This document shows, piece after piece, positions 1 through 52,073 of a stretch of DNA of 52,073 nt (position 1 is the first letter of the stretch; each line of letters opens with the position of its first letter). A model generated the notes under the pieces. It searched no databases. It worked only from the letters and a program-made list of their open reading frames with translations, and was not told the origin of the DNA. This DNA is from Oscillospiraceae bacterium (lineage in GTDB: Bacteria; Bacillota; Clostridia; Oscillospirales; Ruminococcaceae), in contig JAAVID010000071.1 of assembly GCA_014799395.1 (NCBI GenBank), positions 1 through 52,073 of the forward strand, written 5' to 3'. A program made the position numbers and the translations under genes.

Positions 1-1956
1 TCTGCATATCAAAATACAATAATTCTCTTTACATTGCTCAATCGATTCAAAACGATTCAGCCGATATGCAAACCAGAACTTCTCCTTGTCGCCTTCCGGG
101 TACATTTTTGAACTCAACAAAATGTAGCCCTTATCCCCATTATCTGTGGTATAGGCACTGTTTTTACGTACTTCCACTGCAGAAGAGAACATATGCTCAA
201 CAGTTAACCTTAAACTAGTCTTTTCATCTACCATTTCAGAAGAGTCAGTAGTAGAAACATTAACATCGGGATATGGAAAAAGCGCACAAATCCGCTGAAT
301 AAGAGTTTTTGTTCTTTTATCAATGCACTTTATAGTCCATCTGGGGATAGGAATGAGTTCCATATTCAATTTCAAATGCGCTGTGGCTTCTAGGATGGCA
401 TTCTTATAATCCCACAACTGATTCCCCATTTTGCTGTTATCAGGCTTGGCAGCCAAGGTTAGATTACCTAAGCGATGCAAATTTGCCATATAGGTCTCTT
501 CATCAACATCCAGTTCCTCAAACCATTCCTCTGTAGGAGTTTGTGGCATCAAATGTTCGATACTCAATTTTGAAAGATCTACAGGTGCAGGGTTATCGTT
601 CAACTCTAATTTTTCGAGAATAATACGCAGCGCGGGGCGCTTATAAACATTTGCATTTAAAAGAATGTCATGCATCTGCACATCTGTAGGCATGTAACTA
701 CCGCTAGTACCTGCGTTATTGCCAATCATCTCTTGATTAAGAATCGCTAGGATATTATCATAATTTCCACCGCATTTTTCTAATACACGTCGCAAAATTG
801 CAGGAAAAAGCTTAGATATATTTTGAGAATCCATATCGCAGATGCTTCTTCGAATCAAATAAACATTGATTGACTGAATTAGCTGTGACATAACATCAGC
901 TGATATCTTTGAAGTGTTATAAATCCTGTAAAACTCCATAATAATGGAAATGGGCAGATCAGATTTAATTTTTCTGAACTCCGAAATTGGCTTCCTTAAC
1001 TGTTCATCAAGGGAATCGATTGATTCACTGCTTAGTGTGTGGAATATTTTTGCATAATCAAGCAGTTCTTTAAAAATAACTTCTGTTTTAATTTTCTGAC
1101 TTTCCATCCAATCAACGAAATTACGATAAACGCCATTTTTGGGGACTAATGTGTATAACTTGACTGCCAAGTACATACGGAAAAACATCTCAAGATCATT
1201 AGAATTTGCAGAAATATTTTCCTCAATCTTTCTCCAATACTGTACATAATATTTATCCTGCGTATCACTGTCCAAGTTCATAAGAAGGAAGTTCCTTATC
1301 AAATCTGCGGCGGTCAGTTTTACACCAGTTGCGTTAATACTTTCAAAGATTTTCTGAGCATTATCATCTTCGGAAATCGGAACGCAAACCACATATAACT
1401 TATCTAAAGCAAGTAATATCTCATTAGCCGTATAGCCGTTAGAGCTCAAGCCTTCAAGATAGGTCCTAATATATATGTAATTTTTATATATCAAAGATTG
1501 CTTGTTTTCATTGTCACCCAATCGATCTTCAACTATGCATCGATAGACATCATCATCCGAAACAAGGGGTTTAAGTTTGTATTTAATTTTATCCTTGTGG
1601 AAAGGATTTGTTAAATACTGCCCGTCTAACTGCTCAACACGTTCAAGCTCTCCTTTATTTTTAAATAGCTCTCGAATAGCGTATATTGTTAAGAAAGTTG
1701 TGGTTAATCTTTGCTGTCCATCAATAACGGAATACTCTCGTGTACTAAAGTCTATAGATTTTTCTAGGTAAATCAAAATACCCATAAAATGATTTTTGTA
1801 TTCTTGGCGGAGTACGCAGCTTAAATCATTAAGATACTGCTTAACTTCGCGTTCAGCATTCCAAGTGTAATTTCTTTGGTATACCGGGATCACAAACTGA
1901 CACCCTGTACTTGACATCAATAATTCCATAAGACCAACTCGTCTTGGCTCACTCAT
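1..1956 (-). CDS. DUF262/DUF1524 (GmrSD-like) protein, C-terminus beyond window
   Basis: This 652-codon open frame runs off the left edge. The start is the ATG at 1956, preceded by AAGGAGAGGA. Near the N-terminus it reads FVIPVYQRNYTW and DGQQRLTTTFL, the signature of the DUF262 ParB/Srx-like NTPase-nuclease domain, followed by FESINATGVKLTAADLIRN. Around residue 465 comes EHLMPQT and then NLHRLGNLTL, the His-containing HNH-like motif of DUF1524. Proteins with this two-domain layout include GmrSD, a Type IV enzyme cutting modified phage DNA, and several defence islands. Function here is inferred from the family only. It has its own promoter and sits downstream of an unrelated ATPase on the same strand. 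Confidence 0.85.
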   Translation of the reverse strand, partial: MSEPRRVGLMELLMSSTGCQFVIPVYQRNYTWNAEREVKQYLNDLSCVLRQEYKNHFMGILIYLEKSIDFSTREYSVIDGQQRLTTTFLTIYAIRELFKNKGELERVEQLDGQYLTNPFHKDKIKYKLKPLVSDDDVYRCIVEDRLGDNENKQSLIYKNYIYIRTYLEGLSSNGYTANEILLALDKLYVVCVPISEDDNAQKIFESINATGVKLTAADLIRNFLLMNLDSDTQDKYYVQYWRKIEENISANSNDLEMFFRMYLAVKLYTLVPKNGVYRNFVDWMESQKIKTEVIFKELLDYAKIFHTLSSESIDSLDEQLRKPISEFRKIKSDLPISIIMEFYRIYNTSKISADVMSQLIQSINVYLIRRSICDMDSQNISKLFPAILRRVLEKCGGNYDNILAILNQEMIGNNAGTSGSYMPTDVQMHDILLNANVYKRPALRIILEKLELNDNPAPVDLSKLSIEHLMPQTPTEEWFEELDVDEETYMANLHRLGNLTLAAKPDNSKMGNQLWDYKNAILEATAHLKLNMELIPIPRWTIKCIDKRTKTLIQRICALFPYPDVNVSTTDSSEMVDEKTSLRLTVEHMFSSAVEVRKNSAYTTDNGDKGYILLSSKMYPEGDKEKFWFAYRLNRFESIEQCKENYCILICR

Positions 1957-2057
1957 CTTAAAATCCTCTCCTTGATCAATAAAATAGTTATTTGTACTTT
2001 TAGACTACACTGTTCCTCACTAAAAAATATCCATGAGAATACATTGTTCTTAATTTA

Positions 2058-2086
2058 ATTATAACATATTTTTAAATAAAAATCAA
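2058..2086 (-). promoter_or_regulatory. sigma-A promoter of the DUF262 gene
   Basis: On the minus strand TTGATT (2081-2086) and TATAAT (2058-2063) are separated by exactly 17 bases, about 100 bases upstream of the DUF262 start. The gap between the ATPase stop and this gene is AT-rich and holds nothing else recognisable. Confidence 0.65.
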
Positions 2087-2173
2087 TAATTAGGACAAAA
2101 ATAGTTGATTATCTTTTATTTCCGCACAATTTATCACCAATTTTCAAGTCATTGAAAAGCGAATATTTATCAC

Positions 2174-3403
2174 TTATATCACCCAAATCGGCACGATCAA
2201 ATTCTCCCTGTCAAACGCTCCAAGCTGCTCCGCCATGCAGAGCACCGCGCCTGTACCGATTTCCATTGATGCCTTATCAAGAACTCCAAACGTCTTGAAG
2301 ATCCGCTTGTCCGGTGTTGCAGTTTTCTTAATCTCCAGCGGACAGAGCTTACCGTCACCTTCTATGACAACATCGATCTCCTTTGCATCACGGTCACGGT
2401 AAAAGTAGATATATGGCTCAAGTCCGGCATTCTGATAGCTTTTCATTATCTCGGATACGGCAAAGTTTTCAAGCAGCGCACCACTCATAGCTCCGCTCTC
2501 CGCAACCTCGGGAGAAGACCATTTTGTCAGATAGCACACAAGTCCCGTATCATAGAAGTACAACTTCGGGGTTTTGATAGTGCGTTTCAGAACATTGTTC
2601 GAGTAGGGGTGTAACAGAAAAATAATTCCAAGCGTTTCAAGAATATTCACCCACGCCTTAGCCGTGACCATATCGATATCCGCATCATCGGCAAGCGCCT
2701 TGTAATTCAGCAGCTGCGAAGTCCTTGCGGCGACCGCTGTTATAAAGCGGTTGAATTTCAAAGCGTCAACGTTTCCCGAAATCTCCCGAACATCACGCTC
2801 AATATAGGTTGACAGATATGACGAGTAGTAAATGTTTCTGTCGGCGTATTGACCGCTGATGATTCCTGGCATAGAGCCGTTCCAAATGCGCTCAAACATT
2901 TCTGGAGTTGTTATAGGTGCAATGTTCTTGCTTTCGGTCAACAGCCTGTCGAAATCGGTTGTAAACGGCACACAAGGCGCACCGATAATCTCCCGTTGCG
3001 ACATCGGAGACATATGCAGCAGTGCGACTCTACCTGCGAGCGATTCTTGAACCCCTTGCATAAGCCGGAATATCTGCGAACCCGTCATCCAGAAATCGCC
3101 GGGGTTATGATGCTTATCTATGTGAATTTTAATGTAGGTGAACAACTCCGGCGCATACTGAACCTCATCGATCAGCACAGGCGGCTTGTGAAGCTGCAAG
3201 AAAAGCGCAGGATCGTTCTTTGCCATATCGCGGGTATTCAGATCATCGAGCAAAACGTATTCGCGTCCTATATTTTCCTTTTCGGCAAGCAAACGAAGCA
3301 TCGTCGTTTTACCTGCTTGTCGCGGTCCGGTCAAGAGAATAGCGGAGTACGACTTGCTTAGTTCCAATATTTTGTTCTCCATATGACGGCTGATGTATTC
3401 CAT
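2174..3403 (-). CDS. AAA-type ATPase with DUF4143 C-terminal domain
   Basis: The 409-residue protein has a Walker A motif GPRQAGKTT (about residues 26-34), Walker B PVLIDEVQ (about 75-82) and a sensor TGSQ. A DUF4143 region and a C-terminal PD-(D/E)XK-like pattern (KEIDVVIEGDG followed by LEIKK) complete the usual architecture of this archaeal-type ATPase family, whose cellular role is mostly unknown. The start is ATG with AGAGGTGA upstream. It is a stand-alone gene with a strong promoter (3447-3475) that overlaps a palindrome. Length and motifs are intact, so it is probably functional. Members of the family are common in accessory DNA and some have been proposed as toxin-antitoxin-like or defence ATPases; nothing here proves that. 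Confidence 0.85.
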   Translation of the reverse strand: MEYISRHMENKILELSKSYSAILLTGPRQAGKTTMLRLLAEKENIGREYVLLDDLNTRDMAKNDPALFLQLHKPPVLIDEVQYAPELFTYIKIHIDKHHNPGDFWMTGSQIFRLMQGVQESLAGRVALLHMSPMSQREIIGAPCVPFTTDFDRLLTESKNIAPITTPEMFERIWNGSMPGIISGQYADRNIYYSSYLSTYIERDVREISGNVDALKFNRFITAVAARTSQLLNYKALADDADIDMVTAKAWVNILETLGIIFLLHPYSNNVLKRTIKTPKLYFYDTGLVCYLTKWSSPEVAESGAMSGALLENFAVSEIMKSYQNAGLEPYIYFYRDRDAKEIDVVIEGDGKLCPLEIKKTATPDKRIFKTFGVLDKASMEIGTGAVLCMAEQLGAFDRENLIVPIWVI

Positions 3404-3446
3404 AAAGTCACCTCTGTATGTTTCGGCAGATTTTTAGTGTATTTAT

Positions 3447-3475
3447 ATTATAGCCGAAAATCTGCAGATTGTCAA
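3447..3475 (-). promoter_or_regulatory. promoter of the DUF4143 ATPase with palindromic operator
   Basis: Minus-strand TTGACA (3470-3475) and TATAAT (3447-3452) have a 17-base spacer. The perfect 12-bp palindrome AATCTGCAGATT (3459-3470) lies inside the spacer, and a related AAAATCTGCCGAAA follows just downstream of the -10, which looks like a repressor target. Confidence 0.7.
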
Positions 3476-3551
3476 GTCGATTCAGATAAATATTTGATTT
3501 TTTTCAAAAATATTGACCTAATTCTTTGTTTTATGCTGCTCAAATTTTGAC

Positions 3552-3580
3552 TTGACTTCCCCCCCAATTTATGCTATAAT
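3552..3580 (+). promoter_or_regulatory. strong orphan sigma-A promoter
   Basis: TTGACT (3552-3557) and TATAAT (3575-3580) are 17 bases apart, with a run of seven C in the spacer. No open frame with a ribosome binding site follows; the next genes on both sides are on the minus strand. Confidence 0.65.
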
Positions 3581-3766
3581 GTGAACAGAGAATACGAGAC
3601 AAAAATCTTATTTATACCGAGCCATACTCCCCCAGACCACATACCAGACCATAGACACTTTTGGAACATTCGGAAACAACGGATACAAGACCGCCAAAGA
3701 GTATTTCTCACGGAGCGGAAACGGCTATAAAAAGCCATTTGTGGCGGAGATGACTTTTCTGTTACT

Positions 3767-3812
3767 CTTCGGGATGCAGAGGTCGTGAGTTCGAATCCAG
3801 TCGCCTCGACCA
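3767..3812 (+). pseudogene. tRNA-Pro(CGG)-like 3'-half remnant, probable old att site
   Basis: The 46 bases start at the anticodon-loop sequence TTCGGGA and run through the variable loop, the T-loop GTTCGAATCC and the acceptor strand to the encoded CCA. No matching 5' half exists upstream (an acceptor strand CGAGGCG would be expected) and the T-stem pairs poorly. Anticodon-loop-to-CCA fragments are the usual footprint left by tyrosine integrases that use tRNA genes, so this is read as an attachment-site scar, not a working tRNA. Confidence 0.55.
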
Positions 3813-3891
3813 TGAAACATTGACAAAAAAGATATTATGCCCACAAAAGGCTGTACAGAGCTATTATAATAAAGATACATCAACATCTTTT

Positions 3892-3929
3892 CTCCCGAAG
3901 CGCGTTATAATGCGGCTTCGGGAGTTTTC

Positions 3930-3930
<1 letters not shown>
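3892..3930 (+). terminator. rho-independent terminator
   Basis: CTCCCGAAGC (3892-3901) pairs with GCTTCGGGAG (3915-3924) across a 13-base loop and is followed by TTTTCTT on the + strand. The minus strand has no U-run here, so it terminates rightward transcription, which fits the orphan promoter at 3552. Confidence 0.75.
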
Positions 3931-5558
<1,628 letters not shown>

Positions 5559-5629
5559 CTACCTTTCCGACAGTCGGAACGCTATAATAATTATATCATA
5601 AGCGTTCCGATTTGTCTACCACTTTTTTA

Positions 5630-5821
5630 TCAAGCCGCAAAATTTTTTTCGTTCTCTTCAACTTCGTTTAAAACCAAACGCTCAACAATATGTTCAAGGT
5701 CTTTGGATGAATTATCTGCGAAAATTGAATTAACAATATACGTTGTCTTTCCGAAATTATATTCGGACGGCTTACTGCTTGCCGTTGCTACGGCGGTCGT
5801 TGACTGTACATTTCTGATCAT
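5630..5821 (-). CDS. tnpW: TnpW-family transposon protein
   Basis: This 63-residue protein resembles the small TnpW proteins found just upstream of TnpX-type recombinases: a short polar N-terminus, a TTYIVNSIF core and an acidic helix (LEHIVERLVLNEVEE). The ATG has GGAAAGGAGAAAG upstream. Its precise role is not known; TnpW is a conserved accessory of these elements. The position directly ahead of the recombinase supports the call. Confidence 0.75.
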   Translation of the reverse strand: MIRNVQSTTAVATASSKPSEYNFGKTTYIVNSIFADNSSKDLEHIVERLVLNEVEENEKNFAA

Positions 5822-5851
5822 CTTTCTCCTTTCCGTCGATTGCTCGACTAT

Positions 5852-6086
5852 TTATCTTCGCGGACGTGTTTGGGGTACGTCCTGTTTCCGTTGCTGTTCG
5901 ATAAGTTTTGAGATGTAGTCGCCTTGCGAAATCTTGTTGTACGTTTCGGAAATGTCGGAATACTCTTTTAAGAGAGCAGCACACTTATTATAATGTGCCT
6001 TGATGGGTGCAGCTTTCTGCTTCGTTTCAACGATAACCCCATTGAGGTAGTCCAAGTCCGAACGGCTTCCAATATTTTTCTGCGTA
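5852..6086 (-). pseudogene. C-terminal tail of a serine-recombinase-element relaxase (remnant)
   Basis: The frame reading KNIGSRSDLDYLNG onward to KLIEQQRKQDVPQTRPRR resembles the C-terminal end of the mobilisation relaxases that usually precede TnpW and TnpX. It is open upstream only because it runs antisense into the Pre/Mob copy at 6087. The N-terminal bulk of the protein is therefore lost at the junction. The family assignment is from memory of this gene order and is less certain than the truncation. Confidence 0.5.
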
Positions 6087-7343
6087 AGTATTTCCCATAA
6101 CAACAGAAAATTTGTCGCAAAAAATGTGGACGAAAAACGCGTCAAGGATAATGTAATCTTGTGCTGCGAAAATCTAAAATATGTTTATGATGATCTGTTC
6201 GGTGCGGCGTTGGCAGAGTACAATGCCAAACAGAAAAGAAAAGACCGCCGCATCGAAAACTACCTTGACCACATCGAGAGCGGCAAGCAGGAGAAGCCGT
6301 TCTATGAACTTATCTTTCAGATCGGCAACAAGGATGACACTCCGTGCAGAGCTCGTGATGCCGAGGTTGCCACAAGTATTTTGCGCGAGTATTACGATGT
6401 TTTTCTGAAACGTAATCCACACATCAGAGTGTTTAATGCTGTTATACATCTTGATGAAGCTACTCCGCATTTACACGTTGACTTCGTTCCGTTCGCAACC
6501 GGGCAGAGCCGTGGATTATCTACCCGCAACTCTTTGAGCAAGGCTCTGGAGCAGCAAGGGTTTTCGGCAAAGACTAATCTTGAAACTCCCGCCAAGCAGT
6601 GGACGGATTTTGAGAAACAGCAGCTTGCAGAAATTATGCACAAGCGCGGCATTGAATGGGAGCAGCTTGGAACTCACAACGAACATCTCTCTGTTATTGA
6701 CTTCAAAAAACAGGAGCGCGCGAAAGAGGTCGAACATTTAGAGGGTGAGATAAAAAGCAACGAACTTATATTGGGATACCGGAAAGAACTGCTTGACGGT
6801 ATTGAGCAAGTTATTGATAAACTCGATGCCGAGTATCAAAAGAAAAATTCCGAAGTTGAGCGCCTTGACACCGAGATAACCCAAAAGGAAAACGATCTTG
6901 CCGAAACGACCGCCGCTGTTACCGAAAATCAAGCTCTGATCGAGCAGTCCGCCAAAAAGATGATCGCACTCAAAGAGGTTGACGAGATACAAGTCAAGAA
7001 AACGTTGTTCGGCGGAAATGTTACCGTTTCCCAGACGGATTATGATAATTTGTCGAACCTTGCAAAGAAGCAGATCGCTGCCGAGAGCAAGGAACACAAG
7101 CTCACGGAAGAAAATGCAGAACTGAAAAAAGAAAATGACGCACTACAAGGTGAAAACAAAACTCTCCGCGAAAAAGTCCAAGCTGCAAGGTCTTTGCAAA
7201 ATTCCTTTTCGGCTTTGCAAAGAGAATTAGAGAGTTGGAAACAGCGGTACAGGAAAGTGATCGAGTTTATAGAAAATCTCGGCTTAAAGGATAAGTTGGA
7301 AAAGTTTTTGCACCCGGTCACGCAAGTCAAGAGAGGACGGTAA
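6087..7343 (+). pseudogene. 5'-truncated Pre/Mob (MobV) relaxase, copy 1
   Basis: The frame matches the intact relaxase at 14748-16040 almost residue for residue (HLDEATPHLHVDFVPFATGQ, TRNSLSKALEQQGF, GTHNEHLSV, the coiled-coil region and the C-terminal LEKFLHPVTQVKRGR). It lacks the first 11 or so codons: homology starts abruptly at SISHNNRKF (6087), where a fragment of another element is joined. The only start left is GTG at 6126, without a good ribosome binding site, giving 405 residues against 430. The histidine triad of the catalytic domain is retained, but initiation is doubtful. A terminator follows at 7381. Confidence 0.8.
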
Positions 7344-7380
7344 ACCTCGTTTTTTGCTTTACCTGTTAATTCTTGAGATT

Positions 7381-7412
7381 TCCCGCGCCTGATGATTGGC
7401 GCGGGATTTTTT
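7381..7412 (+). terminator. rho-independent terminator after relaxase copy 1
   Basis: TCCCGCGCC and GGCGCGGGA form a perfect 9-bp stem with an 8-base loop, followed by TTTTTT. Confidence 0.88.
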
Positions 7413-7423
7413 ATAATAATAGC

Positions 7424-7452
7424 TTGAAATTTTTCCTAAAATATGATATAAT
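7424..7452 (+). promoter_or_regulatory. promoter of the methyltransferase pair
   Basis: TTGAAA (7424-7429) and TATAAT (7447-7452) with a 17-base spacer, 45 bases before the first methyltransferase start. No C-box-like inverted repeat is visible, so the methylases look constitutive. Confidence 0.7.
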
Positions 7453-7496
7453 ATAAATCAGGCGAACACTATTGATTTGGAAGAAAAGGTGATAAA

Positions 7497-8491
7497 ATGA
7501 ACTATATAGGTTCAAAGTACTCCCTTATGGAGTTTTTAAAGAATACAATCGTTGATGTTACTGGATATACAAACGGTGAGGGTATTACCTTTGCCGATCT
7601 GTTCGCGGGAACTGGTGTTGTTGGAACGACATATAAGGAAATGGGTTATGATGTTATCGCGAACGATATTCAATATTACAGTTATGTATTGAACAAGCAT
7701 CTGATTGAGAATATTCCTGTAACCGACGATTCACCGCTCGATTATCTCAACTCTTTGGAGGGTATTGAGGGTTTCGTATATAACAACTACTGTGCCGGAG
7801 CAAGCGAACGTAACTACTTTACCGATATCAACGGTCAGAGGTGCGATGCGATCAGAACCAAGCTTGAAGAAATGCGCGGAAAGGATATCGATGATTCGGT
7901 GTACTTCTATTTTCTTGCAAGCCTTGTGAATTCTATTGATAAGTACGCTAATACTGCCTCTGTTATGGTGCGTTCCTAAAGCATATTAAAAAATCGGCAC
8001 AGAAAGATTTTAAGTTAGAGCTTCTTCCGGTGATTTCGGGGAATAAAGGTAAGGTGTATAATAAAGACATAAATGTTCTTATCAAAGAAATTCGCGGCGA
8101 TGTTCTCTACCTTGATCCTCCGTATAACGCGCGCCAATATTGTACAAATTATCACGTTCTTGAAACCATAGCAAGGTATGATAACCCAGTTTTGAACGGT
8201 AAAACCGGACTGCGTGACTACTCGGATCAAAAAAGCAAATTCTGTTCAAAAAGGACGGTCGAAAAAGCATTTGACGATTTGATCTCAAATGCCGATTTTA
8301 AGTACATATTCTTAAGTTATAACAATGAGGGCTTGATGAGCCTTGATACGATAAAAGCTATTATGTCGAAATACGGCAAATATGCTTGTTATACTCAGGA
8401 TTATCGCCGTTTTAAAGCCGACAAAGACGAAAGCCGTCAGATCGCCGCAGATACCACCACAGAATATATTCATTGTCTGATAAAGGAGTAA
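7497..8491 (+). pseudogene. D12-class adenine-N6 DNA methyltransferase, frameshifted (M1)
   Basis: The start is ATG with AAAAGGTG upstream. The N-terminal half has MNYIGSK and the SAM-binding motif FADLFAGTGVVG. It ends prematurely at 7979 after SVMVRS. Restoring one T near 7963 (GTTATGG to GTTTATGG) gives SVYGAFLKHIKK and then joins the second half, which carries the catalytic LDPPYNARQY and the NYHVLETIA motif typical of D12 enzymes. The complete product would be about 331 residues, normal for the family. It is the first gene of a two-methylase operon facing a restriction gene; as sequenced, the active site is separated from the SAM site. Sequencing error, phase-variable slippage or a true null mutation cannot be told apart here. 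Confidence 0.85.
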
Positions 8492-8494
8492 GCT

Positions 8495-9283
8495 GTGTCA
8501 AGATATAACGATATTGATATGGGTCGCTGGAAGGACTATTCGGATATATTCACCGATTCACTTTGGATTATTGAAAAGCGAGATAATTCGGGCGCGCATA
8601 GCGGTGACTATCATGGGAATTTTGTTCCGCAAATTCCTCATCAACTATTTACTCGTTACACCAAAAAAGGAGATTGGATTCTGGATCCGTTTATGGGAAG
8701 CGGAACTTCGTTGATCGAAGCCTAAAGAATGGGAAGAAATTCAATCGGTGTTGAGCTACAGGAAGTCGTCGCAAAAGAAGCAGCAAATCGTATGGTTACC
8801 GAAAGAAATGATTTTTGCCAAGCCAGACCTTTTATCGGAAACAGTCGCACTGTTGATATTGAAAAACTTTTGCAGAAAGTTGAAATTAAAAAGGTACAAT
8901 TTGTGATAATGCATCCGCCGTATTGGGATATTGTGAAATTTTCGGATAACCCCGAAGATTTGTCTAATACAGCGACTTTAGAGGATTTTTTACATTCATT
9001 TGGCAATGTGATTGATAATACAACAAAAGTGTTGGATAAAAATCGCTACTGCGCTGTGGTAATAGGTGACAAGTACGCTAACAGTCAGATCGTGCCGCTT
9101 GGTTTTCACTGTATGAATCTGTTTACCGAACGCGGTTTTATTCTAAAGGCGATCCTTGTCAAGAATTTCGATGAAACAAAGGGAAAAGCCAACAAGCAAG
9201 CTATCTGGAGATACCGTGCGCTGGCTTCGGATTTTTATATTTTCAAGCATGAGTATATTTTTGTGTTTAAAAAGCCGTGGTAA
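8495..9283 (+). pseudogene. N4C/N6A DNA methyltransferase with in-frame stop (M2)
   Basis: The GTG start at 8495 lies four bases after the M1 stop and has AAAGGAG upstream. The first part has a SAM-binding motif DPFMGSGTSLIEA and then TAA at 8723-8725. The same frame continues at once as RMGRNSIGVEL, followed by the catalytic motif HPPYWDIVKFS, to 9283. Relatives usually read EAQRMGRN or EAKRMGRN here, so CAA-to-TAA (or AAA-to-TAA) is the simplest explanation. The full protein would be 262 residues. Neither half alone holds both the SAM and catalytic motifs. With M1 it would provide the two strand-specific methylases often needed for an asymmetric recognition site. Confidence 0.85.
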
Positions 9284-9298
9284 GTGCCACGGCTTTTT
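9269..9298. terminator. bidirectional terminator between M2 and the KAP gene
   Basis: AAAAAGCCGTGG (9269-9280) pairs perfectly with CCACGGCTTTTT (9287-9298). The M2 stop codon lies in the loop. Both strands have U-runs, so it serves the two convergent operons. Confidence 0.88.
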
Positions 9299-9352
9299 CG
9301 GAATATGTAAAACTTAAGCCGATGCACTGAAAACACGCTTATTCCCTTGCTA

Positions 9353-11551
9353 CTATTCAATATTATCCTCATTTTTCCAGGTATCCAACGTTTCTTTTAT
9401 GCCTTTCAAGGTTATATTTCCATACTTATATAACCTTTGATCATTACGGTAGAACGCAACCGAAATATTCTGAACCTCTTGCGGCAGTTTATAAAAACTC
9501 TTGTCACATCGCATTTCCATCATTGTATTTAGGATTTGTTCTTTGGTAAGATATTTTTCATAATCGTTTTGCACCATATATTCTGCCAAATTGTTATATA
9601 CATCGGTGGAATACCTCAAAAATTTCAATATGTTAGATGGCACATTAAATGACTGGATAAAATATTCTCTAAAAAAATCGGGATTTATCTTTTCAAGCAA
9701 ATTAACAATCATTACCCAATTTGGCACATCATATAGATTCTGATTTTCTAGATAGAGATTAACCCTATTGTATAACGTCAGCTCTATTTTGTCAAGCTCG
9801 CTTTCTGTTATGACACTGTCCTCTTTATACCCCTTTTCCAACCTTTCATAATCCATTTCGATATATCTCATAGCAGGTATAAACGAAATGACACGTTTGA
9901 AATCATCACCACCAACTATGCTGTTCAAAAACTCAAAGCGTTCATTCCGCGGAATTGCATCAATCATTTTATACGATAAAAAAAGAAATTGCTGGAAAAC
10001 ATAAACACCTTCACTATCGTCCCCTAAGCATATAATATAAAACGAATCAAGTACCGCTAGCATAATTATTTTTGCACGTTCCTTTGAAAAATCGGATCTA
10101 ATAGCCATTATTTCGTCCATCAATTCAATAATTGTACCGTTACCATAATGTTTTACAAACGCATTTTTTATTTCTTCCAAAGAAAGTTCACTTTTTATTT
10201 TGATTATATCTGATTGCTTTATGGCAACAGAATTCAAATCCAAACTGAAATATCTTTCGAATTTATATGGATTACTTATATTGTTGTTTTTTATGGCATC
10301 GATTTTATTATAGGTTTCATAACAACTCGCACCTTCTTTAATCCCCCAAGAAGGGAATAAATACGCAAGACACGATGTAATGTTTTCAGTGATTATGTCA
10401 TAATCATCTTCAGAATACCCCAAATCTTTTAACCAACCTGTCATTTTCTCCTTAGAAATTACAGGCTCATTATAAATCTTCTTGATTATACGATCAACAG
10501 GACACGATCTATCCCTTTTTATCCACTCATAGATAGGGGGAAAAAGAATTTGTATAGTAGTAATCGCTGTCATATCCATAAAATCGACTTCAGATGCAAT
10601 AGCCGAAAGTTTTACTGATAGAGTATTGCAGATGCGGTTAATATCACGAATAGATTCAATAAATGGCTCACAACAAGTTGTGTAAGAACGCCTCCACATC
10701 ATATAATCAAATGAAGAATGATAATACGTCTCATATATAGAACTTAAATTTTGAATCATAATGTTGCTGAGTTGAGTTGTAGAAATCTTCGGTACTTCAA
10801 TAGGCATTTGGATTATTTTTTCTAAGTATGCCTCTCCGCTTCCATCCTGCACTTTCTCCAAAGCCTTAACTACTATTCCCTTATCAAATACAACCAGATA
10901 TCTGACTTTAGGGAAGTTCGCAACAGACGCAATAAGCTGAAAGACCTGACGTATTTGGTCGTTACTAAGCCTATCTACATCATCGATTATAATTAAAAAT
11001 TTATGGTTTTGTTCAGAACTATTTAGCATATCTATAATTTTCTGTTTTTGTGTAGATATGTCTGCACCCCGTTTTTGAAAATTACCGCCAACAACTTTTG
11101 TACCATTCTGAAGAATCGATGATAATGCCTTCCCAAACACGGGGATCGCTTCGACAAGCGAAAACAGCTCTGAATACGTTTCTAAAGCTTCTCCTATTTG
11201 CTTTAAAGCGCTTTCTTTTCTGCCAAATTTTTTCGATATCTTTTTAAATTCAGATGCAAGTCTTACAAAAAACTGAGATAAAAGTTGATCGCAACTTAAA
11301 AAATTCCAAGGTTCAAAATGAACGAGTATGAGTTTGTTGATTTCTTCTGTACAACTTTGCAAAGATTCTATCTCACTCTCAAGCATATTTACGATAGATG
11401 TCTTACCGCAGCCCCACTGTCCGTAAAGTCCAATAGTAAATGTTGTATCATTCTGTAAATTTAAAATAGATTTTGCAAGGGTTTTGGAAAAATTCCCTCT
11501 ATGCAACAAGTCTTCTTCACTTGAAAAAATGGGCTTATCGTCGTAATACAT
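9353..11551 (-). CDS. KAP-family P-loop NTPase
   Basis: The 732-residue protein has Walker A GQWGCGKTS (residues 44-52), the family's HFEPWNF motif (78-84) and Walker B IIDDVDRL (188-195), then the KAP sequence KVRYLVVFDK and an EAYLEKIIQMP segment. The long C-terminal half is helical and unassigned. KAP NTPases include animal Kidins220 and the phage-exclusion protein PifA, and bacterial members occur in defence loci. Between the Walker motifs, about residues 130-155, lies a weakly hydrophobic stretch where some KAP proteins carry membrane helices. The gene is downstream of the restriction gene on the same strand (94-base gap) and inside the terminator-bounded R-M cassette. A role in restriction is inferred from position only. 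Confidence 0.85.
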   Translation of the reverse strand: MYYDDKPIFSSEEDLLHRGNFSKTLAKSILNLQNDTTFTIGLYGQWGCGKTSIVNMLESEIESLQSCTEEINKLILVHFEPWNFLSCDQLLSQFFVRLASEFKKISKKFGRKESALKQIGEALETYSELFSLVEAIPVFGKALSSILQNGTKVVGGNFQKRGADISTQKQKIIDMLNSSEQNHKFLIIIDDVDRLSNDQIRQVFQLIASVANFPKVRYLVVFDKGIVVKALEKVQDGSGEAYLEKIIQMPIEVPKISTTQLSNIMIQNLSSIYETYYHSSFDYMMWRRSYTTCCEPFIESIRDINRICNTLSVKLSAIASEVDFMDMTAITTIQILFPPIYEWIKRDRSCPVDRIIKKIYNEPVISKEKMTGWLKDLGYSEDDYDIITENITSCLAYLFPSWGIKEGASCYETYNKIDAIKNNNISNPYKFERYFSLDLNSVAIKQSDIIKIKSELSLEEIKNAFVKHYGNGTIIELMDEIMAIRSDFSKERAKIIMLAVLDSFYIICLGDDSEGVYVFQQFLFLSYKMIDAIPRNERFEFLNSIVGGDDFKRVISFIPAMRYIEMDYERLEKGYKEDSVITESELDKIELTLYNRVNLYLENQNLYDVPNWVMIVNLLEKINPDFFREYFIQSFNVPSNILKFLRYSTDVYNNLAEYMVQNDYEKYLTKEQILNTMMEMRCDKSFYKLPQEVQNISVAFYRNDQRLYKYGNITLKGIKETLDTWKNEDNIE

Positions 11552-11645
11552 ACTTATTCTCCTATTAAACCACTAACACTTTCTAAAACATAACAACAAT
11601 ATTATATTTTTTTATTCGGATCAAAAGAGAGATGTTTTTTAAACT

Positions 11646-12212
11646 CTAACGGATCATACCAATAGCATCCTCGCAGCCGTTTTCTTCACCGCTATGAATT
11701 GCACTGCCTTTGTAGTACGACATTGGATATCCGAGCTTTTTGGCTTCAAAACGTATGTTTGTCCGCTTACATTCCTTGCAGAACTGCCGTTTTGCATCGT
11801 TTGCGGGTTTACTCAGTGGCTGAAAATCAGAAATCTTCTGATCTTCGTTTTTCATAACCCTGTCCTCATTCTTGCGACCGTTTTTATGATCACATTCTGG
11901 ATTTGAAGTTCCCAGAACGACACACCGCTGTGAACATATTTCTCTCTTAATATCTGAGCGTATATGCTGAGAGTAATCGCCGCTATTAAACCCGTTAGTC
12001 CGTATACGATCTATGCCGTTACCAGGTGTAATCGACTTATCAAACTCAACTATGTAGCGTTTGGCGAGGGTGGACTCCCTTCTCGCCCAAGAAGCACCAT
12101 TGCCGAATTTAAGTTCTGCATACTCATCAACAAACTCCGAAGCGTTTACCCAACGGCTTACCCCGTTTTCATTGGGTTGATCCAGCTTTAAGAATAACTC
12201 TGTTTTAGTCAT
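11646..12212 (-). CDS. HNH-type Type II restriction endonuclease (predicted)
   Basis: The preferred start is ATG at 12212, seven bases after GGAGG; a TTG at 12218 is also in frame. The 188-residue product has a zinc-bound HNH arrangement: Cys93 and Cys97, then ECDHKNGRK with His109, then Asn138 in PANDAKRQ, then Cys145 and Cys148 (CKEC). The following TNIRFEAKKLGYPMSYYKG resembles conserved ends of HNH restriction enzymes. The gene starts two bases after the controller-protein stop and is opposed by two methylase genes, the standard layout of a Type II (probably IIS) system. Recognition sequence cannot be predicted. No disruption is visible in this gene, in contrast to both methylases. Confidence 0.72.
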   Translation of the reverse strand: MTKTELFLKLDQPNENGVSRWVNASEFVDEYAELKFGNGASWARRESTLAKRYIVEFDKSITPGNGIDRIRTNGFNSGDYSQHIRSDIKREICSQRCVVLGTSNPECDHKNGRKNEDRVMKNEDQKISDFQPLSKPANDAKRQFCKECKRTNIRFEAKKLGYPMSYYKGSAIHSGEENGCEDAIGMIR

Positions 12213-12214
12213 AA

Positions 12215-12424
12215 TCAATCCTCCAAGAACAATTTATAAGTTTCAACTTCCAGTGCGTCCGCAATTCGCTGAATATTTTCAAGCGCAATGCTGCGTTGAA
12301 ATCGTTCAACATCGCTGATGTATGTTCTGTGCAAACCACTCAACTCCGCCAGCTTCTCTTGTGAAATGCCTTTTTTATTACGGTATTTGCGGACGTTTGT
12401 ACCAAACACCTTTACAATATCCAT
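12215..12424 (-). CDS. XRE-type controller (C) protein of the R-M system
   Basis: This 69-residue protein is nearly all one helix-turn-helix domain (FGTNVRKYRNKKGISQEKLAELSGLHRTYISDVERF, split here over helices 1-3) and ends IADALEVETYKLFLED, which matches the size and pattern of C proteins. These dimers activate their own operon and then repress it, delaying the nuclease until the host is methylated. A candidate operator (AGACTT-N10-AAGTCT) lies 27 bases upstream of its start. It is translationally close to the restriction gene. Confidence 0.82.
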   Translation of the reverse strand: MDIVKVFGTNVRKYRNKKGISQEKLAELSGLHRTYISDVERFQRSIALENIQRIADALEVETYKLFLED

Positions 12425-12450
12425 ATCCTCACTCCCATATAATATTTTTA

Positions 12451-12472
12451 AGACTTCGAATACAAAAAGTCT
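12451..12472 (-). promoter_or_regulatory. candidate C-box operator and promoter of the C-R operon
   Basis: AGACTT (12451-12456) and AAGTCT (12467-12472) form an inverted repeat with a 10-base spacer, directly upstream of the controller gene. A minus-strand TTGTAT and TTATAT pair, 17 bases apart, overlaps it. GACT/AGTC half-sites are typical of C-protein operators. Confidence 0.5.
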
Positions 12473-12495
12473 ACATACAATAAGTTACAAATAAA

Positions 12496-12523
12496 GGGCA
12501 GTCCGCAATTCGGACTGCCCTAT
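12496..12523 (-). terminator. hairpin upstream of the controller gene
   Basis: GGGCAGTCCG (12496-12505) pairs perfectly with CGGACTGCCC (12511-12520). Read on the minus strand the stem is followed by TTTATTTG. It would insulate the C-R operon from leftward read-through. Confidence 0.65.
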
Positions 12524-12653
12524 TAAACTAGCCAAAATCTCAATTTTGGATTTGTACTCAATGTATCCAACTTGTAGCCACTCCATCAGTCCATAGTTCG
12601 TCTGATAGTGCAGCTTCACACAACCCTACCGCTTGACAACCGAAGATAAAAAC
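12521..12653. other. intergenic stretch, no supported gene
   Basis: This part of the 676-base gap between the controller gene and the CAT-like gene has no frame with a ribosome binding site. A 44-codon minus-strand frame from GTG at 12619 to 12485 runs through the terminator stem and is not believed. The rest of the gap holds attachment-site features described separately. Confidence 0.5.
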
Positions 12654-12672
12654 GGTATCAATCCGGTATCAT
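12654..12672 (+). repeat. arm-type repeat pair of the left (sister) element
   Basis: GGTATCAA (12654) and GGTATCAT (12665) start 11 bases apart and are followed by TTCG. The same pair with the same 11-base spacing, GCTATCAA (20169) and GCTATCAT (20180), lies at the right end of the intact element, at the same distance from its att core (about 65 bases). This shows a second, homologous element end here. Confidence 0.6.
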
Positions 12673-12695
12673 TTCGCAAACCAAACCAAAATATT

Positions 12696-12711
12696 TGGCT
12701 TACCTAAGCCA
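12696..12711. repeat. 16-bp palindrome near the internal att core
   Basis: TGGCTTACCTAAGCCA has 7-bp arms around CC. Its counterpart at 20211-20226 has GG at the centre. It lies 19 bases before the att core, against 18 at the other site. Confidence 0.6.
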
Positions 12712-12729
12712 TTTATCAAACCTGGGTAA

Positions 12730-12741
12730 TTATTCCCACTC
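12730..12741. other. att core, left end of the guaA-inserted element (attL)
   Basis: TTATTCCCACTC is an exact copy of the last 12 bases of guaA at 20244-20255 (complement of the codons ending in E-W-E-stop). The two direct repeats bound 7.5 kb that hold integrase, excisionase, repressor, relaxase and cargo, the expected structure of an element inserted in the guaA 3' end. Confidence 0.72.
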
Positions 12742-12844
12742 GCCAAATCAAAACTAATCTTAACTGATTTTGCTTTGGTGATTTGGCTCGATTTGATACG
12801 GATTGATTTGTATTATCCATATTCCATAGGGTATATCGGCTTGT

Positions 12845-12877
12845 GCTATCAAAAAGCTATCAAGGTTTTGCTATCAA
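12845..12877 (+). repeat. three GCTATCAA arm-type repeats, left end of the element
   Basis: GCTATCAA occurs at 12845, 12856 and 12870, on 11- and 14-base spacing, about 105 bases inside attL. The same octamer recurs at the right end (20169). This matches arm-site clusters bound by the N-terminal domain of tyrosine integrases. Confidence 0.62.
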
Positions 12878-13023
12878 TGATAGAACAATGCTTTTTTGAA
12901 TTATCTCGCTTGTTATATTATAGCATAGATTATACATTTTTTCAAGGGCTAATTTATAAATTATTAGTTATTTGTATAATGATACGCAGCAAGTGATACA
13001 AGCCGCACTTTGATTGTTTGGGC

Positions 13024-13052
13024 TTGACATTCTTTGTGCGGTGTAGTATAAT
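13024..13052 (+). promoter_or_regulatory. promoter of the CAT-like gene
   Basis: TTGACA (13024-13029) and TATAAT (13047-13052) with a 17-base spacer, about 50 bases before the start. Confidence 0.78.
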
Positions 13053-13100
13053 ATTGTTATAGGGAAATTCTTAAATAAATTAAACTTTGGAGGATCAAAA

Positions 13101-13730
13101 ATGTCAAATAATTATCGCTTGATTGATGAAAAAAATTGGGAACGCGCTATGCATTGTATGGTTTTCAAGAACAGTGTTGAGCCTGCTTTTTGTGTTACCT
13201 TTGAGGCGGATATTACAAATTTCAAAAGAAAGGTCAAAGAACAGGGGCTGTCATTCACCCTTTCAATGGTTTACGCTGTTTGTAAATGCGCTAATGAGAT
13301 TGAGGCTTTCAGATACAGATTTCTTGACGGCAAGGTGGTCTTGTTTGACAAAATCGATACGGCATTTACTTATCTTAATGCCGAAACCGAATTGTTTAAG
13401 GTTGTAAATGTTCCTATGCTTGATAATATCAAAGACTATGTAGAATTAGCCGCCAAAACCGCACAAGAGCAAAAAGAATATTTTACTGGACCGCTCGGAA
13501 ATGATGTATTTCAATGTTCTCCAATGCCTTGGGTGACCTATACTCATATTTCTCATACCAATTCCGGAAAAAAGGATAATGCCACTCCCTTGTTTGATTG
13601 GGGCAAATACTATGAAAAAGACGGAAAGCTCTTTATCCCTGTCTCTGTACAGGCTCATCATTCATTTGCAGACGGGCTGCATATAGGGTTGTTTGCTCAC
13701 AAACTGCAAAAGTTTTTCGATGAATTTTAA
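13101..13730 (+). CDS. CAT-family O-acetyltransferase
   Basis: The 209-residue protein matches the length and pattern of Type A chloramphenicol acetyltransferases: an N-terminal NWERAMHCMVF segment, a central CSPMPWVTYTHI segment and the active-site region AHHSFADG with the catalytic histidine. These trimeric cytoplasmic enzymes transfer acetyl from acetyl-CoA to chloramphenicol; many chromosomal relatives act on other substrates, so resistance is possible but not shown. The start is ATG with TTGGAGGA upstream. The gene is cargo of the guaA-inserted element and is followed 25 bases later by a hydrolase, probably in one transcript. Confidence 0.87.
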   Translation: MSNNYRLIDEKNWERAMHCMVFKNSVEPAFCVTFEADITNFKRKVKEQGLSFTLSMVYAVCKCANEIEAFRYRFLDGKVVLFDKIDTAFTYLNAETELFKVVNVPMLDNIKDYVELAAKTAQEQKEYFTGPLGNDVFQCSPMPWVTYTHISHTNSGKKDNATPLFDWGKYYEKDGKLFIPVSVQAHHSFADGLHIGLFAHKLQKFFDEF

Positions 13731-13755
13731 AATTCAATTTCAGAGAGGTAATGTT

Positions 13756-14355
13756 ATGCGTAAAACTTTGTTATATGTACACGGAAAGGGCGGCAATTCA
13801 AAGGAAGCCGAACAGATAAAGCCGTTTTGTGATGACTATGACGTTCACGGAATTGATCTTATTGATTTTACCCCGTGGGGAACAGAAAAACAGATCCAAA
13901 ATGCTTTTGAAACACTAAAAAGGGAATATGACAGCGTTTCTATTGTTTGCAACAGCATTGGCGCTTATTTTTCTATGTTTGCATTACAAAATGTTTCTGT
14001 CGAAAAAGCTTATTTTATTTCACCCATATTGAATATGGAAAAGCTCATTCTTGATATGATGAAGTGGGCTAATGTGACAGAAAAAGAATTACAAGATCAA
14101 GGAACGATTGACACGGATTTTGGCGAAACGCTTTCCTGGGAGTATCTGAATTTTGTCAGAGAACATCCTATCCATTGGAAAACGTCCACAGAAATATTGT
14201 ATGCAGAGTATGACAATATGACCTCACGGGAAACCGTAGACAGTTTTGTGAGTACACATCAGGCAAAACTTACCATTATGCCCAAAGGAGAACATTGGTT
14301 TCATACCCCCGAACAGATTGCTTTTTTAGATAAATGGTTAGCAAGTGTTTGTTGA
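13756..14355 (+). CDS. small alpha/beta hydrolase
   Basis: The start chosen is ATG at 13756, eight bases after AGAGAGG; the frame is open further upstream into the CAT-like gene. The 199-residue product has the oxyanion region YVHGKGG near the N-terminus, a nucleophile elbow CNSIGAYF with the catalytic serine, and a late GEHWFH with the histidine, the order of an RBBP9/YdeN-like serine hydrolase. Substrate unknown. It is second gene of the cargo operon. Confidence 0.75.
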   Translation: MRKTLLYVHGKGGNSKEAEQIKPFCDDYDVHGIDLIDFTPWGTEKQIQNAFETLKREYDSVSIVCNSIGAYFSMFALQNVSVEKAYFISPILNMEKLILDMMKWANVTEKELQDQGTIDTDFGETLSWEYLNFVREHPIHWKTSTEILYAEYDNMTSRETVDSFVSTHQAKLTIMPKGEHWFHTPEQIAFLDKWLASVC

Positions 14356-14415
14356 CAAAATCCGATTTGCTTAACATATCAATACCGCCACAAATCACAC
14401 CTCTCAACAAATTAA

Positions 14416-14437
14416 CCTCGCCGTGTACACGGCGAGG
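14416..14437. terminator. perfect 22-bp palindrome, probable terminator
   Basis: CCTCGCCGTGT and its complement ACACGGCGAGG abut with no separate loop bases. It lies 60 bases after the hydrolase stop and 25 bases before the end of the convergent gene. The following U-run is weak (TCGTTCGTTT), so it could also be a protein site. Confidence 0.5.
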
Positions 14438-14461
14438 TCGTTCGTTTAGGGGAAATTGCGA

Positions 14462-14740
14462 TCAGTCCGGCGCTATCTCATCGTGCCACTCTCTGTCCGT
14501 CCGAAATGATAATGAAATGCCCTTGTGATCAAGATAGGCTTTTCGCGCCTGCTCACGTTCCTCTCCGGTGGGCGAGCGTTTGTATTGAGAAAATAACTCC
14601 CGCGCAAGCATTTTGTCAAGTTTCGAGTTCAGCTTGCGGCGGATCTCATCGGCAAGCCACCCTCCAGGGAAATCCTTGCTCCAGAAGTAGTCAATGAGAT
14701 CATCGAAAAGTTCCTTGTCGATCTGAATTTGTTTAGTCAT
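14462..14740 (-). CDS. small conserved relaxase-partner protein
   Basis: This 92-residue charged protein starts seven bases after the relaxase stop and has a TKQIQIDKELFDDLIDYF N-terminus and a SQYKRSPTGEEREQARKAYL segment. Similar short proteins follow Pre/Mob genes in Clostridia elements and are often annotated only as hypothetical. Function unknown; a role in mobilisation is inferred from coupling to the relaxase. No membrane segment or signal peptide. Confidence 0.7.
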   Translation of the reverse strand: MTKQIQIDKELFDDLIDYFWSKDFPGGWLADEIRRKLNSKLDKMLARELFSQYKRSPTGEEREQARKAYLDHKGISLSFRTDREWHDEIAPD

Positions 14741-14747
14741 TTTAAAT

Positions 14748-16040
14748 TTACCGTCCTCTCTTAATTTGCGTGACCGGATGTAAAAACTTCTCCAACTTAT
14801 CCTTTAAGCCGAGATTTTCTATAAACTCGATCACTTTCTTATACCGCTGTTTCCAACTTTCCAATTCTCTCTGCAAAGCTGAAAAAGAATTCCGGAGCGA
14901 CTGTGCTGCGCGAACATTTTCCCGAAGAGCGTTGTTCTCGGAGGACAGCTTCTCATTTTCTTTTTTCAGTTCTGCGTTTTCTTCAATGAGCTTGTGTTCC
15001 TTGCCCTCGTCCGCGATCTGCTTTTTCGCCAGATCGGTCAGCTTCTCATAATCGTCCTCCGCAACCGTTACCTTGCCACCGAAGATCGTCTTGCCTGTTT
15101 CGATATGGTCAATGGAATTGATCTTTACAACCTTATGGATACACTCACCAAGGATAGCCTGTTTTTCGGAAAGAGTAGCTTCCGCTTTGGCTTTGATGTT
15201 TTCCTTTTCGGAGATTTCGCTATCAAGTCGCTCAATCTCGAAACTTTTCTCTTGGTACTCGGCATCGATTTTATCAATTATCGCCTCGGCTTCCGTAACA
15301 GCTTGCTGCCGCCATTCAAGTATCAACTCCTTACTGCCGATCTCGCCGTCAAGCTGCTTAATCTCTTTCTCGCGCTCCTGTTTCTTGAAATCAAGGACAG
15401 ACAAGTGTTCGTTGTGAGTTCCAAGCTGCTCCCACTCAATTCCGCGCTTTTTCATAACCACGGAAAGCTGCTGCTTCTCAAAATCCGTCCATTGTTTGGC
15501 GGGAGTTTCGAGGTTAGTCTTTGCCAAAAATCCTTGCTGTTCCAAAGCCTTGCTCAAAGAGTTTCGAGTAGACAATCCGCGGCTCTGCCCAGTGGCAAAC
15601 GGAACGAAGTCAACGTGAAGGTGTGGTGTAGCTTCATCGAGATGTATAACAGCATTGAAAACTCTGATGTGCGGATTACGCTCCAAAAATTCAGCGTAGT
15701 ATTCGCGCAGAATATCTGTTGCAATCTCGGCATCACGACTTCCGCACGGAGTATCGTCCTTGTTGCCAATCTGGAAAATCAGTTCATAGAACGGTTTCTC
15801 CTGTTTTCCGTTCTCAATGTGGTCAAGATAATTTTCGATACGGCGGTCTTTTCTTTTCTGCTTAGAATTGTATTCCGCAAGCGCCGCGCCGAACAGATCA
15901 TCGTAAACATCTTTGAGATTTTCACAGCACAAGATCACATTATCCTTGACGCGCTTTTCGTCCACATTTTTCGCGACAAATTTCCGGTTGTTGTGGGAAA
16001 TACTTCCCTTGCCAATGCGTATGCTAATGGTCTTTTTCAT
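14748..16040 (-). CDS. Pre/Mob (MobV-family) relaxase, copy 2, intact
   Basis: The 430-residue protein starts MKKTISIRIGKGSISHNN, with a GAGAAAGGAGAA binding site. The catalytic domain contains AVIHLDEATPHLHVDFVP (the HxDExxPHxH histidine cluster of MobV/Pre relaxases), followed by GTHNEHLSV and a long coiled coil to the C-terminus. Such enzymes nick oriT and pilot the strand into a helper conjugation system. A candidate oriT inverted repeat lies just upstream at 16082-16137. It is about 85-90 percent like the truncated copy at 6087-7343 by eye, in opposite orientation. Confidence 0.93.
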   Translation of the reverse strand: MKKTISIRIGKGSISHNNRKFVAKNVDEKRVKDNVILCCENLKDVYDDLFGAALAEYNSKQKRKDRRIENYLDHIENGKQEKPFYELIFQIGNKDDTPCGSRDAEIATDILREYYAEFLERNPHIRVFNAVIHLDEATPHLHVDFVPFATGQSRGLSTRNSLSKALEQQGFLAKTNLETPAKQWTDFEKQQLSVVMKKRGIEWEQLGTHNEHLSVLDFKKQEREKEIKQLDGEIGSKELILEWRQQAVTEAEAIIDKIDAEYQEKSFEIERLDSEISEKENIKAKAEATLSEKQAILGECIHKVVKINSIDHIETGKTIFGGKVTVAEDDYEKLTDLAKKQIADEGKEHKLIEENAELKKENEKLSSENNALRENVRAAQSLRNSFSALQRELESWKQRYKKVIEFIENLGLKDKLEKFLHPVTQIKRGR

Positions 16041-16081
16041 CGGTTCTCCTTTCTCAAATGGTGGTGATGTGACGGTAACAA

Positions 16082-16137
16082 CGCAAAGTTACTTTTGACA
16101 CTTCACTCGTTCCTCGTTCGTATCAAAAGTCTTTGCG
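16082..16137. other. imperfect inverted repeat, candidate oriT
   Basis: CGCAAAGTTACTTTTGACAC (16082-16101) pairs with GTATCAAAAGTCTTTGCG (16120-16137) over 18 positions with a two-base gap; the loop holds two ACTCGTTCCTCGTTC-type half repeats. It sits between the relaxase start and the small membrane gene. MobV-type oriT sites are inverted repeats just upstream of the mob gene. Attenuation of relaxase expression is the alternative. Confidence 0.5.
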
Positions 16138-16187
16138 GCAAAGGGGCGTTAGCACCCCCTCTGCACTCTCCCGCTCTGCACCTGTGC

Positions 16188-16346
16188 TTAATCAAACAGC
16201 CCACAGTCGGAACACTGATTATCTTCATAGAGTTCCCAGAAGGTCATCGGCGGTTTCCGAGCCGTCCGCTTCTTTGTGCGTGTGAGAAGATATGCTGCTC
16301 CTGCCGCGAACGAGATCGCCGCTACCGTGAAAATAATTTGTTTCAT
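16188..16346 (-). CDS. 52-residue single-span membrane protein
   Basis: The frame begins ATG at 16346, with GTGAGGT seven bases upstream. It has one hydrophobic segment (IIFTVAAISFAAGAAYLL) directly after a short N-terminus, then a basic stretch TRTKKRTARK, and ends DNQCSDCGLFD with a CxxC pair. It lies upstream of oriT and the relaxase on the same strand. No family is recognised. The well-placed ribosome site, clean topology and CxxC make it likely to be real. Confidence 0.6.
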   Translation of the reverse strand: MKQIIFTVAAISFAAGAAYLLTRTKKRTARKPPMTFWELYEDNQCSDCGLFD

Positions 16347-16402
16347 AGTAAAACCTCACTTTCAAGATTGAAAAAATATATAATAGAACTGCCAAAAATG
16401 AT

Positions 16403-16562
16403 GTACAAGGTGTACGAAGCCTGTCAAGCCGCTTCACAAGACGGATTTTTCTTTTTTCAATAGTGTACAATGGATGTACGAGTTTGTACATCTCCGTACA
16501 TCACTGTACGCCTCAAAAATGCCTGTCACCCCCTCTTGTAATGCGGAATGTACACCCCGTAC
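16403..16562. repeat. array of nine GTAC sites, five helically phased
   Basis: GTAC occurs at 16403, 16412, 16465, 16476, 16486, 16496, 16506, 16550 and 16559. The central five are spaced 11, 10, 10 and 10 bases, one helical turn, so they would sit on one face of the DNA; the outer pairs are spaced 9. On the minus strand the core reads as a tandem decamer GTAC-N4-AT. The 370-base gap between the small membrane gene and the HNH gene holds nothing else. It resembles iterons or an array operator. Confidence 0.65.
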
Positions 16563-16654
16563 ACCTTTTTTCAAGTTCTGATAAAAAATCTCTCAAAGCC
16601 CCGATCTTACCGCATAAATGTTGCTGTTTCATACATCGTTACAACAAAAAGCGG

Positions 16655-16683
16655 TTGCTTTTTTGTCGTGAATGTGGTATAAT
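16655..16683 (+). promoter_or_regulatory. promoter of the HNH gene
   Basis: TTGCTT (16655-16660) and TATAAT (16678-16683) with a 17-base spacer, 34 bases before the ATG. Confidence 0.7.
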
Positions 16684-16716
16684 ATGTATTATAGAAAGAA
16701 ATATGAGGAGCATTTT

Positions 16717-17655
16717 ATGGAATTCAAACTAAATGATTATCACCGAAATATCACAGATGAAGAATTGCTGAAAGACATTTTACGAGTTGCCAGTTCTTTG
16801 GGGAAAAACACCATTTCAAAAACAGAGTATGTAAAAAAGGGCGGAAAGTATCATTCTTCAACTATAGAGAAACGATTTGATGGGTGGTTAAATGCTCTAA
16901 GGAAGTGTGGTTTATCTCCAAGCAAAAACCAAATGCATTATGGCTCTGCAAATAATGCATGTATAACCACACAAGAATTGATAAGTGACTTACTTAGAGT
17001 ATCTGAAAAAATAGAAAAGAAAACTTTTTCTACCGGAGAATATAGCAAAAATGGAACATATTCGGTTAGTTCATACTTGAAGAAGTTTACAACGTGGAAC
17101 AATGCCTTGAAAATCTCCGGTTTAGAACCTTTTGATCACCCATTAGGCGGCAATACCAAAGTAAGCGAATATGCTTGCCTTGAGGAAATTGAGCGCATTT
17201 GGATAGCACTTGGCAGACAGCCTACAACAACGGATATAAAAAATGGTATTAGTAAATACTCGCTTCATACATATGAGCGGCGCTTTGGCTCGTGGAGAAA
17301 AGCACTTGAATTTTTTGTAGAATATATGAACGGAGAACAAGAGGTTGAAAAATCCGATGATTCAGATGATATACAACTTCCAGCTGAAACAACCACCAAA
17401 AGCGTTGATAATGTATTAGTTCACAAAACAAAACGAGATATAAATTTGCGATTGCGCTTTACAGTTATGAAACGTGATAATTTCAAATGTTGTATGTGTG
17501 GGAGATCGCCCGCGACTACATTAGGATTGGAATTGCAAATCGATCATATTATTCCTTGGTCTAAAGGCGGCGAAACTGCTATTGACAATTTACAGACATT
17601 ATGCAGTGACTGTAATTTGGGGAAAAGTAATCTGTCCGAAAATGATCAAATGTGA
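16717..17655 (+). CDS. HNH endonuclease with homing-endonuclease-associated repeats
   Basis: The start is ATG at 16717, with GAGGAGC five bases upstream (longer upstream reading is not needed). The 312-residue protein has three repeats of about 60 residues, each with a pattern like KRFDGWLNALRKCGL, KKFTTWNNALKISGL and RRFGSWRKALEFF, the DNA-binding repeat found with homing nucleases. The C-terminus is a zinc HNH domain: FKCCMCG, LQIDHIIPWSKGG and LCSDCNLGKSN. It would cut double-stranded DNA at a specific site. It has its own promoter and terminator and stands alone among mobilisation genes. It may be homing, element-protecting or anti-competitor; nothing in the sequence decides. Confidence 0.82.
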   Translation: MEFKLNDYHRNITDEELLKDILRVASSLGKNTISKTEYVKKGGKYHSSTIEKRFDGWLNALRKCGLSPSKNQMHYGSANNACITTQELISDLLRVSEKIEKKTFSTGEYSKNGTYSVSSYLKKFTTWNNALKISGLEPFDHPLGGNTKVSEYACLEEIERIWIALGRQPTTTDIKNGISKYSLHTYERRFGSWRKALEFFVEYMNGEQEVEKSDDSDDIQLPAETTTKSVDNVLVHKTKRDINLRLRFTVMKRDNFKCCMCGRSPATTLGLELQIDHIIPWSKGGETAIDNLQTLCSDCNLGKSNLSENDQM

Positions 17656-17702
17656 CTGCTCCTTATAGCCTATTGCCGTAGGCTCATAAGGAGCGGTCTT
17701 TT
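17653..17702 (+). terminator. terminator of the HNH gene
   Basis: GACTGCTCCTTATAGCCT pairs with AGGCTCATAAGGAGCGGTC around a short loop and is followed by TTTTC. The stop codon of the HNH gene overlaps the stem. Confidence 0.75.
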
Positions 17703-17715
17703 CATTTAATGTCAT

Positions 17716-18039
17716 TTAGTCACCCCCATTTATGCCATCAAGGGTTGTGTTGATCAACCCTATCAGGTCGATCAAATCGCCGTCAACCTTGCCACCATTT
17801 TCAATTCTTTTCAGTTCTGCCAACACTTCACCGAGCTTGTCTTTAAGAGCCTTGTAGACCCTCGTATTCGGCTGAACGACAACCTCACGGTTTGTGACCT
17901 TGTTGATAATATAATCCTGCTTGGTAAGCCCCGACAGCTTGACTGCCGCGTTCAGCAGCGCGTTTTCTTCCTCGGAACAGCGGAAAGAAATTATCTTACC
18001 GCGAAACCGACCTTTTCCGTCATAAACTTTTGCCGACAT
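17716..18039 (-). CDS. MobC-like relaxosome accessory protein
   Basis: The start chosen is ATG at 18039, one base after the integrase stop, with AGGAGAG upstream; a start seven codons earlier would overlap the integrase. The 107-residue protein has a SFRCSEEENALLNAAVKLSGLT segment followed by KQDYIINKV, the ribbon-helix-helix-like pattern of plasmid mobilisation proteins, and ends in an acidic tail. Such proteins bind oriT and help the relaxase. It is the last gene of the xis-int-mobC operon. Confidence 0.68.
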   Translation of the reverse strand: MSAKVYDGKGRFRGKIISFRCSEEENALLNAAVKLSGLTKQDYIINKVTNREVVVQPNTRVYKALKDKLGEVLAELKRIENGGKVDGDLIDLIGLINTTLDGINGGD

Positions 18040-18040
18040 T

Positions 18041-19132
18041 TTAAATCTCTCCTTTCTCAATCTTCAAACGCTCGATATCGAGCTTGTCCGCCATTTCCGT
18101 CTGCTTGCTCGGAAACAAATGCGCGTAGCGATAAGTAATGTCAATGCTTTCGTGCCCTACCCTGTCCGCGATCGCGAGCGCCGAAAATCCCATTTCGATC
18201 AGAAGGCTCACAGCGCTATGCCGAATATCATGAATTCTTATCGTTTTTACTCCGGCAGCCTTTGAACCGCGCTCCATTTCGTGCTTCAAATAGTGCTTGG
18301 TAATGGGGAATATCCGCGCATTATCAGCTTTGCTGTAAAACATATCGAGGTATTCCCGCATTTCATCGCACAAAATCTGCGGCATTGTGATCGTGCGGTT
18401 GCTTTTCTTGGTTTTCGGTGAGGTTATCACGTCCTTGCCCTTAAGCCGCTGATATGATTTGTTGATCGTTACCGTTTTCGCTTTGAAATCAAAGTCTTTT
18501 GCGGTGAGCGCAAGCAGCTCGCCCTCGCGAATTCCGCACCAATAGAGCATTTCAAAAGCATAAAACGACATTGGCTTATCCATTACCGCCTCGGCAAATT
18601 TCTGATACTCTTCCAACGTCCAGAACAGCATTTCCTTGTGTTCCTCTTTGCCCATATTCCCGGCTCTGGCGGCGGGGTTGCTTGTTAAACTGTAATACTT
18701 GATCGCGTGATTGAACATCGCGCTCAATTGATTATGTATGGTTTTAAGGTAGGTTTGCGAGTACGATCTTCCGCGCTTGTCTCTAAGCCGCCGGATCGTG
18801 TTCTGCCATTCGATAACATCTTTCGGTGTGATCTCGCTCAGCTTGCGCTTTGCAAAATAAGGGAGAATTTTGTCCTTGATAACGCTCTCCTTGCTAAGCC
18901 AAGTATTCAGCTTCAAGCGCGGCTTCACATCATTCTCGTACATTTTGTAGAAGCTCTCGAACGTCATATTCGGATCGGATTTTTTCTGCATAAGGAACTC
19001 ACGTTCCCATTCCAGAGCCTCGTGTTTGGTATCAAAGCCGCGTTTCAGCTTCTGCTGCCGTTCTCCTTGCCAATCGGTGTAACGGAACTGAACGTACCAA
19101 GTTCCGTTCTTCTTGTCCTTAAATGCTGCCAT
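18041..19132 (-). CDS. int: tyrosine integrase of the guaA-inserted element
   Basis: The 363-residue protein has an N-terminal arm-binding domain (YVQFRYTDWQGERQQKLKRGF), a SAM-like core-binding domain and a catalytic domain with CGIREGELLAL (Arg), HDIRHSA (His-x-x-Arg), VGHES (His) and YRYAHLFP (nucleophile Tyr). These are all the Tn916/phage-type catalytic residues. It starts three bases after the excisionase stop, so the two are coupled. Its targets are inferred to be the guaA 3' end and the GCTATCA arm repeats at both element ends. Confidence 0.95.
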   Translation of the reverse strand: MAAFKDKKNGTWYVQFRYTDWQGERQQKLKRGFDTKHEALEWEREFLMQKKSDPNMTFESFYKMYENDVKPRLKLNTWLSKESVIKDKILPYFAKRKLSEITPKDVIEWQNTIRRLRDKRGRSYSQTYLKTIHNQLSAMFNHAIKYYSLTSNPAARAGNMGKEEHKEMLFWTLEEYQKFAEAVMDKPMSFYAFEMLYWCGIREGELLALTAKDFDFKAKTVTINKSYQRLKGKDVITSPKTKKSNRTITMPQILCDEMREYLDMFYSKADNARIFPITKHYLKHEMERGSKAAGVKTIRIHDIRHSAVSLLIEMGFSALAIADRVGHESIDITYRYAHLFPSKQTEMADKLDIERLKIEKGEI

Positions 19133-19135
19133 AGA

Positions 19136-19339
19136 TCAGTCCTCCTTTTTAGCTTCGTCAGTCTTTGTGCAGTAAAATTTTTCGTGGAAGAATTTCCTGT
19201 CGATGCGCCCGGCGATAGTTATGCACCCCGTCTGCTCCAGCTCCTTGTTGAGCTTGCGAATGAGCTTGTAAGCATAAGGCACGGACACTCCCATTTCTTC
19301 CGCAACTTCCTCGACCCGCATAAACATTGTGTTTGACAT
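19136..19339 (-). CDS. xis: excisionase-like DNA-binding protein (Xis)
   Basis: The 67-residue protein has a winged-helix motif RVEEVAEEMGVSVPYAYKLIRKL and a basic GRIDRKFFHEKF segment, like Tn916-type excisionases. The ATG has AAGGAGGT upstream. It is first gene of the operon with integrase and is controlled by the promoter/operator at 19395-19436, divergent to the repressor. Confidence 0.8.
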   Translation of the reverse strand: MSNTMFMRVEEVAEEMGVSVPYAYKLIRKLNKELEQTGCITIAGRIDRKFFHEKFYCTKTDEAKKED

Positions 19340-19394
19340 AGATTTTTACCTCCTTTTTGTATGTGTTGTTATGAAACAACCTAACTGTATTTGC

Positions 19395-19436
19395 TATGGT
19401 AGTTTATATTCTACCATATAATTTTTGATTTGTCAA
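19395..19436 (-). promoter_or_regulatory. promoter and operator of the xis-int operon
   Basis: Minus-strand TTGACA (19431-19436) and TAGAAT (19408-19413), spacer 17. The inverted repeat TATGGTAG-N8-CTACCATA (19395-19402 and 19411-19418) covers the -10, a natural binding site for the divergent XRE repressor. Confidence 0.8.
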
Positions 19437-19478
19437 GTACTTTTTGAAAATTTTTTAACTTTTTTATTTAAAATCCAC

Positions 19479-19507
19479 TTGACAAACCTAAGCCTATATG
19501 CTATACT
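19479..19507 (+). promoter_or_regulatory. promoter of the XRE repressor
   Basis: TTGACA (19479-19484) and TATACT (19502-19507), spacer 17; start codon 23 bases downstream. Confidence 0.78.
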
Positions 19508-19529
19508 TATATAAAAGGAGTTGAATTGT

Positions 19530-20069
19530 ATGGCAATAGGCGAAAGAATACGATTTATACGCAATCTTCGGGCAATGACCCAAAAATGGCTCGGTGTGGC
19601 GGTCGGTTTTCCCGAAAAGACCGCAGATATCCGTATGGCGCAGTATGAAAGCGGCTCACGTTCTCCCAAAGAGGACTTGATCGAGAAACTAGCCGAGGTT
19701 CTGGACGTGTCACCGTCCGCTCTCACCGTTCCGGATATCGAAAGCTACGTCGGGATAATGCACACGCTGTTTACCTTGGAAGATCTCTACGGCTTGAAGA
19801 TCGACGAGGTTGACGGAGAGCCTGTCATTCGTCTGAACAAGAGCGCACCCGAATATTCCAAAATGGTTGAGATGTTCCTAGCGTGGCAAAAGCAAGCGCA
19901 AATGTGGCGTGACGGCGAGATAACCAAGCAGGATTATGATCAATGGAGGTACAAATACCCCGAACTTGACAAATCCAACAAGCGGCGGCATAAGATGACC
20001 CCCTCGTCCAAGCTGAATGACGCGCTCACGGACGAGCTGATGAAAGAACGCGGCAAGCGCAAGAAATAA
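19530..20069 (+). CDS. XRE-family transcriptional regulator
   Basis: ATG at 19530 is nine bases after AAAGGAG; TTG at 19521 is too close to the site. The 179-residue protein begins with a helix-turn-helix (IGERIRFIRNLRAMTQKWLG, then MAQYESGSRSPKEDLIEKLAEVL). The C-terminal half is not recognised and ends in a basic tail. Its position, divergent from xis-int with an operator between, suggests it keeps the element quiet. No LexA-like cleavage motif or ImmA-type protease partner is seen. Confidence 0.82.
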   Translation: MAIGERIRFIRNLRAMTQKWLGVAVGFPEKTADIRMAQYESGSRSPKEDLIEKLAEVLDVSPSALTVPDIESYVGIMHTLFTLEDLYGLKIDEVDGEPVIRLNKSAPEYSKMVEMFLAWQKQAQMWRDGEITKQDYDQWRYKYPELDKSNKRRHKMTPSSKLNDALTDELMKERGKRKK

Positions 20070-20070
20070 G

Positions 20071-20110
20071 AAAAGGCATTACCGACTGCAAAAGTCGATA
20101 ATGCCTTTTT
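20071..20110 (+). terminator. terminator of the repressor gene
   Basis: AAAAGGCATTA pairs with TAATGCCTTTT via an inner CGACT/AGTCG stem; U-run follows. Confidence 0.82.
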
Positions 20111-20168
20111 ATTATGGATATACTCGCAAGCCACCTGTCACACTTACAACAAACGCAAGGTACAAGGT

Positions 20169-20187
20169 GCTATCAATCTGCTATCAT
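20169..20187 (+). repeat. arm-type repeat pair, right end of the element
   Basis: GCTATCAA (20169) and GCTATCAT (20180), 11 bases apart, same octamer as at 12845-12877. Followed by TTTCGGGG. Confidence 0.6.
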
Positions 20188-20210
20188 TTCGGGGATTTTG
20201 CCCTCACAAA

Positions 20211-20226
20211 TGGCTTAGGTAAGCCA
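20211..20226. repeat. 16-bp palindrome beside attR
   Basis: TGGCTTAGGTAAGCCA, 7-bp arms around GG. Counterpart at 12696-12711. Confidence 0.6.
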
Positions 20227-20243
20227 AATTTTTGTAATTTTAC

Positions 20244-20255
20244 TTATTCCCACTC
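20244..20255. other. att core in the guaA 3' end (attR)
   Basis: TTATTCCCACTC is the complement of the last four guaA codons including the stop. An identical copy at 12730-12741 bounds the element. The guaA 3' end is an established integration site for tyrosine-recombinase islands; insertion leaves guaA intact. Confidence 0.75.
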
Positions 20256-21785
20256 AATAGTAGCCGGCGGCTTAGAAGTAACATCATAAACAACGCGGTT
20301 AATATTCTTAACCTCATTAACGATCCGCACGGACACCTTTTCAAGCACATCATAAGGAATGCGCGAGAAGTCGGCGGTCATAAAGTCGGATGTGGTGACC
20401 CCGCGGAGGGCGAGGGTGTAGTCGTAAGTCCTTCCGTCGCCCATTACGCCGACGGAGCGCATATTCGTGAGCACCGCGAAATACTGATTTATTGAGCGGT
20501 CAAGTCCCGCGTTTGATATTTCCTCGCGGAAAATCGCGTCCGCGTCCTGTAAAGTCGCGACCTTTTCGGGAGTAATATCTCCGATAATGCGGATCGCCAG
20601 TCCGGGACCCGGAAACGGCTGACGCCATACGAGCTTTTCGTCAAGACCAAGGGTGGTGCCGAGCTCGCGAACCTCGTCCTTAAACAGCAGACGAAGCGGC
20701 TCGATTATCTCCTTGAAGTCAACATAATCGGGAAGCCCGCCGACGTTGTGGTGCGATTTGATAACGGCAGCGTCGCCGAGACCCGACTCGATAACATCGG
20801 GGTAGATCGTTCCCTGAACGAGATAGTCCACCTTGCCGATCTTCTTTGCCTCTTCCTCAAATACGCGGATAAATTCCTCGCCGATTATCTTACGTTTACG
20901 CTCGGGCTCGTCAATGCCCGCGAGCTTGCCGAGAAAACGCTCTCCCGCGTTCACGCGCACAAAATTCACGCCGCTGTCCGCAAATGCCGCCTCGACCTCG
21001 TCGCCCTCGTTCTTGCGCATCAAACCGTGATCGACGAAAATGCAGGTGAGCTGACTGCCGATAGCCTTAGCCAGCAGCTTGCACGCAACGGAGCTGTCCA
21101 CGCCGCCCGACAGAGCCAGCAGCGCCTTTCCGTCTCCGACCTTTTCGCGTATCTCGCGAATTGCGGTCTGCGCGTATTCCTCCATTGTCCAGTCGCCCGC
21201 ACAGCCGCAGACCTTGTACAGAAAGTTGCCGAGCATTTCAAAGCCCTGCTCCGTATGGTTGACCTCGGGGTGGAACTGCGTGCCGTAAAATTTCTTCTCG
21301 GGATTTTCGATAGCGCCATACGGACACTTTGCGCTGTGCCCTATCGCTCTGAAGCCATCGGGGAGCTTTTCTATGTAGTCGTTGTGGCTCATCCAGACGA
21401 TCGACTTCTCATTAAGTCCGCTTAATAACGGAGAGCTTACGTCAAACTCGCACTCGGTGCGCCCGAACTCCGCGGCGGAGTTTTCATCAGCCGCGCCGAT
21501 CGTTCCGTCAAGGCCGTACACCAGGAACTGCGCGCCGTAGCAAATGCCCAGAATAGGCACGCCCAGCTCAAATATTTCCCTGCCCATACGAGGAGAATTG
21601 TCCAGATATACCGAATTCGGACCGCCCGTAAATATGATACCCTTGGGATTTTTCGCGCGTATTTCCTCTATCGGAGTTTTGTAGGATATTACCTCGCAGT
21701 ATATCTTATGCTCGCGGACGCGCCGCGCAATGAGCTGATTATACTGCCCTCCGAAGTCGATTACCAATACCAATTCATGTGCCAT
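20244..21785 (-). CDS. guaA: GMP synthase (glutamine-hydrolysing)
   Basis: The 513-residue enzyme converts XMP to GMP using ATP and glutamine. The class I amidotransferase domain has the nucleophile in ILGICYGAQ and the histidine in YGTQFHPEV; the ATP pyrophosphatase domain has the SGGVDSS loop; the C-terminal dimerisation domain ends TIEWE. Length and motifs are complete. The start is ATG with AGAAAGGAT upstream and a private promoter at 21827-21855. Its 3' end is the insertion site of the mobile element to the left. No purine riboswitch fold is evident in the 120-base leader. Confidence 0.98.
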
Positions 21786-21826
21786 AAGTTTTTATCCTTT
21801 CTTTTCTCCTTTTCCGCTCCGTCATT

Positions 21827-21855
21827 ATCATAACACAGCAAACGGAAAAAATCAA
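21827..21855 (-). promoter_or_regulatory. guaA promoter
   Basis: Minus-strand TTGATT (21850-21855) and TATGAT (21827-21832), spacer 17. Confidence 0.65.
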
Positions 21856-21906
21856 TAACCCGTTTTTACAGCCGGAGAGATTTTTTCAACCCGCGGTTGC
21901 CCCGGA

Positions 21907-23520
21907 TCATACGCGCATATCCAGCATAGAAAGCGTTATCCCCGCGGGACCGAACCGTCTGAAAAAGTCGTTCAGCCGTTCCTTTGTCTCGGGAGTTTCC
22001 GCTATTCTGTCCGCATACGACAGCATCTGATACATCATAAAAAACATCGCTCTCACCGCTATGTCCTCGCCCGACTTGAAGTATTCGCCAAACTCGCCCG
22101 CGGCGTTTCTCAGCTCCGTTATCCTCGGCATAAGCACCTTCGGGACCTTAGCCTCGTCCGCCGTTATCTCGGCAAACGCTCTCGCGGAGCTTAACAGCTT
22201 GTCCTTGAGCTCCGTTTCTATCTGCTCCATAGACAGCCGCCCGTCCTCGATAAGCTCGCGCAGGTTGCGGCTCGCCTTAATGTAGATGTCGCCCCAGATA
22301 GGCTCTACGGTCAGCTTGCCGTCGTCGGTGGTCTCTTCCGGGGGAGCGGAGATCTCGCTTATCGTCTTAAGGTCAGTCACGATGTCCGACAATTCCTCGG
22401 AAGCCAAAGAATTATCCTCCTCGGAAACCTTCTCGTCCGTACCGTTTATCTCGTTCAACGACTCGGCAAGGAACGACAGCGTTTCCTCGCGAGACATATT
22501 CTGTATCTGCGTCATGGCGTCGCTGTCGGAATCGTTTTCCTCGGTCTTATCCGCAAACCCCAGCCATTCGGGCTTCGGCGACGGGTCGTTGTTTTCGCCG
22601 CGCGAATACAGCACCACTATCTCCGACGTTTCGTCGTCAACGGCTTCGGAAGTCTCCGCGTTTTCAATGTTTTCTCCAACGCTTTCAATGCTTTCGACAT
22701 TTTCGGTATTCTCAACGCTTTCGACATTCTCCTCGTTATCCGTACTTTCAACCGGCTCGGAATTTATTTCCTCCTCAGCCGTCGGCACGGTTATCACGGG
22801 AGTTTCCTCCGGAATGACCGTTCTTTTCGTGTAAAAGCTCCCGCTTATCCAGTTGATCTTCTCCTCGGGTATCGGCATGGGAGCATAGTCCTCGGGAACC
22901 GTCACGAGCTTTTCACTCGGTACCTCGATAGCCGTTTCCCGAATAACGGGCTCGCCCTCGAGAACAAATTCTTCCTCCGTGACATTGATCTCATCAGCTG
23001 CCTCGTCAACGACCTCGGCAGCGGGAGTTTTTTCCTTTTCGGGAGGCGCGGGCATATCCGAATACGGAGCCCTTTCCTCCCTGAGCGTGCTCTGCGCAAG
23101 CCGTTCGGCGATTATTTTTGCGTATTCCTCCGCCTGCGCCCTGTGCTCGAGAGCCTTTTCGCTCTCAACGGAAAGCTCCTCGATAAAGTGCTTGAGCTCG
23201 GATTTATCGAGCGAATAGTCGCTTATCCTGACCTCGCCGTCCTCGCAGATCATCAGAAGCTCGTCGGCGTAAAAGTCCTCAAAGCTGCTGATTATCTGAA
23301 TGTCCTTTATGCCCGAATAAGCGACCTCGCGCGGCTCGCTCCTGCCGAGACAAATTATCATAGCGTCCCTCTTGAACGCGATACCGCGAGTGCCGTTGCG
23401 CGCCTGCGAGGTGTCAATAAAGCACAGCACACCGCCGCCGCGAACAAATCTGCAAAATCCCGAGGACTCGTAGTTCGCGCTTATTCTAAGGCACTGCGCT
23501 TCAATATTATCCCGCGTCAT
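21907..23520 (-). CDS. acidic low-complexity protein of unknown function
   Basis: The 537-residue protein is not recognised. Residues 1-110 look like a compact domain rich in beta strands (RGIAFKRDAMIICLG, DELLMICEDGEVRISDY). The middle 250 residues are strongly acidic and low-complexity, with repeated NVES/VENTE units. The last 130 residues are helical (RNLRELIEDGRLSMEQIE and FFMMYQMLSYADRIAE). No signal peptide or membrane span. It overlaps the pncB stop by four bases (ATGA), so it is translated with pncB. The two end domains could bind partners with the acidic part as a linker. Confidence 0.75.
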   Translation of the reverse strand: MTRDNIEAQCLRISANYESSGFCRFVRGGGVLCFIDTSQARNGTRGIAFKRDAMIICLGRSEPREVAYSGIKDIQIISSFEDFYADELLMICEDGEVRISDYSLDKSELKHFIEELSVESEKALEHRAQAEEYAKIIAERLAQSTLREERAPYSDMPAPPEKEKTPAAEVVDEAADEINVTEEEFVLEGEPVIRETAIEVPSEKLVTVPEDYAPMPIPEEKINWISGSFYTKRTVIPEETPVITVPTAEEEINSEPVESTDNEENVESVENTENVESIESVGENIENAETSEAVDDETSEIVVLYSRGENNDPSPKPEWLGFADKTEENDSDSDAMTQIQNMSREETLSFLAESLNEINGTDEKVSEEDNSLASEELSDIVTDLKTISEISAPPEETTDDGKLTVEPIWGDIYIKASRNLRELIEDGRLSMEQIETELKDKLLSSARAFAEITADEAKVPKVLMPRITELRNAAGEFGEYFKSGEDIAVRAMFFMMYQMLSYADRIAETPETKERLNDFFRRFGPAGITLSMLDMRV

Positions 23521-24959
23521 ATATCCCCCTTATCGGAAAGTAATTTCTGCTTTATATCCCATAGCTTTTGCGACAGGTCAACATAATAGGTGTGCGGATT
23601 TTCAAATCTGAGCACCGACTCCCAAAGCGTTCCGAGCTGCTGTGCGCAGTATTCTCTGATCTCCCCGATAGACGGCTGCGTGTACACGCGTTTTCCGTTC
23701 AGGAACACGGGAACCTGCAATTCCTTTGCCGTAAAATCGGTGAACGTCTTGCGCTTCCAGGTAAAGTCGGGATCGAACAGCTCCAGCGGTTTGGTCTCGT
23801 CCGGCTTTTCGTCGTGAACGCATAACAGATCGGCAGCCGCCTTTCCCGTCTTGTTGTCGAAAATCCTGTACAGCTTTTTGTAGTGCGGATTTGTTATCTT
23901 CACCACGTTTTCGCTTATCTTGATCTTCGGCGTGATAACTCCGTCCTCCTCGGTCGCGCAGAGCTTGTAAACTCCGCCGAATACAGGCTCGGAGCTTGCG
24001 GTGATAAGCCGCTCGCCCACGCCGAACAGGTCTATTTTCGCGCCCTGCCGTATAAGGTCGGTGATTATGTGCTCGTCAAGCGAATTCGAGGCGACTATCT
24101 TGCAGTCGGGATAACCCGCCGCGTCCAGCATTTTCCGCGCCTCTATCGACAAATACGCAATGTCTCCCGAGTCGAGACGTATTCCCACGGGTCTCGCTCC
24201 GAGCGGCTTCAATACGTTATCGAACGCCTTTATCGCGTTCGGAACGCCCGATTTGAGCACGTTGTAGGTATCCACGAGCAGCACCGCGCCGTTCGGGTAA
24301 ACGCGGCAGTACTCCTCGAACGCTTCAAGCTCCGAATCGAACATCTGCACCCAGCTATGCGCCATAGTTCCCGTCGCGGGGACCTTGTACAGCTCGTCCG
24401 CGATAACGCACGCCGTACCCGTACAGCCGCCGATATACGCGGCTCTCGCGCCGAGAATAGCGCCCGCCGTGCCCTGCGCTCTCCGCGAACCGAACTCCGA
24501 AATACCTCTCCCCTGCGCCGCTCTTACGATACGGGAAGCCTTAGTCGCGATAAGCGATTGATGGTTCACCAAAAGCAGAAGCATTGTCTCCACAAGCTGC
24601 GCCTGAATGGACGGCGCGCGCACCGTGATAAGCGGCTCGTTCGGAAAAACGGGAGTTCCCTCGGGTATCGCGAAAATATCGCCCTCGAACTTAAATCCGC
24701 GCAGATATTCCAGAAACTCCTCCGAGAATATCCCCTTAGAGCGCAGATAATCAATGTCCTCGCCCGTAAAACGCAGATTTTCAATATACTCGATCACCTG
24801 CTCCAGCCCCGCGCATATCGCGTAACCGCCTTTATCGGGAACGCGGCGGAAGAACAGATCGAAATACGCCGTGCGCCCCGCGTGCTTGGTCTTGAAGTAG
24901 CCGTTGCCCATGGTGAGCTGATAGAAGTCGCATAGCATTGTGTAATTTTGTTCGTTCAT
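23517..24959 (-). CDS. pncB: nicotinate phosphoribosyltransferase
   Basis: The enzyme joins nicotinate and PRPP to give nicotinate mononucleotide in NAD salvage. It begins NYTMLCDFYQLTMGNGYF, typical of the family, and has TGTMAHSWVQMF with the histidine that is phosphorylated, then RLDSGDIAYLS and DLFGVGERLITA. The ATG at 24959 (480 residues) has AAAGGAAG at good spacing; another ATG lies two codons earlier. It heads a pair with the acidic protein. A nicotinamidase-like gene lies 1.6 kb upstream on the same strand. Confidence 0.95.
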   Translation of the reverse strand: MNEQNYTMLCDFYQLTMGNGYFKTKHAGRTAYFDLFFRRVPDKGGYAICAGLEQVIEYIENLRFTGEDIDYLRSKGIFSEEFLEYLRGFKFEGDIFAIPEGTPVFPNEPLITVRAPSIQAQLVETMLLLLVNHQSLIATKASRIVRAAQGRGISEFGSRRAQGTAGAILGARAAYIGGCTGTACVIADELYKVPATGTMAHSWVQMFDSELEAFEEYCRVYPNGAVLLVDTYNVLKSGVPNAIKAFDNVLKPLGARPVGIRLDSGDIAYLSIEARKMLDAAGYPDCKIVASNSLDEHIITDLIRQGAKIDLFGVGERLITASSEPVFGGVYKLCATEEDGVITPKIKISENVVKITNPHYKKLYRIFDNKTGKAAADLLCVHDEKPDETKPLELFDPDFTWKRKTFTDFTAKELQVPVFLNGKRVYTQPSIGEIREYCAQQLGTLWESVLRFENPHTYYVDLSQKLWDIKQKLLSDKGDI

Positions 24960-24982
24960 AATCATTTCTTCCTTTCGGGAAA

Positions 24983-25507
24983 TTATTTATCGAAAATGCA
25001 AGCCGACGCTGTTATTGCGATAACAACCGCTTGAAGAAGTATTCCGAATATCGTGCAAACAATGATGAAAACGCGCCCTTTCGGAATAACCAAAAAATTA
25101 TCGGTATCGTTTGGGTCGACAAGCACCTTGAATTTTTCGCCCGCGCGCGTCCAACCTCGGAATATCGTGAAGTTGTACAGCTTTTTAATAAACACCCTGC
25201 CGTCAAGCTCGAAACGTATGGTGCTTATGTGCATTCTGCCTCTTTTATCGTTTTCTACCTCGATTTTTGCCAATAACACCTCCGCATCAACGTTCACTCC
25301 CGACCTTTTCAATTTTGGTAAGCGAAACATAGTATAGACGGGAGCAGGCAAAAGCAAACAAGAAAATACTGCAAGCGACATAACGGCAATATATGCCACC
25401 CCGGAAAAATCAAGCGGCGTAAACAAATCAAGGAAGAATAACAGAGCGATCTCGCCGATATGTGCCGCAATACCGTACCACTGCAAGTTGCGGTAATTAC
25501 AATGCAT
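24983..25507 (-). CDS. membrane protein, paralogue 1 of 3
   Basis: The 174-residue protein has two N-terminal hydrophobic spans (about residues 12-32 and 37-58), a cytoplasmic or external beta-rich middle with a KFKVLVDPNDTDNFLV segment, and one C-terminal span (VFIIVCTIFGILLQAVVIAI). The order resembles DUF3592-like proteins, in which a two-strand domain lies between membrane helices. ATG with AAAAGGAGGT upstream. It and the next two genes share this layout. Function unknown. Confidence 0.7.
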   Translation of the reverse strand: MHCNYRNLQWYGIAAHIGEIALLFFLDLFTPLDFSGVAYIAVMSLAVFSCLLLPAPVYTMFRLPKLKRSGVNVDAEVLLAKIEVENDKRGRMHISTIRFELDGRVFIKKLYNFTIFRGWTRAGEKFKVLVDPNDTDNFLVIPKGRVFIIVCTIFGILLQAVVIAITASACIFDK

Positions 25508-25563
25508 AACTACCTCCTTTTATCCCACACTCCGTATAAACAACATCGGTAAAAAATCTTCAT

Positions 25564-26064
25564 TCAAGGAATAACAGACATATAGATCAATAACTGTATC
25601 TCCAACAGCAAGCCTATCACCGCGAAAGTGACCGCGTTGGCTTGTCCCGCGGGCATTATCACATAATCATCGGGGTAACTCTCGTTATACAGTACCTTGC
25701 ACTGTTCGCCCGATTTTGTCGACATAAACAAAACCGTTCCGGCAAAGGTCTTTTCGATCTGTTTTCCGTTTTTGTCAATAAACGTCAAAGTCGTTAAGCG
25801 CACGCTGCCGTTTCTGAACGGCAAAGCGTCGCTTGCCGATATTATCCCCGAAAACGGCTCGTTGACGTTAAGCCGCTTCCAATTTACGGCAAGCCATATC
25901 GGTCTTGGAAATAACGCCGCCAACATTATAATAAAACATACAAGCGGCAGTTTGTATGGCATTTCAAAATTCGCAAACCATTCCAGTACCTTAAACAGAA
26001 TTCCCAAAAGCCAGCCTGTCACAACAAGCACAACTTCCCATACTGTGAAAGCTCCTCTTACCAT
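25564..26064 (-). CDS. membrane protein, paralogue 2 of 3
   Basis: ATG at 26064 is chosen because GGAGGTGG lies four bases upstream; the frame is open further back into the preceding gene. The 166-residue product has spans near residues 8-28 and 39-58, a middle with GEQCKVLYNESYPDDYVIMP, and a C-terminal span. The middle motif matches paralogue 1 (KVLxxxxxPDDxxIxP). Confidence 0.7.
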   Translation of the reverse strand: MVRGAFTVWEVVLVVTGWLLGILFKVLEWFANFEMPYKLPLVCFIIMLAALFPRPIWLAVNWKRLNVNEPFSGIISASDALPFRNGSVRLTTLTFIDKNGKQIEKTFAGTVLFMSTKSGEQCKVLYNESYPDDYVIMPAGQANAVTFAVIGLLLEIQLLIYMSVIP

Positions 26065-26090
26065 AAGACCACCTCCGTGCCGCCGCATTG

Positions 26091-26600
26091 TCAGCAAAAC
26101 ACTATCAGACCTATTATAGTAACGCACTCAATAAGCACGCCCGCCACCGCCGAGATGACCGCCTGCTTGAACGCCTGCGGCACGAAAATAAGCGCGTCCA
26201 TATACTCTTTCGCAAACATAATATCGTTTTGGTCGCATACCTTGAACATTGTCGGAAAAATAAATTCCAATGTTTTATGATACGTTTTTCCGTCCTTTGA
26301 GAAAAACTCGATATAGATACAATGTCTTGTACCTTTGCCTCGCCCGGTGGTATAGCTTTTTCGCACAAATGCCGTTGTGCGTTCCCAAGTGCGTATCTCT
26401 TTCCAATTACCCAGAAGCCAGACAGGTTTCGCGAAAAGTGCCAACGCCGCCACTGCAACCGCTATCAAGAATAGTTTATCATCAAATGACCTTGTAAAGT
26501 GCCCGGCTTCCAAATCATGATAAAACATGGAGAACAGAGCTATAACGAAACCAAATCCCAAAGCGACCCCTTCCCAAGTCCTGAAAGTACCGTCCGTCAT
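26091..26600 (-). CDS. membrane protein, paralogue 3 of 3
   Basis: The 169-residue protein starts MTDGTFRTWEGVALGFGF, resembling the start of paralogue 2 (MVRGAFTVWEVVLV). It has two N-terminal spans, the same beta-rich middle (IYIEFFSKDGKTYHKTLEF) and a final span. ATG with AAGGAGCG upstream. The three genes are spaced 56 and 26 bases apart and probably form one transcript with the hydrolase upstream. Confidence 0.7.
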   Translation of the reverse strand: MTDGTFRTWEGVALGFGFVIALFSMFYHDLEAGHFTRSFDDKLFLIAVAVAALALFAKPVWLLGNWKEIRTWERTTAFVRKSYTTGRGKGTRHCIYIEFFSKDGKTYHKTLEFIFPTMFKVCDQNDIMFAKEYMDALIFVPQAFKQAVISAVAGVLIECVTIIGLIVFC

Positions 26601-26610
26601 TTTGCGCTCC

Positions 26611-27129
26611 TTAAATAACGTCTATCTGCACGCTCTTCATAACCTCCAGCGCCGCCTTATGCTTTTCGTTATCGAACGACGCGCAAGCCGAGCTGTCAAC
26701 AACGATACGGCTCTCGGGGAGCGCGGCTTTCGCGATAACGGCGTTGGAGACAACGCAAATATCCGTCACCAGTCCGCAGAACTCGACCTCGGTATACTTC
26801 TTCCCCGCGAGAAATTCCGCAAGCTCCAACGAACCGAACGTGCCCTTTTCAATGACAATATCGTCATTGTAAAGGCAGTCCGCGACCTTTCCGTAGAGCT
26901 TATGCCCCTCCGTTCCCTTAACGCAGTGCTTGACGGGGAGCTTCCTGCCCTCGGCGGTCTCGAGATAATCCTCGCCGTGAGTATCCAACGTAAAAATTAT
27001 CCGTCCGCCGCTTTTGCGGTATTGCTCTATCTTCCCGACGATTATCGGCTCCAACAGCTCCGCGCCCGCAAATCCGAGCGAGCCGTTCACAAAATCATTC
27101 TGATAATCCACAACAACAAGAGCTTTCAT
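26611..27129 (-). CDS. pncA: nicotinamidase-type cysteine hydrolase
   Basis: The 172-residue protein of the isochorismatase-like fold has Asp8 in VVVDYQNDF, the metal-site region TLDTHGEDY, a conserved lysine in IEKGTFGS and the nucleophile Cys in CGLVTDICV. This matches nicotinamidases, which release nicotinate from nicotinamide. With pncB close by, a role in NAD salvage is likely. Other isochorismatase-like substrates cannot be excluded. Confidence 0.82.
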   Translation of the reverse strand: MKALVVVDYQNDFVNGSLGFAGAELLEPIIVGKIEQYRKSGGRIIFTLDTHGEDYLETAEGRKLPVKHCVKGTEGHKLYGKVADCLYNDDIVIEKGTFGSLELAEFLAGKKYTEVEFCGLVTDICVVSNAVIAKAALPESRIVVDSSACASFDNEKHKAALEVMKSVQIDVI

Positions 27130-27144
27130 AGCGATCCTCCGAGC

Positions 27145-28512
27145 TTATTTTCTCTTTCTCTTGAAATTCTTTTCCCAGTTTTCAATTATCTTGGTCTGAC
27201 TGCGCTCCAGCGCCAGCGAATTCGGCGGTACCTCGCTCGTTATGGTCGAGCCCGCGGCGGTAGTCGCGTTTTCGCCTATCTTGACGGGAGCGATAAGGTT
27301 GGTGTTGCAGCCGATGAACGCGTTTGCGCCGATCTCGGTGCGGAACTTGTTCACGCCGTCATAGTTCGCGGTAACGCAGCCGCAGCCGAAATTAACGCCG
27401 CGTCCGACGTCGCTGTCGCCGACGTATGTAAGGTGCGATATAGCCGTGTTCTCGCCGATGTCGCTGTTCTTGACCTCCACGAAATCGCCTATCTTCACGC
27501 CCCTGCGGATTATCGTGCCGGGACGCAGCTGCGCGAACGGACCTATCCTTACATTGTCCTCGACAGTCGTCGAATAAGCCTGTACATTATTTAATATAAC
27601 ATTATCGCCGACAGTGCAGTCCTCTATATGGGAATTCGCGCCGATAGTGCAGTTTTTGCCGATAACGGTCTTTCCGAGTATCATAGTGTTCGGCAGAACC
27701 GTGGTGTCACAACCTATCTTAACGTCCGCGCCGATAATAATGCCGTCAGTTGAAATAAAGCTGACTCCCTCGTCAAGCAGCCTGTTTATAACGCGGATAC
27801 GCGCTTTTTCGTTTAATTCCATAAGGCTTTGCCGAGTGTTCGCGCCGAGGACTATATCGGGATTTGCGCTCTTGTAAGCCTGCGCTCCGCCGATTATCTC
27901 CACGCAGTCGGTGAGATAGAACTCGCCCGAGGCGTTCTCGTCGGTGAGACGGGGCAGCGCCCTCAGCAGCGCGTCCGAATTGAACCAGTACGCGCCCGAA
28001 TTGACCTCGCATATTTCCGCCTCCTCGGGGGAACAATCCTTTTGTTCGCGGATAGCGGTGAATCTCCCGTTTTCGTCGCGGATAATCCTGCCGTAGCCCG
28101 TCGGATCGGCGATCTCGGCGGTGATGACGGTAACGGCGGCTTTTTGCTCCTTATGCATTGCCAGCGATTTTTCCAGCGTTTCCTCGTCGATAAACGGCGC
28201 GTCGCCGTTCAGCACGCAGATATATTCGGCAGCCTCGATAAACTCCTGCGCCTGCTTTACCGCGTCGCCCGTGCCTTTCTGCTCGGGCTGAAAATAGGTG
28301 TAGATTATCTTACCGCGCTTGTTGACGTACTCCTCGGTAAGCTCCTTTTTGTAGCCCGTGATGACCGCGGTCTCGTCAAAACCGAACTTCTCCGCCGTAT
28401 CCATTACCCAGCCGAGCATCGGCTTTTTAAGAACCTCGCAAAGCACCTTGGGGCGCTCGGACTTCATTCTCTTGCCCGCGCCGCCCGCCAGAATTATACA
28501 ACCGGTTGTCAT
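27145..28512 (-). CDS. glmU: bifunctional UDP-GlcNAc pyrophosphorylase / glucosamine-1-P acetyltransferase
   Basis: The start ATG at 28512 is favoured by GTGAGGT eight bases upstream; a frame of seven more codons lacks a good site. The N-terminal uridyltransferase begins CIILAGGAGKRMKSERPK and has the GTGDAVKQA signature; the C-terminal half is a left-handed beta helix of hexapeptide repeats, with the acetyltransferase region SHLTYVGDSDVGRGVNFGCG. It makes UDP-GlcNAc for peptidoglycan. The 455-residue length is standard. Confidence 0.97.
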   Translation of the reverse strand: MTTGCIILAGGAGKRMKSERPKVLCEVLKKPMLGWVMDTAEKFGFDETAVITGYKKELTEEYVNKRGKIIYTYFQPEQKGTGDAVKQAQEFIEAAEYICVLNGDAPFIDEETLEKSLAMHKEQKAAVTVITAEIADPTGYGRIIRDENGRFTAIREQKDCSPEEAEICEVNSGAYWFNSDALLRALPRLTDENASGEFYLTDCVEIIGGAQAYKSANPDIVLGANTRQSLMELNEKARIRVINRLLDEGVSFISTDGIIIGADVKIGCDTTVLPNTMILGKTVIGKNCTIGANSHIEDCTVGDNVILNNVQAYSTTVEDNVRIGPFAQLRPGTIIRRGVKIGDFVEVKNSDIGENTAISHLTYVGDSDVGRGVNFGCGCVTANYDGVNKFRTEIGANAFIGCNTNLIAPVKIGENATTAAGSTITSEVPPNSLALERSQTKIIENWEKNFKRKRK

Positions 28513-28542
28513 AGCAAATACCTCACATTCCAAAGGATAATT

Positions 28543-29754
28543 ATGAATTTACTGTTATATTATTTCCTCCGCAAGCTCTTTGTAAAGCTATATTTTACGG
28601 AGAAATATATTTATCTCAAAAAAGGCGTTATTCTGCGCCGTTTAAGCGTAATACCTCTCGACCGCGTAGTCCGCGTGACCTCCGAGCGCTCGCTCATTAT
28701 GCGGATATTCGGCGCGAAAAAGATGATCGTTTTCACCGTCAGCGGAAATGTGACGTTTTATCTGCGGAAAAGCGAAGATCTGCCGTTTCTCCCCGAAATA
28801 CGCTCCGTTCCGGTAAGACCGCGCTTTTCGGAGGTGATATTCGGCGCGTTCGCCGATACCCGCGCGCTCGGCGGAATGGCGCTCCTCGCCGCGTTCCTGC
28901 GGAGAATAAGCGCGATTTTCGGCGGTGAATACTTCGACCGCGTGATGTACGCCCTCTCCGAGACCGCCGAAACGCTGTCGGACGCGCTTTCGCTGCTGCA
29001 CATCGCCGTGCCGGGAATAGCCGCCCTGCTCGCCGTGTTCGTACTGGCGGCGTGGTCGCTGGCGTTCGCGAGAAAGCTCCTGCGGCTCGCGAACCTCCGC
29101 GCCGCGCGGCACGGCAGCCTATTGCGCGTTCAAAGCGGCGTAATAACATTATATGACCATACGCTTGTACTCAATTCCGCGGCGGTAACGGTAAGCCCGC
29201 TCTCGGCAATATTAGCCAAACGCGCCCCCGTCTATCTGCGCGGCGTGATGATACACCCCGCCGCCCGCCGAGCCAAGTCCGCGAAAATGATCCGCGCCCT
29301 CTGCGGTATTCCCGTTGACGGCGCTCCGAAACTTAAACCGCCGCGCTCGTCATTTTTAGGCTTCTGCGCCGCGCCGTTATGGTGGACGGTCGGCTTTGCG
29401 GCAATGCTCGCTCTCGTGTATATTTCGGACGGTCTGCGCTATGCAATGCTCTTAAAAACAGCATTGTACAGCGGACTGATGATAAGCCTTTACGCCGTCG
29501 CGGTAAGTCTTGTCTGCATGAGCCGCTCGGGATTGACCGTCGGAGAACGCACCGTAAAGCTGTCCATGCGGCGCGGACTGCGCCTGTACGCGTACTCCGT
29601 TCCCAAAGTAACGCTCGCCGAGGAGACCATTTCGCAAAGCGTTTTTCAGCGCCGTTCGGGACTGTGCCATTTTCGCTTGGCGACAGCCGAACGCTCTCGG
29701 CTCACCGCGCGGCAGCTTATCAAAAGCGAAATTCCGCGCTGTACTCCGTTTTGA
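28543..29754 (+). CDS. membrane protein with bacterial PH (YdbS/YdbT-like) domain
   Basis: The start is ATG at 28543, with AAAGGA upstream; the open frame to the left runs antisense to glmU. The 403-residue protein has a PH-like stretch (KKGVILRRLSVIPLDRVVRV and MIVFTVSGNVTFYL), then three or four membrane spans (IAALLAVFVLAAW and LWWTVGFAAMLALVYI among them) and a second PH-like segment (VQSGVITLYDHTLVL). It is very rich in Arg and Ala. Divergent from glmU. Function unknown; YdbS/YdbT pairs are linked to envelope stress. Confidence 0.72.
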   Translation: MNLLLYYFLRKLFVKLYFTEKYIYLKKGVILRRLSVIPLDRVVRVTSERSLIMRIFGAKKMIVFTVSGNVTFYLRKSEDLPFLPEIRSVPVRPRFSEVIFGAFADTRALGGMALLAAFLRRISAIFGGEYFDRVMYALSETAETLSDALSLLHIAVPGIAALLAVFVLAAWSLAFARKLLRLANLRAARHGSLLRVQSGVITLYDHTLVLNSAAVTVSPLSAILAKRAPVYLRGVMIHPAARRAKSAKMIRALCGIPVDGAPKLKPPRSSFLGFCAAPLWWTVGFAAMLALVYISDGLRYAMLLKTALYSGLMISLYAVAVSLVCMSRSGLTVGERTVKLSMRRGLRLYAYSVPKVTLAEETISQSVFQRRSGLCHFRLATAERSRLTARQLIKSEIPRCTPF

Positions 29755-30094
29755 TTGCTTTTTCTCCCGAGACCGCCCAATTGATAACCTCCGCGACAAA
29801 CCGCGGAGTAACGCTCTTGGGAAGCTCGAACGGCATAATATAACGCTCCCAACAGCCGCTCGTCTGTTTGCCTTGGAACTCGCGCCCTTTGCTCACGGCA
29901 TACGGCGTCGGAGCGTTCAGCGGTATCGTAAGGATAAGCCGCTTGTCCTCGGAAATGATATGCAGAAACGGCGTACCCCAATCGTTTGACGAAACGCGCT
30001 CCCAATAATCGCGGTCGTTTTCTCCCGAAAGAACATACCGGACGTAATTCCTACTCAGAACGGAGATTTTTCTGCGCCCCTTAGCCCTAACCAT
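29720..30094 (-). CDS. hypothetical protein, 124 residues
   Basis: No family recognised. Basic N-terminus (VRAKGRRKISVLSRNYVRYVL), then a globular middle with NDWGTPFLHIISEDKRLILT and GCWERYIMPFELPKSVTP. The start overlaps the decarboxylase stop by one base (TAATG), so it is translationally coupled. Its 3' end overlaps the convergent PH-domain gene by 35 bases. Confidence 0.62.
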   Translation of the reverse strand: MVRAKGRRKISVLSRNYVRYVLSGENDRDYWERVSSNDWGTPFLHIISEDKRLILTIPLNAPTPYAVSKGREFQGKQTSGCWERYIMPFELPKSVTPRFVAEVINWAVSGEKAIKTEYSAEFRF

Positions 30095-31386
30095 TATGCC
30101 CCCGATTTCGTAAGCACGGAGACCGTTTTCACGCCATGCATTTTCAGCGCGTCGACCACGTTATGGTCGATTATCTCCCCGGGGAATATCAGCGGCACTC
30201 CGGGAGGACACGGCGCTCTCAGCGCTCCGCAGACCTCGCCGGTTGCGTGTTCAATGGAAACCGTCCTCTGCGGCTTGAACATAGCCTCCCACATAGGCAT
30301 ATCGACGGCGGGCTGTATCGGAGGATACTTCACAAGCGGCTGCGGCGTGCCCATAGGCACGAACATTACCGCCATTTCCGCGCGCTCGCAGTCCTCCATT
30401 GAAGTGACCGCCGAGAACATCAGCACGACATAATTCTCGTCCGCCATTTCGCACTCCACGCCGTTCGAGCGGAGCGCGCGGGCGAAATCAAAGCCGCTCA
30501 TTCCGCATTCCCTCGCGTTAATGGTAACGCGCAGCGGATCGCTCTTTTTCATCGGTATCCCATAGCGTTCGAGGTTTTCCTTGAGCATAGCCACCGCCTC
30601 GCAGGCGTTGTTTACCATCTGAACGTTCTCCGCTATCATAGCGTTAAAGCGGTCAAGGCTCTCCAGTATCAGATACGACGGGCTTGACGAGCCGAACATC
30701 GCCATCATTTCCTTTGCGCGCGAAGAGTCGATACCGTCCGTAAAATGCAGATACGCGCCGCCCGTTATAACGGGGAGCGTCTTGTGCGCCGATTCCGCGC
30801 TGATAAGCGGAAAACCGAGGTCCATAGGGTGCATATAGTCCGTACCGAATATGTTCTTGTCCACAAACTTTAAGTACGCGCCGTGAGCGTTGTCGATAAG
30901 CACGGGCATTTTCGGGTTGACGAACTTCCACGAGCCGCCGTAATAGTCGATATTCGTGATGAACAGAGCGTCCGCGCCGCTCACCGCCTCGGCATCGTAT
31001 GTAACGTCCGCGGTCATATACTCCTTCGGATACAGCCATTTTACGTTCATTTTCAGCATAGCCGCCGCCGAAGCAAGCGCCCTGTGCGAATACCGCGAAG
31101 CCGCAATGGTCTTGCACCCCTGCGATCTCAGCACCGCCAGACCCGCTTGAATGGCGAGCGTGCTTCCGCCGCAGGAATAGCAGGTCTTTTTCGCGCCGAA
31201 AACGCTCGCGGCAAGAGTCTCGCTCGTTCCGATTATCCCTCCCGAGAGATCGGAATGATAAAGACTGTCCGCGCCCGACACCTCGGTAATGTCGTGCGGG
31301 AATTCGCCCTTGTGACCGGGCATATGCAGCCGCAGTTTGTTTTCCGTGGTATATCGTTCCAAAAAGTTGCAAATCGGTGTATTCAT
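30094..31386 (-). CDS. Orn/Lys/Arg decarboxylase-family PLP enzyme
   Basis: The 430-residue protein has LHMPGHKG near the N-terminus, the ADSLYHSDL motif, FGAKKTCYSCGGST, LIDNAHGAYLKF and the Schiff-base lysine in SAHKTLPVITGGAYLH. It is the short Gram-positive form of the basic amino-acid decarboxylases that make cadaverine, putrescine or agmatine. The C-terminal region has APCPPGVPLIFPGE, a family hallmark. Which amino acid is used cannot be told. Confidence 0.92.
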   Translation of the reverse strand: MNTPICNFLERYTTENKLRLHMPGHKGEFPHDITEVSGADSLYHSDLSGGIIGTSETLAASVFGAKKTCYSCGGSTLAIQAGLAVLRSQGCKTIAASRYSHRALASAAAMLKMNVKWLYPKEYMTADVTYDAEAVSGADALFITNIDYYGGSWKFVNPKMPVLIDNAHGAYLKFVDKNIFGTDYMHPMDLGFPLISAESAHKTLPVITGGAYLHFTDGIDSSRAKEMMAMFGSSSPSYLILESLDRFNAMIAENVQMVNNACEAVAMLKENLERYGIPMKKSDPLRVTINARECGMSGFDFARALRSNGVECEMADENYVVLMFSAVTSMEDCERAEMAVMFVPMGTPQPLVKYPPIQPAVDMPMWEAMFKPQRTVSIEHATGEVCGALRAPCPPGVPLIFPGEIIDHNVVDALKMHGVKTVSVLTKSGA

Positions 31387-31432
31387 ATCTTCGCTCCCAT
31401 AAAATAATCCGTCGCTCCGTCTTGCCCGAATA

Positions 31433-32671
31433 TCAGGTCGAGCTGTCCGCCGGATCGTCGATCCTCAGCGCGTCATAGTCTATCTTGTACGCGTATTCCG
31501 TATTCCATTCCGACATTTTCTTGTTGAATTCGGTGCTTTTCATCTGCTCGTAAATATAATCGGTAAACGATTTTTTCTGCTCGTCGCTGACCTTTGCGTC
31601 GTCGGCGTATATCATAATGTGTACGCCGTAATCGGTAACGCAGACCGTTCTGTCGCCTATCTTCTCGGGAACGAACGCCGCCTCCTGAAACTCCTCCATA
31701 TAGGCTACCCCGTTCGGAATTACGACATATCCGTCGGGATACATCGACGAAGCCGCGGCGTCGTTTGAGTACTCGAGTACCAGTTTCTGGAAATCCTCGC
31801 CGTCGTCGAGCTTTTTCTGTACCTCGTCGACCTTGTCCTGGAGCTCGGCGGCTTTTTCCGCGCGAATTTTATCCGCCGCTTCGTCATCGCCCTTCTGACG
31901 GTTTGCGGTTATGTCGTCCTGCGTTTCCTCGTCAAAGCCGAGCAGGATATGCTTTATCATACGCGCGCCCTCGGGCACCCAGACGGAAGTAAATCCGCCC
32001 TGCTCGTACTCCGAAAGGCTGTCGTTGTACAGCTGCTTGACCTGCTCCTCATAACCGAGGAACGACTCCTCCGCGGCGGAATACTCAACGCTCTTTCCGA
32101 CCTCGGCGATGAGCTTCTGCGTTACTGCCGAGCTTATCTGCCACTTGAGCAGGTCGTCCCTGGTCATATTGCAGCCCGCAAGGTATTCGTCGAACTCCTT
32201 GCTCCCGCGCTCGCGCTTTTGCTCGTCGGTTATCGTCTCGGGGTCCGCGGTGCCGTAGTCCGCGTCCTCGCCGAACGCCTCTATCTGCTCCTCAATGTGG
32301 CTGTTGTAGTCCTCCTCGACGGCGTTCATTTCCTCCTCCGTCAGCGTAGATATGCCAAGCTCGGCAGCCTTTTTCATAATGATACGTTCATTTATAAGGT
32401 ATGTGATGATCGTATTGCGGTCGCTCTTACAGCTTTCGGCAACGCTTTCGGCGGTATCGTCCTCTATGCCCTCGCCCTTGAGCACATAAGTGTATTCTTT
32501 TTTGAAGTCCTCGTAGGTTATCTTCATGCTGTCGTCGCCGCCGTTGGTCGGTTCGGCGATAACAGCCTCGGGTTTCGGCTCGGTCTTGGTACCGAATTTC
32601 ATCGAACAGCCGCCAAGCGAACCCGCCAGCAGAAGCGCGGTACCCGCGCATAATATTTTGTTGAATTTCAT
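31433..32671 (-). CDS. PrsA/SurA-like foldase lipoprotein
   Basis: The 412-residue protein has a lipoprotein signal ending LAGSLGGCS (Cys22). A helical SurA-N-type domain follows, with a long acidic region, and then a parvulin-like segment (KHILLGFDEE, DFQKLVLEYSNDAA, GDRTVCVTDYGVHIMI). These proteins act outside the membrane to help secreted proteins fold. The peptidyl-prolyl isomerase core appears complete though divergent. It has its own promoter in the intergenic region shared with the divergent lipoprotein gene. Confidence 0.85.
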   Translation of the reverse strand: MKFNKILCAGTALLLAGSLGGCSMKFGTKTEPKPEAVIAEPTNGGDDSMKITYEDFKKEYTYVLKGEGIEDDTAESVAESCKSDRNTIITYLINERIIMKKAAELGISTLTEEEMNAVEEDYNSHIEEQIEAFGEDADYGTADPETITDEQKRERGSKEFDEYLAGCNMTRDDLLKWQISSAVTQKLIAEVGKSVEYSAAEESFLGYEEQVKQLYNDSLSEYEQGGFTSVWVPEGARMIKHILLGFDEETQDDITANRQKGDDEAADKIRAEKAAELQDKVDEVQKKLDDGEDFQKLVLEYSNDAAASSMYPDGYVVIPNGVAYMEEFQEAAFVPEKIGDRTVCVTDYGVHIMIYADDAKVSDEQKKSFTDYIYEQMKSTEFNKKMSEWNTEYAYKIDYDALRIDDPADSST

Positions 32672-32961
32672 TTTAATGTCCTTTCAATCTAAATGCGGTC
32701 ACATTTCAATACTTTTCGACATATCAAAAGATAATATAACAATTTGAAATATAATTTTTGCCAAGAAAAGAACCGCTCACTTCATTATAACACAAATCTA
32801 AAAAAAAATAAAGATAAAGTACGAAATATTTCAAAAAAGTAATGATTTTTTTTTTGAAATGTGTTATAATGGAATAGACGTAATTCTTAGGGGGTAAAAA
32901 ACCTCGTTTTTCAATACATTTTGTAGAATTATGCAGAAAATCAACGGGAGGTTATTTAAAT
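32672..32961. promoter_or_regulatory. divergent promoter region
   Basis: A leftward -10 (GTGTTATAATG on the minus strand, around 32795) and a rightward -10 (GTGTTATAATG, TATAAT around 32866) face apart. The rightward leader contains AGGGGGTAAAAAACCTCGTTTTT (split: stem AGG/CCT, then U-run), a weak attenuator-like hairpin. Otherwise AT-rich with no gene. Confidence 0.45.
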
Positions 32962-34131
32962 ATGACTTCAAAATGGTTAAAACGGGCGGCTGTACTGCTT
33001 GCCCTGTGTATGACGTTAGGACTTGCGGGCTGTAACAAAGAGGGCGAGGAAAGCTCGTCCGATTCGTCGGAGGCGACTGCGGAGGTAGAGGAGAATGTGC
33101 GCAAGGTCGGGTATATTTTCCACGACAGCGCGGACAAGAACGGCTTTTCGGGGCAGATGAGCTTCCAGCGCTTCAAAGCCTCAAACCGCAGCAGTATGGA
33201 TACCTGCTATATAGACAATGTCACCATCACCGACTTCGAGAAGGCTGTAAAGGCGCTAGTTTCGGACGGCGGCTGCACGGAGATAGTATCGGGAAGCCCG
33301 ATCTTCGCCAACATGCTGGGTTCGGTATCCGATAAATATATGAACATAAACTTTATAAGCTACGGCGCGACGAGCAGTCCCGCTAACGTAAGCGCGTACA
33401 CCGAAGCGCCGTATCAGGGCTCCTTTGTCGCGGGTATGGTCGCGGCGTTCAATTCCGAGAACGAGAAGATCGGCGTCGTCGCCGACACCGATATGCTCTG
33501 CTCCACCGCCGTGACAAACGCCGCGGCGCGCGGAATGCAGCTGGTATACGAGGACGCGTCGCTGTACGTGGCGACCGCTACCCGCGACGCGGAGATCGAG
33601 GAAGCCATAGACGCGCTTCTTAACAGCGGCTGCGACGTTATCATCTGCTACACCGAGTCGCCGCGCTCCGTTGAATACTGCGAGCAAAAAGGCGTAAAAT
33701 ATATCGGAAGTCTTGATTACAAGGGCGAGGAATCGAATTATCCGAATATGCTGATGTACTTTTGCAGCCGCCGCGACAGCTACTTCCTCGCGCAGTTCAA
33801 GCAGATGCAGCTTAACACTTGGACGCCCGAAAGCTATTTCGGAACTATGAGCAACGGTATAATCGCGGTCTCCGCGGCGCTCGGCGCGGCAAAGCCCGAA
33901 ACTCAGCAGCTTATCGACGCGCTCGTTCCCAAGATAGTAAGCGGGGACGCGCTCGCGTTTGATGGCGAGATCAAGGATAACCTGGGCTCCATCAGATATA
34001 TGATGGCGGAGACTATGCTCGACTCCGAGATACTGACTATGAACTGGTACGTTGAGGGCGTAGTTGAGCTCGGCAGCTTCCGCGAGATACAGACCGACCT
34101 GCCTCAGAACAGTTTTGAGATCAAAAGCTGA
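32962..34131 (+). CDS. BMP-family ABC substrate-binding lipoprotein
   Basis: The 389-residue protein has a signal peptide with lipobox LGLAGCN (Cys24), a Ser/Glu-rich linker and a periplasmic-binding fold of the basic membrane protein type (VGYIFHDSADKNGFSGQM, YQGSFVAGMVAAF, IGVVADTDM). Such proteins usually bind nucleosides and feed an ABC importer. No permease or ATPase genes are adjacent; the next gene is a sigma factor after a strong terminator. It may therefore use a distant transporter or act as a sensor. Confidence 0.85.
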   Translation: MTSKWLKRAAVLLALCMTLGLAGCNKEGEESSSDSSEATAEVEENVRKVGYIFHDSADKNGFSGQMSFQRFKASNRSSMDTCYIDNVTITDFEKAVKALVSDGGCTEIVSGSPIFANMLGSVSDKYMNINFISYGATSSPANVSAYTEAPYQGSFVAGMVAAFNSENEKIGVVADTDMLCSTAVTNAAARGMQLVYEDASLYVATATRDAEIEEAIDALLNSGCDVIICYTESPRSVEYCEQKGVKYIGSLDYKGEESNYPNMLMYFCSRRDSYFLAQFKQMQLNTWTPESYFGTMSNGIIAVSAALGAAKPETQQLIDALVPKIVSGDALAFDGEIKDNLGSIRYMMAETMLDSEILTMNWYVEGVVELGSFREIQTDLPQNSFEIKS

Positions 34132-34154
34132 TTACATTAAAAACATACTTAACG

Positions 34155-34190
34155 TCGTACCGTATTATATAATACGGTACGAATTTTTTT
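34155..34190 (+). terminator. terminator of the BMP lipoprotein gene
   Basis: TCGTACCGTATT pairs perfectly with AATACGGTACGA over 12 bp around ATAT, followed by ATTTTTTT. Confidence 0.92.
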
Positions 34191-34251
34191 GAAAAAGTGT
34201 AATATTTTCGGAAAAACCGTGTCTTTATAAGTGAAAAGGGAGGTGAGCGGA

Positions 34252-34860
34252 TTGAACGCGAATCATTCAAATTCGGAAGATTTTGACGACGCTCCGAGCT
34301 TTTACGGTCATACGGACAGTGAGATAATCGCGCTGTTCTTCAAGCGCAGCGAAAACGCGCTCTCGGCGGTCAGCTTAAAATACGGAAAGTATATTTCGGC
34401 TGTTGCGATGAATGTTCTGGGAAATTATCAGGAGGCGGAGGAATGTGTAAACGACGCGCTTCTTCAAGCCTGGGAAAATATTCCTCCCGCTTCTCCGAAA
34501 AATCTCGGGGGATATATGGCGAAGCTCGTCAAGAACATCTCGCTCAACAGATACAGGCAGGCGCACGCCGAAAAGCGCGGCGGCGAGGTCTCGAATATTT
34601 ATTCGGAGCTCGACGAAAGCATTTCGGGCAGCGACAACATCGAACGCAATTACGAGAACAAGGAATTGCTCGCCGCGGTCAATACGTTCCTCGGAAAGCT
34701 CCCCGCAAACAAGCGCAATATCTTTGTGCTGAGGTACTGGTACTGTATGAGCTTATCCGACCTCGCCGCGCGCGTGGGAATGACCGAAAACCGCCTTGCT
34801 GTGGAATTGTTCAGAATAAGGCAGAAGCTGATAAAATATTTACGGAAGAGGGGATATTAA
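34252..34860 (+). CDS. ECF-type sigma-70 family sigma factor
   Basis: TTG at 34252 is preferred because GGGAGGTG ends seven bases before it; GTG at 34231 is in frame but precedes that site. The protein (about 202 residues) has a region 2 (NYQEAEECVNDALLQAWENI) and a region 4 helix-turn-helix (NIFVLRYWYCMSLSDLAARV, TENRLAVELFRIR). The next gene starts immediately after its stop and has a single membrane span, as in sigma/anti-sigma pairs. Confidence 0.85.
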   Translation: MNANHSNSEDFDDAPSFYGHTDSEIIALFFKRSENALSAVSLKYGKYISAVAMNVLGNYQEAEECVNDALLQAWENIPPASPKNLGGYMAKLVKNISLNRYRQAHAEKRGGEVSNIYSELDESISGSDNIERNYENKELLAAVNTFLGKLPANKRNIFVLRYWYCMSLSDLAARVGMTENRLAVELFRIRQKLIKYLRKRGY

Positions 34861-36684
34861 ATGAAAACAGACGACCTGTTCAACGCAATAAACGACATAG
34901 ATACACAATATATAACCGAAGCGTGGAATAACACCGAGCCCGAAGCCGATACTATGGTGATCTACGAAAGCGAGCAAAAACCGTCCAAAGCGAAGATATT
35001 CGGCTTTGCTGCGGTGTTCGCCGCGCTTATCTCGGCGGCTTGTCTTGCGGTGTATTTCCGTGTGAACGAGCCGCGCATCAATATCATTCAGCCCGACAGC
35101 TCGGTAAGCGCGGTCGGCTCGGCGGGTACGTCAAGCGCCGTAACGATCGACCCTCTGCTGGCGGTACGCGATATGCCGATACCGCTGTACGGTCCCGATA
35201 GGGTTCAGATAAAGTACGGCGATGTAACAAGCGTTACATTGCCCGACGGCAAGACAGTCTCGGCGGCGGAATTCGACCCCGACAACTGGGAGAGCGTTAT
35301 CTGCGACGGATTTACCTACCTCGCTACGCCGCGCGGACTAAACTATTCAAGCGCGGAGTACAGCAACTCTATTATAGACGACGTTTTAGAAAAAATGGGT
35401 CAAAGCTATTCCGAAAATGATTACGGAGTTAATTACAGACGTGTTAATGTCGGCGACAAATTCGGAGATCTTACAGTGAAGTCGGCAACGGCGATATTCC
35501 ATATAAACTCGTCGGGATATGGAAAGCTCTGGCAGTGTAAAGTCGAGTTCGAGGGCGAGGTCACTATCAACGCTTGTATTATCTGCGACAAGGAAATACA
35601 TTGCGTTCCGCTGAATGGAGAAAGGACACTTCCCGTAATGTCGTCCGAAGCATACACAGATTATCTCGGTTATTTCAGCAAGGCGTATTTCGGAGAGTAT
35701 CTCTCGGGAGAGTTCAGGTATTACAGCGATTATCCGGCATTTTCTCTTAACAACGTCAACGGGATATGGCTGCAAAACGTTGCAGGCGATAACGGTTACG
35801 CGGCGGTAAAGCTGAAGCTGTCCAATATCAAGATGAACAGCTTTACCTACCACTCAAAGTTAAGCGACAGTATAACGGCGGATATTGAGGATATATGGAA
35901 TTATTCGGAAGAACGCCCCGAGGGTTCGCTTCCGTTCGACCTTATCGGACTTGACGGAAAGCAGATACTTTTCGACGATGTGACCGGGATATTCAACGAT
36001 AAACTGAAGCCCATAGACACCGACAGGCTCACCGCGGACAACTGGTATCGGATATTGTGCGACGGAATGTGCTATCTCGGCACGCCCGAGGGCAGAAACT
36101 ACAACAGTATCGACAACTACTACAGCTTTGAGGACGACGGGACGTTCTGGAGCGGCTACGGCGATATAATAATGCACGAATATCGGCGTTACGATGTCGG
36201 AGACAGCTTTGACGGACTGCAGATAACCTCCGCCGCGACCGAATTTTACCGAACCGACCCCTCCGACGAAAACAAGGAACTTCTTATGGCGCAGAAAATG
36301 CAGTACAGTATGGTGGAACTTGACGGGCAGACCAAGCTCAACGCTTATCTTACGCGCGACAAAGACGGAAATCTTTCCTGCATTCCGCTGAACGGCGAGA
36401 CCTCTCTGCCCGTGCTGTTCCCCGGAACAGAGGGATATACGGCGAAGTCGTACAGCGGCTGTTTTGAGTCCGCGGACGGCACCAAGCTGTACTATCAGAC
36501 CGAGCTTCCGCCGATACTCCTCAATAACGCAAACGGGCTCAATCTTGCGGAATACTTCGACGACAGGGACTATATCAAGGTCGAGCTGACGCTGGAGAAC
36601 ATCTCGCTGGCGTATTCGCGCCAATTTGACAGGGCTTCCAGCATTGTCGCGGATATTGTCGGTATATCGGACTATAACGCATAA
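34861..36684 (+). CDS. membrane protein with duplicated extracytoplasmic domain, putative anti-sigma partner
   Basis: The 607-residue protein starts with a short cytoplasmic part (residues 1-45), one membrane span (FGFAAVFAALISAACLAVYF) and a long outside region. The outside region is two repeats of about 235 residues; matched segments are DPDNWESVICDGFTYLATP with TADNWYRILCDGMCYLGTP, and CVPLNGERTLPV with CIPLNGETSLPV. No enzyme motif is seen. Being fused in the same operon as the sigma factor with its N-terminus in the cytoplasm suggests an anti-sigma or signal-sensing role; this is inference. No zinc anti-sigma motif is visible. Confidence 0.75.
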   Translation: MKTDDLFNAINDIDTQYITEAWNNTEPEADTMVIYESEQKPSKAKIFGFAAVFAALISAACLAVYFRVNEPRINIIQPDSSVSAVGSAGTSSAVTIDPLLAVRDMPIPLYGPDRVQIKYGDVTSVTLPDGKTVSAAEFDPDNWESVICDGFTYLATPRGLNYSSAEYSNSIIDDVLEKMGQSYSENDYGVNYRRVNVGDKFGDLTVKSATAIFHINSSGYGKLWQCKVEFEGEVTINACIICDKEIHCVPLNGERTLPVMSSEAYTDYLGYFSKAYFGEYLSGEFRYYSDYPAFSLNNVNGIWLQNVAGDNGYAAVKLKLSNIKMNSFTYHSKLSDSITADIEDIWNYSEERPEGSLPFDLIGLDGKQILFDDVTGIFNDKLKPIDTDRLTADNWYRILCDGMCYLGTPEGRNYNSIDNYYSFEDDGTFWSGYGDIIMHEYRRYDVGDSFDGLQITSAATEFYRTDPSDENKELLMAQKMQYSMVELDGQTKLNAYLTRDKDGNLSCIPLNGETSLPVLFPGTEGYTAKSYSGCFESADGTKLYYQTELPPILLNNANGLNLAEYFDDRDYIKVELTLENISLAYSRQFDRASSIVADIVGISDYNA

Positions 36685-36690
36685 AATAAT

Positions 36691-36724
36691 AAACGCGGCA
36701 GTTTAGCGACTGCCGCGTTTTTCA
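36691..36724. terminator. bidirectional terminator
   Basis: AAACGCGGCAGT (36691-36702) pairs with ACTGCCGCGTTT (36709-36720); T-run on the + strand and A-run before it. It separates the sigma operon from the convergent ispF operon. Confidence 0.9.
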
Positions 36725-36731
36725 TTCAGCG

Positions 36732-37205
36732 TTATTTATCAATTTCTTCCAAAAGAACGACCGCGTTAGCGCCGATACCCACGCCGCCAAGCCCCAAGCC
36801 CTCCTCGGTAGTCGCCTTGACGGATATCCGCTCTATCCCGCAGCCGAAAGCGTTCGCGAGATTTCCGCGCATTTTTTCGATATACGGCGCGAGCTTCGGC
36901 TTTTCGGCGATTATCGTGATGTCCGCGTTGCCGAGAGCATAACCCTTTCCGCGCATTATCCCGATGACCTCTCCGAGGAGCAGCATACTGTCCGCGCCCT
37001 TGTATTTCGGGTCGCTGTCGGGGAACAAATGCCCTATATCGCCGAGCGCCAGCGCTCCGAGAACCGCGTCCATAAGCGCGTGGACGGCAACGTCCGCGTC
37101 GGAATGACCGAGCAGCCCGAGCTCATACGGTATCTCCTCGCCGCAAAGCACGAGCCGCCTTTCGGGAACCAGTCTGTGAACGTCGTAACCGTGACCTATC
37201 CTCAT
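36732..37205 (-). CDS. ispF: 2-C-methyl-D-erythritol 2,4-cyclodiphosphate synthase
   Basis: The 157-residue enzyme of the MEP isoprenoid pathway begins RIGHGYDVHRL (metal ligands Asp and His), with GHSDADVAVHALMDA and the C-terminal KATTEEGLG. It overlaps the ispD stop by four bases (ATGA). Complete. Confidence 0.96.
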   Translation of the reverse strand: MRIGHGYDVHRLVPERRLVLCGEEIPYELGLLGHSDADVAVHALMDAVLGALALGDIGHLFPDSDPKYKGADSMLLLGEVIGIMRGKGYALGNADITIIAEKPKLAPYIEKMRGNLANAFGCGIERISVKATTEEGLGLGGVGIGANAVVLLEEIDK

Positions 37206-37897
37206 ATCATCTTCACCGCTCTTCTGCTGCCGTAAACAGCCTCCGCCGCGGCTAAGTCGTCGGGGCGCGTTATCTTCATATTACAGCAATTTATCTCCGT
37301 TATCTTAACGTATTCTCCGCAAAGCTCGAGTATGCTGCTGTCGTCCGTGACCTCGTCCGCACGCGCGCCGAGCTTTTCAAGGCACGAAATATACAGCGGC
37401 TTCTTAAAAACCTGCGGCGTCTGCGCGTAATAGACGGTTCTGCGCTTCGGCGTTTTTTCAACGAAGCCGCTGCCGGAAACGACCTTCACCGTGTCGGTCG
37501 CCGATACAGCGGCTATCGCGGCGTTGTACTTTTCCGCGTCCGCGAAAACGCGCTCTATCTCCTCCGTCTCAATAAGAGGACGAGCGCCGTCGTGAATGGC
37601 TATGTAATCGGCTTTCGGCGAGACGCGCTCTAAAGCGTTCCGCACCGAGTTCGCGCGGGTATCGCCTCCCGCGGTCACGGCGGAGAGCTTTGTAACGCCG
37701 AAGTTCCGCGCCAGCTTTTCATACCGCGGAACATCGTCGGCGGGCGCGGCGATGATTATCTCGTCCACCATCTCGGAGCGCTCGAATTTCAGCGCGCTCA
37801 TAACGAACACGGGCGTATCGCCTATTTTTTCGAGCTGCTTGTTTATCCCGTTCATTCTCGTTGAACTGCCCGCCGCCAGTATAATTACCGAAATCGT
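37202..37897 (-). CDS. ispD: 2-C-methyl-D-erythritol 4-phosphate cytidylyltransferase, apparent ACG start
   Basis: The first ATG (37855) lies inside the family's N-terminal nucleotide-binding signature. In frame upstream the sequence reads ISVIILAAGSSTRM, exactly the expected IspD start, so translation must begin earlier. No ATG, GTG or TTG exists in frame; the codon before Ile is ACG at 37897-37895, seven bases after GGGGG. ACG is one change from ATG. An ATT at 37894 is the alternative. With it, the enzyme has about 232 residues, normal for IspD, and contains AIHDGARPLI and YYAQTPQVF. It makes CDP-methylerythritol in the MEP pathway. Confidence 0.9.
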   Translation of the reverse strand, partial: TISVIILAAGSSTRMNGINKQLEKIGDTPVFVMSALKFERSEMVDEIIIAAPADDVPRYEKLARNFGVTKLSAVTAGGDTRANSVRNALERVSPKADYIAIHDGARPLIETEEIERVFADAEKYNAAIAAVSATDTVKVVSGSGFVEKTPKRRTVYYAQTPQVFKKPLYISCLEKLGARADEVTDDSSILELCGEYVKITEINCCNMKITRPDDLAAAEAVYGSRRAVKMI

Positions 37898-37925
37898 AAA
37901 ATAACCCCCAATTCGGAACTTGTTC

Positions 37926-39050
37926 TCACCGCTTGAAATTGCCGTGGAATTTAAAATAATTCAGCTCGTCACCGAGATTTCTCAGCAGCTTGCGAACCTT
38001 TGTATCGTTGATACTTCCCGTGAACTCGATGTAGAACATATAGTCGTCGGGGAAATTTTTGCGCACATCAAGCGGCAGCGGCTTGGACTGAATTTTCGTC
38101 ATAGACAGCCCGTTTACCGCAAATTTCGTCAACAGTCTGTATAATGCGCCCGAAATATTCGGAATTGACAACGAGACCGCGATTGTGTCCGCGCCGTCGT
38201 AGACCTCCACGTTCCTCGCAAAACAGATGAACCGCGTGCAGTTGTCGGGGTCGGAGGCTATCTGCTTTCTTATTATATTAAGACCGTGCATTTCCGCGCA
38301 CTCCTCCGAGCATATGCAGCCGAGCTCCGCGCTCGGATTTTCGGCTACCATTTTCGCTGCGGCGGCGTTATTGTGGTACGGAATGACCGTAAGTCCGCTG
38401 TGCTCCTCAATATATTTCTCACACTGACGAATTGCCTGCTCGTGACCGAAAAGTATCTTTATGTTCTCCTCGGAAACGCCTTTTCTCGCAGCGAGAACGT
38501 GAGCGCACTCCACCGTTGTCGTGCGGCAGATATATACCCTGTGGCGCTCGAGCAGCTCCATATTTACCGTGACCTCGCCCGCGGTGCTGTTCTCAACGGG
38601 GATAACGCCGTAGTCCACATCGCCGTTTTCAACAGCCTCGTAAACCTCGTTGAACGCCGCGTAAAAGCTGATGCTCCCGCTGCCGAAAAGCTGCTTTGCG
38701 GCAGCGTGACCGTAAGCGCCCTCAATACCCTGCACCGCGACCGACGGGCGGTCCTTGGCTATCGGAGTGTACGGTATCTCGATATCGGGCGTTATCGCGT
38801 TTATCTGCGACACCTTGGAAATATCCATTATGTTCATAAACAGAAACGCCGCGCTTTTTCTCAGCTCCTCGGGGGAGTTTTCCTTGACGTTATCGATTAT
38901 AAACTTCTCCCTGTCGCTCTGAAACACTACCATATTGTTAGCCGCCTTGAATTTCGCGACCTCTGTGGCGAGACCCATACGCTCCAGAAACAGATCCAAC
39001 ATTTCGCTGTCTATTTCATCTATTTTTTTTCTTATTTCACCTAAATCCAT
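37926..39050 (-). CDS. pheA: bifunctional chorismate mutase / prephenate dehydratase
   Basis: The 374-residue protein starts with an AroQ-type chorismate mutase helix (LGEIRKKIDEIDSEMLDLFLER), then prephenate dehydratase (GIEGAYGHAAA, VIPVENSTAGEV) and a C-terminal ACT domain with NISGALYRLLTKFAVNGLSMT and the ESRP-like region replaced by KIQSKPLP. It leads to phenylpyruvate and phenylalanine; the ACT domain gives feedback inhibition. It is first of pheA-ispD-ispF, 28 bases before ispD. Confidence 0.96.
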   Translation of the reverse strand: MDLGEIRKKIDEIDSEMLDLFLERMGLATEVAKFKAANNMVVFQSDREKFIIDNVKENSPEELRKSAAFLFMNIMDISKVSQINAITPDIEIPYTPIAKDRPSVAVQGIEGAYGHAAAKQLFGSGSISFYAAFNEVYEAVENGDVDYGVIPVENSTAGEVTVNMELLERHRVYICRTTTVECAHVLAARKGVSEENIKILFGHEQAIRQCEKYIEEHSGLTVIPYHNNAAAAKMVAENPSAELGCICSEECAEMHGLNIIRKQIASDPDNCTRFICFARNVEVYDGADTIAVSLSIPNISGALYRLLTKFAVNGLSMTKIQSKPLPLDVRKNFPDDYMFYIEFTGSINDTKVRKLLRNLGDELNYFKFHGNFKR

Positions 39051-39067
39051 TTTGACCTCTTAAATTA

Positions 39068-40780
39068 TTACTGCGGCTGCTGAACTACCGTTGAAGCACC
39101 GTTTGAGGAAACGCCCTCCGCAACGTATACCGTAACGGTCTCGCCGTCGCTTACCCTTATAATATCGTTTATCTCCTTGCTGCACCGCACTACATAGCCC
39201 GCGGGAACAGCGTCCGTCTTTTCCATTACGACGTCGTACTTGACGTTGAGATTTGTAAGCGTCGCAATATAGTCCGCCTGGGATTTGCCATTATAATCGG
39301 GGAGCGGAACAACGCTTCTTCCCTTGCTTACCTTGACTTCGATCTGCGTGCCCTGTGCCACCATAGTCTCCGCCTCTATCGACTGATCGAACATAAATCC
39401 GGACGGATATTCATCGGAGTACACATACGTAGGCACAAACGTAAACATACCCTCATACCGCGAGGCGGTGTCCTCGAATCTGCGGTTTGTGAAATCGGGA
39501 AGCGCGATGTTTGCGGCGCTGACCTCGCTGCTCTGCTGCTCGGAGCTTTCAACGGTGCTTACCGTGCTCACCGAGCTTACGGTCGTACTGCTTTGAACAT
39601 ACGAGCTTTCCTCCGAGCTTTCGGGCAGACTGCTTTCCGGAACAAAGGTGCACGTTCCCGACAGCGTAAGCGCAAACGCCGCGGCAAACGCGATAAGCAC
39701 TATGCCGACGGTTATCAGTGCCGCGAGGAACTTTGCGCGTTCCTTTTTCTGCTTTTTAAGGCGTTTCTGCTCGCTTTTTGTGAGAGGACGGTCGGCGTCT
39801 CTGCGCGAGCCGTTTGACGGAGAATATCTCGGCGGCGCGAAAAGCTTATCCACGAATTCCGTGATAGAGCGTATGCGCCCCTCAGTCGCCGGCTTCATTC
39901 CGTGCATTATGACCTTGGAGACGTTCGGCGGAACGTTTCTGTTGACAAGCATAGGCTCGAGCATACTGTTTCCCGTTCTCGCGATAGCCTCCATAGGCGC
40001 GGTTCCCGTAAGTACTTTATACAGCACAGCCGATATGCCGTAAACGTCCGTCCAGGTGCCGTTTATCTCGTTGGAGTACTGCTCGGGCGCGGCGTAACCG
40101 CTGAATATCTCGCACGCTATTTCCGTATTGGTGGTGCGCGCCGCGGAAATGCAGAAGCCCGAGAGCTTGAGCTCCATTTTATCGGTAACGAAAATGGTCT
40201 GCGGGGAGATCCCGCGGTGGATTATCCCTCCCGAATGTACAAGGCTGAGCGTCGTAAGTATAGGCGGAAACAGCTCCTTGACCTGCTCCCACGCAAGCCC
40301 TCCCGAGGAGTTCGCGAGGTACGTCTTGAGCGATATTCCGTTTATGAACTCGAAAACGGCATAGCTCGTGTTATTCTCGGAGAACACATCCAGCACCGCC
40401 TGTATATGCGCCATTCCGCGAAGCTTCATAAGCGAGCGGTTAAGATCCTCAAACTCCGAGAGGTAGGTCTTGTACAGGGCGCTGCTGTTGGGGTTCACGA
40501 CGATATGCGTTTCGCCCTTTTTGCGCGTGCAGAGCGTGTCGGGCATAAACTCCTTTATCGTGACCTTAGCGCCCGCCGCGGTGTCGTAGCCGATGTAAAT
40601 CGCGCCCTCGCCGTTATACGAAAGCAGCCTGCCGACTATGTATCTTTCGTTGAGATAAGTTTTCGGGGCGAGGTAGGTCGGTATGCACGGGTCAAGATCG
40701 TCGTATCCGCAGAGCTTGCACGGACCGTCGTACGTCTTGTCGTTCATACAGCCCATACATAATGATGTATCTTTAAGCAT
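39068..40780 (-). CDS. PASTA-containing membrane pseudokinase with N-terminal zinc ribbon
   Basis: Numbering is from ATG at 40780 (AAAGGTG 12 bases upstream; TTG and GTG three to five codons earlier are possible). Residues 8-24 form a zinc ribbon (C8, C11, C21, C24). Residues about 46-310 are a protein-kinase fold: the ATP lysine is kept (VTIKEF, K76) and GYAAPEQY is kept, but the catalytic HRD reads HRG (G190) and DFG reads SGF (207-209). A Lys-rich stretch, one span (FLAALITVGIVLIAFAAAFA) and a Ser-rich linker follow; two PASTA-like domains form the outside part. It resembles PrkC/Stk-type wall-sensing kinases but lacks both catalytic aspartates. Confidence 0.85.
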   Translation of the reverse strand: MLKDTSLCMGCMNDKTYDGPCKLCGYDDLDPCIPTYLAPKTYLNERYIVGRLLSYNGEGAIYIGYDTAAGAKVTIKEFMPDTLCTRKKGETHIVVNPNSSALYKTYLSEFEDLNRSLMKLRGMAHIQAVLDVFSENNTSYAVFEFINGISLKTYLANSSGGLAWEQVKELFPPILTTLSLVHSGGIIHRGISPQTIFVTDKMELKLSGFCISAARTTNTEIACEIFSGYAAPEQYSNEINGTWTDVYGISAVLYKVLTGTAPMEAIARTGNSMLEPMLVNRNVPPNVSKVIMHGMKPATEGRIRSITEFVDKLFAPPRYSPSNGSRRDADRPLTKSEQKRLKKQKKERAKFLAALITVGIVLIAFAAAFALTLSGTCTFVPESSLPESSEESSYVQSSTTVSSVSTVSTVESSEQQSSEVSAANIALPDFTNRRFEDTASRYEGMFTFVPTYVYSDEYPSGFMFDQSIEAETMVAQGTQIEVKVSKGRSVVPLPDYNGKSQADYIATLTNLNVKYDVVMEKTDAVPAGYVVRCSKEINDIIRVSDGETVTVYVAEGVSSNGASTVVQQPQ

Positions 40781-41045
40781 CTTGTTCAAATTCACCTTTC
40801 TGTTTGTTCCATAAGAAAAAGCGTAAAGCATAATAATATACTTTAATACTATACACCAAATTTCCGAAAAAGTCAATAATTATGACAACATTGTAATCTT
40901 TTTCTTCCAAATTGAAACCGTTTTGTAACCTTTTTCTCTTCTTTCAACAATAGTCATCGGTTTTTTCGGGCTGTGGTTTGGTTATTTTGACAATGTAGTT
41001 TTTGTGATAATTTTTTGAGGATTACAAAAAATCGATAAAATTCAC
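40781..41045. other. intergenic, no gene seen
   Basis: AT-rich DNA between divergent genes. No convincing open frame. The leftward promoter for the pseudokinase is not clear. Confidence 0.5.
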
Positions 41046-41074
41046 TTGCAAAATTGTGAAATATGTGGTATAAT
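41046..41074 (+). promoter_or_regulatory. promoter of the zinc-ribbon gene, with structured leader
   Basis: TTGCAA (41046-41051) and TATAAT (41069-41074), spacer 17. The 95-base leader contains GTTCCGTGAGAGGAAC, a 5-bp hairpin, and a second possible GGGAGGCATTCCC stem before a T-rich run. Confidence 0.65.
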
Positions 41075-41171
41075 GTATTCAACGTAAGTTCCGTGAGAGG
41101 AACGTGTGGCGGCGTTAGCTTAAAGGGAGGCATTCCCCGTTATTTTTTACTTTTGAGAGGAGTTTTTTAAG

Positions 41172-41573
41172 ATGAGTTTTCTGGACGATGTTATCAGCAC
41201 AGGCAAGAACGTGGTATCCGCCGCGGGCAAAAAGACGGACGAGGCGGTGCGTTTTTCCAAGCTGAAAATAAAGGAGTCGCAGCTTAACGGCGACATCAAG
41301 AACAAGTTCGAGAAGCTGGGCGCGCTGATCTATCAGATGGCGAAGTCGGGTGAAAAGGACAACGAACAGTTTGACGCGTATATTTCCGAGATCGACGGGT
41401 GCTATGAAGAGCTCGCGGAGATCGAAAGGAGCTTTGACGAGCTGCGCAACGAGGTCACTTGCCCGGGCTGCGGCGCGAAGTGCAAGGACGAAAACAGTTT
41501 TTGCCCGAAGTGCGGCTCAAAGCTTCCCGAGAAGCCCGCTGCCGAGGCGGACGAGGATAAGGTCGACGAATAA
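41172..41573 (+). CDS. coiled-coil protein with C-terminal zinc ribbon
   Basis: The 133-residue protein is mostly helical (ISEIDGCYEELAEIERSFDEL) with a four-Cys ribbon CPGCGAKCKDENSFCPKCG at the end and an acidic tail. Similar small proteins occur widely in Clostridia without assigned function. AGAGGAG precedes the ATG. Own promoter and terminator. Confidence 0.78.
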   Translation: MSFLDDVISTGKNVVSAAGKKTDEAVRFSKLKIKESQLNGDIKNKFEKLGALIYQMAKSGEKDNEQFDAYISEIDGCYEELAEIERSFDELRNEVTCPGCGAKCKDENSFCPKCGSKLPEKPAAEADEDKVDE

Positions 41574-41587
41574 AAAATCGCATATCG

Positions 41588-41615
41588 TGAGAGCGCTCGG
41601 GCGCTCTCATTTTTT
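41588..41615 (+). terminator. terminator of the zinc-ribbon gene
   Basis: TGAGAGCGC pairs with GCGCTCTCA, followed by TTTTTT. Confidence 0.88.
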
Positions 41616-41740
41616 AGCCGTAAGCCATTGCACTGACAACACCCATATTAAAAGTGTATTTTTTCCACAAGTTTTTGCGCCCAAAATACAGCGTTTTTCA
41701 CAAAAATAATTAAAAATTCTCCAATTGCCAAAAAATAAAG

Positions 41741-41769
41741 TTGTCTTTTTCGAGAAAATGTGCTATAAT
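41741..41769 (+). promoter_or_regulatory. promoter of the ABC importer operon
   Basis: TTGTCT (41741-41746) and TATAAT (41764-41769), spacer 17. No T-box or other riboswitch signature is seen in the leader. Confidence 0.7.
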
Positions 41770-41848
41770 GATTTGTATAGTTTGGCGCTTTTATGCGTTA
41801 AATCCGCGAATACAACGGACAAAAGTTTTACTATGAGGAGAAAAAGAT

Positions 41849-42835
41849 ATGAAGATGAAAAAGATTTTTGCGGCTCTGACTGCCGCGGCTATGCTCTGCG
41901 GTCTTACCGCGTGCAGCACCGATAACAATTCGAGCGACCCCGCAGCGGGCAATGCCGGCGGCAACGGCGATAAGGTCTACAAGGTAGGCGTATGCCAGCT
42001 CGTACAGCACCCCGCTCTCGACGCGGCTACAAAGGGCTTCCAGGACGTGCTCAAGGAGAAGCTCGGCGATAATGTAGTAATCGATGTGCAGAACGCAAAC
42101 AACGACGTTCCCACCTGCGCTACCATTATCAACAACTTCGTTTCCGCAAACAACGACCTTATTATGGCGAACGCTACCCCTGCTCTCGCGGCTGCGGTTT
42201 CCGGCACGGGCACTATCCCGATCATCGGTACGTCCATCACTTCTTATGACGTAGCTCTCGGCGAGGGCTGGACAGGCAAGAACATCACAGGCGCGTCCGA
42301 CCTTGCTCCGCTCGATCAGCAGGAGGATATGATCCTCGAGATATTCCCCGACGCAAAGAAAGTCGGCATTCTCTACTGCTCTTCCGAGCCGAACTCCGAT
42401 TACCAGGCAAAGATAATCAAGCAGGAGCTTGAGAAGGACGGCGTTGAGTGCAAGGAGTACACCGTTGCCGATTCCAACGAGATACAGGCTCAGACACAGG
42501 CGGCTGTCGGCGATAACTGCGACGTTATCTACATTCCGACCGACAACACCTTCGCAAACGCCGCGGAGACCGTTAAGAACATCGTAGTTCCCGCGGGCGT
42601 TCCCGTAGTAGCGGGCGAAGAGGGCATATGCAGCGGCTGCGGTACCGTTACGCTTTCCATTTCTTACGAGAGCATGGGCCGCGCGGCGGGCGAAATGGCT
42701 TACGAGATACTTGTAAACGGCAAGAACCCCGGCGAGATGGAGGTTGGTTACTCCGACACCACCAAGAAGTACAACAAGGAGATCTGCGAAGCGCTCGGCG
42801 TTACCGTACCCGAGGGCTACACCGCGATCGAGTAA
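41849..42835 (+). CDS. ABC transporter substrate-binding lipoprotein (TrpX-like)
   Basis: The 328-residue lipoprotein has lipobox LCGLTACS (Cys22) and the two-lobe fold of the PF04392 family (VYKVGVCQLVQHPALDAATKGF, NATPALAAAV, VGILYCSSEPNSDYQA, YIPTDNTF). Streptococcal relatives, TrpX, serve aromatic amino-acid uptake. Here it heads a three-gene importer operon. The ligand is not deducible from sequence, and no T-box is present. Confidence 0.88.
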   Translation: MKMKKIFAALTAAAMLCGLTACSTDNNSSDPAAGNAGGNGDKVYKVGVCQLVQHPALDAATKGFQDVLKEKLGDNVVIDVQNANNDVPTCATIINNFVSANNDLIMANATPALAAAVSGTGTIPIIGTSITSYDVALGEGWTGKNITGASDLAPLDQQEDMILEIFPDAKKVGILYCSSEPNSDYQAKIIKQELEKDGVECKEYTVADSNEIQAQTQAAVGDNCDVIYIPTDNTFANAAETVKNIVVPAGVPVVAGEEGICSGCGTVTLSISYESMGRAAGEMAYEILVNGKNPGEMEVGYSDTTKKYNKEICEALGVTVPEGYTAIE

Positions 42836-42912
42836 TTTTACGTTACAGAAACAAACGGCGGGGAGCGGAGTTCCGTTCCCCGTTGATTTAAATAAGCGAA
42901 TGGAGAAATAAT

Positions 42913-43902
42913 ATGAACCTGCTTGCTATATTGCAGAGTGAATTGACGCAATTCGGACACGCGCTTCCCGGCGTTCTTGCTCAGGGTCTTATCTGGGGAG
43001 TAATGGCGATCGGCGTGTATATCACCTACAAAATACTCGACTTCCCCGACCTTACGGTGGACGGCTCTATCGGAACGGGCGGCGCGGTTGCGCTTATACT
43101 TATCCTGAACGGCGTTCCCGTCTGGATAGCGCTTATCGCTTCGTTTGTCGCGGGCTGTCTCGCGGGACTGGTAACGGGACTGCTGAACACCCTGCTCGGC
43201 ATCCCCGGGATACTCGCGGGAATACTTACGCAGATCGCGCTCTATTCCGTCAACCTGGCTATACTCGGCGGCGCTAACAAGTCCATAAGCGTGGACAAGT
43301 TTCCGCTGTTGCTGTCCTCAAGAAGGGTGGCGTATACCGAAGGATTTGGGTCGTTCGGATTGGAGGTCGGAAAGTGCATTATTATCGTCGCACTGCTTAT
43401 CGCGGCGCTGTACTGGTTCTTCGGTACGGAATACGGCTTTACCATACGCGCGACGGGCTGTAACTCAAATATGGCGAGAGCGCAGGGCATAAACACCAAA
43501 AAGTCCACCGTTATCGCGCTGGTGCTTTCCAATGGTCTGGTAGGACTTTCGGGAGGTCTGCTCGCGCAGTACCAGGGCTTCGCCGATGTAAATATGGGCA
43601 GAGGCGCTATCGTTATCGGTTTGGCTGCCGTTATTATCGGCGAGGTGCTCGGCACGGCGATAATCGGCAAGCATTTCAACTTTGTAGCAAGGCTCGCGTT
43701 TACCGCGGTCGGCGGAATTATCTACTATCTCGTATTGCAGATCGTTATGCAGATCGGTCTCGAGTCCACCTACAACAAGCTGTTCTCGGCGATCGTGGTC
43801 GTTCTCTTCCTTGCCGTTCCGTATATCAAGAATGCGTCGCGCAACTCCTACGGCAGAGCGGCAAGGTCGCAGTCAACGGAGAAAGGAGACGGAGATGCTT
43901 GA
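42913..43902 (+). CDS. ABC transporter permease (TrpY-like)
   Basis: The 329-residue protein has nine or ten membrane spans and the branched-chain/simple-sugar permease pattern (DFPDLTVDGSIGTGGAVAL, GCLAGLVTGLLNTLLGIPGILAGI). ATG with GGAGAAA upstream. Its stop overlaps the ATPase start by eight bases. Confidence 0.88.
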   Translation: MNLLAILQSELTQFGHALPGVLAQGLIWGVMAIGVYITYKILDFPDLTVDGSIGTGGAVALILILNGVPVWIALIASFVAGCLAGLVTGLLNTLLGIPGILAGILTQIALYSVNLAILGGANKSISVDKFPLLLSSRRVAYTEGFGSFGLEVGKCIIIVALLIAALYWFFGTEYGFTIRATGCNSNMARAQGINTKKSTVIALVLSNGLVGLSGGLLAQYQGFADVNMGRGAIVIGLAAVIIGEVLGTAIIGKHFNFVARLAFTAVGGIIYYLVLQIVMQIGLESTYNKLFSAIVVVLFLAVPYIKNASRNSYGRAARSQSTEKGDGDA

Positions 43903-44704
43903 GCTTATTGATGTAAAAAAGACCTTCAACGCGGGAACTATCAACGAGAAAAAGGCGCTCAACGGAGTTTCGATCAAGCTCGACGACGGCGACTTCGTGA
44001 CTATCATCGGCGGCAACGGCGCGGGAAAATCCACCACGCTGAACGCTATCGCGGGCGTGTGGCCGATAGACAGCGGCTCGATAATCATCAACGGAAAGAA
44101 CGTCTCGGGACTGCCCGAGCATAAGCGCGCGGCGTTTATAGGGCGCGTGTTCCAGGACCCCATGACGGGCACCGCGGCGACAATGGAGATACAGGAAAAC
44201 CTCGCGCTGGCAAAGCGCAGGGGCGACGCGCGCGGACTGGGCTGGGGCATCAAGAGCTCCGAGCGCGAGGAGTATCACGAATTGCTGAGAACGCTCGACC
44301 TCGGGCTTGAGGACAGAATGACCTCAAAGGTCGGACTGCTCTCGGGCGGTCAGAGACAGGCGCTTACATTGCTTATGGCAACGCTGAAAAAGCCGGATAT
44401 TCTGCTTCTCGACGAGCACACGGCGGCGCTTGACCCTAAAACCGCCGCAAAGGTTCTCGAATTATCCGACAAGATAATCGAGGAGAACCACCTTACCGCG
44501 ATGATGGTAACGCACAATATGGGCGCGGCTATAAAGCACGGAAACCGTCTGATAATGATGAACGCTGGACGGATAATCTACGACGTTAAGGGCGAGGAAA
44601 AGAAAAACCTCACCGTTGATATGCTGCTCGAAAAGTTCGAGCAGGCAAGCGGCACGGCGCTCAATAACGACCGTATGCTGCTCTCCAAGCATAACGATGT
44701 GTAA
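43895..44704 (+). CDS. ABC transporter ATPase (TrpZ-like)
   Basis: ATG at 43895 has GAAAGGAG nine bases upstream and overlaps the permease end; the frame further left is not needed. The 269-residue subunit has Walker A GGNGAGKST, a Q-loop VFQDPMTGT, signature LLSGGQRQAL, Walker B ILLLDEHTAALDP and the switch histidine in MVTHNMGAA. It powers the importer with the two preceding genes. Confidence 0.95.
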   Translation: MLELIDVKKTFNAGTINEKKALNGVSIKLDDGDFVTIIGGNGAGKSTTLNAIAGVWPIDSGSIIINGKNVSGLPEHKRAAFIGRVFQDPMTGTAATMEIQENLALAKRRGDARGLGWGIKSSEREEYHELLRTLDLGLEDRMTSKVGLLSGGQRQALTLLMATLKKPDILLLDEHTAALDPKTAAKVLELSDKIIEENHLTAMMVTHNMGAAIKHGNRLIMMNAGRIIYDVKGEEKKNLTVDMLLEKFEQASGTALNNDRMLLSKHNDV

Positions 44705-44727
44705 CGTAAGATCGTCACAATAAACGT

Positions 44728-44768
44728 TAAGCACGCTCGCGGCGGCAAAACCCGCGGACGTGCTTATT
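44728..44768 (+). terminator. probable terminator of the ABC operon
   Basis: AAGCACG and CGCGG pair with CCGCG and CGTGCTT around GCGGCAAAAC, with bulges; only a weak T-run (ATTTAT) follows. Confidence 0.5.
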
Positions 44769-44792
44769 TATCGGATAACGAGGTGAAATACT

Positions 44793-46151
44793 ATGGAGTC
44801 AAAAACCGAAACGGCGGACAGTCAATACAAAAAAATGACCGAAACTCCCGTCGGAAAACTGATAATATCGCTGGGCGTACCGACGGTGGTAAGTATGCTT
44901 ATCACGAATATCTACAATATGGCGGACTCCTATTTTGTCAGCAAAATTTCGCTGAGCGCGGGCGGAGCGCCGAGTATCGTATTCGGCGTTATGGCTATTC
45001 TTCAGGCGTTCGGGTTTATGTTCGGGCACGGCTCGGGAAGTCACATCAGCCGACTTCTCGGCGCAAAGCACAACGAACAGGCAAGCAGGTTTGCTTCAAC
45101 GGGATTTTTCTGGGCGGTGTTCGTCGGCTTTTTGATAATGATAGGCGGACTTATTTTTATCGACCCGCTGATGAGGCTTCTCGGAAGCACCGACACTATC
45201 CTGCCGTACGCCGTTGATTACTGTACGTTCATACTTATCGCCGCGCCCGCTATGACGGGGAGCTGCGTGCTGAACAATATCCTCCGCTACGAGGGAAAAG
45301 CGGCGCTGGCGATGATAGGACTTACTACGGGCGGTATATTAAATATGGCATTAGACCCTCTGTTTATTTTCGCGTTTGATATGGGAATAAGCGGAGCGGG
45401 GCTTGCGACGGCGCTGTCGCAGTACATCTCGTTCGGTATCCTGCTGTCGATGTTCCTGCTCAAAAAGACGCAGAGCAGAATTTCGCCCCGTTTTGTCGCA
45501 AGGGAATTCTCGACGGTGGGAAACATTGTTTTGACGGGGCTTCCGAGCCTTGCGAGGCAAGGTCTCAACAGCGCCTCCACAATGGTTATGAACGCGCAGG
45601 CAAAGCCGTTCGGCGACGCGGCTATCGCGGCAATGGGATATGTCGGCAGAACGTCGAGCCTTATATTCAGCATAGGACTTGGTATCGGACAGGGATTTCA
45701 GCCCGTTTTGGGATTTAATTACGGCGCGAAAAAATATTCGCGGGTCAGAAAAGGAACGTGGTTCACTCTCGGGCTCGGAATGCTATCGATAGGCGTGATC
45801 GCCGCGGGCTGTTTTGCCTTCGCGCCGCAGATAATCTCGCTGTTCAGAGACGAAGCCGAGGTCGTGGAGATAGGCAGCGAGGCGCTGCGGATACAATGTG
45901 TTTTCCTTTTGTTCTTCCCCGCTTCTATGGTGGTAAATATGCTGTTTCAGAGTATCGGGAAGAGTATTCCCGCGTTGGTGCTGTCGTGTCTGCAAAGCGG
46001 ACTTATCTTTATTCCGTTATGCGTTGTTCTGGCGCGTTTTTGGGGAATAAAGGGCATTGAAACGGCTCAGCCGCTGGCTTATTTTATCACCGCGCTAATC
46101 TCGCTGCCTTGTATGATAGTATTTTTGAGGCACCTGCCGAAAGACGAGTAG
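44793..46151 (+). CDS. MATE-family multidrug/Na+ exporter
   Basis: The 452-residue protein has 12 predicted spans in two similar halves, with GVPTVVSMLITNIYNMADSY at the first helix and QGLNSASTMVMNAQAKPFGD at the seventh, the paired MATE pattern. Start ATG with AACGAGGTG upstream. Substrate unknown. Confidence 0.92.
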   Translation: MESKTETADSQYKKMTETPVGKLIISLGVPTVVSMLITNIYNMADSYFVSKISLSAGGAPSIVFGVMAILQAFGFMFGHGSGSHISRLLGAKHNEQASRFASTGFFWAVFVGFLIMIGGLIFIDPLMRLLGSTDTILPYAVDYCTFILIAAPAMTGSCVLNNILRYEGKAALAMIGLTTGGILNMALDPLFIFAFDMGISGAGLATALSQYISFGILLSMFLLKKTQSRISPRFVAREFSTVGNIVLTGLPSLARQGLNSASTMVMNAQAKPFGDAAIAAMGYVGRTSSLIFSIGLGIGQGFQPVLGFNYGAKKYSRVRKGTWFTLGLGMLSIGVIAAGCFAFAPQIISLFRDEAEVVEIGSEALRIQCVFLLFFPASMVVNMLFQSIGKSIPALVLSCLQSGLIFIPLCVVLARFWGIKGIETAQPLAYFITALISLPCMIVFLRHLPKDE

Positions 46152-46193
46152 GACGAGTTCAGCGCAGACCGCCTTAATGTACCGTTTGATAAC

Positions 46194-48000
<1,807 letters not shown>

Positions 48001-48047
48001 TGATGTGAATCAGAATTTATCTAACCAAATGAAAGGAATGGTCATAA

Positions 48048-48920
48048 ATGTATTCAATTGAAAACTATATAGATAACGAACGATTTAACAACCAGTTTGG
48101 GGGAATTCATAACTTTCTTCAGATAATAGCTGACAACGGCTATAATGAGCATTTTCATTGGGGGCGTTTCGACTGGATGATGTCGCATTCATATCTTGAT
48201 ATTGAGATGTTGACGAAAAATGCTGTGTTCAGGGACGAAAGTAGTGAACTCGTCGGTGCGGTGCTCTATGATACGAGATATAAAGACAGATGGTATATCT
48301 TGCATTCTATCTCTGATGAGGTTCTTTTGAGGCAGATGATTGACTATGCGACCGAGAACGATATAAGTACGACAACCATAAAGGCAAATCTTAACGACAC
48401 ATTACTTTGCAATCTGCTTGAAAAAATGGGCTTTGAAAAGCAGTATTCTGAGAGCGTACTGGAGATAGACTTGTCACAAAATCTTTCGTACCGACTCCCC
48501 GAGGGCTTCTATCTTAATGACAAGGATTCGGAAATTGATGATTGGCAATGGTCGTTGGTAATATACCACGGTTTTGACCATGAAGGTATTCCGGAAGAAG
48601 CAAGCGATGAAGTAAAAGAAGCTCAGAAACATCTCAAGATTTCGGAATATATCAAAGTATTTGCAATTAAGGACGGAGAATACACTGCGCACTGCGGAGT
48701 GTGGTATAATTATGGGGATACTGCATATATAGAGCCTGTAGTAACGGTTCCCGAACATCGAGGCAAAGGTCTCGGCAAGGCGGTCGTCTATGAAGCTATA
48801 AATCGTGCAAAGCAACGTGGCGCGAAAAGAGCGATTGTACTTTCGGATCAAGAATTCTACAAACGCCTCGGTATGACAAAATCATCGGAAGTTGGCACAT
48901 GGATTAAAAATCACAAATAA
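48048..48920 (+). CDS. GNAT-family N-acetyltransferase
   Basis: The 290-residue protein has a C-terminal GNAT domain with the acetyl-CoA loop VPEHRGKGLGKAVVYEA and a preceding GVWYNYGDTAYIEPV strand. The N-terminal 140 residues form a second, degenerate GNAT-like half. The start follows AATGAAAGGAATGG. More AT-rich than its neighbours, so possibly acquired. Substrate unknown. Confidence 0.85.
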   Translation: MYSIENYIDNERFNNQFGGIHNFLQIIADNGYNEHFHWGRFDWMMSHSYLDIEMLTKNAVFRDESSELVGAVLYDTRYKDRWYILHSISDEVLLRQMIDYATENDISTTTIKANLNDTLLCNLLEKMGFEKQYSESVLEIDLSQNLSYRLPEGFYLNDKDSEIDDWQWSLVIYHGFDHEGIPEEASDEVKEAQKHLKISEYIKVFAIKDGEYTAHCGVWYNYGDTAYIEPVVTVPEHRGKGLGKAVVYEAINRAKQRGAKRAIVLSDQEFYKRLGMTKSSEVGTWIKNHK

Positions 48921-48995
48921 AAATAGAGCCTCAAACAAATTTCAGTTTATCGGGCTGCTAAATTCTAATTTTACCGAATATCGAAAGGGTTTATT

Positions 48996-51137
48996 ATGAG
49001 TAACGGATTTTACGATAACCGCGAGCTTTCGTGGCTGAAATTCAATGCGCGCGTTCTCGAAGAAGCACGCGACGAGACCACTCCGCTATTTGAACGATTA
49101 CGATTCGTTCAGATATTCTGCTCCAATCTCGACGAGTTCTTTATGATCCGCGTCGGCAGTCTCCACGATAAACTGCTCTATGAGCCCAAAGACCGCGAAA
49201 ACAAGACGAATATGAACGCCAAGGAGCAGCTTTCCGCTATCGCCAAACGCGTCAAATCCCTCCTCCCCATAAAGGACGAGGCATATTCCGAGATAATGCA
49301 GGGCTTATCCGAGTACGGTGTGGAGCACCTCAACGAGGACGCCCTCACACCCGAGGAGGACGCGTTCCTTAAAGCGTACTTTATGCGCGAAGTACGCCCC
49401 CTGCTGTTCACGGGCGTAGTCGATAAAAAACACCCCGTTCCGTTCCTCAAAAGCGGCGAAATTTACATCGGCTGCAAAATACGGAAAAAGACCGACGCTT
49501 CGGGCAAGGCAACGTTCGGCATTCTCCCCGCGTCGGAAAATCTGCCGAGAGTGGTATTCCTGCCCGGCACCGGCAAGTTTATCCTTATCGAAGAACTGAT
49601 ACGCCGCTACGTAAAGCAGGTGTTCAATAACTTCGACATTATCTCGCGCTGCATTTTCAGAGTGACCCGCAACGCCGATATTGAGATAGATGAGGGCTTA
49701 TTCGACCACGACGTCGATTTCCGCGACATAATGAGCAAGCTCGTTAAAAAGCGCAAAAAGCTCCAGCCCGTGCGCGTTGAGTTTCAGGGCGCTCCCGACA
49801 GCGAGATAGTCTCGGTGATAACCAAAATGCTCGACATATCGGAAAACTATGTTTTCAAGCAGACCGCGCCGCTGTCAATGGGGTTTATCTTCGTGATCGA
49901 AAAGCGCCTTGAAAAGCAGGCGGAGTTGTTCTTTGATCCGCTCGTTCCGCAGAAATCGGCGGATATTCTGCCCGACGTTCCGCTTATCGAGCAGATAAAA
50001 CAGCACGATATTCTGCTGAATTATCCTTACGAAAATATAAATCATTTTATAAATTTACTTGAAGAAGCGGCGGTCAATCCCAACGTTTCCTCTATCAAGA
50101 TAACGCTCTACCGCGTCGCCCGCGACAGCAAGATAATCAACGCGCTCAACAAAGCCGCCGAGAACGGCAAGGACGTGTTGGCGCTTGTCGAGCTCCGCGC
50201 GCGCTTTGACGAGGAGAACAACATCGGTTGGTCGAAGCAGCTCGAAGAAGCGGGAGTCACCGTAATTTACGGGCTCGAGGAGCTCAAGGTCCACTCAAAG
50301 CTCCTGCTGATAACGCTTCGCGACGGCAACAACGTCCGCTATATCACGCAGGTCGGCACGGGCAACTACAACGAGCGCACCTCCAAGCTGTACACCGACC
50401 TCACGCTTATGACCTCGGACGAGGATCTCGGCGCGGACGCTTCGGTGGTGTTCAACGCGCTGATAGTGGGCAGTACCGTCGAGAGCACTAACCGCCTACT
50501 GGTCGCGCCCAAGGGCTTGAAAAGCCGTATCGTCTCGTTTATTGACAACGAGATAACCTACGGGCGCGACGGCTATATCGGGATAAAGATAAATTCGCTC
50601 ACCGACCGCGATCTTATTGAAAAGCTCGCCGAAGCGAGCCGCGCGGGAGTTACCGTGGAGCTTATAGTGCGCGGTATCTGCTGTCTTATCCCCGGCATTG
50701 AAGGCGCGACCGAGAATATCCGCGTTATTTCGATAGTCGGACGTTTTCTTGAACATTCGCGTATCTATATCTTCGGGCGCGGAGACCGCCGCAGAGTGTA
50801 TATTTCCAGCGCCGACTTTATGACGCGCAATACCGAGCGCCGCGTAGAGGTCGCCGCTCCGATACTCGATACGTCGCTTGCGAACAGGGTCTGCGAAATT
50901 TTCTCGACTATGCTCGCGGATAACGTCAAGGCTCGCGAGCTTGGCGCGGACGGCAAGTATACGCGCGTTTCGTCCGCGGGAAAGCTCCCGCTGAATTCGC
51001 AGCTCCACTTCTACGAGGAGGCATACAAAGCTGCCGCGGCAGTGACGGGGGTGATCGGGCGCGCCGAAGTCTCCAATAAGCCGATAGAAAAACCGCAGGA
51101 TAAACCCATAAAGGTCAAGATAAGGAGAATACGGTGA
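48996..51137 (+). CDS. ppk: polyphosphate kinase (PPK1)
   Basis: The 713-residue protein has the four PPK1 domains: NRELSWLKFNARVLEEA at the start, a head domain, and the two C-terminal domains with the phosphorylated histidine in KVHSKLLLI and the second in FLEHSRIYIFG. It makes polyphosphate from ATP reversibly. RBS GAAAGGG; terminator at 51193. Confidence 0.97.
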   Translation: MSNGFYDNRELSWLKFNARVLEEARDETTPLFERLRFVQIFCSNLDEFFMIRVGSLHDKLLYEPKDRENKTNMNAKEQLSAIAKRVKSLLPIKDEAYSEIMQGLSEYGVEHLNEDALTPEEDAFLKAYFMREVRPLLFTGVVDKKHPVPFLKSGEIYIGCKIRKKTDASGKATFGILPASENLPRVVFLPGTGKFILIEELIRRYVKQVFNNFDIISRCIFRVTRNADIEIDEGLFDHDVDFRDIMSKLVKKRKKLQPVRVEFQGAPDSEIVSVITKMLDISENYVFKQTAPLSMGFIFVIEKRLEKQAELFFDPLVPQKSADILPDVPLIEQIKQHDILLNYPYENINHFINLLEEAAVNPNVSSIKITLYRVARDSKIINALNKAAENGKDVLALVELRARFDEENNIGWSKQLEEAGVTVIYGLEELKVHSKLLLITLRDGNNVRYITQVGTGNYNERTSKLYTDLTLMTSDEDLGADASVVFNALIVGSTVESTNRLLVAPKGLKSRIVSFIDNEITYGRDGYIGIKINSLTDRDLIEKLAEASRAGVTVELIVRGICCLIPGIEGATENIRVISIVGRFLEHSRIYIFGRGDRRRVYISSADFMTRNTERRVEVAAPILDTSLANRVCEIFSTMLADNVKARELGADGKYTRVSSAGKLPLNSQLHFYEEAYKAAAAVTGVIGRAEVSNKPIEKPQDKPIKVKIRRIR

Positions 51138-51192
51138 TAAAAATGTCACAAGAATAAAGGGCGAGCACTGTAAAGAAGTGGAATTTTTTGAA

Positions 51193-51229
51193 AAGGTTGC
51201 GTAGAAACCTACGCAGCCTTTCTCTTTTT
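51193..51229 (+). terminator. ppk terminator
   Basis: AAGGTTGCGTAG (51193-51204) pairs with CTACGCAGCCTT (51209-51220), with one G-U pair, followed by TCTCTTTTT. Confidence 0.85.
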
Positions 51230-51234
51230 GTTGC

Positions 51235-51475
51235 GGATTTTATAAATGACCTTTCAGATCGGCTTATTCAGATACTAAAAGACTTGCGGGAAGACAAATC
51301 CTCTTTTGAAAAGTTCGGCATTGCCTACGAGGAAAAGGCATCCTATGATATTCTTGTTAAAGTTCGTGACGATCACGGTTTCCGGTATGAAGATGAGAAG
51401 TGTCTTGTGCTTGCAAAGAAGATTAAAGAACTAGAGACCGTTCACATTAAACTATTGACAGTGCCGAGGCAATGA
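51235..51475 (+). pseudogene. fragment of a Type I restriction R subunit (HsdR C-terminal)
   Basis: The frame reads IQILKDLREDKSSFEKFG, then AYEEKASYDILVKVRDDHGF and DEKCLVLAKKIKEL, the usual end region of HsdR, and then diverges and stops. No ATPase or nuclease domain is present; the first residues of the open frame come from the ppk terminator. A leftover of a Type I system, truncated at both ends. Confidence 0.7.
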
Positions 51476-51791
51476 AACAATACCGCGCCCTGCTGAAGCT
51501 CCGTAGCGCCGAAAACATACGGGTGGAAGCGGACAGCGGATTAAGCATCGTATACACTCCGGGCGGCAGCGAGCGGCGCTAGATATATAAATGCAACACC
51601 GCATAATGTGCTAGAGAAATGCAGCACTATTTAGTATTGAAAAATATAACAAAGCATTTGTATATTTGCTATCAAGGCACACTGAATCAAGCTGCGGGTC
51701 TAACTCTCAAACCGTATAAATACCAACATTCGACAAATGATAAACGATGAAATATCGTTTACTCATAAAGGTTTATGTTTCCCACGGTGCG
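51476..51791. other. intergenic, remnant DNA
   Basis: A 36-codon frame from ATG at 51472 to 51582 (MKQYRALLKLRSAEN) overlaps the HsdR fragment stop and lacks a clear ribosome site. The rest has no gene and probably includes the IS256 terminal region, whose ends cannot be defined without the rest of the element. Confidence 0.4.
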
Positions 51792-52073
51792 TCAGGCAGC
51801 GAACCTATCCTCGAAATAAATCGAAAGCTGTGCGTAAGCCAATCCCCAGTCATGGATCGGCATAGTCCACTTTTTAGATATTTCCCTGACGCTGAGATAG
51901 ATCACCTTGCGGATCGAATTATAGGTTGGAAAGATCGATTTGGATTTCGTAAACTTCCGAACGGTTCTATGGTAACTCTCGACAGCATTTGTAGTGTATA
52001 TTATCTTACGGATCTGAGCCGGATATTCAAAAAATATCGTAAGCTCCGCCCAGTTTTTATCCCAAGATTTTAA
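51792..52073 (-). CDS. IS256-family transposase, C-terminus (continues beyond window)
   Basis: The minus-strand frame, open to the right edge, reads FFEYPAQIRKIIYTTNAVES, then RTVRKFTKSKSIFP and WTMPIHDWGLAYAQLSIYFE and ends at TGA (51794-51792). TTNAVES and the K-x-K-x-FP region are the C-terminal signature of IS256-type DDE transposases. The N-terminal catalytic part is outside the window. Confidence 0.85.
   Translation of the reverse strand, partial: LKSWDKNWAELTIFFEYPAQIRKIIYTTNAVESYHRTVRKFTKSKSIFPTYNSIRKVIYLSVREISKKWTMPIHDWGLAYAQLSIYFEDRFAA

Follow-up and report, generated by a model that had tools for sequence, protein, structure and literature searches.

Does this locus carry an active restriction nuclease against which its host has no protection? 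In the window (the whole 52,073-nucleotide stretch of DNA that was analysed), positions 7497 to 12424 hold a Type II restriction-modification (R-M) cassette, which a sequence-only reading described as having an intact nuclease and controller but two broken methylases, a combination expected to kill the cell. The cassette, its controller and its two broken methylases all stand, but the intact nuclease does not, and the self-killing paradox rested on it: the restriction gene R has a frame change of its own. We consider it probable that this is an ordinary, recently dead NlaIII/IceA-type R-M cassette of Type II, with one disabling lesion in each enzyme gene. Three ways out had been offered (an inactive nuclease, sequencing errors, or slippage or readthrough), and the first of these is the one supported, R having lost its conserved tail.

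The D12-class adenine methylase gene M1 (7497..8491; PF02086 and PADLOC MTase_II) and the N6_N4 methylase gene M2 (8495..9283; PF01555) lie on the plus strand, and the controller gene C (12215..12424) and R (11646..12212) lie on the minus strand, with a KAP-family P-loop protein gene (9353..11551) downstream of both on that same strand. The closest known systems are the CATG-specific Type II systems NlaIII and IceA1-HpyI, with which the cassette shares an ICEA-family (PF05315) nuclease and a D12-class M1; unlike them, it adds M2, the C gene and the accessory gene, and both of its methylases are broken. IceA1 is described, in an excerpt of PMC2816704, as a functional isoschizomer of NlaIII. We took PF05315 to be the family of IceA1 from the family name, and we infer from the family that the cassette would have been specific for CATG. 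A relative of the same genus, G019 (loci L025, L003 and L020, on one contig of 7,848 bases), has the same C-R / M1-M2 plan, with pieces 79-95% identical to those here, but all three of its enzyme genes are open, and a 376-amino acid gene stands between R and M2 in the place of the KAP gene. This 376-amino acid gene, which matches no Pfam or PADLOC model at thresholds of 0.001 and 0.01, is matched in the examined stretch of 22 of 55 related loci, L025 included, and its C-terminal part, inspected by eye, resembles PD-(D/E)XK proteins.

Both methylase lesions were found as the sequence-only reading had placed them, near 7963 and at 8723, leaving the cassette with no intact cognate methylase. M1 shifts frame by a net one base near 7963-7965; its first piece (7497-7979) and its second, which occupies a different frame and can be read from about position 7964 as far as 8491, match successive parts of PF02086 (profile positions 1-134 and 143-252 of 253). 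M2 carries an in-frame TAA at 8723-8725, and each of the two resulting pieces matches PF01555. The synonymous sites of the first M1 piece are saturated, and departures at columns at least 90% conserved were counted instead of dN/dS: there were 1/45 and 0/54 in the two M1 pieces and 0/38 and 1/48 in those of M2, both departures being conservative changes. With so little change elsewhere in the methylase pieces, any real decay is recent, and the lesions look young. Apart from the lesion, neither gene gives any sign in its pieces of being dead, a pattern that a recent error would fit as well.

The third lesion had been overlooked; the restriction gene had been taken to be free of damage, and no other obvious lesion had been seen in the cassette. 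R matches PF05315 at E 2.5e-59 (200.9 bits) over profile positions 1-186 of 218, leaving the profile end unmatched, whereas the match of the G019 gene extends to position 203. Alignment with the 55 related loci, together with a reading of the second frame, places a frame change at about 11668-11670: the R frame continues through GCE and then departs from the sequence of its relatives. The conserved tail (CYWYDPLEFKKHL...; 11602..11667, minus strand) is in a frame differing from that of the rest of R, such that GCYWYDPLEFKKHL is still encoded, but only in the second frame. The CxGC[YF] tail, which is present in 50 of the 50 full-length relatives (a count that leaves out the five of 55 loci in which R is not in one frame, L032, L074, L075, L076 and L077), is absent from the R frame of the window; in the relatives it is followed nearly always by WYDP (W in 48/50, Y in 49/50 and P in 50/50), and it carries half of two conserved CxxC pairs. 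The alignment to homologues that had been proposed thus finds the DH motif kept in the R frame but the tail lost from it, and a truncated R with its DH motif could perhaps keep some activity. R also departs at three of 73 columns at least 90% conserved, two of the three being A to D and G to D; at least three departures are seen in 7/49 relatives too, and those of R are only mildly unusual, a hint at most. No relative of R was found by sequence among solved structures, Foldseek gave no match for it at E <= 0.001, and its HNH match had a middling Z. Without relatives for comparison, damage so near the 3' end of such a gene is easily overlooked.

The 55 related loci were found through R (L025 and contig C54 of G019 have equal lengths and the same matches and were counted as one). 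M1 is in one open frame in 46 of them (one running off its contig), not found in seven, partial in one and split in one (L075); the corresponding figures for M2 are 40 (two running off their contigs), 10, two and three (L027, L066 and L075), "not found" referring to the sequence stretch examined around each locus. R is broken in four (L032, L074, L076 and L077), three of which have M1 and M2 each in one frame, and the contig of L076 shows M2 only. M2 is broken with R whole in L027 and L066, in both of which M1 is in one frame. Among the 55 loci, leaving out L075, there was no case of a broken M1 with a whole R and none with all three enzyme genes broken; in-frame stops are numerous in L075, a Gracilibacteria record for which we presume a different genetic code. 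Some relatives have no M1 or no M2 beside R, so one methylase may be dispensable, and L043 suggests that M2 alone can protect. At L043 (4196-5570), R and M2 are present and M1 was not found on the stretch examined; by eye, the neighbours there resemble tryptophan-synthesis genes. In L028, M2 is adjoined by a different methylase gene. Within the genus, the ICEA family occurs in two of 43 genomes, that of the window and G019. Near copies of the cassette were not found in viral_contigs (seven pattern-matched stretches, none confirmed) or, at the DNA level, among plasmid and phage records; one distant plasmid protein match (39%) was seen.

That each methylase gene is in one frame in most relatives bears on the proposal that the broken genes are expressed whole through frameshifting or readthrough, or that the two halves of M1 work as separate chains. 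Both M1 halves are well conserved, which speaks for it, but none of the lesions lies at a run of at least four or a short repeat (the nearest runs are A6 at 7988 and T4 at 11680), and no slippery heptamer was seen at them by eye. Moreover, M1 and R would need a frame change whereas M2 would need its stop to be read through, such that different devices would have to act simultaneously; we regard this explanation, and with it the slippage or readthrough of the sequence-only reading, as very improbable.

Errors of sequencing or assembly, or a collapsed strain mixture, would leave a cassette that is in fact whole and working. The methylase pieces outside the lesions are as conserved as in relatives, two of the three lesions are indels of net one base, which are frequent among errors, and the draft genome is in 112 contigs, all of which fit that explanation; against it, one lesion is a stop codon that leaves the frame unchanged, the sites lack runs of at least four, and the lesions are crowded. 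Three lie within the 2.36 kb that M1, M2 and R together make up, whereas 38 genes of the same genome (15,416 amino acids) matched to the relative G020 yielded one real lesion, and at that rate three in the cassette have P of about 2e-5, although the control is small and may count shadow frames among its 38 genes, and although the lesions of a dying cassette may depend on one another. Had the control shown no lesion, its 95% upper bound would give P of about 5e-4. The control genes came from 618 open frames of G020, of which 93 had matches and 38 passed the filter; three were flagged, namely one shadow frame with its changes at codon position 1, one stop at a natural gene end (in a gene taken for endonuclease III), and one real frame change (L098, about 16043-16633). 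The reverse comparison, for lesions in G020, went from 541 frames to 100 with matches and 29 past the filter; its five flags were two shadow frames, one unclear case, one genuine coding frame that a stop interrupts in G020, and again the L098 gene, and real lesions therefore occur in ordinary genes of the genus. As a way out, error is unlikely to account for all three lesions.

If the lesions are real, the nuclease might still be active and the methylases dead, the cell being saved by some protection of another kind. The retained DH motif would allow this, but R is without the conserved tail and its half of the double CxxC set, 469 CATG sites stand in the 760 kb sampled of the host's own genome (window included), and no spare methylase resembling M1 or M2 was found in a search of that genome (97.75% complete, such that one may be missing from the assembly) for the D12 and PF01555 classes. 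We give this reading next to no credence. Candidates for such a rescue were rejected. The only other D12 methylase found, an intact one on contig C15, has, in a comparison with the second piece of M1, one significant BLASTP match of 22 residues around the DPPY motif; it adjoins its own restriction-type gene (Type II restriction model PDLC03513, E 3.4e-118). The two other PF01555 proteins, on contigs C27 and C64, look like RNA methylases, which we take them to be. With R broken, no protection is needed. As an observation in its own right, contig C15 holds from 67877 on a second R-M-like pair, this D12 methylase with a DUF6996/6997/7226 protein.

CATG is underrepresented in the host (observed/expected 0.32, versus 0.72 in G020), but across 20 genomes of the genus (19 pieces of 20 kb and one of 7.8 kb) the ratio ranges from 0.08 to 1.37, and G001 (0.08) and G016 (0.14) have no member of the ICEA family; across the genus, low CATG does not go with possession of the ICEA gene. 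Other motifs are also low in the same 760 kb: GGCC is almost absent (0.04), and CCGG and CTAG stand at 0.26 and 0.27.

To return to the dead cassette that we prefer, two of its genes are probably still whole. C, immediately upstream of R, encodes a short HTH protein (HTH_3; PADLOC Control_protein, E 2.7e-22) with an uninterrupted frame and departures at 0/14 conserved columns, in agreement with the sequence-only reading. The KAP gene has a 732-amino acid open frame with a P-loop NTPase domain (PF07693, E 3.8e-48), which rules it out as a nuclease, and its only PDB sequence match is weak (E 0.0051, a phage immunity repressor). Its residues 4-457 match positions 7-459 of the 720 in the PADLOC model for PifA of plasmid F (E 9.5e-69), and the C-terminal third is unmatched, such that it may be called PifA-like over that part. 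PifA is an abortive-infection system active on T7, according to an excerpt of PMC8594841 that also doubts immunity as its main role. None of the 55 related loci has a counterpart of the KAP gene, and in a number of them another accessory gene occupies the site behind C and R. Relatives of it were seen in five of 147 other sampled genomes of the family; the best, at 46% in G163, is itself split over two open frames. Judging by its protein family, the gene behind R may still serve phage exclusion. A further suggestion is that the dead cassette is kept as a carrier, the PifA-like gene being expressed from the controller's promoter and thus forming a regulated phage-exclusion gene; this we think quite doubtful.

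The cassette lies among mobilization and recombinase genes. Two mob genes in opposite orientation (window 6086-7344 and 14747-16005) form an inverted repeat, with four arm pairs of 123-697 nt at 75-85%, that encloses the cassette and a CAT-like gene; the copy at 6086-7344 lacks the N-terminal residues of the other and looks truncated at a junction. The CatA-like acetyltransferase gene (PF00302, 13101-13730) scores 138.5 bits, below the NCBIfam type A CAT cut-off of 270, and resistance is therefore not implied. A protein with an HNH domain and three homing-endonuclease-associated repeats is encoded at 16672-17655. No Rfam families or tRNA were found in the window.

A cassette of the C-R / M1-M2 plan thus appears to have died recently amid these mobile surroundings, R, M1 and M2 each having presumably lost activity through its lesion. 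The nuclease would have failed before the second methylase did, or at the same time, since a cell with a working nuclease and no methylase would cleave CATG in its own DNA. Decay of this kind has a parallel in Helicobacter pylori, which usually retains the methylase. Most iceA1 genes there are mutated, with frameshifts among the changes, preventing a working nuclease, as stated in an excerpt of PMC13340068. That order of loss fits an excerpt of a study of R-M evolution (PMC4176335), according to which a cell that loses its methylase but still has a working nuclease may die. With all three enzyme genes damaged, no unprotected active nuclease is implied, the apparent paradox is removed, and no new mechanism is needed. 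The locus would add an unusually fresh case to the known examples of R-M decay, one with all three enzyme genes hit and the rest of the sequence conserved.
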